From: Alphaproteobacteria bacterium
GTDB taxonomy: Bacteria > Pseudomonadota > Alphaproteobacteria > Micropepsales > Micropepsaceae
Assembly (NCBI GenBank): GCA_025361185.1
Contig: JANYAR010000175.1
Location: forward strand, 30,502-94,501
Direction: 5' to 3'
Length of the DNA stretch: 64,000 nt
Shown: positions 1 to 64,000 of the stretch, piece after piece
How the letters are laid out: each line of letters begins with the position of its first letter
Numbering within the stretch: the stretch's first letter is position 1
The notes under the pieces: generated by a model
What the model was told of the DNA's origin: nothing
Databases searched by the model: none
Seen by the model: the letters and a program-made list of their open reading frames with translations, nothing else
Program-made: the position numbers and the translations under genes

Positions 1-533
1 TGCAGCTCAAATCGGCCAACAATCTTGGCGTCACCGAGGAGCATTATCTGAAGGTCGTATCGTCCAAGACCGCCGCCCTGTTCGCAGCGGCGGCGGAATC
101 GGGCGCGCTGCTGTCGGGACGGAGCGACGAATTTGTCTGCGGCCTGCGCGCCTATGGCGAAAATCTCGGCATCGCCTTCCAGCTGGTGGACGACGCGCTG
201 GATTATTCCGGCCGCCAGGCGCTGATGGGCAAGACCGTGGGCGATGACTTCCGCGAAGCCAAGATGACCCTGCCCTTGATCCTGGCGCACGCCCGCGCGG
301 CTGAGGGCGATCTGCCTTTCTGGAAAAGGGTGATCGAGACCGGCAACCAGACCGAACGCGACCTAGACCGCGCCATCACCCTGATCGAGCAGACCGGGGC
401 GATGCAGGAGACCATGGCGCGGGCGCGGGCCTATGCCGATGTCGCCAAGGCGGCCTTGAAAGTGATGCCCGACAGCGACATCAAGCGGGCGCTGGCAGAT
501 ATTGCCGATTTCTGCGTCGAACGGGCTTACTAG
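1..533 (+). CDS. ispB: Polyprenyl (octaprenyl) diphosphate synthase, C-terminal part
   Basis: The gene enters from the left edge and reads in frame from base 3 (about 176 residues visible), so its start and first Asp-rich motif lie outside. It makes the long isoprenoid chain of ubiquinone by adding isopentenyl units to an allylic diphosphate. The second Asp-rich motif of the trans-prenyltransferase family is visible as FQLVDDALDY, followed by GKTVGDDF and the usual all-helical C-terminus. The ORF track begins only at an internal Met. Its stop overlaps the stop of the convergent ispE by four bases, so two isoprenoid genes meet tail to tail. Exact chain length cannot be read from this part. Confidence 0.88.
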   Translation, partial: QLKSANNLGVTEEHYLKVVSSKTAALFAAAAESGALLSGRSDEFVCGLRAYGENLGIAFQLVDDALDYSGRQALMGKTVGDDFREAKMTLPLILAHARAAEGDLPFWKRVIETGNQTERDLDRAITLIEQTGAMQETMARARAYADVAKAALKVMPDSDIKRALADIADFCVERAY

Positions 534-1438
534 CCGCATTCCGCCGTAAAGGTCGGCGCGATCCACCAGCCCGGCGCGGCCTTGCGCAACTCCTGCGCCG
601 CGCGCACGCAAGCCCCGCTGTCGGTGAAAACGCCAAAACAGGTGGCGCCGCTCCCTGACATCCGCACCAAAAGCGCGCCCTGCTGCGCCGCCAGCGCGCC
701 CAGCACCTCGCCGATCACCGGCTGCAGGCCCCTGGCCGGCGCGCTCAGATCGTTGCGGGTGGCTTGCAAAAAAACAATCAGTTCGGCCATGTCGCGGAAG
801 CCTCCGGTCGGCAACGCCATCTCCACCCCAGTGCGGCTTTGCAAGGCTGCGAAAACATCCCTAGTGGGCACGGCCACACAAGGATTGACCAGCAACATCG
901 GGATGCGCGGCAGCGAGGGTACCGCACGTAGCACTTCGCCCCGGCCTTCCATGAAACAGGGTTTGGAAAGAACACAGGCCGGAATATCCGATCCCAGCCC
1001 CGCCGCGATGTCGCGTAAGGCGGCATCGTCTTTTTGCACATTCCACAGACGCTTGAGGCCGCGCAGAGCGGCGGCGGCGTCCGCCGAACCGCCGCCGATG
1101 CCCGATGCCACCGGCAAATTCTTGGTCAGTGCCAGCCTTGCGCCGCCGTTGCCGCCCTGTTCGCATAAGGCGCGCGCCGCCCGTAGAACCAGATTGTCCG
1201 CCTCTGCTGCCAGCCCGCCGGCGAAAGGCCCGCCGATTGTCAAAGACAAATCGGCGGCTGCGTCCAGTGTCAGGACGTCACTCAATTGCGTGAACACCGC
1301 CAGGCTTTGCACGGGATGAAATCCGTCCGCACGCTTGTCACCGACATGCAGGAACAGATTGATTTTCGCAGGCGCGGATTCTTTTATGGTCGCACGCCCG
1401 GACGGCACAGCGCTCCGCACTTCCTCGCTATCGCTCAC
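530..1438 (-). CDS. ispE: 4-diphosphocytidyl-2-C-methyl-D-erythritol kinase
   Basis: GHMP-family kinase of the MEP pathway, phosphorylating CDP-methylerythritol at the 2-hydroxyl. The N-terminal substrate motif PAKINLFLHV and the ATP-binding loop PVASGIGGGSADAAAAL are both present, and 302 residues is normal length. The start is GTG, with GGAG five bases upstream. It follows the TPR lipoprotein on the same strand after about 40 bases and is probably co-transcribed with it and with ETF-QO. Its product feeds the isopentenyl diphosphate used by the adjacent convergent ispB. Confidence 0.94.
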   Translation of the reverse strand: MSDSEEVRSAVPSGRATIKESAPAKINLFLHVGDKRADGFHPVQSLAVFTQLSDVLTLDAAADLSLTIGGPFAGGLAAEADNLVLRAARALCEQGGNGGARLALTKNLPVASGIGGGSADAAAALRGLKRLWNVQKDDAALRDIAAGLGSDIPACVLSKPCFMEGRGEVLRAVPSLPRIPMLLVNPCVAVPTRDVFAALQSRTGVEMALPTGGFRDMAELIVFLQATRNDLSAPARGLQPVIGEVLGALAAQQGALLVRMSGSGATCFGVFTDSGACVRAAQELRKAAPGWWIAPTFTAECG

Positions 1439-1481
1439 AACTGCTCCGCGCTGTTCCTGGTCGCTGCTCCGCAGTGATCAC

Positions 1482-3170
1482 TTAAGCAGGCTTTTCACTC
1501 AGGCCGGCCTTGAGTTTGCGCTCGATCTCCGACTTGTCGGTATCGCCGTCACTGAAGGCGAGCGCGTGGTTCCACTGAAAGCGCGCCTCGATACGCCGGC
1601 CCGAACGCCACAACGCATCTCCCAGATGATCGTTGATGGTGGGATCACCCGGCACCAGCAGCACCGCCGCCTCCAGCGTCTTGGCGGCGTCGTCGTAACG
1701 GCCCAGCCGGTAATAGGCCCAGCCCACGCTGTCGACGATATAGCCGTCATAGGGCCGCAGGTTCCGCGCCTTCTCCAGCATACCCAGCGCCTCGGGAATG
1801 TTGCGGCCGCGGTCCACCCAGCTGTATCCCAGATAATTCAACAGTTCGGGCTGATCCGGCGACAGTTTGAGAGCCGCCTGGATATCGGCTTCGGAATCGT
1901 CCAGCCGCTTGAGCTTTTCCTTGGCCATGGCGCGGGCATAGAGCATCGGCCAATCGCGTTTGGAAGGATTGGATATCGCCTTTTCCGCCCGGTCATAGGC
2001 ATCCACGCTTTCGGCGAATTTGTTGGAGGCGCGGTAGGTGTCGCCCAGGGCAACCCAGCTTTCGCTGTCCATGGGCTGTGCGGTGACCAGAGACTTAAGG
2101 TTGGCTATGGCACTGTCATTGTTGCCCAACCGCTGCTGGTCCAGCGCCGCCTGCACCTGCGCCATGCGATAATAGGGCGAGGACGGGTCGATGCCGCGAT
2201 AAATCCCGATGGCGGTGTCGAACTTGCGCAGGGATTCAAAACGATCGGCCAGCAGGATCTGCGCCAATCCCAGGTCGGGGCGCAGATACAGCGCCATGCG
2301 CAGATAGAGAATGGAAACATCGGCGCTCTGGCCGTCGGTCAGGGACGCCGCGATGCCAAACAGCGCTTCGGCCGCGCCATCGGCGGGATTGCGGACCAGA
2401 CTGTCCGGCTTTTCGCCCGCCGCGATACGCGCCAGGCCTGGAATGGTGACACTGGCCAGCCCGCCATCGCCGACATGCGCGCGATAGAGCGCGGCGGCAT
2501 CCTGGGCGCGGCCACTGCGTTCCAGGAAACGGCCATAGGCTTCCAAGGCCCGCGGCGAAGGCGTGGCGGACGTCAGGGCTTTCTTGTAGCCGGTCTCGGC
2601 GGCGGCGGCGTTGCCCAGATAATCCTGCAGCAACGCGGCATGGAACACCGCCATGCTCTCGGCACCGTTCTGTTCCAGCAGGGACTGGAGGTCCTTCTGC
2701 ATTCCCGCTTCGTCATGCTGGGCCGCCGCGGCCCAGGCATCGAACAAGGACAGAGTGAGAACCGTGAAAGCGCCCTTGGACGACAGCGACAATTGCTTGC
2801 GGACGTCGGCATAGTCCTTGTGCTTGAAACTGACCACCGCTAGCGCCAGCCGCGCCGAACGCTCATCGGGAGCGGCTGCGACCGTGGCCTGGGCATATTT
2901 GGCCGCGGCGTCGAAATCACCCGAGGTGATCGCATAGAAGAAAGACAAGGTCAGCAGCGACGGATTGGCGGGATCGTTGGCCAGGGCCTGGCCGTAATAG
3001 CGCGCCGCCTGCGGCAGATCATGTTCGCCGGCGGCAAACCGCGCCGACAGATAGGTGGAAAAAGCCGTCGCATCCGCATCGGACTGCGAATGAAGAGAGG
3101 CGTTCGGCTGCCCCGCGCAAGCGGTCAGCAACAGCAGGGGCAATACTATCAGAGGAACAGAGCGACGCAT
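1482..3170 (-). CDS. TPR-repeat lipoprotein
   Basis: About 562 residues of tetratricopeptide-like helical repeats, recognisable in stretches such as ALGDTYRASNKFAESVDAYDRAE and NYLGYSWVDRG. The ORF track start at 3257 lies inside the upstream gene. The better start is ATG at 3170, preceded by TAGGAG with four-base spacing. This gives a lipoprotein signal, MRRSVPLIVLPLLLLTAC, with LTAC as lipobox, so the protein is probably anchored in an envelope membrane. It starts seven bases after the ETF-QO stop. TPR proteins at this position are common in alphaproteobacteria; the partner is unknown, and a scaffold role is inferred from the repeats only. Confidence 0.85.
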   Translation of the reverse strand: MRRSVPLIVLPLLLLTACAGQPNASLHSQSDADATAFSTYLSARFAAGEHDLPQAARYYGQALANDPANPSLLTLSFFYAITSGDFDAAAKYAQATVAAAPDERSARLALAVVSFKHKDYADVRKQLSLSSKGAFTVLTLSLFDAWAAAAQHDEAGMQKDLQSLLEQNGAESMAVFHAALLQDYLGNAAAAETGYKKALTSATPSPRALEAYGRFLERSGRAQDAAALYRAHVGDGGLASVTIPGLARIAAGEKPDSLVRNPADGAAEALFGIAASLTDGQSADVSILYLRMALYLRPDLGLAQILLADRFESLRKFDTAIGIYRGIDPSSPYYRMAQVQAALDQQRLGNNDSAIANLKSLVTAQPMDSESWVALGDTYRASNKFAESVDAYDRAEKAISNPSKRDWPMLYARAMAKEKLKRLDDSEADIQAALKLSPDQPELLNYLGYSWVDRGRNIPEALGMLEKARNLRPYDGYIVDSVGWAYYRLGRYDDAAKTLEAAVLLVPGDPTINDHLGDALWRSGRRIEARFQWNHALAFSDGDTDKSEIERKLKAGLSEKPA

Positions 3171-3177
3171 TATTCTC

Positions 3178-4833
3178 CTACATATTGGTGTAATTGGGTC
3201 CACCGCCGCCTTCGGGCGTGACCCAGGTGATGTTCTGCGACGGATCCTTGATGTCACAGGTTTTACAATGCACGCAATTCTGGGCGTTGATCTGAAAGCG
3301 CGAGCCCTCCTCGATCACTTCATAGACGCCCGCCGGACAGTAACGCTGCGCCGGCTCCGCATATTCGGGCAAATTGACCGAAATGGGAATGGCCGGATCG
3401 CGCAATACCAGATGCACCGGCTGGTCTTCCTCATGATTGGTGCCGGAAAGAAACACACTGGAGGCCCGGTCGAAGGTTAATTGCCCGTCAGGCCTGGGAT
3501 AAGGGATTTTGGGACTGTCCGCGGCCTTTCTCAGACTGGCAAAATCGGCTTTGCCATGGCCCAGGGTTCCAAACAGGGAAAAGCCCAGCAGCTGGTTGGT
3601 CCACAGATCCAGGCCGATGAAGGGCAGCGCGAGCAGGCTGCCCAACCGGGACCAGAGCGGCTTGGCATTGCGGACCAGATGGAGATCCTTGGCCACCCAG
3701 CTCTTGGCATAGGCGGCGTCATAGTCAGACAGTGTGTCATTCGCCCGTCCCGCTTTCAGCGCGCGCGCCACCGTTTCCGCCGCCAGCATCCCGGTCTTCA
3801 TCGCATTGTGGCTGCCCTTGATGCGCGGCAAATTCACAAACCCCGCCGCGCAGCCGATCAGCGCGCCGCCCGGAAAGGACAGCCTGGGCACCGATTGCGC
3901 GCCGCCCTCGGTGATGGCGCGCGCGCCATAGCCGATGCGTTTGCCCCCGGTCAGGATTTTGGCGATGGCCGGATGGGTCTTGGCGCGCTGGAATTCTCCG
4001 AACGGATCCAGCCAGGGATTTTTGTAGTTCAGATGCACGACAAACCCGACGGAACACAGATTGTCGCCCCAGTGATACATAAAAAGGCCGCCGCCGGTCT
4101 CATTGTCCAGCGGCCAGCCCATGCCATGCAGCACAAGGCCCTTTGCGTGCTGGGCTGCCGGCAGTTCCCAAAGTTCCTTGAGGCCGATGCCGAATTTTTG
4201 CGGCTCGCGCCCGTCCTGAAGCCCGAACCTGGCGATCAACTGTTTGGACAGTGAACCGCGCACGCCTTCCGCGAACAAGGTGTACTTGCCGCGCAGTTCC
4301 ATGCCCGGCGTATAGCTGTCCTTGCGATGGCCGTCCCTGGCCACACCCAGATCGCCGGTGATCACACCCTGCACAACATCGTTTTCAACAATGAGATCAT
4401 GCCCGGCAAAGCCGGGATAGATTTCCACGCCCAGGCTTTCGGCCTGCTGGCCCAGCCATTTGCACAGGTTTGACAGGCTGACGATGTAATTGCCCTTGTT
4501 GCTCATCAGCGGCGGGAACAGGAAATGCGGCACTGTGATCACACCGCTTTTGGTGAATAAGCAGAAGCGGTCCTGCGTCACTTCGGTTTTGAGGGGCGCC
4601 CCCTTCTCCTTCCAGTCGGGGATCAGTTCGTTCAACGCCCGAGGATCGATCACCGCGCCCGACAGGATATGCGCCCCGATCTCGGAGCCCTTTTCCAGCA
4701 CGCAGACGCTGATTTCGGCGCTGATCTCGGAGGAAAGCTGCTTGAGCCGGATGGCAGCCGCCAGCCCAGCCGGACCGCCGCCGACAATGACGACGTCATA
4801 GGCCATGCTTTCCCTGGTTTGCGCTTCCGCCAT
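3178..4833 (-). CDS. etfD: Electron transfer flavoprotein-ubiquinone oxidoreductase
   Basis: Membrane-associated FAD and 4Fe-4S protein that passes electrons from reduced ETF (fatty-acid and amino-acid oxidation) to ubiquinone. The FAD-binding motif VVIVGGGPAGLAAA is near the N-terminus. The C-terminal ferredoxin-like part shows CPAGVYE and CVHCKTCDIKD, supplying the four cluster cysteines. The ORF extends to 4878, but ATG at 4833 (MAEAQTRES), with AAGGCG upstream, leaves a sensible short leader and about 551 residues, normal for the family. It is divergent from the uracil-DNA glycosylase gene and heads the run ETF-QO, TPR lipoprotein, ispE. Confidence 0.95.
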   Translation of the reverse strand: MAEAQTRESMAYDVVIVGGGPAGLAAAIRLKQLSSEISAEISVCVLEKGSEIGAHILSGAVIDPRALNELIPDWKEKGAPLKTEVTQDRFCLFTKSGVITVPHFLFPPLMSNKGNYIVSLSNLCKWLGQQAESLGVEIYPGFAGHDLIVENDVVQGVITGDLGVARDGHRKDSYTPGMELRGKYTLFAEGVRGSLSKQLIARFGLQDGREPQKFGIGLKELWELPAAQHAKGLVLHGMGWPLDNETGGGLFMYHWGDNLCSVGFVVHLNYKNPWLDPFGEFQRAKTHPAIAKILTGGKRIGYGARAITEGGAQSVPRLSFPGGALIGCAAGFVNLPRIKGSHNAMKTGMLAAETVARALKAGRANDTLSDYDAAYAKSWVAKDLHLVRNAKPLWSRLGSLLALPFIGLDLWTNQLLGFSLFGTLGHGKADFASLRKAADSPKIPYPRPDGQLTFDRASSVFLSGTNHEEDQPVHLVLRDPAIPISVNLPEYAEPAQRYCPAGVYEVIEEGSRFQINAQNCVHCKTCDIKDPSQNITWVTPEGGGGPNYTNM

Positions 4834-4900
4834 GAATCGCCTTGTTGTTGGCTTCTTTTCTAACTGGCCTGATGCCATCCCGAAAGCCTAGGATCAGGCC

Positions 4901-5710
4901 GTGAGCGACACGCTATCTACCCTGAACTGGCTGGTGGAAGCCGGCGCCGACGAGGCGATGGCCGAGCAGCCGGTCGACCGGCTTGCGGCCAAGGCGCCAT
5001 CGCCCGCCCGTGCGCCCACGGCATTGGCTGCTTCGCCGATCAGGGCCCAGGCGCGGGCGGAAATTCCCGTCAGCGGCGACATGATCGGCAACGCCCAGGC
5101 GCTGGCCGCCGCCGCCACAAGCCTGGCGGAACTTCAGGCGGCGCTGGAAGCCTTCGACGGCTGCGCCCTGAAACGCACCGCCACCAACACGGTGTTTGCC
5201 GACGGCGTGGCGGCAGGGCGTGTCTTGTTCATCGGCGAAGCGCCGGGGCGCGATGAAGACCGCATCGGCAAGCCTTTCGTCGGCCGCGCCGGGCAATTGC
5301 TCGACAAGATGCTGGCCAGCATCGGGCTGGACCGCAAGACCAACGCCTATATCACCAATGTCATCAACTGGCGCCCGCCCGACAACCGCGATCCCACGCC
5401 CGAGGAAGCAGCCGCCTGCCTGCCCTTCCTGCGCCGCCATATTGAGTTGGCCAATCCCGCTGTGATCATTCTTCTGGGTGCGGTGGCGGCGCGCCATGTG
5501 GTGGGTGTCTCGGACGGGATCATGAAACTGCGGGGCCGCTGGCTGGAATATCGCGTGGGCGAGCATATGGTGCCCCTGATGCCGACCTTGCATCCGGCCT
5601 ATCTGCTGCGCCAGCCCGCACACAAAAAACTGGCCTGGCGCGACCTGCAGGCGGTGCGTGATAAAATGCATGCAATCGGGTTGCCCGATACTACGACGCA
5701 GTCTAACTAG
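4901..5710 (+). CDS. Uracil-DNA glycosylase, family 4 type
   Basis: Base-excision repair enzyme removing uracil from DNA. It starts at GTG; AGG sits close upstream. After a low-complexity N-terminal leader of about 85 residues typical of alphaproteobacterial members, the catalytic motif GEAPGRDEDRIGKPFVGRAG and the C-terminal HPAYLLRQP motif are clear. FDGCALKRTA carries one of the cysteines expected to hold the 4Fe-4S cluster. At 269 residues it has normal length. Its TAG stop is in frame with the following transglycosylase gene, which starts less than 30 bases on, so the two are probably co-transcribed. Confidence 0.9.
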   Translation: MSDTLSTLNWLVEAGADEAMAEQPVDRLAAKAPSPARAPTALAASPIRAQARAEIPVSGDMIGNAQALAAAATSLAELQAALEAFDGCALKRTATNTVFADGVAAGRVLFIGEAPGRDEDRIGKPFVGRAGQLLDKMLASIGLDRKTNAYITNVINWRPPDNRDPTPEEAAACLPFLRRHIELANPAVIILLGAVAARHVVGVSDGIMKLRGRWLEYRVGEHMVPLMPTLHPAYLLRQPAHKKLAWRDLQAVRDKMHAIGLPDTTTQSN

Positions 5711-5737
5711 ACTCTTCTGCTTCGAAGGACCTTCATC

Positions 5738-7510
5738 ATTCGCGCGCGCTTGATTTTTGCTTTCCTGTTGTTCGCCGTCACGGCGGCGCGGGCGGAGCCT
5801 GCCGTGCCCCTGCCGGAAAATTCCATTCCCGCGGCCGCTGCCGCCCCCCAGATACTCAGCGCCGATGACGCAGCGCTCTACCGGCAGATCATGGCGGCGG
5901 AGCGCAATGGTGAAATCGCCCGCGCCAAGACCCTGCTGGCCAAGCTCAGCGACAAATCCCTGGAAGGTTATGCTGACGCCCAGCGGTTCCTGTCGGCCTC
6001 GCCCAGGCACATAACCGTCGCGCCGCTGGTGGAATGGCTGCACCAGTATCGCGACCTGGCCGTCGCCGAGCGCATCTATCGCCTGGCGGTGGCACATTCG
6101 ACCAAAAAAGTCCGCCGCCATCGCAAGACCGTGATCGTGGCGGTGGTGACCAATATCCCGGTTCCCAGCGGGGTGGGCCGGCGCACCGGCGGCTATGAAG
6201 ACCTGGAACTGCCCGAGCCCTGGCCGTCATCGGAAAGCGCGCGCCGGGCGATGCCGGGAATCCTGGCCGCCATCAAGGCGGGCCAGCCCGACCAGGCGCT
6301 GGCGATCATGCAATCCGTGCAAGCCGGGCCCGCCGACCTTGCCGTGATGGCGCACCGCATCGCCGCATCCTATCGCGCCGAAAGCCGCGACGCCGATGCT
6401 TATAAACTTGCCATCTCCGTATCCGACCCTGATGCCTTAAGGGGCGTGCCGCAATTGATGTGGGATGTGGGCTTTGCCGCCTATCGCTTGGGCGACTGGG
6501 TCAATGCGGAAAGCTGGCTGGAGAAACTGGCCGAAACCGTATCGGCGCAGAACAGCCTGCGCGCCCAAGGCGCGTTCTGGGCGGCGCGCGCCCATATGCA
6601 GTCGGGCGATCCGCAAAAGGTTGTGACCCTGCTGAATTTCGCGGCCGGCAAGCAGCCCAGCTTTTATGGGCAGATCTCCGAACGCATGCTGGGCATAGAC
6701 ACGCAGACCGGCTTTGCCGATGCCATTCTCAACCAGGGTGACTTTCACGACCTGATGGCGGCGCCTGCCGCGCACCGCGCCGTGGCGCTGTGGCAGATCG
6801 GCGAAAAGGAATTCGTCGGGCCCGAGCTCAACCGCGCCTTCGTGGACAATAGTGAAAGACTGGACCCCGCCATGTCGGCGCTGGGGCGCGCCATCGGCGT
6901 GCCCAATATCGAACTGCGCGCCGCCGAGGCCAGCGCCGCGCGCGGCATCATGCTGACCGGCCTGTTTCCGGTGCCGCCCTACAATCCCGATGGCGGCTAC
7001 AGGATAGACAATTCGCTGGTGCTGGCCTTTGCCCGCATCGAAAGCCGCTTCCAGACCCAGGCCGTCTCACCGGTCGGCGCGCGCGGGCTGATGCAGGTGA
7101 TGCCGGCCACCGCCGCCAAGCTGGGGGTGAGCAATCCTGACACTTTGTACGAACCGGGCACTTCGCTGGCGGTGGGCCAGCGCTATATCGAACAGCTGCT
7201 GAACCGGCTGGACGGCAATCTGCTGGAGCTGGGCGGCGCCTATAATGCGGGGCCGATGGCGGTGGACCGCTGGCGCATCACCAAGGCGGGCGGCAACGAT
7301 CCGCTGCTGTTCGTGGAAAGCATTCCGGTGGCGGAGACGCGCTCCTATGTGAAGCGGCTGATGCTGTATCACTGGCTCTATCGCCGCCGGTTCGGACAGG
7401 ATGCCAAGAGCCTGGAGGAAACCGCCAGCGGCCAATGGCCGACCTACCGGCCCGGCGCGTCGGTGCAGTCGGCCGATGCCTATGGCCTGAAGATCAACAC
7501 CCAGAATTAG
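5738..7510 (+). CDS. Soluble lytic murein transglycosylase
   Basis: Periplasmic peptidoglycan lyase cutting between MurNAc and GlcNAc to give anhydro-muropeptides. The first about 400 residues form the helical superhelix region. The SLT domain follows, with the catalytic Glu in ARIESRF (near residue 434), then GARGLMQVMPATAAKLGV and GGAYNAGP. The start is unusual. The track uses TTG at 5750, but GAAGGA lies nine bases before an ATT at 5738 (six before ATC 5735), and starting there adds a positively charged n-region (MRARLIFAFLLF) that completes the signal peptide. The gene ends convergently, overlapping the GNAT gene by 17 bases. Confidence 0.9.
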   Translation: MRARLIFAFLLFAVTAARAEPAVPLPENSIPAAAAAPQILSADDAALYRQIMAAERNGEIARAKTLLAKLSDKSLEGYADAQRFLSASPRHITVAPLVEWLHQYRDLAVAERIYRLAVAHSTKKVRRHRKTVIVAVVTNIPVPSGVGRRTGGYEDLELPEPWPSSESARRAMPGILAAIKAGQPDQALAIMQSVQAGPADLAVMAHRIAASYRAESRDADAYKLAISVSDPDALRGVPQLMWDVGFAAYRLGDWVNAESWLEKLAETVSAQNSLRAQGAFWAARAHMQSGDPQKVVTLLNFAAGKQPSFYGQISERMLGIDTQTGFADAILNQGDFHDLMAAPAAHRAVALWQIGEKEFVGPELNRAFVDNSERLDPAMSALGRAIGVPNIELRAAEASAARGIMLTGLFPVPPYNPDGGYRIDNSLVLAFARIESRFQTQAVSPVGARGLMQVMPATAAKLGVSNPDTLYEPGTSLAVGQRYIEQLLNRLDGNLLELGGAYNAGPMAVDRWRITKAGGNDPLLFVESIPVAETRSYVKRLMLYHWLYRRRFGQDAKSLEETASGQWPTYRPGASVQSADAYGLKINTQN

Positions 7511-8021
7511 CGGTGACGCGGCCTGAATTTCGTTTCGTATCGAAGCGCATGATGGTTCTTGCATTGCCCAGGTAAGTGACCTCTTCAACGTCCGTCCAGC
7601 CACGTTTTCTGTAATAGTCCGGCAGAGTCCCGGAGGTGAACAGGAATAATTGGTTGTATCCCAAACCATCGACGTAAGAGATGGCGGCGTTCAGCAGCTT
7701 GGTGCCGATCCCCTTGGCGCGGTGGCTCTCGGGCACGAAGAGTTGACCCAGCCACGGCGTAAACTGCGGACGCACAGTCATTTCGTTCATCAGCAAATTC
7801 ACTGAGCCGAGGACGGTCGTGTGGGTCATGGCCACCAAGACTCTCGGGAGCGTCAGACTGTGCGCGGCCTGCTCCAGGAAAGCTTCGTAGTGTGCCGGGG
7901 ATTCATAGCCTGTAAGCGGTCCCCAATAGTCATACTGATCCGCCGCCATTTGCACGCGCCAAGGCGATGTGGGGTCAAGCGGGTGAATGGATAAGCAATC
8001 ATCCGCCGCGGGCTCCGTCAC
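7494..8021 (-). CDS. GNAT-family N-acetyltransferase
   Basis: About 175 residues with GNAT features: the acetyl-CoA loop region VPESHRAKGIGTKLLNAAI and the C-terminal GYNQLFLFTSG and YYRKRGW segments. The substrate is unknown. The start is assigned to GTG at 8021, whose bases overlap the TGA of the upstream DUF1428 gene (GTGA, four-base overlap), a classic coupled arrangement. The track start at 8054 lies inside that gene. The short cluster glycosyltransferase, DUF1428, GNAT reads leftward. Confidence 0.82.
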   Translation of the reverse strand: MTEPAADDCLSIHPLDPTSPWRVQMAADQYDYWGPLTGYESPAHYEAFLEQAAHSLTLPRVLVAMTHTTVLGSVNLLMNEMTVRPQFTPWLGQLFVPESHRAKGIGTKLLNAAISYVDGLGYNQLFLFTSGTLPDYYRKRGWTDVEEVTYLGNARTIMRFDTKRNSGRVTANSGC

Positions 8022-8374
8022 ACGCGCCCCATCGTGTGGATCGGCGCAAAGCAACCATAGATGAGGCGCTTGGCATCGAAGGGAATTTCCCCGGAAACCT
8101 CGAAGCGCGCGTCTTCGTGCATCTTTGCCTCGGCCGCATCCAGGCTCGCCTTGTCAGGCCACACTTGCCAGGTGAAGACAATCTTCTCCCCGTCCTTGGC
8201 GTTGACGGCGCGGCGGAAGTCGGTCTGTTTTCCATCGGGGACATTGTCCTCCCAGGACTCCACGATTTCCAGACAGCCATATTCCTTGAACAGCTTCGCC
8301 CCGTTCTGCGCCCATCTGCGATAGGCGTCCCTCTTTTCCGCAGGGACAGGGATTACGAAACCGGCGATGTACAC
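8018..8374 (-). CDS. DUF1428 family protein
   Basis: Small (118-residue) ferredoxin-fold-like DUF1428 protein; biochemical function unknown. The characteristic N-terminus YIAGFVIPVPAEKRDAYRRWA begins right after a GTG codon at 8374, preceded by GAGGAG at seven bases, so this start is preferred over the track start at 8476, which runs into the glycosyltransferase gene. The C-terminal RLIYGCFAPIHTMGRV motif is typical of the family. The stop overlaps the GNAT start. Confidence 0.88.
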   Translation of the reverse strand: MYIAGFVIPVPAEKRDAYRRWAQNGAKLFKEYGCLEIVESWEDNVPDGKQTDFRRAVNAKDGEKIVFTWQVWPDKASLDAAEAKMHEDARFEVSGEIPFDAKRLIYGCFAPIHTMGRV

Positions 8375-8435
8375 GGGTCTGCTCCTCGCGATTGCATGGC
8401 CGGGCTCGCAAGCCGGAACTGAGACACTGCCAAAG

Positions 8436-9095
8436 TTAGAGCCTTGCGAGCACACCGGACGGCACGCGCAACGCATGCAGCAACAGCAGCGCCAGTCCGC
8501 GCCAGGCGCTCATGGGCGGGCGGGCGATATTGACGGCGCGGGCGCGCAAGCCCACCAGCCGCCGCCGCCCGATGCGGCGCACCAGGTCGGCATCTTCCAT
8601 ATCGGCCAAGGCGCGATAGCCGCCGATCTTCTGATAGAGCCGCTTGGGGATCAAAAGCCCCTGGTCGCCGTAAGGCAGCGCGAAGAGAGAGGTGCGCAAA
8701 TTGGCTTTGAGCTCGGCGCGGCGGGCCTCGCCGCCGAAATCCTCCAGCGCGAAACGGAACACCGCCGCGCGCGGCCGTTCCATCACCGCTTGGCTGATGA
8801 AGGATTCTGCTTCCACTTCCCAGCCCGGCTCCAGCGCCGTCTGCGGATGCAGGAACAACAGCCAATCGCTCTTGGCGGCGGCGGCGCCCTGGGCCAGCTG
8901 CAGACCACGGCCCTTGCGGGCATGAACGACATGGGCCCCCGCCGCATCGGCGATGGCGAGCGTGGCGTCGGTGGACCCGGCATCGCAGACGATCACGTCC
9001 CGCACCACGCCGCGTACCGCCGCCGTGATCAGGCTGTCGAAACAGCGCGGCAGCAAGCGCTCGGAATTGACCGTTGGGATGACGACCGAAATCAT
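8436..9095 (-). CDS. Family 2 glycosyltransferase
   Basis: GT-A fold transferase of 219 residues. The N-terminus SVVIPTVNSERLLPRCFDSL is the nucleotide-sugar binding start, VIVCDAGSTDAT carries the first Asp, and ARKGRGLQLAQGAAAAKSDW plus LFLHPQTAL resembles the small single-domain GT2 group found near radical-SAM/selenoprotein-type genes. No membrane segment is evident. It is first in the leftward cluster with DUF1428 and GNAT. The sugar donor and acceptor cannot be inferred. Confidence 0.85.
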   Translation of the reverse strand: MISVVIPTVNSERLLPRCFDSLITAAVRGVVRDVIVCDAGSTDATLAIADAAGAHVVHARKGRGLQLAQGAAAAKSDWLLFLHPQTALEPGWEVEAESFISQAVMERPRAAVFRFALEDFGGEARRAELKANLRTSLFALPYGDQGLLIPKRLYQKIGGYRALADMEDADLVRRIGRRRLVGLRARAVNIARPPMSAWRGLALLLLHALRVPSGVLARL

Positions 9096-9254
9096 GACAC
9101 CATCATGACGTGGAGCGGGCCTGGGTGCAAAAACTTTGCGGCGGGGCGGTTACCGGGCCGCACACCCCCTAGCCGCCTTGATTAAACAACAGTAACATTG
9201 TTGCTGCAAAAATAAGCGGCGAAATGGCCGCAATCCAAAAACGAGGGGAACGCC

Positions 9255-10307
9255 ATGAGGACGTCATTGAACATGCTTGCCGTGCTGTTGCTGGGATCGC
9301 TGCCGGCCTATGCCCAGGGCAGCGCCCAACAGGCTGGGCAGGCCGCAGCGGCAGGACGCGCGGCGCAACTGGCCATCGAGGCCGGATCACCCAAGCTCGC
9401 GGTGACGGAAGAAATCCTTCCCTTGCGCATTCCCGGCCACACCTTGGGCGAAACCGAAGGCGTGACAAGGAACAAGGCGGGCCATCTGTTCGTCTATTCG
9501 CGCACCGGCTGGGGCGGCTCCTCGCGCGGCGGCACGGCGGCGCGGCTGTTCGAGTTCGACCAGACCAACAAATACGTCAAGGAATGGCTGCCCGATTCCT
9601 ATGGCGCGTCCTTTGCCCATGCCGTGCGCGCCGACGCACAGGGAAATATCTGGGTGGTGGATGAAGGTTCCAACACGGTGCAGAAGGTCGATCCCACCGG
9701 CATGGTGAAGATGGTCCTGGGCCGCAAGCCGGAGTCGATCGACTGGTGGGAAGAGTTTGTCGAACGCGGCGGCAAGGACACCAACATTCACCCCGACGGC
9801 AACATGGGCACCTTCAACCGCCCGACCGATGTGGCGTGGGACGCCGACGGCAACATCTTTGTCTCCGACGGCTACGTCAATTCGCGGGTGGTGAAGATCT
9901 CCAGGGATGGCGTGTGGCAGAAGTCGTTTGGCACTTACGGCACCGGCGACGGCCAGATGAAAATTCCGCATGGCATCGCGGTCCATGACGAGCGGGTCTA
10001 TGTCGCGGACCGCAACAACAGCCGCATTCAGGTGTTCGACCTCAATCTCAATTTCCAGAAATACATTACGGGCGTGGGCCAGCCCTGGAGCGTCCAGGTC
10101 ACGCCGAAATACATCTATAGCGGCGACGGCACCGGCAAGATCTACCGGCTCGACCATGACGGCAAGCTGCTGGGCTGGGCCCAGACCAGCCTGGGCCAGG
10201 GCCAGACCGGCTGCCTGATCCATTCGCTGCATGCCGAAGGCGACAATGTGCTCTACAAGGGCGCCTGCTCGTTGTGGAACGTGGAGAAGATTACTTTCAA
10301 AGAGTAG
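9255..10307 (+). CDS. Exported NHL-repeat beta-propeller protein
   Basis: 350 residues with a Sec signal (MRTSLNMLAVLLLGSLPAYAQ) and NHL-type blades, for example RPTDVAWDADGNIFVSDGY and PHGIAVHDERVYVADRNNSRIQVFD. Such propellers resemble the peptidyl-hydroxyglycine lyase fold, but catalytic activity is not evident, so a periplasmic binding or sugar-lactonase-like role is as likely. GAGGGGA lies five bases before ATG. It is monocistronic: a dispersed repeat follows and the divergent glycosyltransferase lies upstream. Confidence 0.82.
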   Translation: MRTSLNMLAVLLLGSLPAYAQGSAQQAGQAAAAGRAAQLAIEAGSPKLAVTEEILPLRIPGHTLGETEGVTRNKAGHLFVYSRTGWGGSSRGGTAARLFEFDQTNKYVKEWLPDSYGASFAHAVRADAQGNIWVVDEGSNTVQKVDPTGMVKMVLGRKPESIDWWEEFVERGGKDTNIHPDGNMGTFNRPTDVAWDADGNIFVSDGYVNSRVVKISRDGVWQKSFGTYGTGDGQMKIPHGIAVHDERVYVADRNNSRIQVFDLNLNFQKYITGVGQPWSVQVTPKYIYSGDGTGKIYRLDHDGKLLGWAQTSLGQGQTGCLIHSLHAEGDNVLYKGACSLWNVEKITFKE

Positions 10308-10332
10308 TACGTCTCTCTCAACATCTATCCGT

Positions 10333-10459
10333 GTCATCCCCGGCCGAGCGCCGCATAGCGGCGCGAGCGGAAGGGGACCCAGGTTTCGACATCTAGAGGT
10401 GGCGTTACCTGGGTTCCCTTCCCTCGCCGCGCGTGATCGCGCGGCTCGCCGGGAATGAC
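10333..10459. repeat. Nested imperfect inverted repeat
   Basis: Outer arms GTCATCCCCGGC and GCCGGGAATGAC bound the element, and inner arms GGGGACCCAGGT and ACCTGGGTTCCC lie symmetrically inside. The whole could fold into a long hairpin. The form is that of dispersed intergenic palindromic elements in alphaproteobacteria. Only this copy is seen in the window. It fills the first part of the 350-base gap between the NHL gene and the orphan membrane protein; the rest of the gap shows no clear gene. Confidence 0.7.
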
Positions 10460-10655
10460 ATGGGGGAAACGCCTTCCCGACGTCAGGGTCAACGCCAAGT
10501 ACCCACCCTTTACACTGCTGAGGCCCAATTCGAGTATAACAATCGCAAGAACCCCAACTTTTCGGGGCGGCAATAGCAGGCCTCTGAAGCAGGGTTACTG
10601 GTATCCGCTTCAGCGTAATCTACGGACCAGCGATAAACGCAAGCGGGGATAAGCG

Positions 10656-11516
10656 ATGCTGAGGGGGCAACAAATCCGCGCAGCAATTGCTGCGGCCGTT
10701 TGGATTGGGCTTCTCGTGCCTTTGGCCCGACTGGAAACATCAGCGCCACCACTGCCACAGGCAGCACAAGCCAGCCATGCCAAACCCGATCCCAAAAAGT
10801 GCGAGGAGCGGGATTTCTGGGGACGTACTGTATGCGACCCAGTGGCGGGATATACGGGTATGCTCGCGCTGTTTACTGGTGTCCTGACCCTGGTCAGCAT
10901 CGTTCAAATTGGCTTTCTCATTCGCGCTGATAAAGCTGCCGCAATCAATGCTGAAACCGCCAAACGGCAAATGGCGATAGCCGGCCAGCAAACGGAAATC
11001 TTGGAGAGGCAAAAGGAAATCCAGCGGCAAGAATTTATCGCTACCCATCGACCAAGACTACGTATGCGGTTGTTGCAAATGGAAAGGCCCGTCTTGGGAA
11101 AGCCCATCGTGGTCAAATACGAGGTCGTGAATATTGGCGAGACCAACGCCCAAATTGTCGACAATACGATCACTATCCGCGTTGACGCCGTTCCCCAGCC
11201 AGAAATACCGGGAGACAGGCCGAAAACCGTTCAACTCAATTTTACGCGGCAGTTCCATTTCGCCAACGACCTCAGGCAAGGTGAGGCGCTGCCTGCCAGC
11301 GGGGAAATAACCACTTTCGACCCGGCTTGGGGCTTCAATGGCCTTGGGGCTTGGTGGGAAAATCGTCTGTTTATAATTGGGATGATTAGATACATGGACA
11401 ATAACGGGGTTTTGCGTAGGACCAGATTCTACAGAGTGGCCACTCAAGACCCCAACCGCTTCGTTTTCCCTCAGTTCGAGACTGCTACGGCCCTCGACCA
11501 CGAATACGAAGACTGA
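10656..11516 (+). CDS. Hypothetical membrane protein
   Basis: 286 residues, no named family recognised. There is an N-terminal hydrophobic segment (residues about 8-25), a second membrane segment near residues 67-90 (GMLALFTGVLTLVSIVQIGFLI), then a Lys/Gln-rich helix likely to be coiled coil (QQTEILERQKEIQRQEF), and a C-terminal soluble beta-rich part beginning FIATHRPRLRMRL. The last motif recurs in orphan alphaproteobacterial membrane proteins. GGGGAT precedes the ATG. It stands alone between a repeat and tandem structured elements, and its codon use looks less GC-biased than its neighbours, hinting at accessory origin. Confidence 0.65.
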   Translation: MLRGQQIRAAIAAAVWIGLLVPLARLETSAPPLPQAAQASHAKPDPKKCEERDFWGRTVCDPVAGYTGMLALFTGVLTLVSIVQIGFLIRADKAAAINAETAKRQMAIAGQQTEILERQKEIQRQEFIATHRPRLRMRLLQMERPVLGKPIVVKYEVVNIGETNAQIVDNTITIRVDAVPQPEIPGDRPKTVQLNFTRQFHFANDLRQGEALPASGEITTFDPAWGFNGLGAWWENRLFIIGMIRYMDNNGVLRRTRFYRVATQDPNRFVFPQFETATALDHEYED

Positions 11517-11533
11517 CGCCCTAGCTCCCCGCC

Positions 11534-11655
11534 CGGAACCAAACACCGTCTCCGTGTGTTTGCTTATGGTCAGGGGGGCTCCAACCACCCTGGCCATTCA
11601 AAGAAAAGCCTGGCGCACCCAGCCCCCCCCCAGCCCCGCGCCGGGCTTTTTTGTG
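11534..11655 (+). ncRNA. Candidate structured small RNA, copy 1
   Basis: About 120 bases beginning CGGAACC, with a small AAACAC/GTGTTT hairpin, a GTCAGG box at 11569 and a C-rich segment, ending in a GC hairpin plus T run. A second copy follows with the same internal spacing (GTCAGG to AAGCCTG is 37 bases in both) at a period of about 146 bases. No reading frame is conserved between copies because the period is not a multiple of three. A tandem sRNA pair is the preferred reading; a degenerate intergenic repeat is the alternative. Confidence 0.4.
11606..11653 (+). terminator. Rho-independent terminator
   Basis: Stem AGCCTGGCGC pairs with GCGCCGGGCT across a C-rich loop and is followed by TTTTTT. 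It is positioned to end either the orphan membrane protein transcript or the first candidate sRNA. Confidence 0.75.
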
Positions 11656-11679
11656 TCTGAGGCCGACACCACCTGCACC

Positions 11680-11800
11680 GGGAACGAAGGCGCGGCGCTA
11701 TTCGTTTTCCTACAGTCAGGGCGTCCTGAATCGCTCTGGCAATTCGAGGGAAAGCCTGACGTTTTTTAGCCTCTCCGCTCTGGCGTCAGGCTTTTCTGGG
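11680..11800 (+). ncRNA. Candidate structured small RNA, copy 2
   Basis: Diverged second copy of the element at 11534: GGGAACGAAGG start, GTCAGG box at 11715, CTGGCAATTC, then AAGCCTGACG and a terminator hairpin. By eye about three quarters of positions match copy 1 from the GTCAGG box to the terminator stem. It ends shortly before the promoter region of the radical SAM gene. Transcription is not demonstrated. Confidence 0.4.
11751..11795 (+). terminator. Rho-independent terminator
   Basis: AAAGCCTGACG pairs with CGTCAGGCTTT, followed by a short T run. It is the equivalent of the terminator in the first tandem copy, 145 bases upstream. Confidence 0.7.
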
Positions 11801-11840
11801 GCCGAAGCCTCTCCCGGTACACCTCGCCTACCATAATTTT

Positions 11841-11872
11841 GTGCTTGTTTTGTTCTTATTTTTGGGTATATA
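11841..11872 (+). promoter_or_regulatory. Promoter with LexA-like direct repeat
   Basis: GTGC-N7-GTTC at 11841-11855 matches the alphaproteobacterial LexA direct repeat GTTC-N7-GTTC in seven of eight positions. It overlaps a possible -35 (TTGTTT, 11845-11850) that is 16 bases from TATATA at 11867-11872. The radical SAM start lies ten bases beyond the -10, leaving a very short leader. SOS control is therefore possible but rests on one imperfect box. Confidence 0.4.
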
Positions 11873-11881
11873 GTCCCAAAT

Positions 11882-12985
11882 ATGACAACCGTCCTGAACA
11901 CCACCATCCGGCCCGAGCTGCTGCGCGGGCGCGGGGCCGTCTCCAACGCCGTGGGACGCTATGAAAAGCAGACCCGGGTGCTGCTGGATGATGGTTGGGA
12001 CGATGGCTGGCGGGCGGACGACGATACCCCTCCCCCAATCCGCACTGAGGTGATCCACGACGCCACCCGCACGATCATCGCCCACAACAAGTCGCCCGAC
12101 CTTTCCTTCAACCAGTCGATCAATCCCTATCGGGGCTGCGAGCATGGCTGCATCTATTGTTTCGCCCGGCCCACTCACGCCTATCTGGGCATGTCGCCGG
12201 GGGTGGATTTTGAATCCCGCCTGTTCGCCAAGCCTAACGCGGCGGCGCTGCTGGCCAAGGAATTGAGCGCGCCAGGCTATGTGCCGCAGGTGATCGCCAT
12301 GGGCACCAACACCGATCCCTATCAGCCGCTGGAAAAAAAGATGCGCATCACGCGAAGCATCCTGGAAGTGCTGCGCGAGTTCCGCCATCCCGTCGCCATC
12401 GTCACCAAATCGCCCCTGATCCTGCGCGATCTGGATATCCTGTCGGACATGGCCGCCATGGGCCTGGTCAAGGCGGCGCTGTCGATCACCACCTTGGACC
12501 GCCGCCTGGCGCGGATGATGGAGCCGCGCGCCGGCACGCCCACGCGGCGGCTGCAGGCCATTCAAGGATTGGCCGATGCCGGCATTCCGGCGGGTGTGAT
12601 GTTCGCCCCCGCCATTCCGGCGCTGAACGACCATGAGATGGAAGCGGTGCTGAACGCCGCCGCCGGCCATGGCGCGCGCAGCGCCGGCTATGTCCTGCTG
12701 CGCCTGCCGCTGGAGATCAAGGATCTGTTCCGCGAATGGCTGGAGGTGAATGTGCCCGACCGCGCCAGACATGTGATGGCGCTGGTGCGCTCCATGCGCG
12801 GCGGCAAGGATTATGACGCCAACTGGAACAGCCGCATGACCGGAACCGGGCCATATGCCCAGGTCATGGCGCGCCGCTTCCACATGGCGGTGAAGCGGCT
12901 GGAACTGAACCGCACCCGGGAGCCGCTGGCCGTCCACAGGTTCAAGCGCCCCACCCGGCTTGGAGATCAGCTCGCGCTTTTCTAA
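11882..12985 (+). CDS. PA0069-family radical SAM protein
   Basis: 367 residues, related to the spore photoproduct lyase-like COG1533 group. The 4Fe-4S/SAM motif is visible as CEHGCIYCF within NPYRGCEHGC (near residue 87), followed by a TIM-barrel-like region with VAIVTKSPLILRDLDIL and a C-terminus typical of the family (FHMAVKRLELNR). The reaction is not established. It starts at ATG immediately after an AT-rich promoter with a LexA-like box, and rnhB follows after only eight bases, suggesting a shared transcript and possibly a link to DNA damage. Confidence 0.88.
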   Translation: MTTVLNTTIRPELLRGRGAVSNAVGRYEKQTRVLLDDGWDDGWRADDDTPPPIRTEVIHDATRTIIAHNKSPDLSFNQSINPYRGCEHGCIYCFARPTHAYLGMSPGVDFESRLFAKPNAAALLAKELSAPGYVPQVIAMGTNTDPYQPLEKKMRITRSILEVLREFRHPVAIVTKSPLILRDLDILSDMAAMGLVKAALSITTLDRRLARMMEPRAGTPTRRLQAIQGLADAGIPAGVMFAPAIPALNDHEMEAVLNAAAGHGARSAGYVLLRLPLEIKDLFREWLEVNVPDRARHVMALVRSMRGGKDYDANWNSRMTGTGPYAQVMARRFHMAVKRLELNRTREPLAVHRFKRPTRLGDQLALF

Positions 12986-12993
12986 AAGGGTGC

Positions 12994-13650
12994 ATGCCTG
13001 CCCCCGACTATGCCCATGAGTCCCGCCTGCTGAAGATCGTGACTGGCCCTATCTGCGGCGTGGACGAAGCCGGACGCGGACCCTTGGCGGGGCCGGTGGT
13101 GGCGGCGGCGGTCATTCTGGACCGCGGACACATTCCGGCCGGGCTGAACGATTCCAAAAAACTTTCGGAAGACCGCCGCGAAAAGCTGTTCCCGCTTATT
13201 ATGCAAATGGCCGTGGCGGTCGGGGTGGGTGAAGCCAGCGTCGAAGAGATCGATCTGGTGAACATCCGCCAGGCCACGCATCTGGCCATGGCCCGCGCGG
13301 TGCGGGCGCTGGCCATCCCGGCGCAATTCGCGCTGGTGGACGGCAACGATGCCCCGGCCCTGTCCTGCAAATGCGAGACCCTGATCAAGGGCGACGGGCT
13401 CAGCCTGTCCATCGCCGCCGCCTCGATCATCGCCAAGGTCACGCGCGACCGGCTGATGGCGCGGCTGCATGACGAACATCCCGGCTACAATTGGCGCAGC
13501 AACAAGGGCTATGGCACCCCCGATCATCATAACGGCCTGAAAATCCACGGGGTCACGATCCATCACCGCCGCAGCTTTGCCCCGATCTACGGCATCCTGG
13601 ATGGGGAAGATTCCGGGCAGGCAGCCTTGCCCAAATCCTGCACAGATTAG
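12994..13650 (+). CDS. rnhB: Ribonuclease HII
   Basis: Cleaves the RNA strand of RNA-DNA hybrids and removes misincorporated ribonucleotides. The N-terminal GVDEAGRGPLAGPVV gives the first two catalytic acids (Asp-Glu), ALVDGNDAP the third, and SIIAKVTRDRLM the fourth. 218 residues is normal. AAAAGGG lies just upstream of ATG. It directly follows the radical SAM gene with an eight-base gap. Confidence 0.95.
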   Translation: MPAPDYAHESRLLKIVTGPICGVDEAGRGPLAGPVVAAAVILDRGHIPAGLNDSKKLSEDRREKLFPLIMQMAVAVGVGEASVEEIDLVNIRQATHLAMARAVRALAIPAQFALVDGNDAPALSCKCETLIKGDGLSLSIAAASIIAKVTRDRLMARLHDEHPGYNWRSNKGYGTPDHHNGLKIHGVTIHHRRSFAPIYGILDGEDSGQAALPKSCTD

Positions 13651-13773
13651 CCATATTGGGGGCATAAATCAGGGCAAATACCCGGCCCGCGCGATCCGGC
13701 GATTAACAAATCGCAACCCACGCTTCGACAAAGACGCTATAATGCTATTTCAAGTTGAGGACGGCGACGCGCA

Positions 13774-13980
13774 ATGCCAATCGGCAGATCACCCATCCGG
13801 TCCCGCAGCAAATGCCCGGAATGCGGCAATCCGCTTTTCTATGTCAGAACGTCGTTCACGTTCCTGACGGGATTGAAGAAACGGCGCTGCCTTGCACCGG
13901 ACTGCGATTTCGTCGATCCGCGCCGCTTCAGGATCACGACGCATCACTATGCGCCGCCCGCCGATCAGTTGCAGGACTGA
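13774..13980 (+). CDS. Small zinc-ribbon protein
   Basis: 68 residues, basic, with two cysteine pairs: CPECG near residue 14 and CLAPDC near residue 39, the layout of a zinc ribbon. No family name is recognised. A TATAAT at 13738 and GAGGA about 12 bases before ATG support expression. Its 3' end overlaps the convergent secreted-protein gene by 16 bases. A nucleic-acid binding or regulatory role would be a guess. Confidence 0.6.
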   Translation: MPIGRSPIRSRSKCPECGNPLFYVRTSFTFLTGLKKRRCLAPDCDFVDPRRFRITTHHYAPPADQLQD

Positions 13981-14588
13981 AGGCGGCCTTCGGGATCGAA
14001 GCTGGCCATAGCGCGCGCGGCGCAAATCATCACCTTGCCTGCCGTATCGGTGAGTGAAACGCCCTGCGTGCCGGAATTGTCCAGGGTGCAGGATTCGATC
14101 CGGCCGTTGGGATAGAACTGCGCCAGCGCGCCGCCGGCGCATTTGACCACCGAACTGACGCGCTGAATGCGCGACAAGGGAACGCCCGGGCCGAGCAGAC
14201 TGAAATTCTGCCCATAGCCATCGCCCGCTTGCGCCAGCTTGCAGCTGTCGCGTGTCCCGCGCAGTTGGCCATTTTCGCAAGGTGCCGCGCGCGTCGCCGG
14301 ATCGGCATTGGTTGCATCGCTGCCATATCCGGCGACCTGCGGAAGATAAGTCGAGATATTGGCCGGCATCGCCGGCGTGTAAGGCTTTCCCCCCAGGCAT
14401 ACCGAGCGGGCCTTCACACAGCGCTCATAGACCGGTTTCCAGTTTTTCCCTTCAGCGTGTGACAGACACGCTTCCCAGGACGATTGGCAGATGGCCTGCC
14501 GGGAATCGGTGCCCTCAGCTGCGGCGGCCAGGCTCAGCAAACATAGGGAGGCGGCTGTCATGAGGGCTTGCCGCGCGTTCCGTTTCAT
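13965..14588 (-). CDS. Secreted cysteine-rich protein
   Basis: 207 residues with a Sec signal (LMTAASLCLLSLAAAAEG). An N-terminal segment holds paired cysteines (ICQSSWEACL and YERCVKARSVCLGG), suggesting disulfides. The C-terminal half carries two related motifs, LAQFYPNGRIESC and MASFDPEGRLQSC, which look like an internal duplication. No family is recognised. It may be co-transcribed with the small ORF at 14616-14825 upstream. Confidence 0.65.
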   Translation of the reverse strand: MKRNARQALMTAASLCLLSLAAAAEGTDSRQAICQSSWEACLSHAEGKNWKPVYERCVKARSVCLGGKPYTPAMPANISTYLPQVAGYGSDATNADPATRAAPCENGQLRGTRDSCKLAQAGDGYGQNFSLLGPGVPLSRIQRVSSVVKCAGGALAQFYPNGRIESCTLDNSGTQGVSLTDTAGKVMICAARAMASFDPEGRLQSCN

Positions 14589-14615
14589 CTGCCCCCCGCG
14601 CGAAGATTTTTTCGA

Positions 14616-14825
14616 CTATCGGCTGCAAGCCTGCGCTGCGACCGCGATGATTCCGAAGGCGCCCCGCGAACCGATCAGCGAGATCTGGCGTGCGTGCGCC
14701 ATCGCAGGCGAACATGTTTGCAGATCGTGACGCTCGACATTGCGCACAGCGCTCAGCGACGACACAGGCGTGCTGCCCATCAAGATGGAGGCGATGATCA
14801 TGCCTATAATTGCCGGTGCGCGCAT
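14616..14825 (-). CDS. Possible small exported protein
   Basis: 69 residues if started at ATG 14825, which has GGAG four bases upstream. The N-terminus MRAPAIIGMIIASILMGSTP looks like a signal peptide or membrane anchor; the rest is short with two cysteines. It ends 27 bases before the secreted-protein gene on the same strand. Overlapping ORFs on both strands make this uncertain. The about 200 bases between its start and the 52-residue gene show no convincing gene. Confidence 0.35.
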   Translation of the reverse strand: MRAPAIIGMIIASILMGSTPVSSLSAVRNVERHDLQTCSPAMAHARQISLIGSRGAFGIIAVAAQACSR

Positions 14826-15035
14826 TGGGCTCCATCCGTGCACGAAGATACTGTTCGGGCGGGACTGTCGCCCAAATAGGTGAACGGATGGTTAGCGTCG
14901 CCTGGGCGCCGCACAATCAAGACTTTGTTTTGCCTCTATTTTTATTTGAATCGGATGGTGAAGAGTTCGCTGCTCTCGCGCCATTCGCCATCAAATGTCA
15001 GGCCGTCCGGCGGGCACGCTCCTGCGCGTGCAGAC

Positions 15036-15194
15036 TTACAGGATCACCCAGAACGCGACCGCGACCAAAGTCCAGAATGCCAAGGCCGCAAACACAACGA
15101 TGATGATGGCGCTGTCGACGCCATACACCGTGCTCTTTATCTCCGGCACATATGCGCTGTCCGGCACATACCCGCTGTCGGAAATTTCAACCAT
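15036..15194 (-). CDS. 52-residue single-span membrane protein
   Basis: Too short for the ORF track. ATG at 15194 is preceded by AAGGA at eight bases, and the frame closes with TAA at 15036. The N-terminal 25 residues are polar and acidic and contain a repeated motif, DSGYVPDSAYVPE. Residues about 30-52 are one uninterrupted hydrophobic helix with two Trp (VVFAALAFWTLVAVAFWVIL) ending at the C-terminus, as in tail-anchored small proteins. No family is recognised. TTAACCAT, a CtrA half-site, lies about 35 bases upstream. Confidence 0.6.
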   Translation of the reverse strand: MVEISDSGYVPDSAYVPEIKSTVYGVDSAIIIVVFAALAFWTLVAVAFWVIL

Positions 15195-15282
15195 GAGAAT
15201 GATCCTTCCACGGACAATTCATTTTAAATTAACCATATTTTCAGGGCGTTTCAAAGCCGTCAGAGCAGGTGCGATGCAACAA

Positions 15283-15300
15283 AGTGTGCTGCAGCACACT
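15283..15300. promoter_or_regulatory. Perfect 18-base palindrome
   Basis: AGTGTGCTGCAGCACACT is self-complementary over all 18 bases, and the flanks (AAAG/CTTT) nearly extend it. It lies about 90 bases upstream of the 52-residue membrane protein and 350 bases before ccrM. The size and symmetry fit a dimeric repressor operator; the regulator is unknown. Confidence 0.45.
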
Positions 15301-15486
15301 CTTTGGGCGGTCCGCTTTCCCTGCCCCGGGGTGAGTCGCGCAGCTGCCCGCCGGTCTGAATGTCCGGCACCATACATTGTGCTAATGATCCGGGGACGGA
15401 CGAATTGTGGGGGCGGGGCCGGCTGGCGGCGGCAGCGTTGGACCCTCGCCCGGGAGCGCAAGCCCATCGCAGGAAGCGGGGCCTGA

Positions 15487-15510
15487 CCAGGAAGCTGGCC
15501 AGGAAACTGG
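15487..15510. repeat. Tandem 12-base repeat
   Basis: CCAGGAAGCTGG is followed directly by CCAGGAAACTGG. Each unit is close to an inverted repeat (CCAG/CTGG ends). It lies in the 450-base gap upstream of ccrM, which holds no convincing gene on either strand. Confidence 0.5.
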
Positions 15511-15541
15511 GCCGTCCACACACAACATCTGGTATGGGGAT

Positions 15542-17830
<2,289 letters not shown>

Positions 17831-17839
17831 ACTTCGACC

Positions 17840-18322
17840 ATGGCCCGAACCCCCAATGAGACTCAAGACGCGCCCCGTCACAACTGGCCCACCGTGATCG
17901 GCGCCGATGCCGGCGTGACGGGCGCCGCCGCCTTTGTGCGCGCCGGGTTCAGCGATCCCACCCTGGTGCTGCGCTGGAACGAGATCGCGGGCGCCGAAGT
18001 GGCGCGGCTAGCCCAGCCCCTGAAATTCTCCGAAGGTCCTTCCGGCGGCACCTTGACCTTGCGCGCGGTGCCTGGTGCGGCACTGTTTCTGGCCCACGAG
18101 AAACGCAGCCTGTGCGAGCGCATCAATGCCTATCTGGGGCGCCCCGCCGTGGCGCAGTTGAAATTCAGCCAAGGCGCGCTGCTGCCGCGCCCGCCTGTTC
18201 GCAAAATCGAAAAAAAAGCCGGTCCCGTGCCGCCAGACGATCCCAGCCGCCGCTATCAGGGCCCCGAAGGCCTGGCCAGGGCGCTGCAGGCCCTAGCACG
18301 CCGTCGAACGGCATCGTATTAG
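17840..18322 (+). CDS. DUF721 (DciA-like) protein
   Basis: 160 residues. The DUF721 core is visible as LVLRWNEIAGAEVARLAQPLKF and TLTLRAVPGAALFLAHEKRSL, followed by a basic, Pro-rich tail. DUF721 includes DciA, the loader of the replicative helicase in bacteria lacking DnaC, but this alphaproteobacterial subgroup is diverged and that role is inferred. It is divergent from mutY with a nine-base gap. The block mutY, DUF721, DsbA, smc is a conserved alphaproteobacterial arrangement. Confidence 0.82.
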   Translation: MARTPNETQDAPRHNWPTVIGADAGVTGAAAFVRAGFSDPTLVLRWNEIAGAEVARLAQPLKFSEGPSGGTLTLRAVPGAALFLAHEKRSLCERINAYLGRPAVAQLKFSQGALLPRPPVRKIEKKAGPVPPDDPSRRYQGPEGLARALQALARRRTASY

Positions 18323-18337
18323 AGGCGCCGCCGCAGG

Positions 18338-18363
18338 AGCGTAGGCGCGAGCCGGAGCGACCA
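18338..18363. repeat. Dispersed 26-base repeat, intergenic copy
   Basis: Identical over 26 bases to the copy inside mutY at 17764-17789, in the same orientation. It sits between the DUF721 stop and the first DsbA-like gene. Confidence 0.8.
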
Positions 18364-18409
18364 GAAATAACTTCTGGCAGAAAAGCGCGGCAAAACGAAA
18401 GGGCTCGCC

Positions 18410-19078
18410 ATGTCGCGCAAGACTTGGATCATCCTGGGATTGATCGTGGCGCTGGCAGCCGGCGGCGGCGCCTATTATGTCCTGGGCGGCGACAACGACA
18501 TGCAACCGGTCAATACCGCCGCGGGGGCGTCCGGCGTCACCTACGGGCCGCTGCCCACCGACCATACATTCGGCAATGCCAAGGCCAAGGTCGTGGTGAT
18601 CGAATATGCCTCGCCCACCTGCCCGATCTGCGCCCAATTCCTGCTCAATGAGTACCCCAAGCTGAAGAGCAGCTATATCGACACCGGCAAGATCTTCTAT
18701 GTCTATCGCACTTTCTTGCGCGGCCCCGACGATGCCTCGGCGGAAAAGCTCGCCCGCTGCATGAAGGACAAATACATGTCCTTCACCGAATCGCTGTTCC
18801 GCAACCAGGCTCGCTGGGACTATGAATTCGGTATCCCCTCGCCGGACGGCGTCCATGCCGCGCTGCTGCTGCTGGCCCAGGAAGCCGGCATGAACGCCGC
18901 CGATGCCGACAAATGTCTGGCCAGCGCCGTCGACGAAGACGCCATCAGCAAGGTGGGCGAAGACGGGGTGGCCAAATACGCCGTCGCCGCCACCCCCACT
19001 TTCGTCATCAACGGCAAGGCGGAAGCCGGATTTGAGAACCTCACGGCCCGGATCGACGCGGCCTTGGCCGGACGTTGA
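18410..19078 (+). CDS. DsbA-family thiol oxidoreductase 1
   Basis: 222 residues. An N-terminal anchor or signal (ILGLIVALAAGGGAYYVLGG) is followed by a thioredoxin-fold domain with active site CPIC in EYASPTCPICAQF and the cis-Pro loop ATPTFVING. It probably acts in the periplasm forming or isomerising disulfides. It shares the GNAKAKVVVIEYA framework with the next gene, so the two are tandem duplicates. Both lie upstream of smc. Confidence 0.9.
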   Translation: MSRKTWIILGLIVALAAGGGAYYVLGGDNDMQPVNTAAGASGVTYGPLPTDHTFGNAKAKVVVIEYASPTCPICAQFLLNEYPKLKSSYIDTGKIFYVYRTFLRGPDDASAEKLARCMKDKYMSFTESLFRNQARWDYEFGIPSPDGVHAALLLLAQEAGMNAADADKCLASAVDEDAISKVGEDGVAKYAVAATPTFVINGKAEAGFENLTARIDAALAGR

Positions 19079-19160
19079 CCCCTCCGGCCTTCGCTGGCCC
19101 GAGGGCCAGCTACGGCCACCTCCCCATGCCAGCGCGCTGACGCGCGCGCCGGGGAGGAGC
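19079..19160. repeat. GC-rich intergenic palindromic element
   Basis: Contains TGGCCCGAGGGCCA and CCTCCCCATGCC with a downstream GCCGGGGAGG arm, together giving a long imperfect hairpin between the two DsbA genes. It resembles dispersed CCTCCCC/GGGGAGG intergenic elements; a shorter related piece (GCGCGCCGGGGAG) follows smc near 23435. Confidence 0.45.
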
Positions 19161-19245
19161 AGTCAAATTGCCGTCCCTAAGCCATTGGACCGGGGCCTAA
19201 ATCTCTGCCAAAAGACAGGCGCAAATCCGGGTACGGAGAGTCGCT

Positions 19246-19929
19246 GTGTCACGCAAATCGCTTCTTATGCTTGTGGCTGTGATCGTGCTGATCGCGGCGG
19301 CGGGAATCGGCTACTATTACACCAGCGGCTCCAGCCAGACCGCCGCCAATGGGCAGGGTTTTGAGATCGTGCCCAGCGATCGGGTATTGGGTAATGCCAA
19401 AGCCAAGGTCGTGCTGATCGAATATGCCGCGCCCAGCTGCCCGGTTTGTGCCGCCTTCAGCGCCCAGTCCTTCCCCCAGCTCAAGGCCAAATACATCGAC
19501 ACGGCCAAGATCTTCTATGTCTTCCGCGTCTTCCCGCTCAGGTCTGATGACGGCCAGGCCGAGAAAATCGCCCGCTGCCTGCCTGAGGATAAGTATTTCG
19601 CCTTCATTGACCTGCTGTTCAAGAATCAAGCCAAATGGGACGTTGAATTTAGTCAGATAAATCCGGCGCTTGCGACGCCGGAAGGGGTGCATGACGGGCT
19701 GGTCCTGCTGGGGCGCATCGCGGGGATGAGCAAGGAGCAGGTCGACCAGTGCATGGTGAACAAGGCTGAGGATGACCGGATCAACAAAGTGTCGTCGGAC
19801 GGGGAATCCCGTTACAGCATCAACGCCACGCCGACCTTTATCCTGAACGGTGTCAGCATCGGCTCGGGCAATATTCCCTTCGACACAATGTCGAAGCTTT
19901 TGGATACAGAACTCGCCAAGCAGCATTAG
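19246..19929 (+). CDS. DsbA-family thiol oxidoreductase 2
   Basis: 227 residues starting at GTG. Hydrophobic anchor LLMLVAVIVLIAAAGIGYYY, then a thioredoxin-fold domain with active site CPVC in EYAAPSCPVCAAF and cis-Pro loop ATPTFILNG. It is a paralogue of the preceding gene; the different XX residues between the cysteines suggest different redox potentials. It ends 25 bases before smc and may be transcribed with it. Confidence 0.9.
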   Translation: MSRKSLLMLVAVIVLIAAAGIGYYYTSGSSQTAANGQGFEIVPSDRVLGNAKAKVVLIEYAAPSCPVCAAFSAQSFPQLKAKYIDTAKIFYVFRVFPLRSDDGQAEKIARCLPEDKYFAFIDLLFKNQAKWDVEFSQINPALATPEGVHDGLVLLGRIAGMSKEQVDQCMVNKAEDDRINKVSSDGESRYSINATPTFILNGVSIGSGNIPFDTMSKLLDTELAKQH

Positions 19930-19954
19930 GCGGGACGATTAAAGGACATAGCAG

Positions 19955-22900
19955 TTGAAGTTCACACGTCTCAGGCTTTCCGGTTTCAAGTCCTTCGTCG
20001 AACCGACGGAGTTGTTCGTCGAGCCTGGCCTCACCGCCGTGATCGGCCCCAATGGCTGCGGCAAATCCAATCTGTTCGACGCCATGCGCTGGGTGATGGG
20101 CGAAACCCGCCCGTCCTCGATACGCGGCAGCGAGATGGATGATGTGATTTTTTCCGGCACCTCCGGCCGCCCCGCCCGCAATGTCGCGGAAGTGACCTTG
20201 TTCATCGACAACGCGGACCGTACCGCCGGCTCGCCCTATAACGATTGCGACACGATCGAGGTTTCGCGCCGGATCGAGCGCGAGGCGGGCAGCGTCTATC
20301 GCATCAATGGCCGCGACGTGCGCCAGCGCGACGTGCAGATTTTCTTTGCCGACGCGTCGTCGGGCGCGGGCTCGACCGCTTTTGTGCGTCAGGGCCAGAT
20401 CGGACTTTTGATTTCGCAAAAGCCCCTGGCGCGCCGCGCGATCCTGGAAGAAGCCGCCGGCATCGGCGGGTTGCATCAGCGCCGCCATGAGGCCGAACTG
20501 CGCCTGCGCGCCGCCGAAACCAATCTGTCGCGGCTGGAAGATGTCATCCGTGAAGTCGAAGGCCAGCTCGCCAGCCTGAAGCGGCAGGCCCGCCAGGCCT
20601 CGCGCTATCGCAATCTGTCGGGCCATATCCGCAAGGCCGAGGCGCTGGCGCATTATCTGCGCTGGACCGCCGCTGAGGCCCGTTCGGCCATCACCACCGA
20701 AGAGCTTTCCGCCGCCGCCGCCGCGGTGGCCGGCGCCACGGAAAGCGCCGCGCGCGGCTCCGCCGTGCAAAGCGACGCCGCCGCCGCCCTGCCGCCGCTG
20801 CGCCAGGCCGAGGCCGAGCGCGGCGCGGCGCATCACCGGCTGATCGCCCAGCGCGAGCAACTGGACGCCGAAGAACAGCGCGCCCGTGAAGCGGCGCAGC
20901 GCATCCGCCAACTGATCGCGCAAGGCCATGCCGATGCCGAGCGCGAACGCTTGCTGGAACACGACGCCGACAGCGCCCTGGCCGACCTGGATCGGGAAAC
21001 AAGCAGCCTCAACACCGCGGCCGACAGCGCCGGCGAAGACCTGGCCGCCGCTGAAAGCTTGGCCGCCCTGATGTCGCAGACACTTTCGGACGCCGAGAAG
21101 CTGCTGGAGCGGTTGACCGCCGAACTGGCGGAATGGAACGCCAGGAAAGCCAGTTTGGAACGCGGCCGCGATCTGGCGGTCGCCCTTCTGGACAGCAGCA
21201 AGGGCCAACTCGCCGACGCCCAGGCACGCCTGAACACGGCCTTGGAACACGCCAAGGACGCGCCGGATGTTTATGCGGCCGAAGGCGAAACCGAAACTGC
21301 CCGTGCGGCGGCGGAAAAGGCCCGCGCCGCGGCGGAAGGCGCGCGTGTGAAATTCCACGGCGCGGAAAGCGCCGAAGCAACCGCGCGCGAACCGCTGGAG
21401 ACGTGCGAACGCGAAGTTCAGCGCCTGTCCGCCGAAGTAAAGGCCCTGAGCGACCTGCTGCATCCGCAGGGCCAAGGCCTGTTTCCGCCGCTGGTCGATG
21501 CGGTCTCGGTCCAATCCGGATATGAAGCCGCCCTGGCCGCCGCCCTGGGCGACGACCTGCAGGCGCCGTTGGACAATTCCTCGCCGCACCACTGGCGCGA
21601 CCTGGGTGCTTTTGACTTCGACCCCAATCTGCCGTCCGGCAGCAAGCCGCTCAGCGATTTCGTCAAGGCGCCCGGAGCGCTGGCCCGCCGCCTGGCCATG
21701 ACCGGGCTGGTGTTTCCCGATCAGGGCGCAAAGCTGCAAAGCCAGCTCAGGCCCGGCCAACGCCTGGTGTCGGCGCGCGGCGATCTTTGGCGCTGGGACG
21801 GCTTTGTCGCCAGTGCCGACGCCCCCTCGCAAGCGGCGCAGCGTCTGTCACAGCGCAACCGCCTCACCGCCCTGGAAAGCGAAAATGAAATTGCCCGGCA
21901 GAAGCGTGCCGCCAAGTTTGCCGACTATTCCGCGGCAAAAGATGCGGCACAAGCGGCGCGCGACGCCTTGCGCACCGCCGAAACCGATGAGCGCGCTGCC
22001 GAACAGACGCTGATCGGCGCCCAGGACCGCGCCACCCGCGCGGCGCGCGCCTCCGCCGAGCGCGCCTCTCAACTGGCGTCCCTGGAAGCGGAGATCCGCC
22101 GGCTGGTTCAATCGGTCGAAGCGGCCGAGGAATCCAAATCCTCCGCGATCGCCGGTCTGGAAGAACTGGGCGACGGGGTAGAGCTCAATCAAAATGTCGC
22201 CGATGCGCGTGGGCGAACCGCCGATGCCCGCACCCAGGCAAGCGAGACCCGTGCCGCGCTGGAAGGCCTGCGCCGCGAAGGCGAGGCGCGAGCTGCGCGT
22301 CTCGCGGCAATCGGTGATGACCAGGCGCGCTGGAATGCGCGCAAGAGCGATGCCCAAAGCCATATCGGCGAACTGGCGCGCCGCCAGGAAGAACTGACCG
22401 GCGAACTGGCCGGCGCCGAACTGGTGCCAGAGCAGATTGCCCAAAAGCGCAGCGCGCTGCTTGATGCCATCGCCACCGCCGAGACTGCGCGCAATCAAGC
22501 GGCCGATGCCCGTCAGCAAGCCGAGAGCGTGCTTACGGAAGCCGACAAGCATGCCAAATCCGCCGACGCGGCACTGTCCAGCGCGCGCGAGGAACGCGCC
22601 CGCGCCCAGGCCCTGTCGGAAGCAGCCGGCCAACGGATCGAGGAACTCAAGACCCGCATCCACGATGAACTGGAGTGCGCGCCGTCCGATCTGGCCGAAC
22701 GCGCCGAGATTCAGGACGGCGAGGAACTGCCGCCGCTGGAACAGGCCGAGAAACGCGTCGAGCGCCTGAAGCAGGAACGCGAACAGCTGGGCGGCGTCAA
22801 TCTGCGCGCCGAAGAGGAAGCAGCCGAACAGGAAACCCGCCTGACCACTTTGGTGGCCGACCGCGATGACCTGACCGGCGCCATCGACCGGCTGCGGCGC

Positions 22901-23410
22901 GGCATCCAGAGCCTGAACCGTGAGGGGCGCGAACGGCTGCTGGCCTCGTTCGAAAAGGTCAACGCCAACTTTCAGCAGCTATTCACCAAACTGTTCGATG
23001 GCGGCGAAGCCAAGCTGACTTTCACCGAATCCGAGGACCCGCTGGAAGCGGGTCTGGAAATCTTCGCCCGTCCGCCGGGCAAGCGGCTGCAATCCCTCGC
23101 CCTGCTGTCGGGCGGCGAACAGGCCCTGACCGCCATGGCGCTGATCTTCGCGGTGTTCCTTGTGAACCCTGCCCCGGTCTGCGTCCTGGACGAAGTGGAC
23201 GCCCCGCTGGACGACGCCAATGTCGAGCGCTTCTGCAACATGCTCAACCGGATGACCGAGATGTCGGGCACCCGCTTCTTGGTCATCACCCACCATGCCC
23301 TGACCATGAGCCGGATGGACCGGCTGTTCGGGGTGACCATGGCGGAGCGCGGCGTTTCCCAGCTGGTATCGGTGTCGTTGGCGGAAGCCGAGAAGATCGC
23401 GGCCGAGTAA
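19955..23410 (+). CDS. smc: Chromosome segregation protein SMC
   Basis: 1151-residue condensin ATPase. Walker A GPNGCGKSNLFDA lies near residue 32. Long coiled coils follow on both sides of a hinge near residues 505-635 (LFPPLVDAVSVQSGYEAAL). The C-terminal head has the signature LLSGGEQALTAMAL and Walker B VCVLDEVDAPLDDAN. The start is TTG with AAAGGA eight bases upstream; no better ATG exists before the conserved MKFTRLRLSGFKSF. With scpA and scpB at 33.5-35 kb the window encodes all three condensin subunits. Confidence 0.97.
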   Translation: MKFTRLRLSGFKSFVEPTELFVEPGLTAVIGPNGCGKSNLFDAMRWVMGETRPSSIRGSEMDDVIFSGTSGRPARNVAEVTLFIDNADRTAGSPYNDCDTIEVSRRIEREAGSVYRINGRDVRQRDVQIFFADASSGAGSTAFVRQGQIGLLISQKPLARRAILEEAAGIGGLHQRRHEAELRLRAAETNLSRLEDVIREVEGQLASLKRQARQASRYRNLSGHIRKAEALAHYLRWTAAEARSAITTEELSAAAAAVAGATESAARGSAVQSDAAAALPPLRQAEAERGAAHHRLIAQREQLDAEEQRAREAAQRIRQLIAQGHADAERERLLEHDADSALADLDRETSSLNTAADSAGEDLAAAESLAALMSQTLSDAEKLLERLTAELAEWNARKASLERGRDLAVALLDSSKGQLADAQARLNTALEHAKDAPDVYAAEGETETARAAAEKARAAAEGARVKFHGAESAEATAREPLETCEREVQRLSAEVKALSDLLHPQGQGLFPPLVDAVSVQSGYEAALAAALGDDLQAPLDNSSPHHWRDLGAFDFDPNLPSGSKPLSDFVKAPGALARRLAMTGLVFPDQGAKLQSQLRPGQRLVSARGDLWRWDGFVASADAPSQAAQRLSQRNRLTALESENEIARQKRAAKFADYSAAKDAAQAARDALRTAETDERAAEQTLIGAQDRATRAARASAERASQLASLEAEIRRLVQSVEAAEESKSSAIAGLEELGDGVELNQNVADARGRTADARTQASETRAALEGLRREGEARAARLAAIGDDQARWNARKSDAQSHIGELARRQEELTGELAGAELVPEQIAQKRSALLDAIATAETARNQAADARQQAESVLTEADKHAKSADAALSSAREERARAQALSEAAGQRIEELKTRIHDELECAPSDLAERAEIQDGEELPPLEQAEKRVERLKQEREQLGGVNLRAEEEAAEQETRLTTLVADRDDLTGAIDRLRRGIQSLNREGRERLLASFEKVNANFQQLFTKLFDGGEAKLTFTESEDPLEAGLEIFARPPGKRLQSLALLSGGEQALTAMALIFAVFLVNPAPVCVLDEVDAPLDDANVERFCNMLNRMTEMSGTRFLVITHHALTMSRMDRLFGVTMAERGVSQLVSVSLAEAEKIAAE

Positions 23411-23537
23411 GCGGCTGCCACTGGCGCGCCGGGGAGATTCGGGGCAATCACCGCCATGCCCGGGAAAATCCGCGCGACATAATGCGCGACAGGAGTTTTT
23501 GTCAGTAAAATCAGATTGTTGTGACAGTCTGTCTTTC

Positions 23538-23566
23538 TTGACACCCAAAAAGGGCGAACCTATGGT
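23538..23566 (+). promoter_or_regulatory. Sigma-70 promoter of the F0 operon
   Basis: TTGACA at 23538-23543 is a perfect -35. A 17-base spacer separates it from TATGGT at 23561-23566. It lies about 65 bases before the preferred atpI start, in the 220-base gap after smc. Confidence 0.7.
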
Positions 23567-23631
23567 CCGCCCGCCTTCGACGCGCCGTGAAGGCCGGTTT
23601 CAGTTGGCTTTTCGGCATTTGGGAGACGGTT

Positions 23632-23970
23632 TTGACGGCTCCGGACCCGCAACGGCTGACCGATCTGGGCAAGCGGCTCGACGAGGCCCAAAAGCGGCAA
23701 GCGGCAGGAGTAAAACGCCCGCCGCCGTCGCAAGCGGGGATCGCAGGCCGTTTCGCAACCGAGCTGGTTGCGGCGCTGGTCGTCGGGGGCGGACTGGGAT
23801 GGGGCATCGACTGGCTGTTTGGCCATTTCGGATTTCACACAAGCCCGGTCTTTCTGATTGTGTTTTTTGTGCTGGGCGCAGCGGCGGGGATCCGCAATGT
23901 GATGCACGCAGCCGCCGAGATTAACGCCGAGATCGCGGCCAAATCCGCGAAACCCGACGAGGAGAAATAG
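23632..23970 (+). CDS. atpI: ATP synthase protein I
   Basis: Small membrane protein aiding assembly of the c-ring. The N-terminal part is soluble (DLGKRLDEAQKRQ), then two membrane segments follow, ATELVAALVVGGGLGWGIDWLFG and SPVFLIVFFVLGAAAGI. The track starts at GTG 23587, but TTG at 23632 (MTAPDPQRL) has GGAG at a good distance and gives the usual N-terminus, so 112 residues is preferred. It is first gene of the F0 operon. Confidence 0.85.
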   Translation: MTAPDPQRLTDLGKRLDEAQKRQAAGVKRPPPSQAGIAGRFATELVAALVVGGGLGWGIDWLFGHFGFHTSPVFLIVFFVLGAAAGIRNVMHAAAEINAEIAAKSAKPDEEK

Positions 23971-23973
23971 TCC

Positions 23974-24735
23974 GTGGCCATGAACCCGATGGAGCAGTTC
24001 GCCATCAAGCCGCTCATCGCCGAGCCGGTGCTGCACATTGCCGGCCATCCGATCTATTTTACCAACCAGGCGCTCTTGATGATCATCGTCGCGCTGGCTT
24101 CGTCGCTGTTCCTGACCCTGGCGGTGAAGCCGAACCGCCTGGTACCGACGCGCAGCCAGTCCATGGCCGAGATGTCCTACGAATTCGTCGCTAACATGAT
24201 CCATTCGGCAACCGGTGAAGACGGGCTGAAATACTTCCCTTTCGTCTTCACGCTTTTCATCTTTGTTTTGTGCAGCAACTTCTTCGGCATGGTGCCGGGC
24301 AGTTTCACCGTCACCAGCCAGATCGCCGTGACCTTGGCGTTGGCCTGTCTGGTGGTGGGCATGGTGATCGTGGTCGGCTTCATGAAGCACGGCCTGGGCT
24401 TCCTCAAACTGTTCGTGCCGCACGCACCCTGGTACCTGCTGATCCTGCTGATCCCGATCGAAGTGATCTCCTTCCTCACCCGCCCGATCAGCCTTTCCGT
24501 CCGTCTTTTCGCCAACATGCTGGCGGGCCACACCATGCTCGCGGTGTTCGCCGGATTCGTCGTGTCGCTGGGCACGGCGGGCGGCATCTACATGGGTGTA
24601 GCGCTGGCCCCGCTGTTGCTGATCGTCGCGATCATGCTGCTGGAGCTGCTTGTGGCGTTCCTGCAGGCCTATGTCTTCGCCATTCTCACCTGCATCTATC
24701 TCAACGAAGCTCTTCATCTTCACGATCACCACTAA
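23974..24735 (+). CDS. atpB: F0 ATP synthase subunit a
   Basis: Integral membrane subunit forming the proton half-channels. 253 residues with several membrane helices. The essential Arg lies in ISLSVRLFANMLAGH, and the C-terminal helix LELLVAFLQAYVFAILTCIYL is conserved. It starts at GTG with GAGGAG upstream; an ATG two codons later is an alternative. It begins three bases after the atpI stop. Confidence 0.96.
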   Translation: MAMNPMEQFAIKPLIAEPVLHIAGHPIYFTNQALLMIIVALASSLFLTLAVKPNRLVPTRSQSMAEMSYEFVANMIHSATGEDGLKYFPFVFTLFIFVLCSNFFGMVPGSFTVTSQIAVTLALACLVVGMVIVVGFMKHGLGFLKLFVPHAPWYLLILLIPIEVISFLTRPISLSVRLFANMLAGHTMLAVFAGFVVSLGTAGGIYMGVALAPLLLIVAIMLLELLVAFLQAYVFAILTCIYLNEALHLHDHH

Positions 24736-24754
24736 CCCTCAAGAGGACCAAAAA

Positions 24755-24979
24755 ATGGACGTCGCAGCTGCAAAAATGATTGGCGCGGGCATCGCCTGTA
24801 TCGCCCTGGTTGGCGCCGGCATCGGCATCGGCAATGTGTTCGGCAGCTATCTGTCGGGCGCGCTGCGCAATCCGGGCGCCGCCGCGAGCCAGACCACCAA
24901 CCTGCTGCTGGGATTCGCGCTGTGCGAAGCCACCGGCCTGTTCGGCCTGGTCATCGCGCTGATCATTCTGTTCACATAA
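24755..24979 (+). CDS. atpE: F0 ATP synthase subunit c
   Basis: 74-residue two-helix proteolipid of the rotor ring. ATG at 24755 follows AGAGGA; the track start at 24650 is a frame extension into atpB. The loop RNPGAAAS and the proton-carrying Glu58 in LCEATGLFGLVIAL are present. No sodium-type ligand pattern is obvious around the Glu, so proton coupling is likely. Confidence 0.96.
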   Translation: MDVAAAKMIGAGIACIALVGAGIGIGNVFGSYLSGALRNPGAAASQTTNLLLGFALCEATGLFGLVIALIILFT

Positions 24980-24985
24980 GCGATA

Positions 24986-25513
24986 ATGGCCGAAGAAACC
25001 GCTACCCACGCCACGACGCAAGCGCCAAAGGAAGGCGGCTTCCCGCCGTTCGACACCACGACCTTCCCCAGCCAGTTGTTCTGGCTGGGGGTGACGTTCG
25101 CGTTCCTGTTCACGGTGCTGTGGCGGGTGGCGGGACCCAAGATCAACGCGGCCATCACCAACCGCCGTGGCGCCATCAATGGCGCCATCGCACAAGCCAA
25201 TAAGGCGCGCGCCGATGCGGAAGCCGCCCAGGCGAAGTACGAAATCGCGCTGACAAAGGCCCGCACCCGCGCCAATGCGCTGGCCGAGGAAACCCGCCAG
25301 AAGCTGAACGCGGAAATCGCCAAGGCCAAGACGGCTGCCGATGCCCAGGCGCATGACGCCATGGCCACCGCCGACGCCCGCATCGCCAGCACACGAGAGA
25401 ATGCCAAGGCGGCCGTGACGGTGGCGGCACGCGACGCGGCCATCGCCATTGTCGAGCGGCTGACCGGCGACAAGGTCTCGGCGGAAGATGCCGCCAGGGC
25501 CATGGGGAACTGA
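24986..25513 (+). CDS. atpG: F0 ATP synthase subunit b'
   Basis: 175 residues. One N-terminal membrane helix (LFWLGVTFAFLFTVLWRVAGP) is followed by a long Ala/Lys-rich helix forming the peripheral stalk. The presence of separate b' and b genes is typical of alphaproteobacteria and cyanobacteria. It starts six bases after atpE and ends just before atpF. The name atpF' is used equally often. Confidence 0.9.
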   Translation: MAEETATHATTQAPKEGGFPPFDTTTFPSQLFWLGVTFAFLFTVLWRVAGPKINAAITNRRGAINGAIAQANKARADAEAAQAKYEIALTKARTRANALAEETRQKLNAEIAKAKTAADAQAHDAMATADARIASTRENAKAAVTVAARDAAIAIVERLTGDKVSAEDAARAMGN

Positions 25514-25514
25514 G

Positions 25515-26012
25515 ATGCTGCACGAGATTCTCAACGAAGGCGAAACCTGGGTTGCCGTCGGCTTCGTGCTGGTCGTCGCGCTTCTGGTGTGGAAAGGCGT
25601 GCCGGGCATGATCGGCAAGATGCTGGACCAGCGCGCCGCCGTGATCTCCGCCGAGCTGGAGGAAGCCAGGCGGTTGCGGGTCGAAGCAGCCGCCCTGCTG
25701 GCCGATTATCAGAAGCGCGCCGCCGGCGCCGAGGCGGAGGCCCAGAGCATCATCGCCGCCGCGACCGCGGACGCCGCCCAGTTCCAGAAGGAATCCCGCA
25801 CCGCGCTGGAAGCCCAGATCGCGCGCCGCGCGGCGGGCGCCCAGGAAAAGATCGCCCAGGCCGAAGCCGCGGCCTTGAACGAAATTCGGGCGCTGGCGGC
25901 CGACAGCGCCGTCAATGCGGCGCAGAAACTGATCGCCGCAAGGCTGGATGAGGCGCGCGCCAAGACCTTGATCGCCGACAGCATCAAGGGGCTTGGTGAA
26001 AAATTGAACTAA
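25515..26012 (+). CDS. atpF: F0 ATP synthase subunit b
   Basis: 165 residues with an N-terminal membrane helix (WVAVGFVLVVALLVWKG) and a charged stalk helix. ATG 25515 begins one base after the b' stop, so the track start at 25488 is discarded. It is the last gene of the F0 operon; the F1 genes are not in the window, the usual split arrangement in alphaproteobacteria. Confidence 0.93.
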   Translation: MLHEILNEGETWVAVGFVLVVALLVWKGVPGMIGKMLDQRAAVISAELEEARRLRVEAAALLADYQKRAAGAEAEAQSIIAAATADAAQFQKESRTALEAQIARRAAGAQEKIAQAEAAALNEIRALAADSAVNAAQKLIAARLDEARAKTLIADSIKGLGEKLN

Positions 26013-26040
26013 GCGAAAATCGATACTGGTGGGATAAAAC

Positions 26041-26067
26041 AAAGGGTAGCCGCGCGGCCGCCCTTTT
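26041..26067. terminator. Terminator after the F0 operon
   Basis: AAAGGGTAGCC and GGCCGCCCTTTTT form a short GC stem around GCGC, followed by T residues. It lies between the converging atpF and cupin genes and could serve both. Confidence 0.65.
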
Positions 26068-26084
26068 TCATTTCGGCCGCGTCG

Positions 26085-27068
26085 TCAGTTCCCGCCGGTT
26101 TTGGCATCGGCCTGATAGAAAAGGACCTGACCTTCCTTGCTGCGCGATATCATCGACAAGCGGATGCTTTTGCCGGTGTTGGGCCGGCTGGTGGCACGGT
26201 GCCAGCGTTCTTCAGGGACATGGATCACGTCACCCCGCTCGCCATGGACCAGCCCTATGCCGGAGATCAGCACGTCGATCTGGCCGTAAACATCGACCCA
26301 GGCTTCCGCCATATTGGCGTGGAAATGCCCCCAGTCGGTGGCAGGCGGCAGTTGCGTGATGGCAATATCCCGGCGGGGGTTGGCGGAGGTATGGCCGTCA
26401 AACAAGAAGCGCTCACCCTTGCGCTCCGATGCGCCATATTCGTCAATATCAAAGAACGGCAGGTTGAATGAGTCATAGCCGCCGGTCGAAGTGATCTTGG
26501 CCTTGGCGTAGGTGTAGCCCTTGAGCGGCGTCGGCGTTTCGCTTTGCGGATAGGACGGCGCCTGCCCCGCCGGCGTCATGCGGATAAACACGACCGGCTC
26601 GCTGCCGGTGGTTTGCATGCAATAAGACAAGCGAGGCGCCACGTTGAAGGCCCAGCCCTTGGACAAAATCCTGGGCTCCTGGCCGTCGATGGTGATCTTG
26701 ACCTGGCCGCTATAGATCCAACCGAAGGCGCGGTCGTCGGCGTAAAACAAGCACTTGGTCTTCTCGCCCGGCGCCATCGAGATGTAATGGCCGTCGAAGT
26801 CGCGGTTCAGCAGCACGCGCTGGTCCCAGCTTTTGGCGCGCCCGTGCGCCTTGAGGATGTCGGCGATATGCCAGATGGGCTTGTTGGGTCCCCTGTAGGG
26901 TGTTTCGGGAGTTTTTTGCGCCGCCCAGACGATGCGGGGCGGGCCATCCTCGCGGCCGGGAGCGGACCACCAGTTCGCCTGCGGAGCCGGAGCAGGCGTT
27001 TGCGACCATGCGGGACTGACGGCCAATGTCAGTCCCACCGCAAGCAAAATTGCTGCTTTGGTCGTCAT
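26085..27068 (-). CDS. Exported double-cupin protein
   Basis: 327 residues with a Sec signal (ILLAVGLTLAVSPAWSQ). Two cupin-like segments are seen: residues about 90-165 (YISMAPGEKTKCLFYADDRAFGWIYSG) and about 235-300 (GHFHANMAEAWVDVYGQIDVLISG, then GDVIHVPEERWHRA). HFH and the later His could bind a metal in the second barrel. Substrate unknown. It begins six bases after aspS on the same strand and is probably co-transcribed. Confidence 0.75.
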   Translation of the reverse strand: MTTKAAILLAVGLTLAVSPAWSQTPAPAPQANWWSAPGREDGPPRIVWAAQKTPETPYRGPNKPIWHIADILKAHGRAKSWDQRVLLNRDFDGHYISMAPGEKTKCLFYADDRAFGWIYSGQVKITIDGQEPRILSKGWAFNVAPRLSYCMQTTGSEPVVFIRMTPAGQAPSYPQSETPTPLKGYTYAKAKITSTGGYDSFNLPFFDIDEYGASERKGERFLFDGHTSANPRRDIAITQLPPATDWGHFHANMAEAWVDVYGQIDVLISGIGLVHGERGDVIHVPEERWHRATSRPNTGKSIRLSMISRSKEGQVLFYQADAKTGGN

Positions 27069-27074
27069 CTCTCC

Positions 27075-28880
27075 CTACGCTTTTTCCGGATACACCACCC
27101 GCAGATGCAGCTCCTTGAGCTGCTTGGCATTGGCCGGGCTGGGCGCATTCATCAGCAGATCCTGGGCCTGCTGGGTCATGGGGAACATGGTGACCTCGCG
27201 CAAATTTTCCTCGCCCGCCAGCAGCATCACGATGCGGTCGATGCCCGGCGCGGTGCCGCCATGCGGCGGGGCGCCGTGGCGGAAGGCATTGAGCATGCCC
27301 TTGAATTTTTCTTCGGTCTCCTCGCGGGCGTAACCGGCGATCTCGAAGGCTTTCAGCATCACATCGGGATCGTGGTTGCGGATGGCGCCGGACGACAATT
27401 CATAGCCGTTGCAGACGATGTCGTACTGATAGGCCTTCAGGCCCAAGATCGTGTCGTTATCGTGTCTGTCCAAAGCGAGGAACTTCTCGCGGTCGAACTG
27501 CGGCATGGAAAAGGGATTGTGGGAGAAGTCGATCTTCTTGTCTTCCTCGTTCCACTCATACATGGGGAAATCCACGATCCAGCAGAACTTGTATTCACTG
27601 TCGGGGATCAGGTTCAGCTCGCGCCGGATGCGGGTGCGCGCCAGGCCCGCCAGGTTGGCGGCACGGTCGGGTTTGGCATCGGCCGAGAAGAACAGGGCAT
27701 CGCCTGCCTTCACGCCTGCGGCCTTGGCCATGTCGGCCAGCACCTGTGCGGGAATGAACTTGGCGATGGGACCCTTGCCGGTCAGCGCGCCTCCATCCGC
27801 CTCGAACTGGATATAGCCCAGGCCCGCCGCGCCCTCGCCGCGCGCCCATTCGTTCAGCTTGTCGAAAAAGCTGCGCGGCTGGGGACCGGCGCCGGGCGCC
27901 GGAATTGCGCGCACCGTTTTGTTCTTGAAAGCCTTGAACTCGACTTCGGCGCGGCCGAAAATCTCGCTGACATCCACGATCTCGATCGGATTGCGCAGGT
28001 CCGGCTTGTCGGTGCCGTATTTCAGCATCGCCTGCGCATAGGGAATGCGGGGAAACTGGTCGGGCGGAGTCACTTTCTTGCCGTTGGCGAATTCCTCGAA
28101 CACGCCCGCAAGCACCGGGGCAACGGCGGCGAAGACATCGTCCTGGGTGACAAAGCTCATCTCAAGGTCGAGCTGGTAGAACTCGCCCGGCGAACGGTCG
28201 GCGCGGCCATCCTCGTCGCGAAAACAGGGCGCGATCTGGAAATAGCGGTCGAAGCCCGACACCATGATCAACTGCTTGAACTGCTGGGGCGCCTGCGGCA
28301 GGGCATAGAACTGGCCGGGATAGCGGCGCGACGGCACCAGGAAATCGCGCGCCCCTTCCGGCGAGGACGCGGTCAGGATCGGGGTCTGGAATTCGGTGAA
28401 ACCCTGATCGATCATCCGCCTACGGATCGAAGTGATGATGTTGGCGCGCAGCATGATGTTCTTGTGCAGCCGCTCGCGCCGCAGATCCAGGAAGCGGTAG
28501 GTCAGCCTGGTCTCTTCGGGATAGGCGTGATCGCCAAATACCGGCAGCGGCAGCTCCTGCGCCTTGCTCTGGATCTGGGCCTGCTCGATGCGCAATTCGA
28601 CCTCGCCCGTGGCCAGATCGCTGTTCACCGTCTCGGCCGAGCGCGCCACCACTCTTCCCGTGAAGGTCAGCACCCATTCCGAACGCGCCGTGTCCACCAC
28701 CGCAAAGGCTGCCGCGTCGGGCTCGATCACGCACTGGGTGACGCCGTAATGGTCGCGCAGGTCCAGGAAGATCAGCCCGCCATGATCGCGCCGGCGATTG
28801 ACCCAGCCCGACAGGCGCACGCTGGTGCCGACATCGGACTTGCGAAGCTGGCCGCAGGTGTGGGTGCGATAGGCGTGCAT
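27075..28880 (-). CDS. aspS: Aspartyl-tRNA synthetase
   Basis: 601-residue class II synthetase of bacterial type. It has an N-terminal OB-fold anticodon domain ([20 protein letters not shown]), class II motif 2 ([10 protein letters not shown]), the inserted GAD domain in the middle, and C-terminal motif 3 ([13 protein letters not shown]). Length is normal. Whether it charges tRNA-Asp only or also tRNA-Asn cannot be decided here. It is divergent from the phosphatase-like gene. Confidence 0.96.
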
Positions 28881-29027
28881 AGCGAAAATCCCTGAGAATG
28901 GCGGGTTTTTTGGCGGTTTAAGGGGGCAAGGTCAAGGGCGGCCCAAACCCATATGGGCCAGCGCGATTTGGGCGGTTTTTTCGGTCGCGAAGCCCGGCTA
29001 ACGTGGCCCGACACCCGGAGAATCGTG

Positions 29028-30791
29028 ATGGGAATCGCCATGAAATTCGCAGCCGTCCTGTGCCTCGCCCTGCTGGCCGTCCCGGCCCAGGCCGCCCCCC
29101 CGCACAACATCATCATCTTCGTGGCCGACGGACTGCGCTATGGCAGCGTCACGCCAGACAACATGCCCAATATGTTCAAGCTAAAAGCTGCGGGCGTGGA
29201 TTTCACCAACAGCCATTCGCTGTTTCCCACCATCACCACCGTCAATGCCAGCGCCATCGCCACCGGCCATTACATCGGCGACACCGGCGATTTCGGAAAT
29301 ACGCTTTATGCCGGCACACCCATGCTCAGCGGCCATGGCAGCCCCATCGCGGAGATGGAAAACAATACTGTGCTGGCGGAGATGAACCAGAAGTTCGGCG
29401 GCAACTATCTGAACGAGGAAACGCTGATGGCGCGCGCCCGCGCGCAAGGCTTCTCCACCGCGGTGATCGGCAAACTGGGGCCCACCCGCATTCAGGACTC
29501 CACCGCCGCTCCTGACGGCAGCGAGACCCTGATCCTGGATGACAATACCGGCCATGAGGGCGGTCTGGCTTTGCCCCAATGGTTCAGCGGCGAGATGAAG
29601 CAGTCCTTCCTCGCACCCGAAGCGCCGAAAAACACCGTGCCCAACATCGAGCAGGAAGTCTGGTTGATGAAGGCCGCGACGCGGATCGTGCTGCCGCATT
29701 TCAAGGAAAGCGGCAAACCGTTTGCCCTGTTGTTCTGGTCGCGCGATCCGGACTTCAGCCAGCACAACACCAAGGACAGCCTGGGCGAAACCCAGCCCGG
29801 CATCAACGGGCCTTCCGGCAAAGCCGGCACCCGCGATGCCGACACGACATTGGGCGAATTGCTGGCGGCGTTGAAAGAGCAGGGTCTGGACAAGACCACC
29901 GACGTCTTCGTCACCGCCGATCATGGCTTTCTCACCGTCAGCCATACCAGCGCCACCAGCCCATCGGCGAAATTCGGCGATGCGCCCGATCTTGGCAACG
30001 GCTTTCTTGCCATCGATCTGGCCAGTGCGCTCAGGCTGCGGCTGTTCAATCCGGCGCGCAATTTCGCCGGCGTGGATTACAGCAGCGGCGCCAAGCTGGC
30101 CGGCGGCACGGGCCTGCTGGGTAATCCGGCCAACCCCGACGTGGTGGTGACGGCCAATGGCGGCGCCGACCTGATCTATCTGCCCAAAGCCAATGCCAAG
30201 GATCTGGCCGGCGACATTGTCAGCTTCCTGACTGCTCAAGATTATGTCAGCGGCCTGTTCGTGAATGACGCGCTGGGCAAATTTCCCGGCGCCCTGCCGA
30301 TGAGCGCGGTGAACCTGATCGGCAGCGCCAGGACGCCCGCGCCCTCGATCTATGTCAGCTTCCGTTCCTTTTCCGGGGACTGCCAGAACAAGCTTCAGTG
30401 CGCCGTGGGCATTCACGATTCCGTCCAGGCCATCGGCCAGGGCAGTCATGGTTCTCTGTCCCGGCCCGCGACCCGCAATTTCATGGCCGCCATCGGACCG
30501 GACTTCAAAACGGGCTATGCCGACCCTGCCCCGGTTTCAAACGCCGATATCGCCCCCACCCTGGCGGCCATTGCCGGCATCGCCCTGCCCGCCAAGGGCA
30601 AGCTCAAGGGCCGAGTGATTGGCGAGGCCCTGCTGGGCGGGCATGAGACAAAATCGTCGCGGCGAAGCATTCAGTCCGAGCCGGCCCAGAACGGTGTCCG
30701 CACCATCCTGAATTTCCAGCAGGTGGGCGAAACCCGCTATTTCGATGCGGCGGGCTTTGCCGGCAAGACGGTGGGATTGAGCCCACCCTGA
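29028..30791 (+). CDS. Exported alkaline-phosphatase-superfamily protein
   Basis: 587 residues from ATG 29028, which has GGAG seven bases upstream; the track start at 28953 is upstream of this. A Sec signal (FAAVLCLALLAVPAQAA) leads to the superfamily core: metal-site Asp in IIIFVADGLRYG, nucleophile Thr within SLFPTITTVNASAIATGHY, and later TADHGFLTVSH with further metal ligands. It resembles nucleotide pyrophosphatase/phosphodiesterases. Substrate unknown. It stands alone, divergent from aspS. Confidence 0.83.
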   Translation: MGIAMKFAAVLCLALLAVPAQAAPPHNIIIFVADGLRYGSVTPDNMPNMFKLKAAGVDFTNSHSLFPTITTVNASAIATGHYIGDTGDFGNTLYAGTPMLSGHGSPIAEMENNTVLAEMNQKFGGNYLNEETLMARARAQGFSTAVIGKLGPTRIQDSTAAPDGSETLILDDNTGHEGGLALPQWFSGEMKQSFLAPEAPKNTVPNIEQEVWLMKAATRIVLPHFKESGKPFALLFWSRDPDFSQHNTKDSLGETQPGINGPSGKAGTRDADTTLGELLAALKEQGLDKTTDVFVTADHGFLTVSHTSATSPSAKFGDAPDLGNGFLAIDLASALRLRLFNPARNFAGVDYSSGAKLAGGTGLLGNPANPDVVVTANGGADLIYLPKANAKDLAGDIVSFLTAQDYVSGLFVNDALGKFPGALPMSAVNLIGSARTPAPSIYVSFRSFSGDCQNKLQCAVGIHDSVQAIGQGSHGSLSRPATRNFMAAIGPDFKTGYADPAPVSNADIAPTLAAIAGIALPAKGKLKGRVIGEALLGGHETKSSRRSIQSEPAQNGVRTILNFQQVGETRYFDAAGFAGKTVGLSPP

Positions 30792-30839
30792 ACAGCACAA
30801 AAGCGACCCAACGCGCCCGAATCCGGCTATCACCGTCCC

Positions 30840-32003
30840 ATGCGAATCGTTGAAACCACGGACGAACTCAGGGCCTTTGTCGCCGAGCTGGTCCACGCTC
30901 CCTATCTGGCGCTGGATACCGAATTCCTGCGCGACCAGACCTATTATCCCAAGCTTTGCCTGATCCAGGTCGCGGCGCCCGGGATTGAAGCGATCGTCGA
31001 TCCGCTCGCCCCCGGCATGGACCTGGCGCCTTTTTACGACCTGATCCGCCGCCCCAATATCGTCAAAGTTCTGCATGCGTCGCGGCAGGACATAGAAATC
31101 TTCTATCTGCAGGGCGGCGTGCTGCCCGCGCCGCTGTTCGACACCCAGATCGCGGCGATGGTGTGCGGCTTTGGCGATGCGGCGTCCTACGAAACCCTGG
31201 CGCGCAAGATCGCCCATGTCGAAATCGACAAATCGGCGCGCTTCACCGACTGGAGCCACCGCCCCCTCAGCAAACGCCAACTGGAATACGCCCTGGCCGA
31301 TGTCACCCATCTGTGCGTCATCTATGAATGGATGAAGGCGCGGCTGGACAAGACCGGTCGGCTGTCCTGGGTTGCGGAAGAAGTGGCGGCGCTGCAGGAC
31401 CCCGGCCTGTACCAGTTGGAACCGGAGCAGGCCTGGAAGCGGCTCAAGCCGCGCACCACCAACAAGCGTTTTCTGGCGGTGCTGGCCTCCCTGGCGGCAT
31501 GGCGGGAGCGCGAGGCCCAGGCGCGCGACATTCCGCGCGGCCGGGTGCTCAAGGACGAGGCGCTGAGCGAGATCGCCGCCCATCCGCCTGAGACGCCCGA
31601 AGCGCTGGAGCGTATCCGCGCGGTGCCCAAGGGCTTTGCCAATTCCAAACTCGGCAAGGGACTGCTCGAGGCCATCGCTGTGGGCCTCACCGCCGAGCCG
31701 CCATTGGAGGCGCTGACCGAAAACAAGCAGCGCCGCCGGCGCGAGCCCTCGCCCGCGGCGGTCGACCTGCTCAAGACCCTGCTTCGGCTGCGGGCCGAAG
31801 CCGCCGACGTCGCCCCGCGCCTGATCGCCAATGCCGAGGATATTGAACGGCTGGCCGCGCAGGAGGATGATGGCGTGGCCGCCCTTTGCGGATGGCGCCA
31901 TGAGGTATTCGGCAAGGACGCCATCGCACTTCGCAACGGCAATCTGGCTATCGCCCTGGAAAAAGGCGAGGCTGTGATCGTGGAACTAGAAGGTGAGGAG
32001 TGA
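30840..32003 (+). CDS. rnd: Ribonuclease D
   Basis: 387-residue 3'-5' exoribonuclease for tRNA maturation. The DEDD catalytic residues are visible in LALDTEFLRDQTYYPK, VLHASRQDIEIF and YALADVTHL. The C-terminal HRDC-type helical region follows (LKDEALSEIAAHPPETPEALERI). No operon partner is obvious; a short repeat separates it from the next gene. Confidence 0.93.
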   Translation: MRIVETTDELRAFVAELVHAPYLALDTEFLRDQTYYPKLCLIQVAAPGIEAIVDPLAPGMDLAPFYDLIRRPNIVKVLHASRQDIEIFYLQGGVLPAPLFDTQIAAMVCGFGDAASYETLARKIAHVEIDKSARFTDWSHRPLSKRQLEYALADVTHLCVIYEWMKARLDKTGRLSWVAEEVAALQDPGLYQLEPEQAWKRLKPRTTNKRFLAVLASLAAWREREAQARDIPRGRVLKDEALSEIAAHPPETPEALERIRAVPKGFANSKLGKGLLEAIAVGLTAEPPLEALTENKQRRRREPSPAAVDLLKTLLRLRAEAADVAPRLIANAEDIERLAAQEDDGVAALCGWRHEVFGKDAIALRNGNLAIALEKGEAVIVELEGEE

Positions 32004-32009
32004 TTTGCC

Positions 32010-32036
32010 GAGCGCCCGAAGCGTAAGCGAAGGGCC
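32010..32036. repeat. Short dispersed GC-rich repeat, copy 1
   Basis: GAGCGCCCGAAGCGTAAGCG followed by AAGGGCC. A near-identical reverse-strand copy is at the right edge of the window (63973-64000). It sits between rnd and the SRPBCC-like gene. Confidence 0.55.
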
Positions 32037-32092
32037 GAGTGACAAATGCCGCGAACGAGCGGCCAGGGAAAAATTCAAAGGGAGATAAAACA

Positions 32093-32596
32093 ATGAAAGC
32101 CTTACTGATCGCCACCGCGCTGGTGGGTTTTGCCGCGGCCGCCCAGGCGCAAACCCCGCAACCCGCGGACTGGACCATCCTCAACTTTACTGCCGACACC
32201 AACAAGCCGGCTGACGTCACCTGGGACCGCATCGGCGGCCATGACTGGTGCGGCATCGCCAGGTTTTTGGATCTTAAGAGCTGCACCATCATGTCAGGCA
32301 AGGGCGAGCTGGGCTCGCTGCGTCTCGTCGAAGTCGGCCCCAACAAGATCGTGGAGATCGCTGTGTCGCGCACGCCGCTCTCCTACACCTATGCCCAGCC
32401 TTTCACGCCGATCTTCTATCATGGCACCATGTCGGTCGAGCCGGTGGACGCCACCCACTCCAAGATCGTCTATACCCTGATGTGGAACCAGACCGCGGTG
32501 GGCGATGCGGCGGCACAAAAGGCGGCGCATGATTCCCGCCAGACGCGTTTCCAGGCGGCCGTGGACAAGATGCAGGCAGCGGCGAACGCAAAATAG
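32093..32596 (+). CDS. Exported SRPBCC-like protein
   Basis: 167 residues from ATG 32093 (GGAG with AT-rich spacing upstream). A Sec signal (LLIATALVGFAAAAQAQ) is followed by a START/polyketide-cyclase-like beta-sheet domain, with VTWDRIGGHDWCGIARF at its start and HGTMSVEPVDATHSKIVYTLMWN. Such folds bind hydrophobic ligands; the ligand is unknown. The following small secreted protein starts nine bases later, so the two likely form a pair. Confidence 0.7.
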   Translation: MKALLIATALVGFAAAAQAQTPQPADWTILNFTADTNKPADVTWDRIGGHDWCGIARFLDLKSCTIMSGKGELGSLRLVEVGPNKIVEIAVSRTPLSYTYAQPFTPIFYHGTMSVEPVDATHSKIVYTLMWNQTAVGDAAAQKAAHDSRQTRFQAAVDKMQAAANAK

Positions 32597-32604
32597 GGGC
32601 ATTC

Positions 32605-32943
32605 ATGCGCGTCCATACATCCATGGTCCTTGCCGGAATAGTCCTGCTTTCACCTGCCGCCTGGGCCAGGCAGCCTTCGGGGGACGGCGATCCGACCGAA
32701 ACCTCCTGCATGCGGGGTGAGGATGTCACCGGTTCGAAGCTCGGCACGCCGATGATCTGCAAGACCAACGCCGAATGGGCGCAGCTGAAAAAGGACGGCT
32801 TGGTTCTCAATCCCGATGGCAGTCTTTTCGTTCCGGACAATGATCCGCGCAAGGTTGCCGCGCATGGCTGCACGATGGGCAGCGGCGGCCTCAGCAACGC
32901 CGGCAATATGGGCATAACGAGCCACGGCTACGACTGTCACTAA
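32605..32943 (+). CDS. Small secreted hypothetical protein
   Basis: 112 residues with a Sec signal (MVLAGIVLLSPAAWAR). The mature part has four cysteines: SCMRGEDVTGSKLGTPMIC, a segment recurring in small alphaproteobacterial secreted proteins, and HGCTMGSGG with a terminal YDCH. Two disulfides are plausible. It follows the SRPBCC-like gene closely. Function unknown. Confidence 0.65.
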   Translation: MRVHTSMVLAGIVLLSPAAWARQPSGDGDPTETSCMRGEDVTGSKLGTPMICKTNAEWAQLKKDGLVLNPDGSLFVPDNDPRKVAAHGCTMGSGGLSNAGNMGITSHGYDCH

Positions 32944-32966
32944 GCTGGCGGTGAGTTCCTCCATTG

Positions 32967-33045
32967 TCATGGCCCGCGAGTTCGTAGCGACAGCGTACGA
33001 ACGGGCCACCCAGGTGCCGCACGCACCACGTCCGAAACGCAGGAA
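32967..33045. repeat. Left half of a split inverted repeat
   Basis: GTCATGGCCCGCGAGTTCGT is followed by ACGAACGGGCCACCCAGG. The complementary half lies at 33425-33463, on the far side of a small gene. Contiguous elements of this kind usually read through as one palindrome, so this copy appears interrupted. Confidence 0.55.
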
Positions 33046-33099
33046 CCGGGTTTCGATGAAGCCGAGAACTGGGCTAGCCTGTCCTGGCTTGGGGGGCTA

Positions 33100-33384
33100 A
33101 TGCCGAGCCTGAAATCTCTGCTGATAGCATCGAGCGTGACGGCGGTGATTGGGTTCGCCGCGTCCATTATCTCATGGCAACGAGACGACCTGCTTCCGAT
33201 GGGGGCGACGCTGGTTCTTATCGCGCCTCTATGCTTCGTGATCTGTTTGGTGATCGCTGTATTTGGGCTCAGAGCTTATGGGCGGAGAGGCCTGTGGCTG
33301 CTGCTGCCAATTCTCCCAGCGGGATGGCTGACATTGTTGACTCTGACGGCCATTACCCTTTGCGTTTTCAGATTATGCGACTAG
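33100..33384 (+). CDS. Small three-span membrane protein
   Basis: 94 residues, mostly hydrophobic, with about three membrane segments: LLIASSVTAVIGFAASIIS, LVLIAPLCFVICLVIAVFGL and LWLLLPILPAGWLTLLTLTAI. GGGGGG lies just before ATG. No family is recognised. Its base composition is lower in GC than its neighbours, and it sits between the two halves of an inverted repeat, which suggests late arrival. Confidence 0.55.
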   Translation: MPSLKSLLIASSVTAVIGFAASIISWQRDDLLPMGATLVLIAPLCFVICLVIAVFGLRAYGRRGLWLLLPILPAGWLTLLTLTAITLCVFRLCD

Positions 33385-33424
33385 GTGTGCTTGCTGCATA
33401 ACGGAACTCTTTTCCACTTTGCAG

Positions 33425-33463
33425 CCCAGCCCAACTGGGTGGCCCGCAGTCGCGGGCCATGAC
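33425..33463. repeat. Right half of a split inverted repeat
   Basis: CCCAACTGGGTGGCCCGCAG followed by TCGCGGGCCATGAC is the reverse complement counterpart of the left half (GTCATGGCCCGC and GGGCCACCCAGG) at 32967. Confidence 0.55.
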
Positions 33464-33475
33464 ACTGAGGGATGG

Positions 33476-34180
33476 CTAGGCCTCGTCGAGATTTACGCTG
33501 CCCGTCGCCATGTCTTCCGGCTCCTCGCCCGTATACGGGTCCTCGTCGGGGCCCAGCTCGTCGGACGGGTTGGGCACATCGAAGCCGGACGGCGGAATGG
33601 CTTCCAGGAAGCCGGCCGCCTTGAGCTCATCCAGGCCCGGCAGATGCACCACGCTTTCCAGCCCGAACTGGACCAGGAAGCCTTCGGTGGTGCCGTAGGT
33701 GACCGGACGGCCCGGGGTGCGCTTGCGGCCACGGATCTTGATCCAGCCGATTTCCATCAGGATATCGATAGTGCCCTTGGACATGGCGACGCCGCGAATG
33801 TCCTCGATCTCGGCCCGGGTCACGGGCTGGTGATAGGCGATGATGGCCAGGGTCTCGATCGCCGCCTTGGACAGGCGCTTCTGCTCCGGCTGTTCCTTGC
33901 GCAACAGAAAGGCCAGATCGCTGGCGGTGCGGAACTGATATTTTCCCGCGACACAGCAAAGGGTTACGCCGCGATTTTGATAAATTCCCTGAAGTTCCGC
34001 CAAGAGGCCGGGCACATCCGCACCTTCGGGCAAGGATGTTGACAGGGCTTTCTGGTCCAGCGGTTCGGAGGCCGCGAACAGGAGCGCTTCGACCATCCTC
34101 AGATGCTCGGGGTTGGCTTGCGGGCTTTCGGCATCCATCTGGGTTTCTATCGTCTCGATCATCTTGGCTACGCTGCTCAT
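33476..34180 (-). CDS. scpB: Segregation and condensation protein B
   Basis: 234-residue winged-helix kite subunit that dimerises and joins ScpA to SMC. Typical segments are VEALLFAASEPLDQKAL, IETLAIIAYHQPVTRAEIEDIRG and RKRTPGRPVTYGTTEGFL. An acidic tail follows. It begins one base after the scpA stop. No tat genes follow, unlike in many relatives. Confidence 0.94.
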   Translation of the reverse strand: MSSVAKMIETIETQMDAESPQANPEHLRMVEALLFAASEPLDQKALSTSLPEGADVPGLLAELQGIYQNRGVTLCCVAGKYQFRTASDLAFLLRKEQPEQKRLSKAAIETLAIIAYHQPVTRAEIEDIRGVAMSKGTIDILMEIGWIKIRGRKRTPGRPVTYGTTEGFLVQFGLESVVHLPGLDELKAAGFLEAIPPSGFDVPNPSDELGPDEDPYTGEEPEDMATGSVNLDEA

Positions 34181-34181
34181 G

Positions 34182-35000
34182 TCATGCTCCCTGCACGGGT
34201 GCCTCGAAGGGCCGCTCCCGGTCCCTCACAAATATTTCGGCAAAAGGCGCCAACTGCTGGATCTCCATCTTGCCGTCGCGCGCCAGCTCCAGGCAGGCGA
34301 GCAAGGTGGACGCCATCGCCGAGCGGCGCCTGGCGCCTCCCGACCACTCGAAGGGCAGCAGGCGCGCCAGCGCGCTCCAGTCGGAAATCTTGCCCAGCAT
34401 CCGTTCCAGCCGCTCGCGCGCCTCCTCGATCGGCAACACCGGCGCGATCTGCGGCCGATAGGCCTTGCCGCCCAGCTTGCGCACCCGGTCGGTCGCATAG
34501 GCCGTCAGCAGATCGTACATCGTGTCTTTGTAGGTCCGCAGCTTGATCACATTGACGGCTTCCGGATCGCCGCGGCCAAACACATCGCGGCCGAGCCGCT
34601 CGCGCCCCATCAGCCTGGTGGAGGCCGCGCGCATGGCGTCCAGACGCTGCAGCCGCCAGCGCAGGCGAGTGGCCATCTCGTCGGCGGTGGGTTCGCCGTC
34701 CGGGCCCTTTTCCTGCGGCAGGATCAGGCGGGATTTCAGATAGGCCAGCCAGGCCGCCATCACCAGATAATCGGCGGCCAGTTCCAGGTTCAGCTTCTTG
34801 GCGGTCTCGACGAATTCCAGATATTGCTGAGCCAGCTTGAGGATCGATATCTTGGCGATATCGACCTTCTGATTGCGCGCCAACGTCAGCAGCAGGTCAA
34901 GCGGGCCTTCAAAACCGTCCACCTGAACCATCAGCGCCTCGTCGTCCGCGAAGATGGCGTTCGATTCGAATTCGTCGAAATCTTCGGCCTGATCGGTCAT
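34182..35000 (-). CDS. scpA: Segregation and condensation protein A
   Basis: 272-residue kleisin bridging the SMC heads. The family N-terminus VDGFEGPLDLLLTLARNQKVDI and YLVMAAWLAYLKSRLILP are clear. Its start overlaps the nagZ stop by four bases (ATGA), and scpB follows after one base, so nagZ, scpA and scpB are translationally coupled. Confidence 0.95.
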   Translation of the reverse strand: MTDQAEDFDEFESNAIFADDEALMVQVDGFEGPLDLLLTLARNQKVDIAKISILKLAQQYLEFVETAKKLNLELAADYLVMAAWLAYLKSRLILPQEKGPDGEPTADEMATRLRWRLQRLDAMRAASTRLMGRERLGRDVFGRGDPEAVNVIKLRTYKDTMYDLLTAYATDRVRKLGGKAYRPQIAPVLPIEEARERLERMLGKISDWSALARLLPFEWSGGARRRSAMASTLLACLELARDGKMEIQQLAPFAEIFVRDRERPFEAPVQGA

Positions 35001-36019
35001 GCGGACATCCCGGTAGAAGAGGCGCCCAGCAGCGCGGCCAGACGCGCCTCGGCAGCGGCCGGATCGAATCGCCCGGGAGCCGTCAGATGCGCCAACGCCT
35101 GCTTGCTGCGCCGTAACGCCTGTCCGTCCAGTTCCTTCACTTCCGATGCCACTTCGCGCATTTCGTCCATATCACCATTGCAGTGAAGCACCAGGTCGCA
35201 CCCCGCGAACTGTGCCGCCCTGGCACGCACAGAAAGGGGCCCATCCAGCGCCTTCATGGAAAGGTCGTCCGACATCAACAGCCCATCAAATCCTATCTCA
35301 CCGCGTATCACATCCCGAATGACTTTGGGGCTGGTGGTCGCAGGACGTTGTGGATCAATCGACTCATAGACGACGTGCGCCGTCATGGCGATCGGACATT
35401 GGTCAAGGCTGCGGAAGGTGACAAAATCGCTGGCCGAGAGCTCTTCGGCGCTGGCCGACACGCGCGGCAGCGCCAAATGGCTGTCCGCCCCTGCCCGGCC
35501 ATGGCCGGGAATATGCTTCATCACCGGCAGCACGCCCCCGTCCATCAGCCCTTCAATCTGGGCCTTGCCCAACGCGATGATGGTGGCGGGATCGGTGGCG
35601 AAGGCCCGGTCGCCGATAATGTCGTGGGCGCCGGGTACCGGCACGTCCAGCACGGGCAGACAATCGACATTGATACCCAGGCTGGTCAGGTCATGGGCAA
35701 TCAGCCGGGCATTGAGATAAGTGGCTTCGCGGGCCGCATCCGGATTTTGCCCATGCAGAAGGCCAAAGCGGGCGGCGGGCGGGCGCTGGCGCCAGTGGGG
35801 CGGCTTCAGCCGCGCCACGCGCCCACCCTCCTGATCGATCAGGATCGGGGCATCGGCCACGATTTCCCGCAATTGTTCAACCAGTCCTTTGACTTGCACC
35901 GAGTCGTTGATGTTTCGCGCGAACAGGATGAAGCCCCAGGGCTGGGTCTGGCGGAAGAAATCACGCTCCAGCGCCGACAGCTCCGTGCCGGCACATCCAT
36001 AAATTGCGCGGCTGCGCAT
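34997..36019 (-). CDS. nagZ: Beta-N-acetylhexosaminidase NagZ
   Basis: GH3 enzyme of peptidoglycan recycling, removing GlcNAc from anhydro-muropeptides. The KHIPGHGRAGADSHLALP motif carries the catalytic His on its mobile loop, and LLMSDDLSMKAL the nucleophile Asp. There is no signal peptide, as expected for a cytoplasmic enzyme. 340 residues. It lies three bases after the SPOR protein gene. It links to the lytic transglycosylase and carboxypeptidase elsewhere in the window. Confidence 0.95.
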   Translation of the reverse strand: MRSRAIYGCAGTELSALERDFFRQTQPWGFILFARNINDSVQVKGLVEQLREIVADAPILIDQEGGRVARLKPPHWRQRPPAARFGLLHGQNPDAAREATYLNARLIAHDLTSLGINVDCLPVLDVPVPGAHDIIGDRAFATDPATIIALGKAQIEGLMDGGVLPVMKHIPGHGRAGADSHLALPRVSASAEELSASDFVTFRSLDQCPIAMTAHVVYESIDPQRPATTSPKVIRDVIRGEIGFDGLLMSDDLSMKALDGPLSVRARAAQFAGCDLVLHCNGDMDEMREVASEVKELDGQALRRSKQALAHLTAPGRFDPAAAEARLAALLGASSTGMSA

Positions 36020-36022
36020 CGG

Positions 36023-36979
36023 CTACCTACCCGGGATACACGCACCGCCGTCGGCCTTGAGACGGTCGCACAGAGCGGTGGCCACTTCCCGGTCCGAAAA
36101 GCCGGCGACCCGCAGCCGGTACCAGGTACCCTTTTCGCCCAGATCGGCCTGCTGAACATTGTCGGAATAGCCCGTCAGCAGGGCGGCGTGCTTGGCCTTG
36201 TAGGTTTTCCAGGCGGCTTCGGCATCGGCCTGGGACTTGTAGGCGCCGATCTGAAGCACAAAGCCCCCCGCGGCTGCGGGACTTGGAGCAGCGGGCGCGG
36301 ACGCCACCAAAGGACGGGGCGCTCCGGTGGCAGGCCCCGGCGCCGCAGTGCTGACCGCCGGCTTCATGGCCGGTGGCGGCGTGCTCGGAGCCGGTTTGGC
36401 CGGTGCAGGCCCCGAATTGGCCTGCTGGATCAGCGCCGCCACGGTCTTGGGAGGCGTAACTGCTTTTGCCGGGGCGGCAACGGCAGCCTTGGCTTGGGGC
36501 GGAGCTTGGACCTTGGGCGTGGCGGCAGCGGCTGCTGGCGGCGATGCCTGAACAGGCGCCGGTTTGGGTGCGGCAGGGGCCACCGCCGCGGGGGACGGCG
36601 CGTTATCGGCGCTATCGTCCGGCGGGGCGGGCTGCTCGTAAATCTTGAAGCCTTGATAGGGCACGGTATTGCCGCCGCCGTCCTGTGGCGCGACCCGCTC
36701 CGGCCCGTTTGCCGCGGCCAGAACCGGTGTCTCGCCCCGGCCGCGCGCCACGCCCTGGGTATAGGCCAGCCACACCACACCGGCGAACATGGCCAGTACC
36801 AACAGCGCCAGCACGATCAAAAGCGGCAGGCGCGAGCCTTCAATATCGTCTTCTTCCTCGGAGCCGTCGAACACCCGCACCTCTTCGCTGGGCTCATAAA
36901 CGCCGCGATCGAAATTGGCCAAAGTCGTGGTTCCCGAATCTACCGGCGGGATACTAGCACCCGCAGGGCCTCGAATCAC
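36023..36979 (-). CDS. SPOR-domain membrane protein
   Basis: Single-span protein: an acidic cytoplasmic N-terminus, one membrane helix (LPLLIVLALLVLAMFAGVVWLAY, residues about 50-72), a long Pro/Ala-rich linker, and a C-terminal SPOR domain (FVLQIGAYKSQADAEAAW) that binds denuded septal glycan. The GTG at 36979 has no clear ribosome site. TTG at 36922 (MANFDRGVYEP) fits the family N-terminus better and has GGGA upstream, so the first 19 residues are doubtful. argS, usual between dgt and this gene, is missing. Confidence 0.88.
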   Translation of the reverse strand: MIRGPAGASIPPVDSGTTTLANFDRGVYEPSEEVRVFDGSEEEDDIEGSRLPLLIVLALLVLAMFAGVVWLAYTQGVARGRGETPVLAAANGPERVAPQDGGGNTVPYQGFKIYEQPAPPDDSADNAPSPAAVAPAAPKPAPVQASPPAAAAATPKVQAPPQAKAAVAAPAKAVTPPKTVAALIQQANSGPAPAKPAPSTPPPAMKPAVSTAAPGPATGAPRPLVASAPAAPSPAAAGGFVLQIGAYKSQADAEAAWKTYKAKHAALLTGYSDNVQQADLGEKGTWYRLRVAGFSDREVATALCDRLKADGGACIPGR

Positions 36980-36985
36980 ACCGAA

Positions 36986-38215
36986 CTAGAGCTGGATTTC
37001 CGTCGAAAATACCCGCGCATATTCGGCCAGGGCATAACGGTCGGTCATGCCGGCGATATAGTCCCGCGCCACCGTGCCGGGAACGGCCTGGCGCGCGGCA
37101 TCGGCCCAGTCCGGCGGCAGCAGCCCCGGATCGGCGACAAAGGCCTGATAGAGACCGCTCACCACTTCCTTGGCGCGCGACATGGACGCGGTGACCCGGG
37201 GATGGCGGTACATGTTTTCCATCTGAAATTGCTTCAGGGCTTTCAGGCGCGCAAACAGCGCCGGCGAAAAGCAGGCCGTCGCCCCGCCCGCACCGCGAAG
37301 CGCGGCGGCGGTCGCAAATTGTCCCGCGGCGAGATTGGCCTGGGTCTGGCCCAGCACATCCTCCATCAGCTCACTCATCAGGGTACGGATCAACTCGCCG
37401 ATAAAGCGCGACAGTTCCAGATCGCCATGGCGCTCCAGCACGCCTTTGACATGGTCGCCAGCCAGGGGCGCATAGGTGAGATCCTGGACGGTGAAGATGC
37501 CCGCGCGCAGTCCGTCGTCGATGTCGTGGCTGACATAGGCGATGTCGTCGGCAAGGGCGGCGAGCTGGGCTTCCAATCCCGGCCATGTTGAAAGTTCCAG
37601 CGGCCAGCGTTTGTCGAAGCTGGCGATGGGGCCGGGCTGGTTGTCGGTTAGTGGCCCATTGTGTTTGACGAGCCCTTCCAGTGTTTCCCAGGTGAGATTG
37701 ATGCCGTCGAAATCGGCATAACGATGCTCCAGCTTGGTCACCAGCCTGAGCGCATGGGCATTGTGATCGAAGCCGCCAATATCCCTGGTCACCGCATCCA
37801 GCGCTTCCTCGCCGGCATGACCGAAAGGCGTGTGGCCCAGATCATGCGCCAGCGCCACCGTCTCGGCCAAATCCTCGTCGGCGCGGAGCGTCCGCGCCAG
37901 GCTGCGCGCCAGTTGCGCCACTTCCAGCGAATGGGTGAGGCGGGTGCGGTAATAGTCGCCCTCATGCTGCACAAAAACCTGCGTCTTGTGCTTGAGGCGG
38001 CGGAAGGCGCTGGAATGGATGATGCGGTCGCGGTCGCGCGAATAACAGGAGCGCGTGGCGCTTTCCTGTTCCCTGTAGAAGCGTCCCCGGCTGGTCGCGG
38101 GGCTTGCCGCATAGGGGGCATGCGCCCCGGGCGGGCTGACCGCGGGGCCCAGCAGGCGCCCAGCCGGACGATCATGGCCCGGACTATCGGGAGCTGGGGT
38201 GTTGGTTTCAGCCAT
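36986..38215 (-). CDS. dgt: dNTP triphosphohydrolase (dGTPase-like)
   Basis: 409-residue HD-domain enzyme hydrolysing dNTPs to nucleoside and triphosphate. The HD metal motif is AHDLGHTPFGHAGEEALD, preceded by FRRLKHKTQVFVQHEGDYYRTRLTHSLEVAQLAR. ATG 38215 is chosen because the track start at 38281 lies inside divergent erpA. It is divergent from erpA with a 55-base shared promoter region, a common alphaproteobacterial pairing. Confidence 0.93.
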   Translation of the reverse strand: MAETNTPAPDSPGHDRPAGRLLGPAVSPPGAHAPYAASPATSRGRFYREQESATRSCYSRDRDRIIHSSAFRRLKHKTQVFVQHEGDYYRTRLTHSLEVAQLARSLARTLRADEDLAETVALAHDLGHTPFGHAGEEALDAVTRDIGGFDHNAHALRLVTKLEHRYADFDGINLTWETLEGLVKHNGPLTDNQPGPIASFDKRWPLELSTWPGLEAQLAALADDIAYVSHDIDDGLRAGIFTVQDLTYAPLAGDHVKGVLERHGDLELSRFIGELIRTLMSELMEDVLGQTQANLAAGQFATAAALRGAGGATACFSPALFARLKALKQFQMENMYRHPRVTASMSRAKEVVSGLYQAFVADPGLLPPDWADAARQAVPGTVARDYIAGMTDRYALAEYARVFSTEIQL

Positions 38216-38270
38216 AGCGGGGACTACATAGAGGGTGCGTCCCAGACTGCAAGAGTACCCAGGAATCCCC

Positions 38271-38603
38271 ATGACTGCCATGCCCGTGACCCTTTCCGAC
38301 CGCGCCGCCCGGCGGATCGCCGATATTCTTAAGGCCGAAGCGGGTCCGACCGCGTTGCGCCTGGCGGTTACGGGGGGCGGCTGTTCGGGTTTTCAGTATA
38401 ATTTCGCCTTGGACGACGCCCAGCTGGACGAAGACCTGGTGGTGGAAAAAGGCGGCGCGAAACTATTGATCGATCCGGTGTCGCTGGATTTCCTGGCCGG
38501 CGCGGAAATCGATTTCACCGACGATCTGATCGGCCAGGCCTTCAAGGTGAACAATCCCAACGCCACCGCGTCGTGCGGCTGCGGCACCAGTTTCACTGTT
38601 TAG
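38271..38603 (+). CDS. erpA: Iron-sulfur cluster insertion protein
   Basis: 110-residue A-type carrier that delivers Fe-S clusters to apoproteins. All three cysteines are present: GGGCSGFQY and the terminal CGCGTSFTV. ATG 38271 has AGGA at seven bases; the track start at 38235 is earlier and unsupported. Divergent from dgt. Confidence 0.94.
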   Translation: MTAMPVTLSDRAARRIADILKAEAGPTALRLAVTGGGCSGFQYNFALDDAQLDEDLVVEKGGAKLLIDPVSLDFLAGAEIDFTDDLIGQAFKVNNPNATASCGCGTSFTV

Positions 38604-38682
38604 CGCACCTGGATTGATACTGCGTCTTCCAGAAATTTCTGTCTGTGCTCTTTCTCTTAAGACCAAACGCAGGAGATTGAAT

Positions 38683-39606
38683 ATGACGGAAGGATTTTCG
38701 CGGCGTGAGGCGGCGCTATTGTGTGGCGGCGGCGTGTTGGCGACCGGCCTTGTGCCAGGCGCGAGCGCGCAGCCGACCAAGCCGCTTCTGCGGCGCGCGA
38801 TCCCGCATGGCGGCGGCGAGACTTTGCCGGTTGTGGGCGTGGGCACCTCCGAAGTGTTCGATCTTGCGGCCGGCGACCGGGTGGCTCCGACTGCCGTGGT
38901 CCAGGCCCTGGTCGCGGGCGGCGGCAGCCTGATCGACACCGCACCCTCCTATGGCGAAGCGGAAACTGTGGTCGGCGATGTCGTCGCGGCGACAGGGTTG
39001 CGCCCGCGCGTCTTCATCGCCACCAAACTCGAATATTATCGCCCCGGCCAGGAAGGGGCAGAAGCGCAAAGGTGCCTGCAGCGGCTTAAGACGGAAAAGC
39101 TGGATTTGCTGCAACTCCACAATGTCCGCGACCCTCGCCAAAGCCTGGCGGGCCTCAACGCGCTCAAAGCGCGCGGCCTGTGCCGCTACACCGGCATCAC
39201 CACGACGTTCCAGAACAGCTATGCCGCCGCGGAAGCGATCATAACGCGCGAAAAACCGGACTTCCTGGAGATCGACTATGCGATCGACAACCGCGAGGTG
39301 GAAGACCGCGTTTTGCCCGCAGCGGCGTTGGCGGGAACCGCCGTGCTCGTCGCTTTGCCGTTTGGCCGTGGACGCCTGTTCCGGACCGCCCTTGGCAAAA
39401 AGCTGCCCGACTGGACGGCCGAGTTCGATTGCGCCAGTTGGGGCCAGTTCTTCCTGAAATTCATTCTGGGTCATCCGGCTGTGACCGCCGTCATTCCCGG
39501 CACCAGCAAGGCCCAGCACATGATCGACAATCTCGGCGCCGGACACGGGCGCTTGCCCGACGCCAAACAGCGCGAACGCATGATCCAGTTTGTGGAAACG
39601 CTCTAG
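38683..39606 (+). CDS. Tat-exported aldo/keto reductase
   Basis: 307 residues. ATG 38683 follows AGGAG at good spacing. The N-terminus has a twin-arginine signal (FSRREAALLCGGGVLATGLVPGASA). The TIM-barrel enzyme shows the catalytic Asp and Tyr in LIDTAPSYGEAE, Lys in IATKLE, and LLQLHNVRD with the active-site His. Members reduce carbonyls with NADPH; Tat export would allow the folded protein to leave with its cofactor. It lies directly before two nucleotide-translocase-like genes. Confidence 0.85.
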   Translation: MTEGFSRREAALLCGGGVLATGLVPGASAQPTKPLLRRAIPHGGGETLPVVGVGTSEVFDLAAGDRVAPTAVVQALVAGGGSLIDTAPSYGEAETVVGDVVAATGLRPRVFIATKLEYYRPGQEGAEAQRCLQRLKTEKLDLLQLHNVRDPRQSLAGLNALKARGLCRYTGITTTFQNSYAAAEAIITREKPDFLEIDYAIDNREVEDRVLPAAALAGTAVLVALPFGRGRLFRTALGKKLPDWTAEFDCASWGQFFLKFILGHPAVTAVIPGTSKAQHMIDNLGAGHGRLPDAKQRERMIQFVETL

Positions 39607-39633
39607 CGCTGTGTTAGCGGGCCTGCGCAAATC

Positions 39634-40962
39634 ATGCTATCGGGACCCATGGTCCAAAAGCCTTCGCCGCTTGCGCGCCTGATCGGCCTTACCGTCGCCG
39701 TCGAACCGCAGGAAGTCAAAGCGGTCGCCCTGGCCTTTCTCTTCAATTTCGTGCTGCTGGGCAGCTATTACATCCTGCGGCCGGTGCGCGACACCATGGC
39801 CACCGTGTTCGGCGTCCAAGCTTTGCAGTCCCTGTTCACCGGCACCTTCGTCATCACCCTGGTTTGTGCGCCGGTCTTTGCCTGGTGCGCTTCCAAAATG
39901 AAGCTGGCGCGGCTGCTGCCTGGCGTCTTCTGGTTCCTGCTGATCAATCTGCTGGTCTTTTATGCGCTGTTCCGTCTGGCGCCCCAGAACCGCTGGCTGG
40001 CGGCCGCATTTTTCTGGTGGTTCAGCGTCATCAACCTGTTTCTCATCTCGATCTTCTGGACCTTCATGGCGGATGTGTTTTCGTCCGCCCAGGCAACGCG
40101 GCTGTTTGCCTTCATCGCCGCCGGCGGCAGCACGGGCGCCATCGCCGGTCCGCTCATCACCCGCGCGCTGGCCGGCAGCATCGGAGTGAGCGGCTTGCTG
40201 CTGGTGGCGGGCGCGGGTTTTCTCTGCGTTATTCTTCTGATCCATGCCCTGATGCGGGAAAAGGAAAAGCTGCGGGCGCTGGACAAAGAAGCCCAACAGA
40301 CCACCCTGGATCACAACCTGCCGGGAAATCCCCTGCGCGGCTTTGCGTTACTGCTGAAATCCTCTTTTCTGCTGAACCAGGCCGCGTTCATGCTGTTGAT
40401 GACCTGGATCGCCACAATATTCTATTTCCTGCAGACCGACCTGATCGCCAAGACCTTTCCCGGCATGGAAAGCCGCGCCATCGCCTTTGCGGACGTGGAT
40501 CTGTTCGTCAATATCTGCTCCGCGGTCATTCTGATCTTCGGCCTTGGCCGGGTGTTGCAGCGGTTTGGGGTGACGGCGAGCCTGCTGCTGACCCCGCTGT
40601 TGATGGCGGGCGCCTGTCTGGCGATCGCCCTTGCGCCCAGTTTTTTCCTGATCCAGGCGGCGCGGGCGACGCAGCGCATTTCGCAATATGCCGTCGCCAG
40701 GCCCAGCCGCGAAATCCTGTTCACGGTGGTGGATCAGCAGAGCAAGTATAAAGCCAAGAACGTCATCGACACGGCGGTGTACCGGTTCGGCGATCTGTCC
40801 TCTGCCTGGATACTGGCAGGGATGCGCGCCGCCGGCTTCGGCCTTTTGGGCGCGATGGGTTTCGGAATAGCCGTATCCGCAATGTGGGGCGCCGTCGCCG
40901 TGGCGCTGGGGCGGCGCTACCAGACCCTGGGCGGCAAGCCCGCCTCTGCCGCGGCTGGGTGA
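39634..40962 (+). CDS. ATP/ADP translocase-like (NTP/NDP exchange) transporter 1
   Basis: 442 residues, about 11-12 membrane helices. The family motif PQEVKAVALAFLFNFVLLGSYYILRPVRDTM at the N-terminus and the late SQYAVARPSREILFTVVDQQSKYKAKNVIDT segment are shared with the ATP/ADP translocase group first known from Rickettsia and plastids. Substrate in free-living bacteria is not established. It is a tandem paralogue of the next gene and starts 27 bases after the Tat-exported reductase. An upstream Met at the ORF start is used; MVQKPSPL is an alternative. Confidence 0.8.
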   Translation: MLSGPMVQKPSPLARLIGLTVAVEPQEVKAVALAFLFNFVLLGSYYILRPVRDTMATVFGVQALQSLFTGTFVITLVCAPVFAWCASKMKLARLLPGVFWFLLINLLVFYALFRLAPQNRWLAAAFFWWFSVINLFLISIFWTFMADVFSSAQATRLFAFIAAGGSTGAIAGPLITRALAGSIGVSGLLLVAGAGFLCVILLIHALMREKEKLRALDKEAQQTTLDHNLPGNPLRGFALLLKSSFLLNQAAFMLLMTWIATIFYFLQTDLIAKTFPGMESRAIAFADVDLFVNICSAVILIFGLGRVLQRFGVTASLLLTPLLMAGACLAIALAPSFFLIQAARATQRISQYAVARPSREILFTVVDQQSKYKAKNVIDTAVYRFGDLSSAWILAGMRAAGFGLLGAMGFGIAVSAMWGAVAVALGRRYQTLGGKPASAAAG

Positions 40963-41046
40963 CGCCCAGGCGCTGTCCCAACTTGTTCTTTTGACTATAC
41001 TGGATCAGGGCCGGAGCAAATCCGGAAACCAGGGGAAGGGGCCGTC

Positions 41047-42339
41047 ATGTTTGCGCGCGCGTTGAAGTCCATCGCCGGTATCGAGCCGCACGAGGTCAAG
41101 GCGGTGGTTACCGCCTTTGTCTATTTCTTCTTCCTGATGGCCAGTTATTTCATTCTGCGCCCCCTGCGCGACACAATGGGCACGGTCTATGGCGTCGCCC
41201 ATCTGCAGGAGCTTTTCACCGGCACATTCGTGCTGAGCTTCATCGTGGCGCCGATTTTCGCCGGCCTGGCCTCGCGCATCCGGCTGGCGAGCTTCCTGCC
41301 CTGGGTCTATGGCTTCATCGCCATCACCATGGTGGTGTTCTATTTCCTGTTTCAGAATGTGGCGAATGACCGCTGGGTCGCGGCGGCATTTTATGTCTGG
41401 CTCAGCACCTTCAATCTTCTCACCATTTCGGTGTTCTGGAGCCTGATGGCCGACACGTTCTCCAGTGCCCAGGCCCGGCGCCTGTTCGGCGTCATTGCCG
41501 CTGGCGGCACCGCCGGCACCATCTGCGCGCCGGCCTTTATTGCTCTGTTCGTCAGCAGCGTCGGCACCAACAGCCTGCTGCTGATGTCGGCGGCCGGTTT
41601 TACCGTCACCGCCTTCCTGGTGCGCCTGCTGGAAACGGAAAAGCGCAAGCTCGCCGGCGCGCAGGCTCAGCCGACAACATTGGACCGCAAGCTGGGCGGC
41701 AATCCGTTTGACGGCTTCGCCCTGTTGTTCCGCTCGCGCTATCTTTTGATGATCGCTCTGTTCCTGCTGCTGATGACCTGGATATCCACCGTGATCTATT
41801 TCCAGCTGGGCGATTTGATCAGCAAGGAATTCGCCAGCCGCGCCGCCCGCACCCAGGCCTATGCCACCATCGACCTGGCGACAAATTCCATCGCGGTCCT
41901 GATCCAGCTGTTCGGCACTGGGCGCTTCATCCGGCGCTTCGGTCTCACCACAGGATTGCTGATCAATCCCGTCATCATGGTGCTCGCGTTTGTGGCGGTC
42001 GTTTTCTCGCCGGTGCTGCTGGTGCTGGGCGCGATCCAGGTGACGCGGCGCTTTTCAGAATATGCCATCGCCAAGCCCAGCCGCGACATGCTGTTCACGG
42101 TGGTGGATCAGCAGGCCAAGTACAAAGCCAAGAATGTGATCGAGACGGTGGTCTATCGCTTCGGCGATCTGACCTCGTCCTGGGTCAGCGCCGCGGTGCT
42201 GCCGTTCGGTGTGGCCGGGCTTGCGGTGTTCGGCATCGCGATTGCGGTCGTGTGGTTCCCCGTCGCCTGGCTGCTGGGCCGCCAGTACGAGGCCGTGCGT
42301 GACGGCACCGTCCTGGTTACATCCCCAACTTCTGCTTGA
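41047..42339 (+). CDS. ATP/ADP translocase-like (NTP/NDP exchange) transporter 2
   Basis: 430 residues with the same layout as the previous gene: PHEVKAVVTAFVYFFFLMASYFILRPLRDTMGTVYGV at the start and SEYAIAKPSRDMLFTVVDQQAKYKAKNVIET late in the chain. GGGGAAGGGG precedes ATG. The pair has clearly diverged, so the two copies may differ in substrate. Its end overlaps the convergent F420-reductase-like gene by 23 bases. Confidence 0.8.
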   Translation: MFARALKSIAGIEPHEVKAVVTAFVYFFFLMASYFILRPLRDTMGTVYGVAHLQELFTGTFVLSFIVAPIFAGLASRIRLASFLPWVYGFIAITMVVFYFLFQNVANDRWVAAAFYVWLSTFNLLTISVFWSLMADTFSSAQARRLFGVIAAGGTAGTICAPAFIALFVSSVGTNSLLLMSAAGFTVTAFLVRLLETEKRKLAGAQAQPTTLDRKLGGNPFDGFALLFRSRYLLMIALFLLLMTWISTVIYFQLGDLISKEFASRAARTQAYATIDLATNSIAVLIQLFGTGRFIRRFGLTTGLLINPVIMVLAFVAVVFSPVLLVLGAIQVTRRFSEYAIAKPSRDMLFTVVDQQAKYKAKNVIETVVYRFGDLTSSWVSAAVLPFGVAGLAVFGIAIAVVWFPVAWLLGRQYEAVRDGTVLVTSPTSA

Positions 42340-43033
42340 GCTCGGCGGCGCTTCCCGCCACGCCATAGCCGGGCCCGCCGCGCTGCTGGAATTTCTTGGC
42401 GCTGTCCAGCCCGCCGACCAGCACCGGCTCGAAGCCGGCATCGCGTACTAGGGCCTGGGCGACGCGCACCGCTTCGGCATCGTCACCGGCAATGGGAATC
42501 GCCAATTTTGGATCAGCCCGGTTCGACTGGGTCTTGAAGGTATTCCAGCCCAGGGTGTTGAAGGCGCGCACCAGACGCGTGCCGGCGAGATATTTCTGCG
42601 AGGTGACGCCGGTGCCGTTCTCGTCGGCTTCCTTGGTAATGGCGTCGCCATCGCGGGTAGGAACCGCGTTGCAGGCGTCCAGTATGACCTTGCCCTTCAG
42701 CGCGGCGCGATAGTCAGTTCCGATCTGGGGCAAGGCGGCGTATGGGACGGCAATGAACAGCGCATCGCCAAAGGCGATGGCCTGGGCCACGGTGCCGGCA
42801 TGGGCCAGGGGGCCGAGCTCGGCCACCATATCCTTGAGTTCGTCGGGGTTGCGGGAGGAGAACATCACCGGATGGCCGCTCTTGACCCACAGGGCGCCGA
42901 CCGCACCGCCGATATTGCCGGCCCCGATCACGCCGATGGACCGCTTGACCTGCGCCAAGGCCCGTGGCGCGGCGGCAACCGCCATTGCGCTGCTGGCGGC
43001 AAGCAGGGTGCGGCGGGTGAAGAGCTGGTGCAT
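42317..43033 (-). CDS. Tat-exported NADPH-dependent F420 reductase-like protein
   Basis: 238 residues from ATG 43033, which has GGGAGG five bases upstream. The N-terminus is a twin-arginine signal (FTRRTLLAASSAMAVAAAPRALA). It is followed by a Rossmann dinucleotide motif, SIGVIGAGNIGGAVGALW, and the F420:NADP oxidoreductase-like core (VRAFNTLGWNTF and IAGDDAEAVRVAQALVRDAGF). The real substrate is unknown, and F420 itself is not implied. It is the second Tat-exported NAD(P)-type enzyme beside the translocases. Confidence 0.82.
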   Translation of the reverse strand: MHQLFTRRTLLAASSAMAVAAAPRALAQVKRSIGVIGAGNIGGAVGALWVKSGHPVMFSSRNPDELKDMVAELGPLAHAGTVAQAIAFGDALFIAVPYAALPQIGTDYRAALKGKVILDACNAVPTRDGDAITKEADENGTGVTSQKYLAGTRLVRAFNTLGWNTFKTQSNRADPKLAIPIAGDDAEAVRVAQALVRDAGFEPVLVGGLDSAKKFQQRGGPGYGVAGSAAELKQKLGM

Positions 43034-43209
43034 CGGAACCTCCCATTTTTGCCGCAAGGTTACGCCAAGCGCGCGGTTTCGCAACCGGCTTGCCTCAAAT
43101 CCGGCCGGACAGGAGAATTCATAACGAAATCAGCGGCAGCCTATATTGGTGCCTGATCTGCTTTGCGGTAATTTGCCGCCTAAGGGAAACAAATAAGGGG
43201 AGAAACGCC

Positions 43210-43986
43210 GTGAAGCATCAATGGATTGTGGCAGGCGTCTTAGCCGCGCTTGCTTTGTCGTTTCCGGCCAGCGCCCAGATCGCGGGGTCCGACCATTTCG
43301 CGACCTCGGGCGGTGCGGTGGACATCGTCCCCATCCATCATGCCAGCTTGATGCTCGCCTATAAGGGTACGCATATCCTGATCGACCCGGCGCCGCTGGA
43401 CGGCGCACAGGGTGACGCGGTCACGGCGCCCTACAAGGCGATGCCGCGGCCCGACCTGATCCTGATCACCCATATTCATGGCGATCATTTCAATGCGCCG
43501 ATCCTGCAGGCGGTCGCCGGGCCGAACACCGTGATCCTGGCGCCGCAGAATGTGCGCGACGCCATGCCCGCCGATCTTCAGGCCAAAGTGAAGGTGATGA
43601 AAAATGGCGACCATGATGTGTTCGCCGCCATCCCGGTCGATGCGGTGGCGATGTACAACACCACACCGGCAAAAATGAATTTCCACCCCAAGGGTCTTGG
43701 CAATGGCTATGTCCTCGGCTTTGCCGACAAACGTGTCTATGTCGCCGGCGACACCGAAGAGACGCCGGAGCTGGCCCATCTCGCCAATATCGATCTGGCG
43801 TTCATTCCGGCCAACCTGCCCTACACCCAGACGGTGGAGGCGGCGGCCAAATGGGTGACGGATTTCCGCCCCAAGATGGTCTTCCCCTATCACTATCGCA
43901 ACCAGGACGGCACCACGAGCGATATGGCCGCCTTCTCCACCCTGGTCGGCAAGGCCAGTCTGGTGCGTTTGCGCAAATGGTATTGA
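43210..43986 (+). CDS. Exported metallo-beta-lactamase-fold hydrolase
   Basis: 258 residues from GTG 43210 with GGGGAG upstream; the track start at 43090 has no support. A Sec signal (IVAGVLAALALSFPASAQ) precedes an UlaG-like MBL domain with metal motif ITHIHGDHFNAPIL and a later RVYVAGDTEETPE. Substrate unknown. Its last ten bases overlap the start of the following dehydrogenase gene. Confidence 0.85.
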   Translation: MKHQWIVAGVLAALALSFPASAQIAGSDHFATSGGAVDIVPIHHASLMLAYKGTHILIDPAPLDGAQGDAVTAPYKAMPRPDLILITHIHGDHFNAPILQAVAGPNTVILAPQNVRDAMPADLQAKVKVMKNGDHDVFAAIPVDAVAMYNTTPAKMNFHPKGLGNGYVLGFADKRVYVAGDTEETPELAHLANIDLAFIPANLPYTQTVEAAAKWVTDFRPKMVFPYHYRNQDGTTSDMAAFSTLVGKASLVRLRKWY

Positions 43987-45209
43987 AAAAACCGCTCATC
44001 GTTTTTGCCGCCCTGCTGTTCGCCATCACTCCGGCCTATGCGCAGATTGCCGGCACCGCCAATCTCGACGGCCCGCAGCCGATGGTGAACACTCCGATCC
44101 CCGACGGCGATTTCGCCGCCGTGGCAAAGAAGCTGGGGCTGGTGGAAAGCGCCAAGCCCGCGCGCGAGTTGATCAAGGGCTGGCAGACGCCGCGCAAGAT
44201 CCTGGTGGGTGTGGACAACAACACCAACCGCCTGGCCTGGCTGCAGGCGGCGGCGCCCGGCGTCAAGCTGGTGGCGGTGCGCACACCGGAAGAAAAAAAG
44301 CGGGAGATCGCCGACGCCGATGCCTTGTTGCGCATGCCCTGCACCCGCGAAGACATCGCCGCGGGCAAGAAGCTGCATTGGATTCAGCAGGGCAGCGTCA
44401 CCGTCGCCGGCTGTTTCGCGGCCGCCGAACATACCAGCGTCCGCCAGGAGGTGCCGCAGCAGCTGATGGACGGCACCGTGGTCATCACCAATCTACAGGG
44501 TGTTCTCACCCGCCCGCTGGCCGAACATGCCATCGCCATGATGATGACATTGGGCCGCGCCCTCGACATCAATGTGCTGCAGCAAGCCAAGGGACATTTC
44601 GACCGCGCCGCGATCCCGCCGGGGCGGCTTTGGGTGTTTGAAGGACGCACCTTGCTGGTGGTCGGGTTGGGCGGCATCGGCACCCAGGTGGCGCAGATCG
44701 CCCATGGATTGGGCATGACTGTGATCGCCACCCGCAATTCCGGCCATCAGGGACCGGACACTGTCAGTTATGTGGGACTGTCCAGCGAGTTGCCGGAAAT
44801 GGTCGGCAAGGCCGATGTCGTAGTGTTGGCGGCGCCGCTGACACCGGACACCCAGCATCTGTTCAATGCCGCGATGTTCGCGCGCATGAAAAAGGGCGCG
44901 CTGCTGATCAATATCGCCAGCGGCGGGGAAGTGGTGAGCAACGATCTGGTCGCAGCCCTGAAATCCGGCCAGCTCGGCGGCGCCGGACTGGATCTGGCCG
45001 ATCCGGAAAATCCGTCCAGGCTGGCGCCCGGCGATCCGCTGTTCAGCGCGCCGAACCTGATCATGTCGCCCGAGACAGCCTCCCATGCGGTCGATACCGA
45101 GGCGGCGTCCGGCGGCGAAGACATGTGGATCATCGCGCGTGAAAATCTCAAGCGCTATATCGCCGGCGACAAGCTTTATTCCGTGGTGGACGCCAAGCGC
45201 GGCTATTAG
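43977..45209 (+). CDS. Exported D-2-hydroxyacid dehydrogenase homologue, altered active site
   Basis: 410 residues from ATG 43977. A Sec signal (MVLKKPLIVFAALLFAITPAYAQ) is followed by a catalytic domain and an NAD-binding domain with VVGLGGIGTQVAQIAHGLGM. The usual catalytic Arg in the NxxRG motif is Ser here (NIASGGEV), and the expected Pro-His motif near the end reads SPETAS. The Glu position appears kept (DPENP). Either the chemistry differs or it is a binding protein. An exported NAD-fold enzyme using Sec, not Tat, is unusual. Translation is probably coupled to the hydrolase gene. Confidence 0.83.
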   Translation: MVLKKPLIVFAALLFAITPAYAQIAGTANLDGPQPMVNTPIPDGDFAAVAKKLGLVESAKPARELIKGWQTPRKILVGVDNNTNRLAWLQAAAPGVKLVAVRTPEEKKREIADADALLRMPCTREDIAAGKKLHWIQQGSVTVAGCFAAAEHTSVRQEVPQQLMDGTVVITNLQGVLTRPLAEHAIAMMMTLGRALDINVLQQAKGHFDRAAIPPGRLWVFEGRTLLVVGLGGIGTQVAQIAHGLGMTVIATRNSGHQGPDTVSYVGLSSELPEMVGKADVVVLAAPLTPDTQHLFNAAMFARMKKGALLINIASGGEVVSNDLVAALKSGQLGGAGLDLADPENPSRLAPGDPLFSAPNLIMSPETASHAVDTEAASGGEDMWIIARENLKRYIAGDKLYSVVDAKRGY

Positions 45210-45286
45210 AGTTTTGCCGACCGCCGCCGGATGCGGGAACGCGATAAGTTACATAAGCAACCAATTCGAGTGAGTCATATTCAAGC

Positions 45287-46069
45287 ATGAAAATCGCCAC
45301 CTGGAATGTGAACTCCATCAAAGCCCGGCTGGAACCGGCGCTGGCCTGGCTGAAGGCGGCCGATCCCGATGTCGTGGCCTTGCAGGAAATCAAGACGGTG
45401 GACGAAGGTTTTCCGCGCGAGGCCTTCGAAAGCCTGGGCTATAATTGCACCGTACACGGACAAAAAAGCTATAACGGCGTCGCCATTTTGTCCAAGCGGC
45501 CGGTGGAGGATGTCACGCCGCGCCTGCATGGCGACGATGCCGACGACCATGCCCGCTATCTGGAAGCGGTGATCACCGGCGATCACGGCACTGTGCGGGT
45601 GGCATCCATTTATGCCCCCAACGGCAATCCCTTTCCCGGTCCGAAATTCGACTACAAGCTGGCCTGGCTGGAGCGGCTGCGCCGGCATGCCCAGAAACTG
45701 CTGGCCGATGAAGAGCCAGTCGTGCTGATGGGCGACTACAATATCATTCCCGAAGACAAGGACGCGGACAGGCCGAAAGCCTGGCTGAAGGATGCCCTGT
45801 TCCAGCCCCAGTCCAAGGCGGCGCTGCGGCGGATCGAAAATCTGGGCTACACCGACGCCTATCGCGCCCTGCATCCGGAAGGCGGGCACTACACCTTCTG
45901 GGATTATTTCGGATCCTGGGAGCGCAACAACGGCATCCGCATCGATCATCTCCTGCTGTCGCCGCAGGCCCTGGACCGGCTGACCAAGGCCGGTATCGAC
46001 AAGGAGGTGCGGGGCGCCAGCGAGAAACCATCCGACCATGTTCCGGTGTGGGTGGAACTATCGATCTAG
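45287..46069 (+). CDS. xthA: Exodeoxyribonuclease III
   Basis: 260-residue AP endonuclease and 3'-5' exonuclease. Family motifs: ATWNVNSIKARL, VVALQEIKTVDEGFPREAFE (catalytic Glu), LMGDYNIIPEDKD, and the C-terminal NNGIRIDHLLLSP and SDHVPVWVEL with the catalytic Asp-His. It works with the UDG and MutY in this window in base-excision repair. A clear promoter was not identified. Confidence 0.95.
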   Translation: MKIATWNVNSIKARLEPALAWLKAADPDVVALQEIKTVDEGFPREAFESLGYNCTVHGQKSYNGVAILSKRPVEDVTPRLHGDDADDHARYLEAVITGDHGTVRVASIYAPNGNPFPGPKFDYKLAWLERLRRHAQKLLADEEPVVLMGDYNIIPEDKDADRPKAWLKDALFQPQSKAALRRIENLGYTDAYRALHPEGGHYTFWDYFGSWERNNGIRIDHLLLSPQALDRLTKAGIDKEVRGASEKPSDHVPVWVELSI

Positions 46070-46094
46070 TTTTTGATGGTCGCTACGAACGGGG

Positions 46095-46196
46095 CCCTCC
46101 GCTATGCTCCGGGTCCGCCGCTGCCTTGTTATGGTCGCACGGGTCGCACTACGCTGCCGCTAGCGACCCTGCGCTACACTCCGGGTCCGCCGATGC
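46095..46196. repeat. Direct repeat, two 30-base units
   Basis: The units at 46095-46124 and 46167-46196 share CTCCGGGTCCGCCG and match at about 26 of 30 positions, with a 72-base period. They occupy the gap between xthA and the following small gene. Confidence 0.6.
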
Positions 46197-46239
46197 TCCT
46201 GTCTTCTTGCCGCCCCATTCTTCGCTATAGTTGCGTGTC

Positions 46240-46599
46240 ATGAAATCACTTCTGCTCCTTGCCGCGACCTGCGCCCTGTTCTGCGCGCACCCGGCCTTTG
46301 CGTCCGAAAAGCGCGTGCTGCGCATCGACAGTCTGTTGGCCTCCCAGAAGGGCGGCGTCATCACGCTGCAGGCCAAGGGTGCGGTACAATCGGGCGGCTG
46401 GACCCGGCCGCGCCTGCATGTGATGCATGGCGATGGCCGCACCATAACGGTGGAGTTTCTGGCAACCGCCCCCCCGCCGGGCATGACCGTGATCGATGCC
46501 GTGGTGCCGGTGACCGCTTCGGTCGCGGTCAAGGGCCGCGCCGCTTCGGTGCATGTGCTGGCGGAGGAAAACGAAGTCACCAGCCAGGTCCTGCATTGA
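46240..46599 (+). CDS. Small exported hypothetical protein
   Basis: 119 residues from ATG 46240 (TTG three codons earlier in the track). A Sec signal (LLLLAATCALFCAHPAFASE) is followed by about 100 residues that look all-beta (VITLQAKGAVQSGGW, ITVEFLATAPPPGMTVIDAVV). No family recognised. No strong ribosome site is seen. It precedes the FrnE-like gene by about 30 bases. Confidence 0.6.
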   Translation: MKSLLLLAATCALFCAHPAFASEKRVLRIDSLLASQKGGVITLQAKGAVQSGGWTRPRLHVMHGDGRTITVEFLATAPPPGMTVIDAVVPVTASVAVKGRAASVHVLAEENEVTSQVLH

Positions 46600-46630
46600 T
46601 TTGGCCTATCACTTCGCACCATGAGGCCGT

Positions 46631-47314
46631 ATGCAAATAGACGTGATTTCCGACACGGTTTGCCCCTGGTGCTTCATCGGCAAGCGGCGGCTGATGCGCG
46701 CCATGGCGCTTCGCCCCCATATCGCCTTTGACGTGAAATGGCGCCCCTATCGCCTGGACCCGGCGGTGCCCAAAGGCGGCATGGACCGCCAGGCCTATAT
46801 GCGCGCCAAGTTCGGCGACGATCCGATGAAGATCGTGGAGATGCACAAGCTGATCGCGCAGGACGGTGAGAAAGAAGGCATCGCGTTCGACTTTGCCGCC
46901 ATCGCCCGGCGGCCCGACTCGCTGGACTCCCACCGCCTGATCCGCTGGGCGGAAACCGCCGGTGTGCAGGACGAAGTGGTGGAGCGGCTGTTTATCGCCT
47001 ATTTCGAGAATGGCGAGGATATCGGCAACATCCGCGTGCTGGCCGATATCGCCGATTTGTGCGGCATGGACGGGATAGACGTGGCGCAGATGCTGGAGAG
47101 CGATGCCGACGCCACCCTGGTCGAGCGCGAAGACCAGATCGCGCATGAAATGGGCGTGACCGGCGTACCGGCGATGATCTTCGGCGGCAAGCTGGCGGTG
47201 TCGGGCGCGCGCGAGCCGGAGATGCTGGCGGTGGTAATCGACCGGGTGGCGGAGATGGCGGCCGGCGCGCCCGCCGAGGTGTCCGAAGACGAAGAAGAAT
47301 CCCAGGAAGATTAG
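46631..47314 (+). CDS. FrnE-like DsbA-family oxidoreductase
   Basis: 227 residues with the thioredoxin-fold active site CPWC in SDTVCPWCFIGKRRL and the cis-Pro loop GVTGVPAMIFGG. There is no signal peptide, so it acts in the cytoplasm, as in the FrnE / 2-hydroxychromene isomerase-like group, often tied to oxidative stress. An acidic tail ends the protein. It is convergent with pleD. Confidence 0.88.
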   Translation: MQIDVISDTVCPWCFIGKRRLMRAMALRPHIAFDVKWRPYRLDPAVPKGGMDRQAYMRAKFGDDPMKIVEMHKLIAQDGEKEGIAFDFAAIARRPDSLDSHRLIRWAETAGVQDEVVERLFIAYFENGEDIGNIRVLADIADLCGMDGIDVAQMLESDADATLVEREDQIAHEMGVTGVPAMIFGGKLAVSGAREPEMLAVVIDRVAEMAAGAPAEVSEDEEESQED

Positions 47315-47329
47315 TCGGTGTCGAAGCCG

Positions 47330-48700
47330 TCAGGCCGCGTCGGCGACGACTTTGTTGCGGCCACTGCGTTTGGCCCTGTAAAGCGCCTGATCGGCGCGAT
47401 GGAGCAACTGCTCGGCGGTATCGTCCTTGCCTTCCGCTGTGGCGATGCCGATGGAAATGGTGATATTCAGCTTGCCGGGCGCGCGGCTGATATCGATCGG
47501 CGTGGTTTCGATCGATTGGCGCAGGCGTTCGGCGATATTGTAGGCAAAGGACATGTCGGTGTCCGGCATCACGACCACGAATTCCTCACCGCCGTAACGG
47601 CAGGCCAGGTCGATACCGCGCACATTGGCGCTGATGCGGGAGGCGAATTCTTTCAGTACCTCGTCGCCGATGTCATGGCCATGGGTGTCGTTGACGTGCT
47701 TGAAGAAATCGATATCCATGATCACGAAGGTCAGCGGACGGGCATTTTTCTTGGCATTGGCCAGCAGAGTATCCAGGTGCCGGCTCATATAGCGGCGATT
47801 GTGCAGACCGGTGAGCTGGTCGGTGATCGCCATTTCCAGGCTGAGCTGAACATTGTGACGCAAGCGGTCGGCATAGCGCTTTTTGCGCAGCTGGGTACGG
47901 ACGCGGGCCACCAGCTCATTCTTGTCCACCGGACGGGTGAGATAATCGTTGACGCCCATTTCCAATGCCTGGGCCAGCTTGCGGCGGTCGCCATCCGAAA
48001 CCACCACCAGGATCGGCACATGACGGCCTTCCGGCAGGGAACGCAGCTGCGAGCACAGGCGCAAGCCGTCGAAGCTGCGCATGCCCAGCGACACCACGAT
48101 CAGGTCGAAATCCCCGCCCTTCACACGCACCAGCGCTTCCTCGAAGGTGTCGGCGGATGAAACATTGTGGGCCGGCGTCAGTGCGCTGGAGAACCAGGCC
48201 ACCGATTCGGCTCTGTCCTCGATGACCAGGATGCGGCCGGATTGGCCATTCTCGGTCAGGGTCTCGGCCGGATCGACCAGACCCATGCCCTGACCGGTCG
48301 ATTCGCGCATCCGAAGTTCGTCGGTCATCATCTTCAGGCGCACCAGTGAGCGCACCCGCGCGAACAAGGCGGCGTCATCCACCGGCTTGGTGAGAAAATC
48401 GTCGGCGCCTGCCTGCAGACCGGCGACGCGATCGCTGGGTTGATCCAGCGCCGTCACCATCACCACGGGGACATGCGCGGTCTTGGGATTGGACTTGATG
48501 CGGCGGCAGACTTCAAAACCGTCCATGTCTGGCATCATCACATCCAGAAGCACGATATCGGGAACGGCCTCTTCCATCCGGGCAAGACATTCCAGACCGT
48601 TTAAGGCGGTGATGACCTCGAAATATTCCGCCGACAGCTTGGCTTCAAGCAGCTTGACGTTGGACAGTATGTCGTCAACAACCAGAACACGGGCCGTCAT
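47330..48700 (-). CDS. pleD: Diguanylate cyclase response regulator PleD
   Basis: 456 residues: receiver 1 (phospho-Asp in VLLDVMMPDMDGF), receiver 2 lacking the phospho-Asp (IVVSLGMRSFDG), and a GGDEF domain with active site RYGGEEF. RGID, five residues before it, is the inhibitory RxxD c-di-GMP site. This is the PleD layout, in which receiver 2 serves dimerisation. In Caulobacter PleD makes c-di-GMP to drive the swarmer-to-stalked transition. It follows divK by six bases. Confidence 0.95.
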   Translation of the reverse strand: MTARVLVVDDILSNVKLLEAKLSAEYFEVITALNGLECLARMEEAVPDIVLLDVMMPDMDGFEVCRRIKSNPKTAHVPVVMVTALDQPSDRVAGLQAGADDFLTKPVDDAALFARVRSLVRLKMMTDELRMRESTGQGMGLVDPAETLTENGQSGRILVIEDRAESVAWFSSALTPAHNVSSADTFEEALVRVKGGDFDLIVVSLGMRSFDGLRLCSQLRSLPEGRHVPILVVVSDGDRRKLAQALEMGVNDYLTRPVDKNELVARVRTQLRKKRYADRLRHNVQLSLEMAITDQLTGLHNRRYMSRHLDTLLANAKKNARPLTFVIMDIDFFKHVNDTHGHDIGDEVLKEFASRISANVRGIDLACRYGGEEFVVVMPDTDMSFAYNIAERLRQSIETTPIDISRAPGKLNITISIGIATAEGKDDTAEQLLHRADQALYRAKRSGRNKVVADAA

Positions 48701-48706
48701 GGCGTG

Positions 48707-49081
48707 TTACCCGACGAAGCGGCGCACGGTATCCAGAAAGCTGGTCACCGAGATGGGCTTGGAAATGTAAGCCTCGCATCCGCCCTGGCGGATGACGTCC
48801 TCGTCGCCCTTCATGGCGAAGGCGGTGACTGCGACGACGGGTATGTCTTTGAGGTCTTCATCTTCCTTGAGCCACTTGGTGACTTCCAGGCCGCTGACTT
48901 CCGGCAACTGGATGTCCATCAAGATCAGATCGGGATGGTGCTCGCGGGCGATGTCCAGCGCTTCCATGCCGTCCTTGGTCTGCAGGATCTTGTAGCCGTG
49001 GGCGTCAAGCAGGTCGTGGAAGAGCTTCATATTGAGCTCATTGTCCTCCACGATCAGGACCGTTTTGGCTTTTGCGTCCAT
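48707..49081 (-). CDS. divK: Single-domain response regulator DivK
   Basis: 124-residue receiver with phospho-Asp in [14 protein letters not shown], the acidic pair in [10 protein letters not shown] and the Lys in AYISKPISV. No output domain: it acts by binding partners such as histidine kinases upstream of CtrA. It is first gene of the divK-pleD operon, conserved in Caulobacter and relatives. Confidence 0.95.
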
Positions 49082-49497
49082 GACTCAGGTCTCCGGCGCT
49101 GTCTGCACCAAGCCCAGGGCCCGGAAGGGGCTCTGGCTGTTTTCAGCAGTATTAGGGATTATCTCTTAACGCTCCCTTGACGATGGCCGCCCTCTTTGGG
49201 GCCTCTGGCGCCGCTTTTTCCCGCCGTTCCCCGTCCGCCGGACCTTGTCTTGGGCTGGAGCGCCAAAAACCTTGGAAATATATTGTTAAAGAATGTCCCT
49301 GAATCGGGGGCGCGGACGAATTTGGCTCTGGGGTTTGGGTTTTAGAAGCAACCGTTCAGCCTTTGGAAAGGCATCCACCATCAACCGGAAGGCCCATCCT
49401 GCCCGTTTGCCGTCTTGGATACGACGCCGCGCAGCCGCTTGCGCGCCAGACCGGGTTGAGGAACAGTCCGGGCAAAACAGGGAATCCGGGGGAAGCC
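49082..49497. other. Intergenic region between divK and nagX-like gene
   Basis: About 415 bases separate these divergent genes. The divK-proximal part has an AT-richer stretch with TCTTAACG (half of a CtrA-type site on the minus strand). A GAATC methylation site lies near 49302 and TTGTTAAAG near 49284. No convincing full CtrA box or gene was found. Confidence 0.4.
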
Positions 49498-50607
49498 ATG
49501 GAACGCGTGCGCTTCAAATCGCTCGATGTGTTTCGCGGCATGACGATATGCTTGATGATCATCGTCAATACGCCGGGGGCCGGGGCCGATCCATACCCCA
49601 TTCTCGATCATGCCGATTGGTTCGGTTTTACGGCAGCGGACATCGTCTTCCCATCATTCCTGTTTGCCGTCGGCAACGCTTTGGCGTTCGGCGCCCCCAA
49701 GGAAATGGCCGAGGGAGATTTCTGGCGGAAAACCCTGCGGCGCACCGCCATCATCCTCGCCCTGGGCATCCTGACCTACTGGTTTCCCTTCGGGCATATG
49801 ACCGACCATGGCTGGGTCATGAAATCGTTCAGCCAAACCCGCCTGCCCGGCGTCTTGCAACGCATCGCGCTTTGCTATTGCTGCGCGACCATCGCCGCAC
49901 GCTATCTGGACGTGCGCGGCCTGCTGGCGCTGTCGGCTGTGCTCCTGTTCGGTTACTGGGCCCTGCTGCTGACCACTGCGCCGCCCGCCGAGGCCCTTAC
50001 CAAGTTGGGCAACATCGGCAATGCCGTCGACCGTTTCGTGTTTGGCCTACCGCATCTCTACCACAAGGATCATGATTTCGATCCGGAGGGGCTGCCCGGT
50101 ACCCTGCCCGCTATCGTCAATGTCATCTTCGGCTATCTCGCGGGCCTGTATGTCCGCCAGCATGGGCCCAGCCGTCCCGTCGCGCTTCGCTATCTTGCCG
50201 TGGGCATCGCCCTGCTCGCCGCCGCCCTGGCGTGGAACCCGATATTTCCGATTGGCAAGAAATTGTGGACGTCGAGCTTCGTCCTGCTGACCGTCGGCAT
50301 AGACCTGATCGTGCTGGCGGGTCTGATTGCCTGGATCGATCTGGGAAAACGCAAGTTCGGCGTGCGTTTCTTCGAAATCTTCGGCCGCAACCCGATCTTC
50401 ATCTACTGGGTCGCGATGTTGCTGATCATGGCGCTGGAGGCGCTCCCCGTGGGCGGCGGCAACGCCTGGGGCTGGTTCGGCAGGAGCGTGGTGCAGCCCA
50501 TCCTTCCGGGCGCGCCCGGATCGCTGGTGTGCGCGTTGGGCTTTATGCTGCTGTGCTGGCTGACGGCCTGGGCTCTCGACCGCAAGAATATCATCATCAA
50601 GGTCTAG
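49498..50607 (+). CDS. Heparan-alpha-glucosaminide N-acetyltransferase-like membrane protein
   Basis: 369 residues from ATG 49498, which has GGGGGAAG just upstream; the track start at 49363 is discarded. About ten membrane helices. The DUF5009/NagX signature is visible: RFKSLDVFRGMTICLMIIVN, HADWFGFTAADIVFPSFLFAVG and TRLPGVLQRIALCY. Members acetylate amino sugars across the membrane using acetyl-CoA. A ROK sugar kinase two genes on fits an amino-sugar theme. Confidence 0.86.
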   Translation: MERVRFKSLDVFRGMTICLMIIVNTPGAGADPYPILDHADWFGFTAADIVFPSFLFAVGNALAFGAPKEMAEGDFWRKTLRRTAIILALGILTYWFPFGHMTDHGWVMKSFSQTRLPGVLQRIALCYCCATIAARYLDVRGLLALSAVLLFGYWALLLTTAPPAEALTKLGNIGNAVDRFVFGLPHLYHKDHDFDPEGLPGTLPAIVNVIFGYLAGLYVRQHGPSRPVALRYLAVGIALLAAALAWNPIFPIGKKLWTSSFVLLTVGIDLIVLAGLIAWIDLGKRKFGVRFFEIFGRNPIFIYWVAMLLIMALEALPVGGGNAWGWFGRSVVQPILPGAPGSLVCALGFMLLCWLTAWALDRKNIIIKV

Positions 50608-50685
50608 GGTTCCCTGCGGGCGGCTTCAGCCTGGCACCCAGGGTTGGCCGAAACAAGGGAATGTCTCAATGACAATGCCAACCCC

Positions 50686-50949
50686 ATGACCCCCGAAAAT
50701 GCCGAAATTCTTGCCCTGGAGGGCCTGGAATGGCTGGCGGGGGAACCGGAGGCGATCAGCCGGTTCATGGTTCAATCTGGGATTGATCCCGCCACCCTCA
50801 GGGATGCGGCCGGCAGCCCCGGCATGGGCGTGGCGGTATTGGACTTCCTGCTGGGCAACGAAGACCTGTTGCTGCGCTTTTGCGAAGGCGCGGCCATTGC
50901 GCCCAAGGCATTGCACCTGGCGCGCCATCGCTTGAGCGGAGAAGCATGA
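50686..50949 (+). CDS. DUF3572 family protein
   Basis: 87 residues from ATG 50686 (TTG 50644 is the track alternative). The DUF3572 pattern is seen: ALEGLEWLAGEPEAISRFMVQSGIDPATLRDAA followed by GVAVLDFLLGNEDLLLRFCE. A small all-helical, mostly alphaproteobacterial family of unknown function. Its TGA overlaps the ROK gene start. Confidence 0.8.
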   Translation: MTPENAEILALEGLEWLAGEPEAISRFMVQSGIDPATLRDAAGSPGMGVAVLDFLLGNEDLLLRFCEGAAIAPKALHLARHRLSGEA

Positions 50950-51845
50950 TGCGCTTCGGCATAGACCTTGGTGGCACCAAGACCGAGATCATGGCGCTGG
51001 CCGCCGATGGCGGCGTGGCGCTGCGCCGGCGGATCGCCACGCCGAAGGACTATGACTCCCTGCTGCGCGCGGTGGCGGAACTTGTAACGGGCGCGGATAG
51101 GCAACTGCGCACGCGCGGCAGCGTCGGCATGGCGATCCCCGGCAGCGAAAGTTTCGGTTCCAATCTCATCAAGAACGCCAACACGACCTATCTCAACGGC
51201 AAGCCGCTGGGTGCGGACCTGGAAAAGATTTTGCAGCGGCCGGTGCGCCTGGCCAATGACGCCAATTGTTTTGCCCTATCGGAAGCCAGCGACGGCGCCG
51301 CGGCGGGTGCGAGCACGGTATTCGGCGTCATTGCCGGCACCGGCGTGGGCGGCGGCGTGGTGATCGGCGGCAAGGTCTTGGGCGGCGCCCATGGCATCGG
51401 CGGCGAATGGGGCCATATCCCCCTGCCCGCGCCGACGATCGAGGAAGTGACGACGGCGCCGCTCTGCTACTGCGGCAGGCGCGGTTGCCTGGAAGTGTGG
51501 TGCAGCGGTCCTGGACTCGCTGCTGATTTCAAGCGCGCCACAGGGCGCGATGCCGCCGCCGAAGAAATCGCGGCATCGGCTGGCAACGAGGAGCGCGCGG
51601 CTATGGACCGGCTGATAGATCGCTTCGCGCGCGCCATGGCGACCATGGTGAATATCCTGGATCCAGACGTGATCGTGATGGGCGGCGGACTTTCCAATGT
51701 CGAACGGCTGTATCGCGACCTGCCGCCATTGGTGGAGAAATACGCCTTCAACCTGGGTACCTCGCCGCGCATCGTGAAGAACATGCACGGCGACTCGAGC
51801 GGAGTGCGGGGGGCCGCTTGGTTATGGCCGGAGAAAAAATCATGA
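50946..51845 (+). CDS. ROK-family sugar kinase
   Basis: 299 residues. ATG 50946 has GGAG upstream and overlaps the DUF3572 stop (ATGA). ATP-binding RFGIDLGGTKTEIMAL is at the N-terminus, the catalytic region LANDANCFALSEA in the middle, and a zinc-binding CYCGRRGCLE follows GEWGHI. The substrate is a hexose or N-acetylhexosamine; fructokinase and GlcNAc kinase cannot be separated by eye. The C-terminus GVRGAAWLWPEKKS is duplicated as a remnant 80 bases downstream. Confidence 0.9.
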   Translation: MMRFGIDLGGTKTEIMALAADGGVALRRRIATPKDYDSLLRAVAELVTGADRQLRTRGSVGMAIPGSESFGSNLIKNANTTYLNGKPLGADLEKILQRPVRLANDANCFALSEASDGAAAGASTVFGVIAGTGVGGGVVIGGKVLGGAHGIGGEWGHIPLPAPTIEEVTTAPLCYCGRRGCLEVWCSGPGLAADFKRATGRDAAAEEIAASAGNEERAAMDRLIDRFARAMATMVNILDPDVIVMGGGLSNVERLYRDLPPLVEKYAFNLGTSPRIVKNMHGDSSGVRGAAWLWPEKKS

Positions 51846-51849
51846 AACA

Positions 51850-51888
51850 CGGGAGTCCGTTCACCAGCGAACGCCCCTCGGTTTTTTT
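51850..51888 (+). terminator. Possible terminator after the ROK gene
   Basis: CGTTC and GAACG form a five-base stem around ACCAGC, followed by CCCCTCGG and seven T residues. The stem is short, so termination is uncertain. Confidence 0.4.
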
Positions 51889-51914
51889 GGTCGCTCCGGC
51901 TCCCGCCGACGCTC
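51889..51914. repeat. Dispersed 26-base repeat, reverse copy
   Basis: Read on the minus strand this is AGCGTCGGCGGGAGCCGGAG and onward, two mismatches from the copies at 17764 and 18338. It lies exactly between the ROK gene terminator and the ROK tail remnant. Confidence 0.7.
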
Positions 51915-51919
51915 CTGGC

Positions 51920-51952
51920 ATTCGCGGGGCGGCGTGGTTATGGCCGGAATAA
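51920..51952 (+). pseudogene. Remnant of a ROK kinase C-terminus
   Basis: Eleven codons ending in TAA read IRGAAWLWPE, matching the VRGAAWLWPE end of the intact kinase. Differences are almost all at third codon positions, as expected for a separately evolved coding copy rather than a recent duplication. The dinB start codon lies inside this remnant, in another frame. Confidence 0.55.
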
Positions 51953-53220
51953 GGGATTGGCCAGCCTTCTGCCGCGACTGCCTTGGTGATGCAGTGGCGG
52001 ATGCCCCTTGCTCCCACTGCGGATCAACCCGGGTGCTGGCCCATCCCGAACTTACGTCCCTCACCATCGCGCACCTGGATTGCGACGCCTTTTATGCCGC
52101 CATCGAAAAACGCGACGATCCCTCGCTGAAGGACAAGCCGCTGATCGTGGGCGGGGAGACGCGCGGCGTGGTCTCAACTTGCTGCTATATCGCGCGCACA
52201 TTTGGCGTGCGGTCCGCCATGCCGATGTTTCAGGCGAAAAAATTGTGCCCGCAGGCGGTGATTCTCAAGCCCCGTCACGCCCATTACAGCCAAGTGGCGC
52301 GGCAGATCCGCGTCCTGATGGAGGAACTGACACCGCTGGTCGAACCCTTGTCGCTGGATGAAGCCTATCTCGACCTCTCCGGGACGGAGCGCATCCATCA
52401 CCGCAGTCCCGCCAAAACCATGGCGGCGTTGGCGCTGCGCATCGAGCGTGAGATCGCCATCACCGTCTCCATCGGACTGTCGGGCAACAAGTTCCTGGCC
52501 AAGCTGGCGTCCGAGCTGGACAAACCGCGCGGCTTTGCCGTGATCGGCATGGCGGAGGCCAAAAGTTTTCTGCGCGACAAGAAAATTGGATTGATGCGCG
52601 GCGCGGGCAAGGTGATGCAGGCACGGCTGGAGCGCGACGGCATCACCGCCATCGGCCAACTGCAGGACGCCGACCCCAAGCAACTCGCCGCCCGCTATGG
52701 CGCCACCGGGTTATGGCTTTTTCGAATGGCCAACGCACAGGACTCCCGCCGTGTCGATCCCGGCGGCGAGATGAAATCCATATCGTCGGAAACCACCTTC
52801 AACAGCGATCTGTCGCGGCTGGCCGAGCTGGAAGGCGTGCTGTGGCGACAGGCCGAACGGGTGAGCGCGCGGGCCAAGAAACTGGGCTTGAGCGGGCGCA
52901 CCGTGGTGCTGAAACTCAAGACCGCGGATTTCCGCCTCAGAACCCGCAGCGCCTCGCTGGACGCGCCGACCCAGCTTGCCGACCGCATTTTCCGCACTGC
53001 GCAGGCCGCCCTGAAGAAAGAAGCCGACGGCACGCGCTTTCGCCTGTTGGGGGTCGGTCTGACCAACCTCGCCCCGGCCGAGGGGGCTGATCCCGCCAGC
53101 CTGATCGATACGGCGGGCGACAAGCGGGCGGCCGCGGAACGGGCGATGGACAGAATCCGCGCCAGATTCGGCGGTGAGGCCGTCGGGAAAGGCCGCGCTT
53201 TCAAAAAGCCGCGCGCCTGA
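51940..53220 (+). CDS. dinB: DNA polymerase IV with N-terminal zinc-binding segment
   Basis: Y-family translesion polymerase, 426 residues from ATG 51940. The N-terminal CRDCL and CSHCG pairs form a zinc-ribbon-like extension common in alphaproteobacterial DinB. The catalytic core follows: AHLDCDAFYAAIEKRDDPSL, LDEAYLD, and the SIGLSGNKFLAKLAS motif. The little-finger domain ends near residue 400. No canonical beta-clamp motif is obvious in the basic tail. GTG two codons earlier is an alternative start. Confidence 0.92.
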   Translation: MAGIRDWPAFCRDCLGDAVADAPCSHCGSTRVLAHPELTSLTIAHLDCDAFYAAIEKRDDPSLKDKPLIVGGETRGVVSTCCYIARTFGVRSAMPMFQAKKLCPQAVILKPRHAHYSQVARQIRVLMEELTPLVEPLSLDEAYLDLSGTERIHHRSPAKTMAALALRIEREIAITVSIGLSGNKFLAKLASELDKPRGFAVIGMAEAKSFLRDKKIGLMRGAGKVMQARLERDGITAIGQLQDADPKQLAARYGATGLWLFRMANAQDSRRVDPGGEMKSISSETTFNSDLSRLAELEGVLWRQAERVSARAKKLGLSGRTVVLKLKTADFRLRTRSASLDAPTQLADRIFRTAQAALKKEADGTRFRLLGVGLTNLAPAEGADPASLIDTAGDKRAAAERAMDRIRARFGGEAVGKGRAFKKPRA

Positions 53221-53251
53221 GTAGGCTTCTCGCCTTCCAAAAGGGGTTCTT

Positions 53252-53716
53252 ATGCCTGTCATCGCTGCGCGCCTGAAGGAACTTGGTATCACCCTGCCCA
53301 AACCGCCTACGCCCGTCGCCTCCTATGTGCCCTTCACCATCAGCGGCAATCTGGTGTTCATCTCCGGCCAGGTGCCGCTGGCCGATGGGGCGCTGAAATA
53401 TGTCGGCAAGCTGGGCGTCGACTTCAGCGTCGAGATGGGCCAGGCGGCGGCACAACTTTGCGCGATCAATGTCCTGTCGGTGCTGCGGATGGCATGCGAC
53501 GGCCACCTGGGCCGGGTGGTGCGCTGCCTGCGGGTGGGTGTGTTCGTCAATGCCGCGCCGGACTACACCCAGCATCCGGAAGTGGGCAATGGCGCGTCGG
53601 ACCTGATCGCGGCGGTGTTCGGCGATGCCGGCAAGCATGCCCGCGCAGCAATCGGTGTGGGCTCACTGCCGCGTGGCGTGGCGGTGGAAGTGGACGCCAT
53701 CTTCGAGATCAAGTGA
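53252..53716 (+). CDS. RidA-family protein
   Basis: 154 residues of the YjgF/RidA enamine/imine deaminase superfamily. FTISGNLVFISGQVPLADG is the usual start region; RVVRCLRVGVFVNAAPDYTQHPEV carries the conserved Arg region, and PRGVAVEVDAIFEI the end. It resembles the alphaproteobacterial longer subgroup rather than canonical RidA. Its stop overlaps the GTG of the acyltransferase gene. Confidence 0.88.
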   Translation: MPVIAARLKELGITLPKPPTPVASYVPFTISGNLVFISGQVPLADGALKYVGKLGVDFSVEMGQAAAQLCAINVLSVLRMACDGHLGRVVRCLRVGVFVNAAPDYTQHPEVGNGASDLIAAVFGDAGKHARAAIGVGSLPRGVAVEVDAIFEIK

Positions 53717-54843
53717 CGGCCACCGCAAGACTTGTCACCAGCGCCGCACAGATCGGCGCCAAACACTGGAACGCGCTGGCCAACCCGCAAGGCCTGGCCG
53801 ACCCCCATCCCTTCACGAGCTATGAATTCTTCGCGGCGCTGGAGGAATCCGGTTCGGCGTGCGCCGTCACCGGCTGGCAGCCCGCGCATCTGCTGACCGA
53901 CACCGGCCTGATGCCGCTGTACCTGAAGAACCATTCCTATGGAGAATATGTCTTCGATCATGCCTGGGCCGAGGCGCTGGAACGGGCGGGCGGCGATTAT
54001 TATCCCAAGCTGCAATGCGCCGTGCCATTTACGCCGGTGACAGGACCGCGGTTGCTGGCCGCCAGCGATGCGGCGCGCGCCCTGCTTTTGAAAACCGCCG
54101 CCGGCGCGATCCGGCAGATCGGTGCGTCATCCTTGCACATCACCTTTCCGACGCGCGCGGAGTGGCGGTGCGCGGGCGAAGCCGGTTACCTGCTGCGCAC
54201 CGGCCAGCAATTTCACTGGGAAAATCGCGGCTATAAAAGTTTCGACGAATTCCTGGGCGAGCTATCCTCGGCCAAGCGCAAGAATTTGCGAAAGGAGCGC
54301 GCCAGTGTTCAGGGTGCCGGGGTGACGTTCGACTGGCTGACGGGTGCAGAAATTACCGAAAGCATCTGGGACCAGTTCTTCGATTTCTATAGGGACACCG
54401 GCGGGCGCAAATGGGGCACACCCTATCTGACGCGGGATTTCTTCTCCCGCCTGGGCCAGGGCCTAGCGCATCAGGCCTTGCTGGTCATGGCCAAACGCGA
54501 TGGCCGCGCCATCGCAGGCGCCCTGAATCTTTTCGGCGAAGGGGTGCTGTTCGGGCGCAACTGGGGGGCATCGGACTATGTCCCCTTCCTGCATTTTGAG
54601 ACCTGCTACTATCAGGCCATCGATTTCGCCATCGCGCGCGGGCTGAAACGGGTGGAAGCGGGCGCGCAAGGTGAGCATAAATTGCTGCGCGGCTATCTTC
54701 CGGTGGAGACCTACAGCGCCCATATGATAGCCCATAAGGGATTGGCGCGGGCAGTGGACGATTTCCTGGAGGCCGAGCGCGCGGCGGTGGCGGAAAATAT
54801 CGCTGAACTGGCGCGGCATGCGCCTTTCAAGAAGGAACGGTAG
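53713..54843 (+). CDS. COG3146-type N-acyltransferase (FemAB/GNAT-like)
   Basis: 376 residues from GTG 53713, which overlaps the RidA TGA (GTGA). The track start is inside ridA. Signature stretches: HPFTSYEFFAALEESGS, MPLYLKNHSYGEYVFDHAWA, LSSAKRKNLRKERA and EAGAQGEHKLLRGYLPV. COG3146 is a predicted acyltransferase related to FemAB/GNAT enzymes, with substrate unknown. The HIT gene starts directly after its stop. Confidence 0.85.
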   Translation: MTATARLVTSAAQIGAKHWNALANPQGLADPHPFTSYEFFAALEESGSACAVTGWQPAHLLTDTGLMPLYLKNHSYGEYVFDHAWAEALERAGGDYYPKLQCAVPFTPVTGPRLLAASDAARALLLKTAAGAIRQIGASSLHITFPTRAEWRCAGEAGYLLRTGQQFHWENRGYKSFDEFLGELSSAKRKNLRKERASVQGAGVTFDWLTGAEITESIWDQFFDFYRDTGGRKWGTPYLTRDFFSRLGQGLAHQALLVMAKRDGRAIAGALNLFGEGVLFGRNWGASDYVPFLHFETCYYQAIDFAIARGLKRVEAGAQGEHKLLRGYLPVETYSAHMIAHKGLARAVDDFLEAERAAVAENIAELARHAPFKKER

Positions 54844-55260
54844 ATGGCCTACGATCCCGACAATATCTTCGCCAAAATCCTGCGCGGCGAAATCCCGTGC
54901 GTGAAGGTTTACGAAGACGCCAAGACCCTGGCCTTCATGGATGTGATGCCACAGGCGTCCGGCCACACATTGGTGATCCCCAAGGAGGCGGCCGAAAATA
55001 TTCTCGACCTGTCCGCCGAAGGCCTGGTAGCGATGATGGCAACGACGCAAAAAATCGCCAAGGCAGTGAAGAAAGGCCTCGCACCCGACGGCATGGTGCT
55101 GACCCAGTTCAACGGCCCGGCCGCCGGCCAGACCGTGTTCCATGTCCATTTCCACATCATTCCGCGCACCGACGGCGCGCCACTGGCGCCGCATGGGCGC
55201 AGCATGGTAGATGCGGCAAGCTTAGAGCCCATCGCCGCAAAGATACGGAGTGCATTGTGA
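54844..55260 (+). CDS. HIT-family (HinT-like) protein
   Basis: 138-residue nucleotide hydrolase/phosphoramidase. The histidine triad is HVHFHIIPR. The N-terminus DNIFAKILRGEIPCVKVYED is the usual HinT start. ATG follows immediately after the preceding TAG, and the end overlaps the ABM gene by four bases, so it is the middle of a tightly coupled operon. Confidence 0.93.
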   Translation: MAYDPDNIFAKILRGEIPCVKVYEDAKTLAFMDVMPQASGHTLVIPKEAAENILDLSAEGLVAMMATTQKIAKAVKKGLAPDGMVLTQFNGPAAGQTVFHVHFHIIPRTDGAPLAPHGRSMVDAASLEPIAAKIRSAL

Positions 55261-55547
55261 TCCTGGAACGCGCCCTCATCACCGTGAAACCCGGCCAGGC
55301 CGAAGCCTTCAAGGCCGCCTTCGTCAAGGCGCGACCGCATATCGAAAGATCGAAAGGCTGCCGCAAGGTCGAGATGCGCCCCGGCATCGAGAACCCGGAC
55401 GATTTTCTGCTGCTGGTGTGGTGGGACACGCTGGAGGACCACACAATCGGTTTCCGCGAGTCTCCCGCTTTCACCCAGTGGCGCGCCATCCTGGGGCCGC
55501 TTTTCGCCGGCCCGCCCGCCGTGGTGCATCACCACGAGCCGCTCTAG
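55257..55547 (+). CDS. ABM-domain (antibiotic biosynthesis monooxygenase-like) protein
   Basis: 96 residues from GTG 55257 overlapping the HIT stop (GTGA). A single dimeric alpha-beta-barrel ABM domain: LITVKPGQAEAFKAAF at the start, HIERSKGCRKVEM, FLLLVWWDTLEDHTIGFRESPAF. Many members are cofactor-free oxygenases or heme-degrading enzymes; neither can be claimed. Last gene of the RidA/acyltransferase/HIT/ABM operon. Confidence 0.85.
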   Translation: MILERALITVKPGQAEAFKAAFVKARPHIERSKGCRKVEMRPGIENPDDFLLLVWWDTLEDHTIGFRESPAFTQWRAILGPLFAGPPAVVHHHEPL

Positions 55548-55549
55548 GA

Positions 55550-55612
55550 GCGACAGCCCAGCAGGCCGGATCGCCAAGCGATCCGGCCGTCAGCGATAGG
55601 CTGCGCGACCAC
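55550..55612. repeat. Dispersed hairpin element
   Basis: A perfect 11-base stem, GGCCGGATCGC / GCGATCCGGCC, with a three-base CAA loop lies at 55564-55588. It is embedded in a weaker outer stem (CAGCC/GGCTG). There is no T run directly after it, so it looks like a palindromic repeat rather than a standard terminator. Confidence 0.6.
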
Positions 55613-55692
55613 CAAAACCCAGGTTGGGGAAATATAACTTCCCAAGCCGCCCCCGCGCGGGTCTAGTGGCCCTGCTGCGAAGGGAGCATGCC

Positions 55693-56721
55693 ATGCGCAA
55701 AGCCATTCCTGCCGCCCTGCTTTTCCTGTTGATGTCCCATCCCGCGCTCGCCGCGGACCCCTATCGCATCCTGCGCAGCGTCAGGATCGGCGGCGAAGGC
55801 GGCTTCGACTATGTCAATGCCGACAGCGCCGGGCGACGTCTTTACATGGCGCGCAGCGGCAAAACCAATCCGCGCCTGCTGGCCTTCGACCTCGACAGCC
55901 TCAAGCCGGCCGGCGAGATCAACGGCATCAGCGCCCATGGCGCGGTGGTCGATCCCAAATCGCATCACGGCTTTGCCAGCAGCAAGCCGATCACCATGTT
56001 CGACACAAGAACCACGGCCGTGATCAAGCCGATTGAAGTGGACGGCAATCCCGACGGCCTGACCTTTGATCCGTCCAACGGGCGCGTCTATGTGCTGAGC
56101 CACAGCGCGCCGGGCATCACCGCGATCAACGCCGCCGACGGTGCGGTCACCGGCACGGTCGATTTGGGTGCGGCGCCCGAGCAGACCGTGGGCGACGGCA
56201 AGGGCCATCTCTATGTCGATCTGGAAGACAAGGATGCCGTGGGCGTAGTGGATGCAAAGACCCTAACCGTCACGGCGCGTTACCCGCTGGGCGATAAGCA
56301 CACGCCCGCCGGCCTGGCGATGGATACCAAAAGCCGGGTGCTGTTCGTGGCCTGCCGCAATCCCGCTTCGCTGGTGATGATGAATGCCGACACCGGCGCC
56401 GTGCTGGAGTCCATTCCCATCGGCATGGGCAATGACGGCGTGGTCTTCAACCCCGCCACCCATGAGGTTTTCGCCTCGCAGGGCGACGGCACTCTGGCGG
56501 TGGTGAAGGAGAATAGCCCCACCAGCTTCTCGCTGGAACAGAGTTTGCCGACACAGAGCGGCGCCAAGACTTTGACGCTCGACAGCAAGACCGGGCACAT
56601 TTTCCTGATCGCCGCGGAATATGGCCCGGTGCCTGCCGACGCGCCGCCGCTGAGCAACGGCCGCATTGCCCGCGGCCCGATGCTGCCCGACAGCTTCACG
56701 ATTTTGGAAGTCGGACGCTAG
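55693..56721 (+). CDS. Exported YncE-like beta-propeller protein
   Basis: 342 residues from ATG 55693 (AAGGGAG upstream). Sec signal MRKAIPAALLFLLMSHPALAA, then YVTN-type propeller blades such as NPDGLTFDPSNGRVYVLSH and GLAMDTKSRVLFVACRN. A binding or scaffold role in the periplasm is likely; no enzyme motif is seen. It ends ten bases before the convergent clpA. Confidence 0.82.
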   Translation: MRKAIPAALLFLLMSHPALAADPYRILRSVRIGGEGGFDYVNADSAGRRLYMARSGKTNPRLLAFDLDSLKPAGEINGISAHGAVVDPKSHHGFASSKPITMFDTRTTAVIKPIEVDGNPDGLTFDPSNGRVYVLSHSAPGITAINAADGAVTGTVDLGAAPEQTVGDGKGHLYVDLEDKDAVGVVDAKTLTVTARYPLGDKHTPAGLAMDTKSRVLFVACRNPASLVMMNADTGAVLESIPIGMGNDGVVFNPATHEVFASQGDGTLAVVKENSPTSFSLEQSLPTQSGAKTLTLDSKTGHIFLIAAEYGPVPADAPPLSNGRIARGPMLPDSFTILEVGR

Positions 56722-56731
56722 AAGTCGGGCG

Positions 56732-59068
56732 CTAGACGTCTTCCTTGGCCGCGGGCTTCTTGCCTTTGCTGGGTGCCTTGGGCGCGCGGGGTTTGGCCTC
56801 GGCGGCGGGAACGAATTCGAACGCCAGTCTGTCCTTTTCGCGGTCCAGCAGCACCCGCACCGTGCCGCCGCCCTTGAGCTTGCCGAACAGAATCTCGTCG
56901 GCCAGCGGCTTCTTGATATTGTCCTGGATGACGCGGGCCAGGGGGCGCGCGCCAAAGGCGTCGTCATAGCCCTTTTCGCCCAGCCAGCGCGTGGCTTCCG
57001 GGGTCAGATCGAAGGTGACGTCGCGGTCGGCGAGCTGGGCTTCCAGTTCCAGCACGAACTTCTCCACCACCTTGTCGATGGTGGCGCGGGTGAGCGGCGC
57101 GAACGAGATGGTCGTATCCAGGCGGTTGCGGAATTCCGGCGTGAACAGCTTCTTGATCGCCTCCTCGTCCTCACCTTCGCGCTTGCCGCGGCCAAAACCG
57201 ATGGCGTCCTTGGCGGCATCGCTGGCGCCCGCATTGGTCGTCATGATCAGCACCACATTGCGGAAGTCGATCTTCTTGCCGTTGTGATCGGTCAGCTTGC
57301 CGTGATCCATCACCTGCAACAGGATGTTGAACAGATCGCCATGCGCCTTCTCGATTTCGTCGAGCAGCAGCACACAATGGGGATGCTGGTCGATGCCATC
57401 GGTCAGAAGGCCGCCCTGGTCGAAGCCGACATAGCCAGGCGGCGCGCCGATCAGGCGGCTGACGGTATGGCGCTCCATATATTCGCTCATGTCGAAACGC
57501 AGGAACTCCACGCCCAGGACCCGGGCCAACTGCTTGGCAACCTCGGTCTTGCCAACCCCGGTGGGGCCCGAGAACAGATAGGAGCCGATGGGCTTTTCGG
57601 GCTGGCGCAGGCCGGCGCGCGCCAGCTTGATGGCCGACGACAAAGCGTGGATCGCCGCGTCCTGGCCATACACCACCCGGCCCAGATCGGCCTCCAGCGT
57701 GCGCAGCGCCTCGGCATCGTCCTTGGAGACGGACTTGGCGGGAATGCGCGCGATCTTGGCGACGATCTCTTCCACGTCGCGCACATTGACGACCTTCTTG
57801 CGGCGGCTTTCCGGCAGCAGCATCTGGGATGCGCCCAGCTCATCGATCACATCGATCGCCTTGTCGGGGAGCTTTCTGTCATTGATGTACTTGGCCGACA
57901 GTTCCACCGCCGCCTTGATGGCGTCGGCGGTGTAGCGCAGCTTGTGGTAGTTCTCGAAATAGCTCTTGATGCCCATCAATATCTTGATCGAATCCTCGAC
58001 CGTCGGCTCGCTGACATCGATCTTCTGGAACCGGCGCACCAAAGCGCGATCCTTCTCGAAATACTGGCGATATTCCTTGTAGGTAGTCGAGCCGATGCAG
58101 CGCAGCGTGCCCGCCGCCAGCGCCGGCTTGAGCAGATTGGAGGCATCCATCGCGCCGCCCGATGTGGCGCCGGCGCCGATCACGGTGTGAATCTCATCGA
58201 TGAACAGAATCGCCCCTTTGAGGTTCTCCAATTCCTTGACCACGGTCTTCAGCCGTTCCTCGAAATCGCCGCGATAGCGGGTGCCCGCGATCAGCGAACC
58301 CATATCCAGCGAATAGATCACGCTGCCGCGCAGCACATCGGGCACTTCGCCGCGGATGATCTTGCGCGCCAGGCCTTCGGCAATCGCGGTCTTGCCCACG
58401 CCCGGGTCGCCCACGAACAGGGGGTTGTTCTTCTGGCGGCGGCAGAGGATCTGGATGGTGCGCTCGACTTCGGCGGTGCGGCCGATCAGCGGGTCGACCT
58501 TGCCGGACTTGGCTTTCTCATTGAGGTTGACGCAATAGGCTTCCAGCGCCTCAGTGCCCTGCTTGGTCTGCTTTTCGTTTTCCTCTTCCTCTTCGGCGCC
58601 GCGCACCTGCTTGGGCTGGCTCATGCCCGGGCGCTTGGCGATGCCGTGGCTGATATAGCTCACCGCATCCAGCCGGTTCATGTTCTGCTCTTGCAGGAAA
58701 TAGACGGCGTGGCTTTCGCGTTCGGTGAACAGGGCGACCAGCACATTGGCGCCGGTCACCTCGTCGCGCCCCGAATTCTGCACATGCAGAACGGCGCGCT
58801 GCACCACACGTTGAAAGCCGGTGGTGGGCTTGGCTTCCTCGGATTCGTCCATCACCAGGGTGGCGAGGTCTTCCTCGATATATTTCTGCACCGACTTGCG
58901 CAGGACATCCATGTCGACATTGCAGGCCTTCATCACCTGGCTGGCGTCGGGGTCGTCCATCAGGGCGAGCAAAAGATGCTCCAGCGTGGCGTATTCGTGA
59001 TGCCGGTCGCTGGCGAGCTTGATGGCGTGGTGCAGCGCCTGCTCCAAACTGCGAGAGAGTGACGGCAT
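56732..59068 (-). CDS. clpA: ATP-dependent Clp protease ATP-binding subunit ClpA
   Basis: 778-residue Hsp100 unfoldase feeding ClpP. It has an N-terminal Clp_N repeat domain (HATLEHLLLALM-like YATLEHLLLALMDDP), AAA+ module 1 with Walker A GDPGVGKTAIAEG, and module 2 with GPTGVGKTEVAKQLA and Walker B HCVLLLDEIEKAH. A Lys/Ala-rich tail ends it. It follows clpS after three bases, the standard order. Confidence 0.96.
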   Translation of the reverse strand: MPSLSRSLEQALHHAIKLASDRHHEYATLEHLLLALMDDPDASQVMKACNVDMDVLRKSVQKYIEEDLATLVMDESEEAKPTTGFQRVVQRAVLHVQNSGRDEVTGANVLVALFTERESHAVYFLQEQNMNRLDAVSYISHGIAKRPGMSQPKQVRGAEEEEENEKQTKQGTEALEAYCVNLNEKAKSGKVDPLIGRTAEVERTIQILCRRQKNNPLFVGDPGVGKTAIAEGLARKIIRGEVPDVLRGSVIYSLDMGSLIAGTRYRGDFEERLKTVVKELENLKGAILFIDEIHTVIGAGATSGGAMDASNLLKPALAAGTLRCIGSTTYKEYRQYFEKDRALVRRFQKIDVSEPTVEDSIKILMGIKSYFENYHKLRYTADAIKAAVELSAKYINDRKLPDKAIDVIDELGASQMLLPESRRKKVVNVRDVEEIVAKIARIPAKSVSKDDAEALRTLEADLGRVVYGQDAAIHALSSAIKLARAGLRQPEKPIGSYLFSGPTGVGKTEVAKQLARVLGVEFLRFDMSEYMERHTVSRLIGAPPGYVGFDQGGLLTDGIDQHPHCVLLLDEIEKAHGDLFNILLQVMDHGKLTDHNGKKIDFRNVVLIMTTNAGASDAAKDAIGFGRGKREGEDEEAIKKLFTPEFRNRLDTTISFAPLTRATIDKVVEKFVLELEAQLADRDVTFDLTPEATRWLGEKGYDDAFGARPLARVIQDNIKKPLADEILFGKLKGGGTVRVLLDREKDRLAFEFVPAAEAKPRAPKAPSKGKKPAAKEDV

Positions 59069-59071
59069 CGG

Positions 59072-59416
59072 CTATTCCTTCTCCATCGTACACTGTAGAG
59101 GATGTTGATGCCGCCGGGAGAATTCAATCACTTGGGCGACTTTTGTTTCGGCGACTTCGAAGGTGAAGACACCGCAAATGCCCACGCCGTGGCGATGGAC
59201 ATGCAGCATCACATCGACCGCCTGCTCGCGGGACTTGCTGAAGATTTTTTCCAGAATATGGACGACGAATTCCATCGGCGTGTAGTCGTCGTTCAAGAGC
59301 AAGACCTTGTAGAGGCTGGGCTTCTTGGTCTTGGGGCGCGTTTTGGCGACGATGCCGGTACCTGTATTGCCCGACCCGTTCTTGCCGTCATCATTGTTGT
59401 CGCCCGAATCTCTCAT
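59072..59416 (-). CDS. clpS: ClpS adaptor protein
   Basis: 114-residue N-end-rule adaptor delivering substrates to ClpA. Key motif [20 protein letters not shown] binds N-degrons, and GVCGVF-like [15 protein letters not shown] follows. The first about 35 residues are a flexible tail. The 200 bases upstream, up to the phasin gene, hold the phasin terminator and no other gene; the clpS promoter should lie at about 59420-59560. Confidence 0.95.
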
Positions 59417-59563
59417 CGCCGGATTCTTCGCCTCAAACCCATCCTAAACCAAGTTGGGCTGCTGACTAGTAGGATACCCCCATCTGGTTACCACATCTGG
59501 AATATCAAGCGCCCCTGCATCGGCGCAGAGGGCGGGCGGGGCGGCTCCGCGCGGCGGCCAAGC

Positions 59564-59596
59564 AAAAGGGCCCCCGCCGCGTGGCGGGAGCCCTTT
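59564..59596. terminator. Terminator between phasin and clpS
   Basis: AAAGGGCCCCCGCC and GGCGGGAGCCCTTT form a strong 13-14 base stem with a GCGT-like loop and T/A tails on both strands. On the minus strand it ends the phasin transcript. Confidence 0.8.
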
Positions 59597-59618
59597 GCAA
59601 TGCGACAAAAATTCGAAC

Positions 59619-60071
59619 TTAGACGGCGCGGACGGACTGGACGGTGTCCAGCCAGGCCTGCACGCGGCCCTTGAAGGGCGCGAACGCGTCCTTGGTGGCG
59701 GCGGTGGAAAGTTCGGTGATCTTGCTGAGTTCGGCGACATAGGATTCGAACGCCGACTTGGCGAAATCGGTCTGGAACTCGAACGCTTCATGCACAGACT
59801 TGGAACCCATCACGGCCTTGGTGGCCGAAACGGCGTCTTCGATCGACTGCTTGGAATAAGAATAGATTTCGCTGTTGATGCTCTCGATGCCCTTGCCGGC
59901 GACGGTGGCCGACTTGGTGACAGCGTCGGCGGTTTCCTTGCCATAGCCGACAAACGCGTCATAACCCTTCAGGGTCTTCTCGAGACCGGTCTTCAGGGCG
60001 GCAGCGCCATTTTCCAATGCCGATTCGGCGGTGGCGGTCGCCTTTTCACCGGTAGTCTTTGCTTTGCTCAT
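59619..60071 (-). CDS. Phasin
   Basis: 150 residues from ATG 60071, with GGAAGGA six bases upstream; the track start at 60155 is in the regulatory region. An all-helical phasin_2 type protein (LKTGLEKTLKGYDAFVGYGKETADAV, FEFQTDFAKSAFESYVAELSKITELS). Phasins coat polyhydroxyalkanoate granules. No PHA synthase is in the window. Candidate PhaR sites lie immediately upstream. Confidence 0.88.
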   Translation of the reverse strand: MSKAKTTGEKATATAESALENGAAALKTGLEKTLKGYDAFVGYGKETADAVTKSATVAGKGIESINSEIYSYSKQSIEDAVSATKAVMGSKSVHEAFEFQTDFAKSAFESYVAELSKITELSTAATKDAFAPFKGRVQAWLDTVQSVRAV

Positions 60072-60120
60072 GTCATGTCCTTCCTGATGAGTGAGGGCAC
60101 GACCGGTTATCCGGCTGCCT

Positions 60121-60190
60121 GTTGCAGTGCAACATGACTTATATGGGGCAGCCATAATTTGCAGTCAAGGGTTAATTGTGCGCTGCAACA
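60121..60190 (-). promoter_or_regulatory. Candidate PhaR operator sites upstream of phasin
   Basis: GTTGCAGTGCAAC at 60121-60133 is an inverted repeat of TTGC/GCAA with a three-base centre. TTGTGCGCTGCAA at 60177-60189 is a looser TGC-rich second site. Alphaproteobacterial PhaR represses phasin genes at similar TGC-N3-GCA sequences. The pair brackets the region where the phasin promoter should be. Confidence 0.5.
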
Positions 60191-60229
60191 TATTTTTATG
60201 GGATAGTCCCTAGGTGACGGAAGTTTCTA

Positions 60230-60243
60230 TTAATCGTTATTAA
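60230..60243. promoter_or_regulatory. CtrA-like site
   Basis: TTAATCGTTATTAA has two TTAA halves separated by six bases; the CtrA consensus spacing is seven. It lies about 90 bases before the carboxypeptidase start. Weak evidence because of the spacing. Confidence 0.3.
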
Positions 60244-60332
60244 ACGCCCGTAAAGTATGGTGGATTCCGGTTTCCTGCTTGCGAATGGCGTCACAATTTG
60301 GTCTTTTGCCGGTTAGAGAGGGGCAGGGTTTG

Positions 60333-61976
60333 GTGATTTCGTTGCATTTACCGTATCGGCTTCCTGGCCTGACTGGTGTCCTGACCGGGATCGCCGCCTT
60401 GATCCTGCTCGTCCTGAGCATGGCTGTTCCTGCCCATGCAGCCCGCCATCACCGTCACGCCGCCGCCACAGCGGCGCTTGCAGGCGGAAGGGCGCTGGTG
60501 CGAATGCCCGCCAATCCCACCGACCCTGACAAGGACGCCGCCCTGATCGTGGACGGCGCCACCGGAAAGGTGCTTTACGCCCGCAATGAAACGGCCGAGC
60601 GCCATCCCGCCTCCCTGACCAAGATGATGACCCTGTATCTGCTGTTCGACGCCCTCAAGGCGGGCAAGCTCACCATGCAGACCCAATTGCCGATCAGCTG
60701 GCACGCCTCCATCCAGAAACCCACCAAGCTGAACCTGCGCCCCGGCCAGACCATCTCGGTGGATACCGCCATCCGGGCCATCGTGATCCGCAGCGCCAAC
60801 GACGTCGCGGTGGTGATCGCCGAAGCCCTGGGCGGCACCGAATCCCACTTCGCCGAAATGATGACGGTAAGGGCGCGCCAGATCGGAATGCGCGAAAGTA
60901 ATTTCCACAATGCGTCCGGCCTGCCCGACCCGCTGCAGATATCCACCGCCAGCGACCTGGCGGTTCTGGGGCGGCATTTGGCCTATGACTATCCGCAATA
61001 TTTTCCGTATTTCGGCCTCGCGGGCTTTGACTACAAAGGGGCCTGGTATCCCACCCACGACAATCTGATCGGCCGCTATGACGGCGCCGACGGCATCAAG
61101 ACCGGCTATACCGGCGCTAGCGGATTCAATCTGGTGAGTTCGGTGACGCGCGGCGGTACGCACATCATCGCGGTGGTGATGGGCGGACGCACCGCCATTC
61201 GCCGCGACCTGGAAATGGTGCGCCTGCTGGACCAGACCTTCATGCAGATCGCGGCCAATCCGACCATGGTGGCGCGCGCCAGCGTACCTTGGCAGCAGAT
61301 GGCCCAGAACATGCCGGCTCCAGTTCTTGCCGGGTTCGCCATGCCGCAGGTTTCCGCCACCGCCGGGTTCAGCATGCTGCAGACCTCGCCCAGCCCGTTT
61401 GCCGCCTCATCGCCGGGCCAACATGCGGCGCAAAGCGACGACGAGGACGCCGCCGAATCCATGCGCGCGCCCGACGAAAATTTCTCGCTTATTCATGCGG
61501 AAGGCACCCACAGTGCCCAGGCAGCCGTGCCGCAGCCCGCGGTTCCTCCGGCGGTTGCCCGGGCGGAAACTGCGGTTCCGCCAGCGGGCCAAAATCCGCG
61601 CTCTCAAGGCGCCCAGGAGCCGGTGGTCAAGACTGCCAGCAATGCTCCTAGACCTCAGATGCGTCCCTCGTTGCGGGACGATGCCGGCGAAGGCGATCTG
61701 GATGGCCCCGCCGTCTCGCAGGGCCGCAACTGGACCATTCAGATCGGCGCGTATGCCGACAAGGCGCTGGCTCTGGCGCAGCTCAAGACCTATGCCGGCA
61801 AGGCGCAGGACGTCTTGGCGCGGGCCTCCCAGATCATCGCGCCCATGCAATCGGCCCGTGGACACATGATCTATCGCGCCCGGTTCGGACTGTTCGCGGA
61901 ACAGGAAGCCCGCGATGTCTGCAGCCGCCTGACCCAGCGGGGCCAGAGTTGCTTCGCGGCCGTGCAAACACGGTAA
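60333..61976 (+). CDS. D-alanyl-D-alanine carboxypeptidase with C-terminal SPOR domain
   Basis: About 547 residues. Penicillin-binding carboxypeptidase trimming peptidoglycan stem peptides: SLTK (active Ser) near residue 90, SAN, and KTG in GIKTGYTGASG. A long Pro/Ala linker follows, then a SPOR domain (WTIQIGAYADKALALAQL) that targets septal glycan. Starts are uncertain: the track uses TTG 60279, but GTG 60333 has AGGGGCAGGG upstream and leaves a clean signal peptide (ALILLVLSMAVPAHA). Its stop overlaps panC by one base. Confidence 0.9.
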   Translation: MISLHLPYRLPGLTGVLTGIAALILLVLSMAVPAHAARHHRHAAATAALAGGRALVRMPANPTDPDKDAALIVDGATGKVLYARNETAERHPASLTKMMTLYLLFDALKAGKLTMQTQLPISWHASIQKPTKLNLRPGQTISVDTAIRAIVIRSANDVAVVIAEALGGTESHFAEMMTVRARQIGMRESNFHNASGLPDPLQISTASDLAVLGRHLAYDYPQYFPYFGLAGFDYKGAWYPTHDNLIGRYDGADGIKTGYTGASGFNLVSSVTRGGTHIIAVVMGGRTAIRRDLEMVRLLDQTFMQIAANPTMVARASVPWQQMAQNMPAPVLAGFAMPQVSATAGFSMLQTSPSPFAASSPGQHAAQSDDEDAAESMRAPDENFSLIHAEGTHSAQAAVPQPAVPPAVARAETAVPPAGQNPRSQGAQEPVVKTASNAPRPQMRPSLRDDAGEGDLDGPAVSQGRNWTIQIGAYADKALALAQLKTYAGKAQDVLARASQIIAPMQSARGHMIYRARFGLFAEQEARDVCSRLTQRGQSCFAAVQTR

Positions 61977-62818
61977 TGATCCAACATATCGCCACGGTGG
62001 CAGGCTTGCGCGCGGCGCTGGCTGCGTCCGGACACGACCGTGATGGGCGCGTCGCCCTGGTGCCCACCATGGGGGCATTGCATGAGGGCCATATCTCGCT
62101 GGTGAACGAAGCCAGGAAGCACAGCGGCCTGGTGGTGGTCAGCATCTTCGTCAATCCCACCCAGTTCGCCGTTGGAGAAGATTTCGACGCCTATCCGCGC
62201 AGCCTGGATGCGGACATGAAAAAGCTGGCGGGGGGCGCGGATATCGTGTTCGCGCCCAGTGCGCGGGAAATGTACCCGGGCGGCCATGCCACAACCATTT
62301 CCGTCGGCGGCCCTGCTGCGGGCCTGGAGACGGACTTCCGGCCGCACTTCTTTGCCGGCGTTGCCACCGTAGTGGCCAAGCTTTTGATTGCGGCCGGGCC
62401 CGATGTCGCGGTATTCGGCGAGAAGGACTATCAGCAATTGCTGGTGGTGAAACGGCTGGTCCGCGACTTGGCCTTGCCGGTGACGATCATCGGGGCGCCG
62501 ATTTTGCGCGAAGCCGACGGCCTGGCCCTGTCGTCGCGCAATGCCTATCTCAGCACCGGCGAGCGCAGAATCGCGGGCCGGCTCAACGTCATCCTCAAGG
62601 ACGCCGTCGCCCAAGCGCGCGCATCAGGGGATTTGCGCGCGGTGGAAGCCGCCGCCACCGAGGCCCTATGGCAAGCCGGCTTCAGCCATGTCGACTATGT
62701 GGCGATCCGCGATGCGCAAACCCTGGAGCATATTGCGGCCCTGGACCGCCCGGCCCGCATCCTGGCCGCCGTCAAGATCGGCAAAACCCGGCTGATAGAC
62801 AACATGGCGGTCGCCTGA
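61976..62818 (+). CDS. panC: Pantothenate synthetase
   Basis: 280 residues. Condenses pantoate and beta-alanine with ATP in vitamin B5 and CoA synthesis. Class I-type motifs: VPTMGALHEGHISLV (HxGH), FVNPTQF, GEKDYQQL and ALSSRNAYL. ATG 61976 overlaps the carboxypeptidase stop (TAATG), so the track start at 61949 is rejected. No panB is nearby. Confidence 0.96.
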   Translation: MIQHIATVAGLRAALAASGHDRDGRVALVPTMGALHEGHISLVNEARKHSGLVVVSIFVNPTQFAVGEDFDAYPRSLDADMKKLAGGADIVFAPSAREMYPGGHATTISVGGPAAGLETDFRPHFFAGVATVVAKLLIAAGPDVAVFGEKDYQQLLVVKRLVRDLALPVTIIGAPILREADGLALSSRNAYLSTGERRIAGRLNVILKDAVAQARASGDLRAVEAAATEALWQAGFSHVDYVAIRDAQTLEHIAALDRPARILAAVKIGKTRLIDNMAVA

Positions 62819-62828
62819 CGGTGTGAGC

Positions 62829-63260
62829 CTACAACAGGCCCAACGCGGCGAGTTCGCGTTGCATGGCTTCCGGCAGCCCCTTGGCGCCCTTGGTCCTGGC
62901 CAGGTCGGCCGGCGCATCCTCAGGCGACAGATAACGCCAGCCCTGGAAGGCGCGGCGCGGCCGCGCCACCACCGGCACCAGTTGCTTGTCATAGACCAGG
63001 CCGCAATGGGGAATGCCGTTCTTTTTCACCGCGCGCAAGGCCAGAAGTTTTTGGCGGGCGGCAATCTGGCCCTTGATCACCCAATAGAGCGAACCGCCGT
63101 CCAGGACCTCGTCGGCGCGTTTGGGGGTCATGCGCGTGACATGGATCAGCTCAGGCTTCTGTCCCTTGGCACGCTTCTGCTTCAACCGCTTCTTTTGCCA
63201 ATCCGCCAGGTCGGACAGGCTGTCGCAGCCAACGCAAAGCTTGATGATGTGAAGCGCCAT
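62829..63260 (-). CDS. DUF1489 family protein
   Basis: 143 residues from ATG 63260 (MALHIIKLCVGCDSL is the usual family start; the track adds four residues). Other typical stretches: THVTRMTPKRADEVLDGGSLYWVIKG-like HVTRMTPKR, GLVYDKQLVPV and RRAFQGWRYL. Function unknown; the family is almost confined to alphaproteobacteria. It is convergent with panC. Confidence 0.85.
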   Translation of the reverse strand: MALHIIKLCVGCDSLSDLADWQKKRLKQKRAKGQKPELIHVTRMTPKRADEVLDGGSLYWVIKGQIAARQKLLALRAVKKNGIPHCGLVYDKQLVPVVARPRRAFQGWRYLSPEDAPADLARTKGAKGLPEAMQRELAALGLL

Positions 63261-63502
63261 AGCCGATGCCAATAACCGCCGCCGGAAAAAAACACAATCC
63301 GATTGCAGCGGCGGCGGTAATTCTGCGACCGCAGATGGCTGTGTATAATTAAGACCTCGGCAACAATCCTTTCTTTTTTTAACCTGAAATGGGCCTCAGT
63401 GGCGCAATACGCCCATATTTCCACAACATTGTTGAACGCCGCACAGAGATCCGTCCAGCACTGTTTCATTCTATGTCAACCAGCTGGTGGGAAGCTCAGG
63501 CC

Positions 63503-63952
63503 ATGCGCCAGCTTCTCTATGTCAGCAATACCGAAGACGATCTCGGCGTGGGCGCGCTGGACAATGTTCTGACATCGGCCCGCCGCAACAATGCCCTGCT
63601 GGGCATCACCGGCCTGCTGCTCTTCATCGATGGCGGATTTCTGCAAGTTCTGGAGGGCGAAGAACGGCCGGTGCGCGAACTCTATACTCGTGTCTCCGGC
63701 GACAGCCGTCATCGCAATTTGCGCCTGATGCTGGACCGCGAAATTCCTTGTCGCGCCTTTCCGGAGTGGAGCATGGGTTTCGAGCGGCCCCGCATGGACG
63801 ATCCGGAAACCGCGGGCATGTTCGGGGTAGCGCGTGAAGCGATCCATGGCCGGCTGTCGCCCGGCACGGGCCGCATTGTGGCGATGATGCTGCAGACGTT
63901 CTACGCCGTGCAGCACAGCGATCTTCCGCTGAATCTTTATTATGCTGGCTAG
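63503..63952 (+). CDS. BLUF-domain blue-light photoreceptor
   Basis: 149 residues from ATG 63503 (GGAAG and AGG upstream); ATG 63473 is the alternative. A stand-alone FAD-binding BLUF domain. The key Tyr (LLYVS), Asn (RRNNALLGITG), Gln (GGFLQVLEG) and Trp/Met (PEWSMGF) of the photoactive site are all present, so light sensing should be intact. A short C-terminal helix pair follows, with no output domain, so it must signal through a partner. TATAAT at 63344 is a likely -10. Confidence 0.9.
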   Translation: MRQLLYVSNTEDDLGVGALDNVLTSARRNNALLGITGLLLFIDGGFLQVLEGEERPVRELYTRVSGDSRHRNLRLMLDREIPCRAFPEWSMGFERPRMDDPETAGMFGVAREAIHGRLSPGTGRIVAMMLQTFYAVQHSDLPLNLYYAG

Positions 63953-63972
63953 GTAAAGCAGGACGGCTTTAC

Positions 63973-64000
63973 GGCCCTTCGCTTTCGCTCAGGGCGTTCG
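63973..64000. repeat. Short dispersed GC-rich repeat, copy 2
   Basis: The reverse complement begins CGAACGCCCTGAGCGAAAGC and continues GAAGGGCC, matching the copy at 32010-32036 with a few changes. It is cut by the window edge. Confidence 0.5.

Follow-up and report, generated by a model that had tools for sequence, protein, structure and literature searches.

Exported NAD(P)-binding oxidoreductases are paired with a divergent, NTT-related membrane carrier in Proteobacteria

The window (the whole stretch of 64,000 nucleotides that was analyzed) comes from an alphaproteobacterial draft assembly of 182 contigs. The six open reading frames that had been predicted between positions 38683 and 45209 are all intact and lie exactly where predicted, with genes for ErpA and exonuclease III on the two flanks (Table 1). 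An AKR and the two carriers, A and B, are co-directional, with gaps of 42 bp (AKR to carrier A) and 84 bp (carrier A to carrier B), and neither gap yielded a convincing promoter or terminator. The gene of the F420/NADP-oxidoreductase-like (F420-type) protein is convergent with that of carrier B, with a 3' overlap of 23 bp, and the genes of the MBL hydrolase and the dehydrogenase homologue overlap by 10 bp. A single operon of all six genes is not supported since the strands differ, and to that extent the original prediction, which had held that the genes are not one operon, was right; it goes too far for the AKR and the carriers, which can be one operon because of their common direction and these two gaps.

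Table 1. Genes at the locus and its flanks (positions in the window)
Feature	Position	Strand	Profile match or remark
AKR, Tat-exported (predicted), 307 aa	38683..39606	+	PF00248 87.2 bits; SRREAALL Tat-type motif
Carrier A, NTT-related MFS protein, 437 aa	39649..40962	+	MFS_1 39.9 bits
Carrier B, NTT-related MFS protein, 430 aa	41047..42339	+	PF03219 TLC 40.4 bits
F420/NADP-oxidoreductase-like Rossmann protein, Tat-exported (predicted), 238 aa	42317..43033	-	PF03807 57.6 bits
MBL-fold metal-dependent hydrolase, exported (Sec type, predicted)	43210..43986	+	PF12706, PF13483 ~61 bits
D-2-hydroxyacid-dehydrogenase homologue, Sec-exported (predicted), 410 aa	43977..45209	+	PF02826 137.9 bits
ErpA	38274-38603		One flank of six-gene locus
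Exonuclease III	45287-46069		Other flank of six-gene locus

Export signals in the window and in homologues were judged by motif inspection (twin-arginine n-region, weakly hydrophobic core, AxA site). By this inspection, the AKR, with the N-terminus MTEGFSRREAALL, and the F420-type protein, with the N-terminus MHQLFTRRTLL and the motif FTRRTLLAASS, have Tat-type leaders, as do nearly all of their homologues beside carriers, and the two Tat-exported reductase-like proteins that had been predicted are indeed present. The AKR is a member of the AKR superfamily by its PF00248 match and its Asp-Tyr-Lys-His tetrad, which is complete in the window (D85, Y90, K115, H146) and is kept in 69 to 71 of the 71 alignable homologues adjoining carriers. 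Its cofactor loop, IPGTSKxxHxxDN, resembles that of NADPH-binding AKRs, so that use of NADP(H) is predicted. The F420-type protein has the GAGNIG motif, and its relatives in the PDB are STEAP3 and F420:NADP oxidoreductase. With 33.1 bits it fell below the cut-off of NCBIfam TIGR01915 (npdG; 149.8 bits); judged by these profiles, it is a member only of the wider F420_oxidored domain family and not of npdG.

The exported MBL hydrolase and the exported hydroxyacid-dehydrogenase homologue had also been foreseen correctly. In the dehydrogenase homologue, the NAD-binding glycine motif is intact, the catalytic Arg is replaced by Ser and the catalytic His by Glu, and NIASGG and SPETAS stand where the usual NxxRG and TPH are expected. 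The same replacements occur in the homologue of locus L022 (2355-3521), and a more distant homologue in L020 (about 13417-14511) keeps both Arg and His, in the usual NxxRG and TPH. With these residues lost, the window protein may not be an active dehydrogenase. An MBL hydrolase next to carriers was found in near relatives (L014, L022), and a different one in Azotobacter (L242). Since their association with the carriers is confined to near relatives and loose cases, the MBL hydrolase and the hydroxyacid-dehydrogenase homologue were rejected as core members; from these gene orders, the tie of both to the recurring unit appears weak.

Carriers A and B are 50% identical. Carrier B exceeded the cut-off of Pfam TLC (21 bits), and carrier A gave no TLC match at E 0.001; TLC was matched by 13 of 20 family members and MFS_1 by all 20 sequences of a carrier profile, A1. 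Both carriers (A, 24.6 bits; B, 38.5 bits) fell short of the 387.2-bit cut-off of TIGR00769 (NTP/NDP exchange transporter). The best solved relatives of profile A1 were Chlamydia and Arabidopsis NTT1 (E 1.5e-21 and 2e-10). Carrier B, as modeled by AlphaFold (pLDDT 86), has the 12-helix NTT fold; NTT1 takes the first four places among the PDB matches of the model (E 5e-11 to 3e-7), other MFS folds rank lower, and the model superimposes on the NTT1 structures 9j3n and 9j3m with TM scores of 0.75 to 0.82. The closest solved relatives of the carriers are ATP-bound NTT1 structures. When 30 canonical NTTs from alphaproteobacterial genomes were aligned with the carriers, invariant E, Y, R, W, P, and KxK positions were common to both, which confirms the homology.

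Four charged residues, K155, E245, E385, and K527 of AtNTT1, matter for ATP transport by NTTs (PMC4256464). With this numbering transferred via an alignment of the AtNTT1 chain, every one of the 30 canonical NTTs had all four. In the 103 carriers scored, which were linked or in-clade, a gap stands at K155, and S, Y, and D take the places of E245, E385, and K527, respectively; exceptions to this pattern are single, and none restores the charge. In carrier B, the residues specific to the family are S120, Y251, and D374, and R41, R145, R346, K360, K362, and R371 are conserved. Since the replacements are near-invariant, the carrier family probably has a single type of substrate of its own. The lost charges weigh against ATP/ADP as this substrate and would be compatible with NAD(P). 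The carriers are best described as a sister family of the NTTs, with membership in the NTT family putative. Of the earlier term "ATP/ADP-translocase-family carriers," the kinship with NTTs is borne out by profile and fold, but the name "ATP/ADP translocase" is rejected because all four functional charged residues are replaced.

The carrier family was found in 50 of 398 sampled Pseudomonadota genomes (E ≤1e-15), in 54 of 369 gammaproteobacterial genomes, and in 15 of 386 alphaproteobacterial genomes. The spread is patchy; a close carrier pair occurs in only 3 of 37 genomes of the window's own genus. The closest named relatives of the window carriers include a Micropepsaceae MAG, and family members, where annotated, are labeled MFS transporter and nothing more. 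An intracellular lifestyle is not supported as an explanation: among the hosts are Pseudomonas, Lysobacter, Achromobacter, and Cupriavidus, all free-living, and the carrier genomes are mostly 3 to 7 Mb in size.

The surrounding DNA was read at 118 further loci. The main clade comprises 102 carriers from some 50 families or named groups within the Alpha-, Beta-, and Gammaproteobacteria, and 87 of them have an NAD(P)-binding enzyme next to them, which in nearly every case bears an export signal; no neighbor of this kind was found at 15 main-clade and 21 deeper carriers. In a first set, the carrier and the top AKR (E about 1e-114 or better) were adjacent in 22/22 sampled genomes that have both. 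The two genes are usually on the same strand and overlap or are separated by a few bases, and practically every AKR neighbor carries a leader of the twin-arginine type. Enzyme and carrier are often translationally coupled, with stop/start overlaps, for example, in L081, L082, L184, L201, L231, and L232, and the gene string AKR-F420-carrier is found in five genomes of one family.

As a control, exported NAD(P) enzymes were counted in the flanking DNA, with export called by an automatic signal rule. We found 81 in the 241 kb within ~1 kb of carriers versus ~4 in the other 995 kb, an enrichment of about 80-fold over a base rate taken from flanking DNA; the ~4 distant matches are mostly members of the same clusters. 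The detection profiles were partly seeded from these loci and find relatives rather than every dehydrogenase, which limits the distant count equally. The signal rule misses leaders where an ORF start is over-extended, and by eye nearly all remaining neighbors have one. In the 1.5-kb flanks of the 30 canonical NTT loci, no exported NAD(P) enzyme was found. A lack of recurrence beside exported oxidoreductases had been named beforehand as an outcome that would refute the idea of a periplasmic cofactor economy. The outcome was the reverse, with enzymes of five Pfam families, which agrees with carriers that serve exported NAD(P) enzymes and in part supports the original interpretation; the caveat that co-location could be chance does not hold up, since the recurrence across families and the flanking-DNA control argue against it. 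Exported NAD(P)-binding oxidoreductase and divergent NTT-related inner-membrane carrier form a conserved two-part module, irrespective of whether a cofactor is transported.

The enzyme in this module is variable. The partners of the 102 main-clade carriers are AKR (69), SDR (8), F420/NADP-type (5), NmrA-type (4), and zinc-ADH-type (1) proteins, with none in 15 cases, and the five families (AKR, SDR, NmrA/NAD_binding_10, F420_oxidored, and zinc-ADH) have unrelated or distantly related folds. Over all carriers, the partner labels require 23 changes and the SDR label at least 3, on a quick tree (SH-aLRT only) with long basal branches and weakly supported internal forks. Pseudomonas-type genomes with two carriers have a Tat AKR next to one and an exported SDR next to the other (L063, L064, L070, L072). 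An exported SDR also lies beside the carrier in L088, L089, L213, L218, and L237, an exported or lipoprotein NmrA/NAD_binding_10 protein in L205, L211, L237, and L238, and an F420/NADP-type partner in L019, L021, and L081-L087; in L016, the partner is an exported zinc-ADH-type protein, with a cupin gene between it and the carrier. In the L017 cluster, a Tat AKR and two exported SDRs stand together with two carriers and an exported enzyme of the nucleotide pyrophosphatase type. Not all partners are Tat substrates: several SDR and NmrA proteins bear a Sec or lipoprotein signal (L088, L089, L205, L211, L213, L218, L238, L246). The nicotinamide cofactor, as predicted from the families, appears to be the sole feature common to all partners, which share no single fold or obvious substrate.

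Carrier modules are also present on megaplasmids and plasmids of Cupriavidus, Azotobacter, Pantoea, and Catenovulum (L241-L244, L246), which is consistent with horizontal spread. Azotobacter pAcX50f has the gene row Tat SDR, MBL, carrier, and Tat F420-type; Pantoea pPAT9B04 has a carrier and a Tat F420-type protein, Catenovulum a Sec SDR and a carrier, and Cupriavidus metallidurans CH34 a Tat AKR and a carrier, the latter at about 1426863-1428224 of NC_007974.2. In the SDR of pAcX50f and the NAD-binding protein of pPAT9B04, the annotated starts are too late and hide the Tat leader.

Outside the main clade, the picture is different. The deep carriers occupy 22 rows on the tree, and only one of these has an exported NAD(P) neighbor; their inclusion in the same system is not supported, and they may serve another function. 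The deeper carriers without such a neighbor include L090-L098, L099, L100, L215-L217, L220, and L224-L229. Several deeper carriers of family f71 lie near small membrane proteins or near GMC oxidoreductase-like or exported beta-lactamase-family genes. Exported AKRs also occur without a carrier, and in 10 of 20 such loci (L167, L168, L170-L173, L176-L179) a polytopic membrane protein, DUF6064 (PF19540), is directly adjacent. DUF6064 has no conserved histidines of the kind suggesting a heme protein. With either a carrier or DUF6064 beside them, exported AKRs tend to keep some membrane partner.

What could the carrier transport? We see an even chance that it is an inner-membrane NAD(P)(H) exchanger that serves periplasmic dehydrogenases, both the substrate and the antiport mode being deduced from kinship and context. 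It would exchange nicotinamide nucleotide over the inner membrane, with the reduced form going out and the oxidized form coming back, or would supply NAD(P), and this exchange would let periplasmic AKR, SDR, F420/NADP-type, and similar enzymes turn over. In the envelope, these enzymes probably reduce carbonyls or other electrophiles, as far as their substrates can be predicted. Sec-exported and lipoprotein partners fold outside, so they bring along no folded-in cofactor and must meet it there. Since the NTT family includes a known NAD+ carrier (PMC5381601), the carrier would be the simplest source. The recurrence, the switching between partners with a nicotinamide cofactor in common, the enrichment beside carriers, and the NTT-like fold also speak for an exchanger, as does the nucleotide pyrophosphatase-type enzyme of L017. 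The gap/S/Y/D replacements, the 15 main-clade and 21 deeper carriers without a partner, the exported AKRs that lack a carrier, and the signal-less AKR adjoining the plasmid carrier of Pantoea L243 count against an exchanger, as does the fact that Tat-exported AKRs could bring a bound cofactor along. The more general idea that free-living Proteobacteria have a periplasmic nicotinamide-cofactor economy, in which an NTT-derived antiporter exchanges NADPH/NADH for NAD(P)+ and feeds exported dehydrogenases of several folds, is tentative, and we hold it slightly more doubtful than not. The open-access literature, as far as covered, has nothing on point on a periplasmic NAD(P)H pool or on reductases beside NTT-like carriers, which, with this partial coverage, is weak evidence.

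If the carrier moved an organic compound that the exported enzymes use or make, such as an aldehyde, ketone, alcohol, or sugar derivative, in the manner of common enzyme-transporter operons, the cofactor would have to arrive otherwise. This is the main rival because AKR, SDR, and ADH enzymes all act on carbonyls: they interconvert carbonyls and alcohols, and a common organic substrate could be the cause of the pairing. The MFS_1 matches of the whole A1 profile and the replaced NTT charges would also fit. However, the partners of the same carrier subfamily include F420/NADP-type and NmrA-type proteins, neither of them a typical kind of carbonyl reductase; of two close Pseudomonas-type paralogues, one adjoins an AKR and the other an SDR; and the cofactor of the Sec-exported partners would be left unexplained. 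We regard an organic-substrate carrier as rather unlikely. The Tat signals on nearly all AKR and F420-type partners, and the existence of carrier-less exported AKRs, would be expected if the enzymes brought tightly bound NADP(H) through Tat and recycled it internally between two substrates, the carrier being only coregulated, for example under envelope stress. This is impossible for the Sec and lipoprotein partners, and translational coupling and an adjacency kept across many families point to a joint function; we consider it improbable. Salvage, in which the carrier would import nucleotides, NAD, or fragments set free in the envelope, with the exported proteins as substrates or accessories of such a pathway, would agree with the NTT kinship and with the exported type I phosphodiesterase/nucleotide pyrophosphatase between the two carriers of L017 (1738-3486) but is very improbable, since this enzyme is found in one cluster only and it is intact oxidoreductases rather than hydrolases that are kept everywhere.

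To our knowledge, the periplasm is believed to contain no free NAD(P)H, with soluble NAD(P)H chemistry as a rule confined to the cytoplasm; redox chemistry in the envelope is thought to use quinones, hemes, thiols, and preloaded cofactors. If the carrier is indeed an NAD(P)(H) exchanger, nicotinamide reducing power would gain a route across the inner membrane, that rule would be overturned, and a role would be at hand for many genes labeled MFS transporter in Pseudomonas, Lysobacter, Cupriavidus, Azotobacter, and many others. A categorically new status of the system hinges on this reading; the conserved module is independent of it, and the pairing of carrier and enzyme makes the question of a periplasmic cofactor testable in common laboratory strains.

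Uncharacterized NTT-like proteins, NTT-HEAT fusions among them, have been described in free-living bacteria (PMC5381601), in a paper whose main text nowhere mentions reductases. Like these, the present proteins are NTT-related carriers in free-living Proteobacteria, but HEAT and cNBD domains are absent from them. The F420-type partner shares its NADP-binding domain family with STEAP metalloreductases and F420:NADP oxidoreductase; unlike STEAP, it is a separate Tat-exported protein and has no fused transmembrane heme domain. The glucose-fructose oxidoreductase of Zymomonas, an enzyme of the Gfo/Idh/MocA fold, is Tat exported with bound NADP, which it recycles internally. It is likewise an NADP-dependent oxidoreductase at work in the periplasm after Tat export, and we know of no conserved carrier partner for it. 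The NTT/TLC ATP-ADP translocases (PF03219, TIGR00769) occur in Chlamydiae, Rickettsiales, and plastids and include the NAD+ carrier PamNTT4. The carriers described here are homologous to them over most of their length, NTT1 is the closest solved fold, and nucleotide antiport is borrowed from them as a model. In contrast to these translocases, the carriers have lost the four functional charges, are far below the TIGR00769 cut-off, live in free-living hosts, and are linked to exported oxidoreductases, as canonical NTTs are not.
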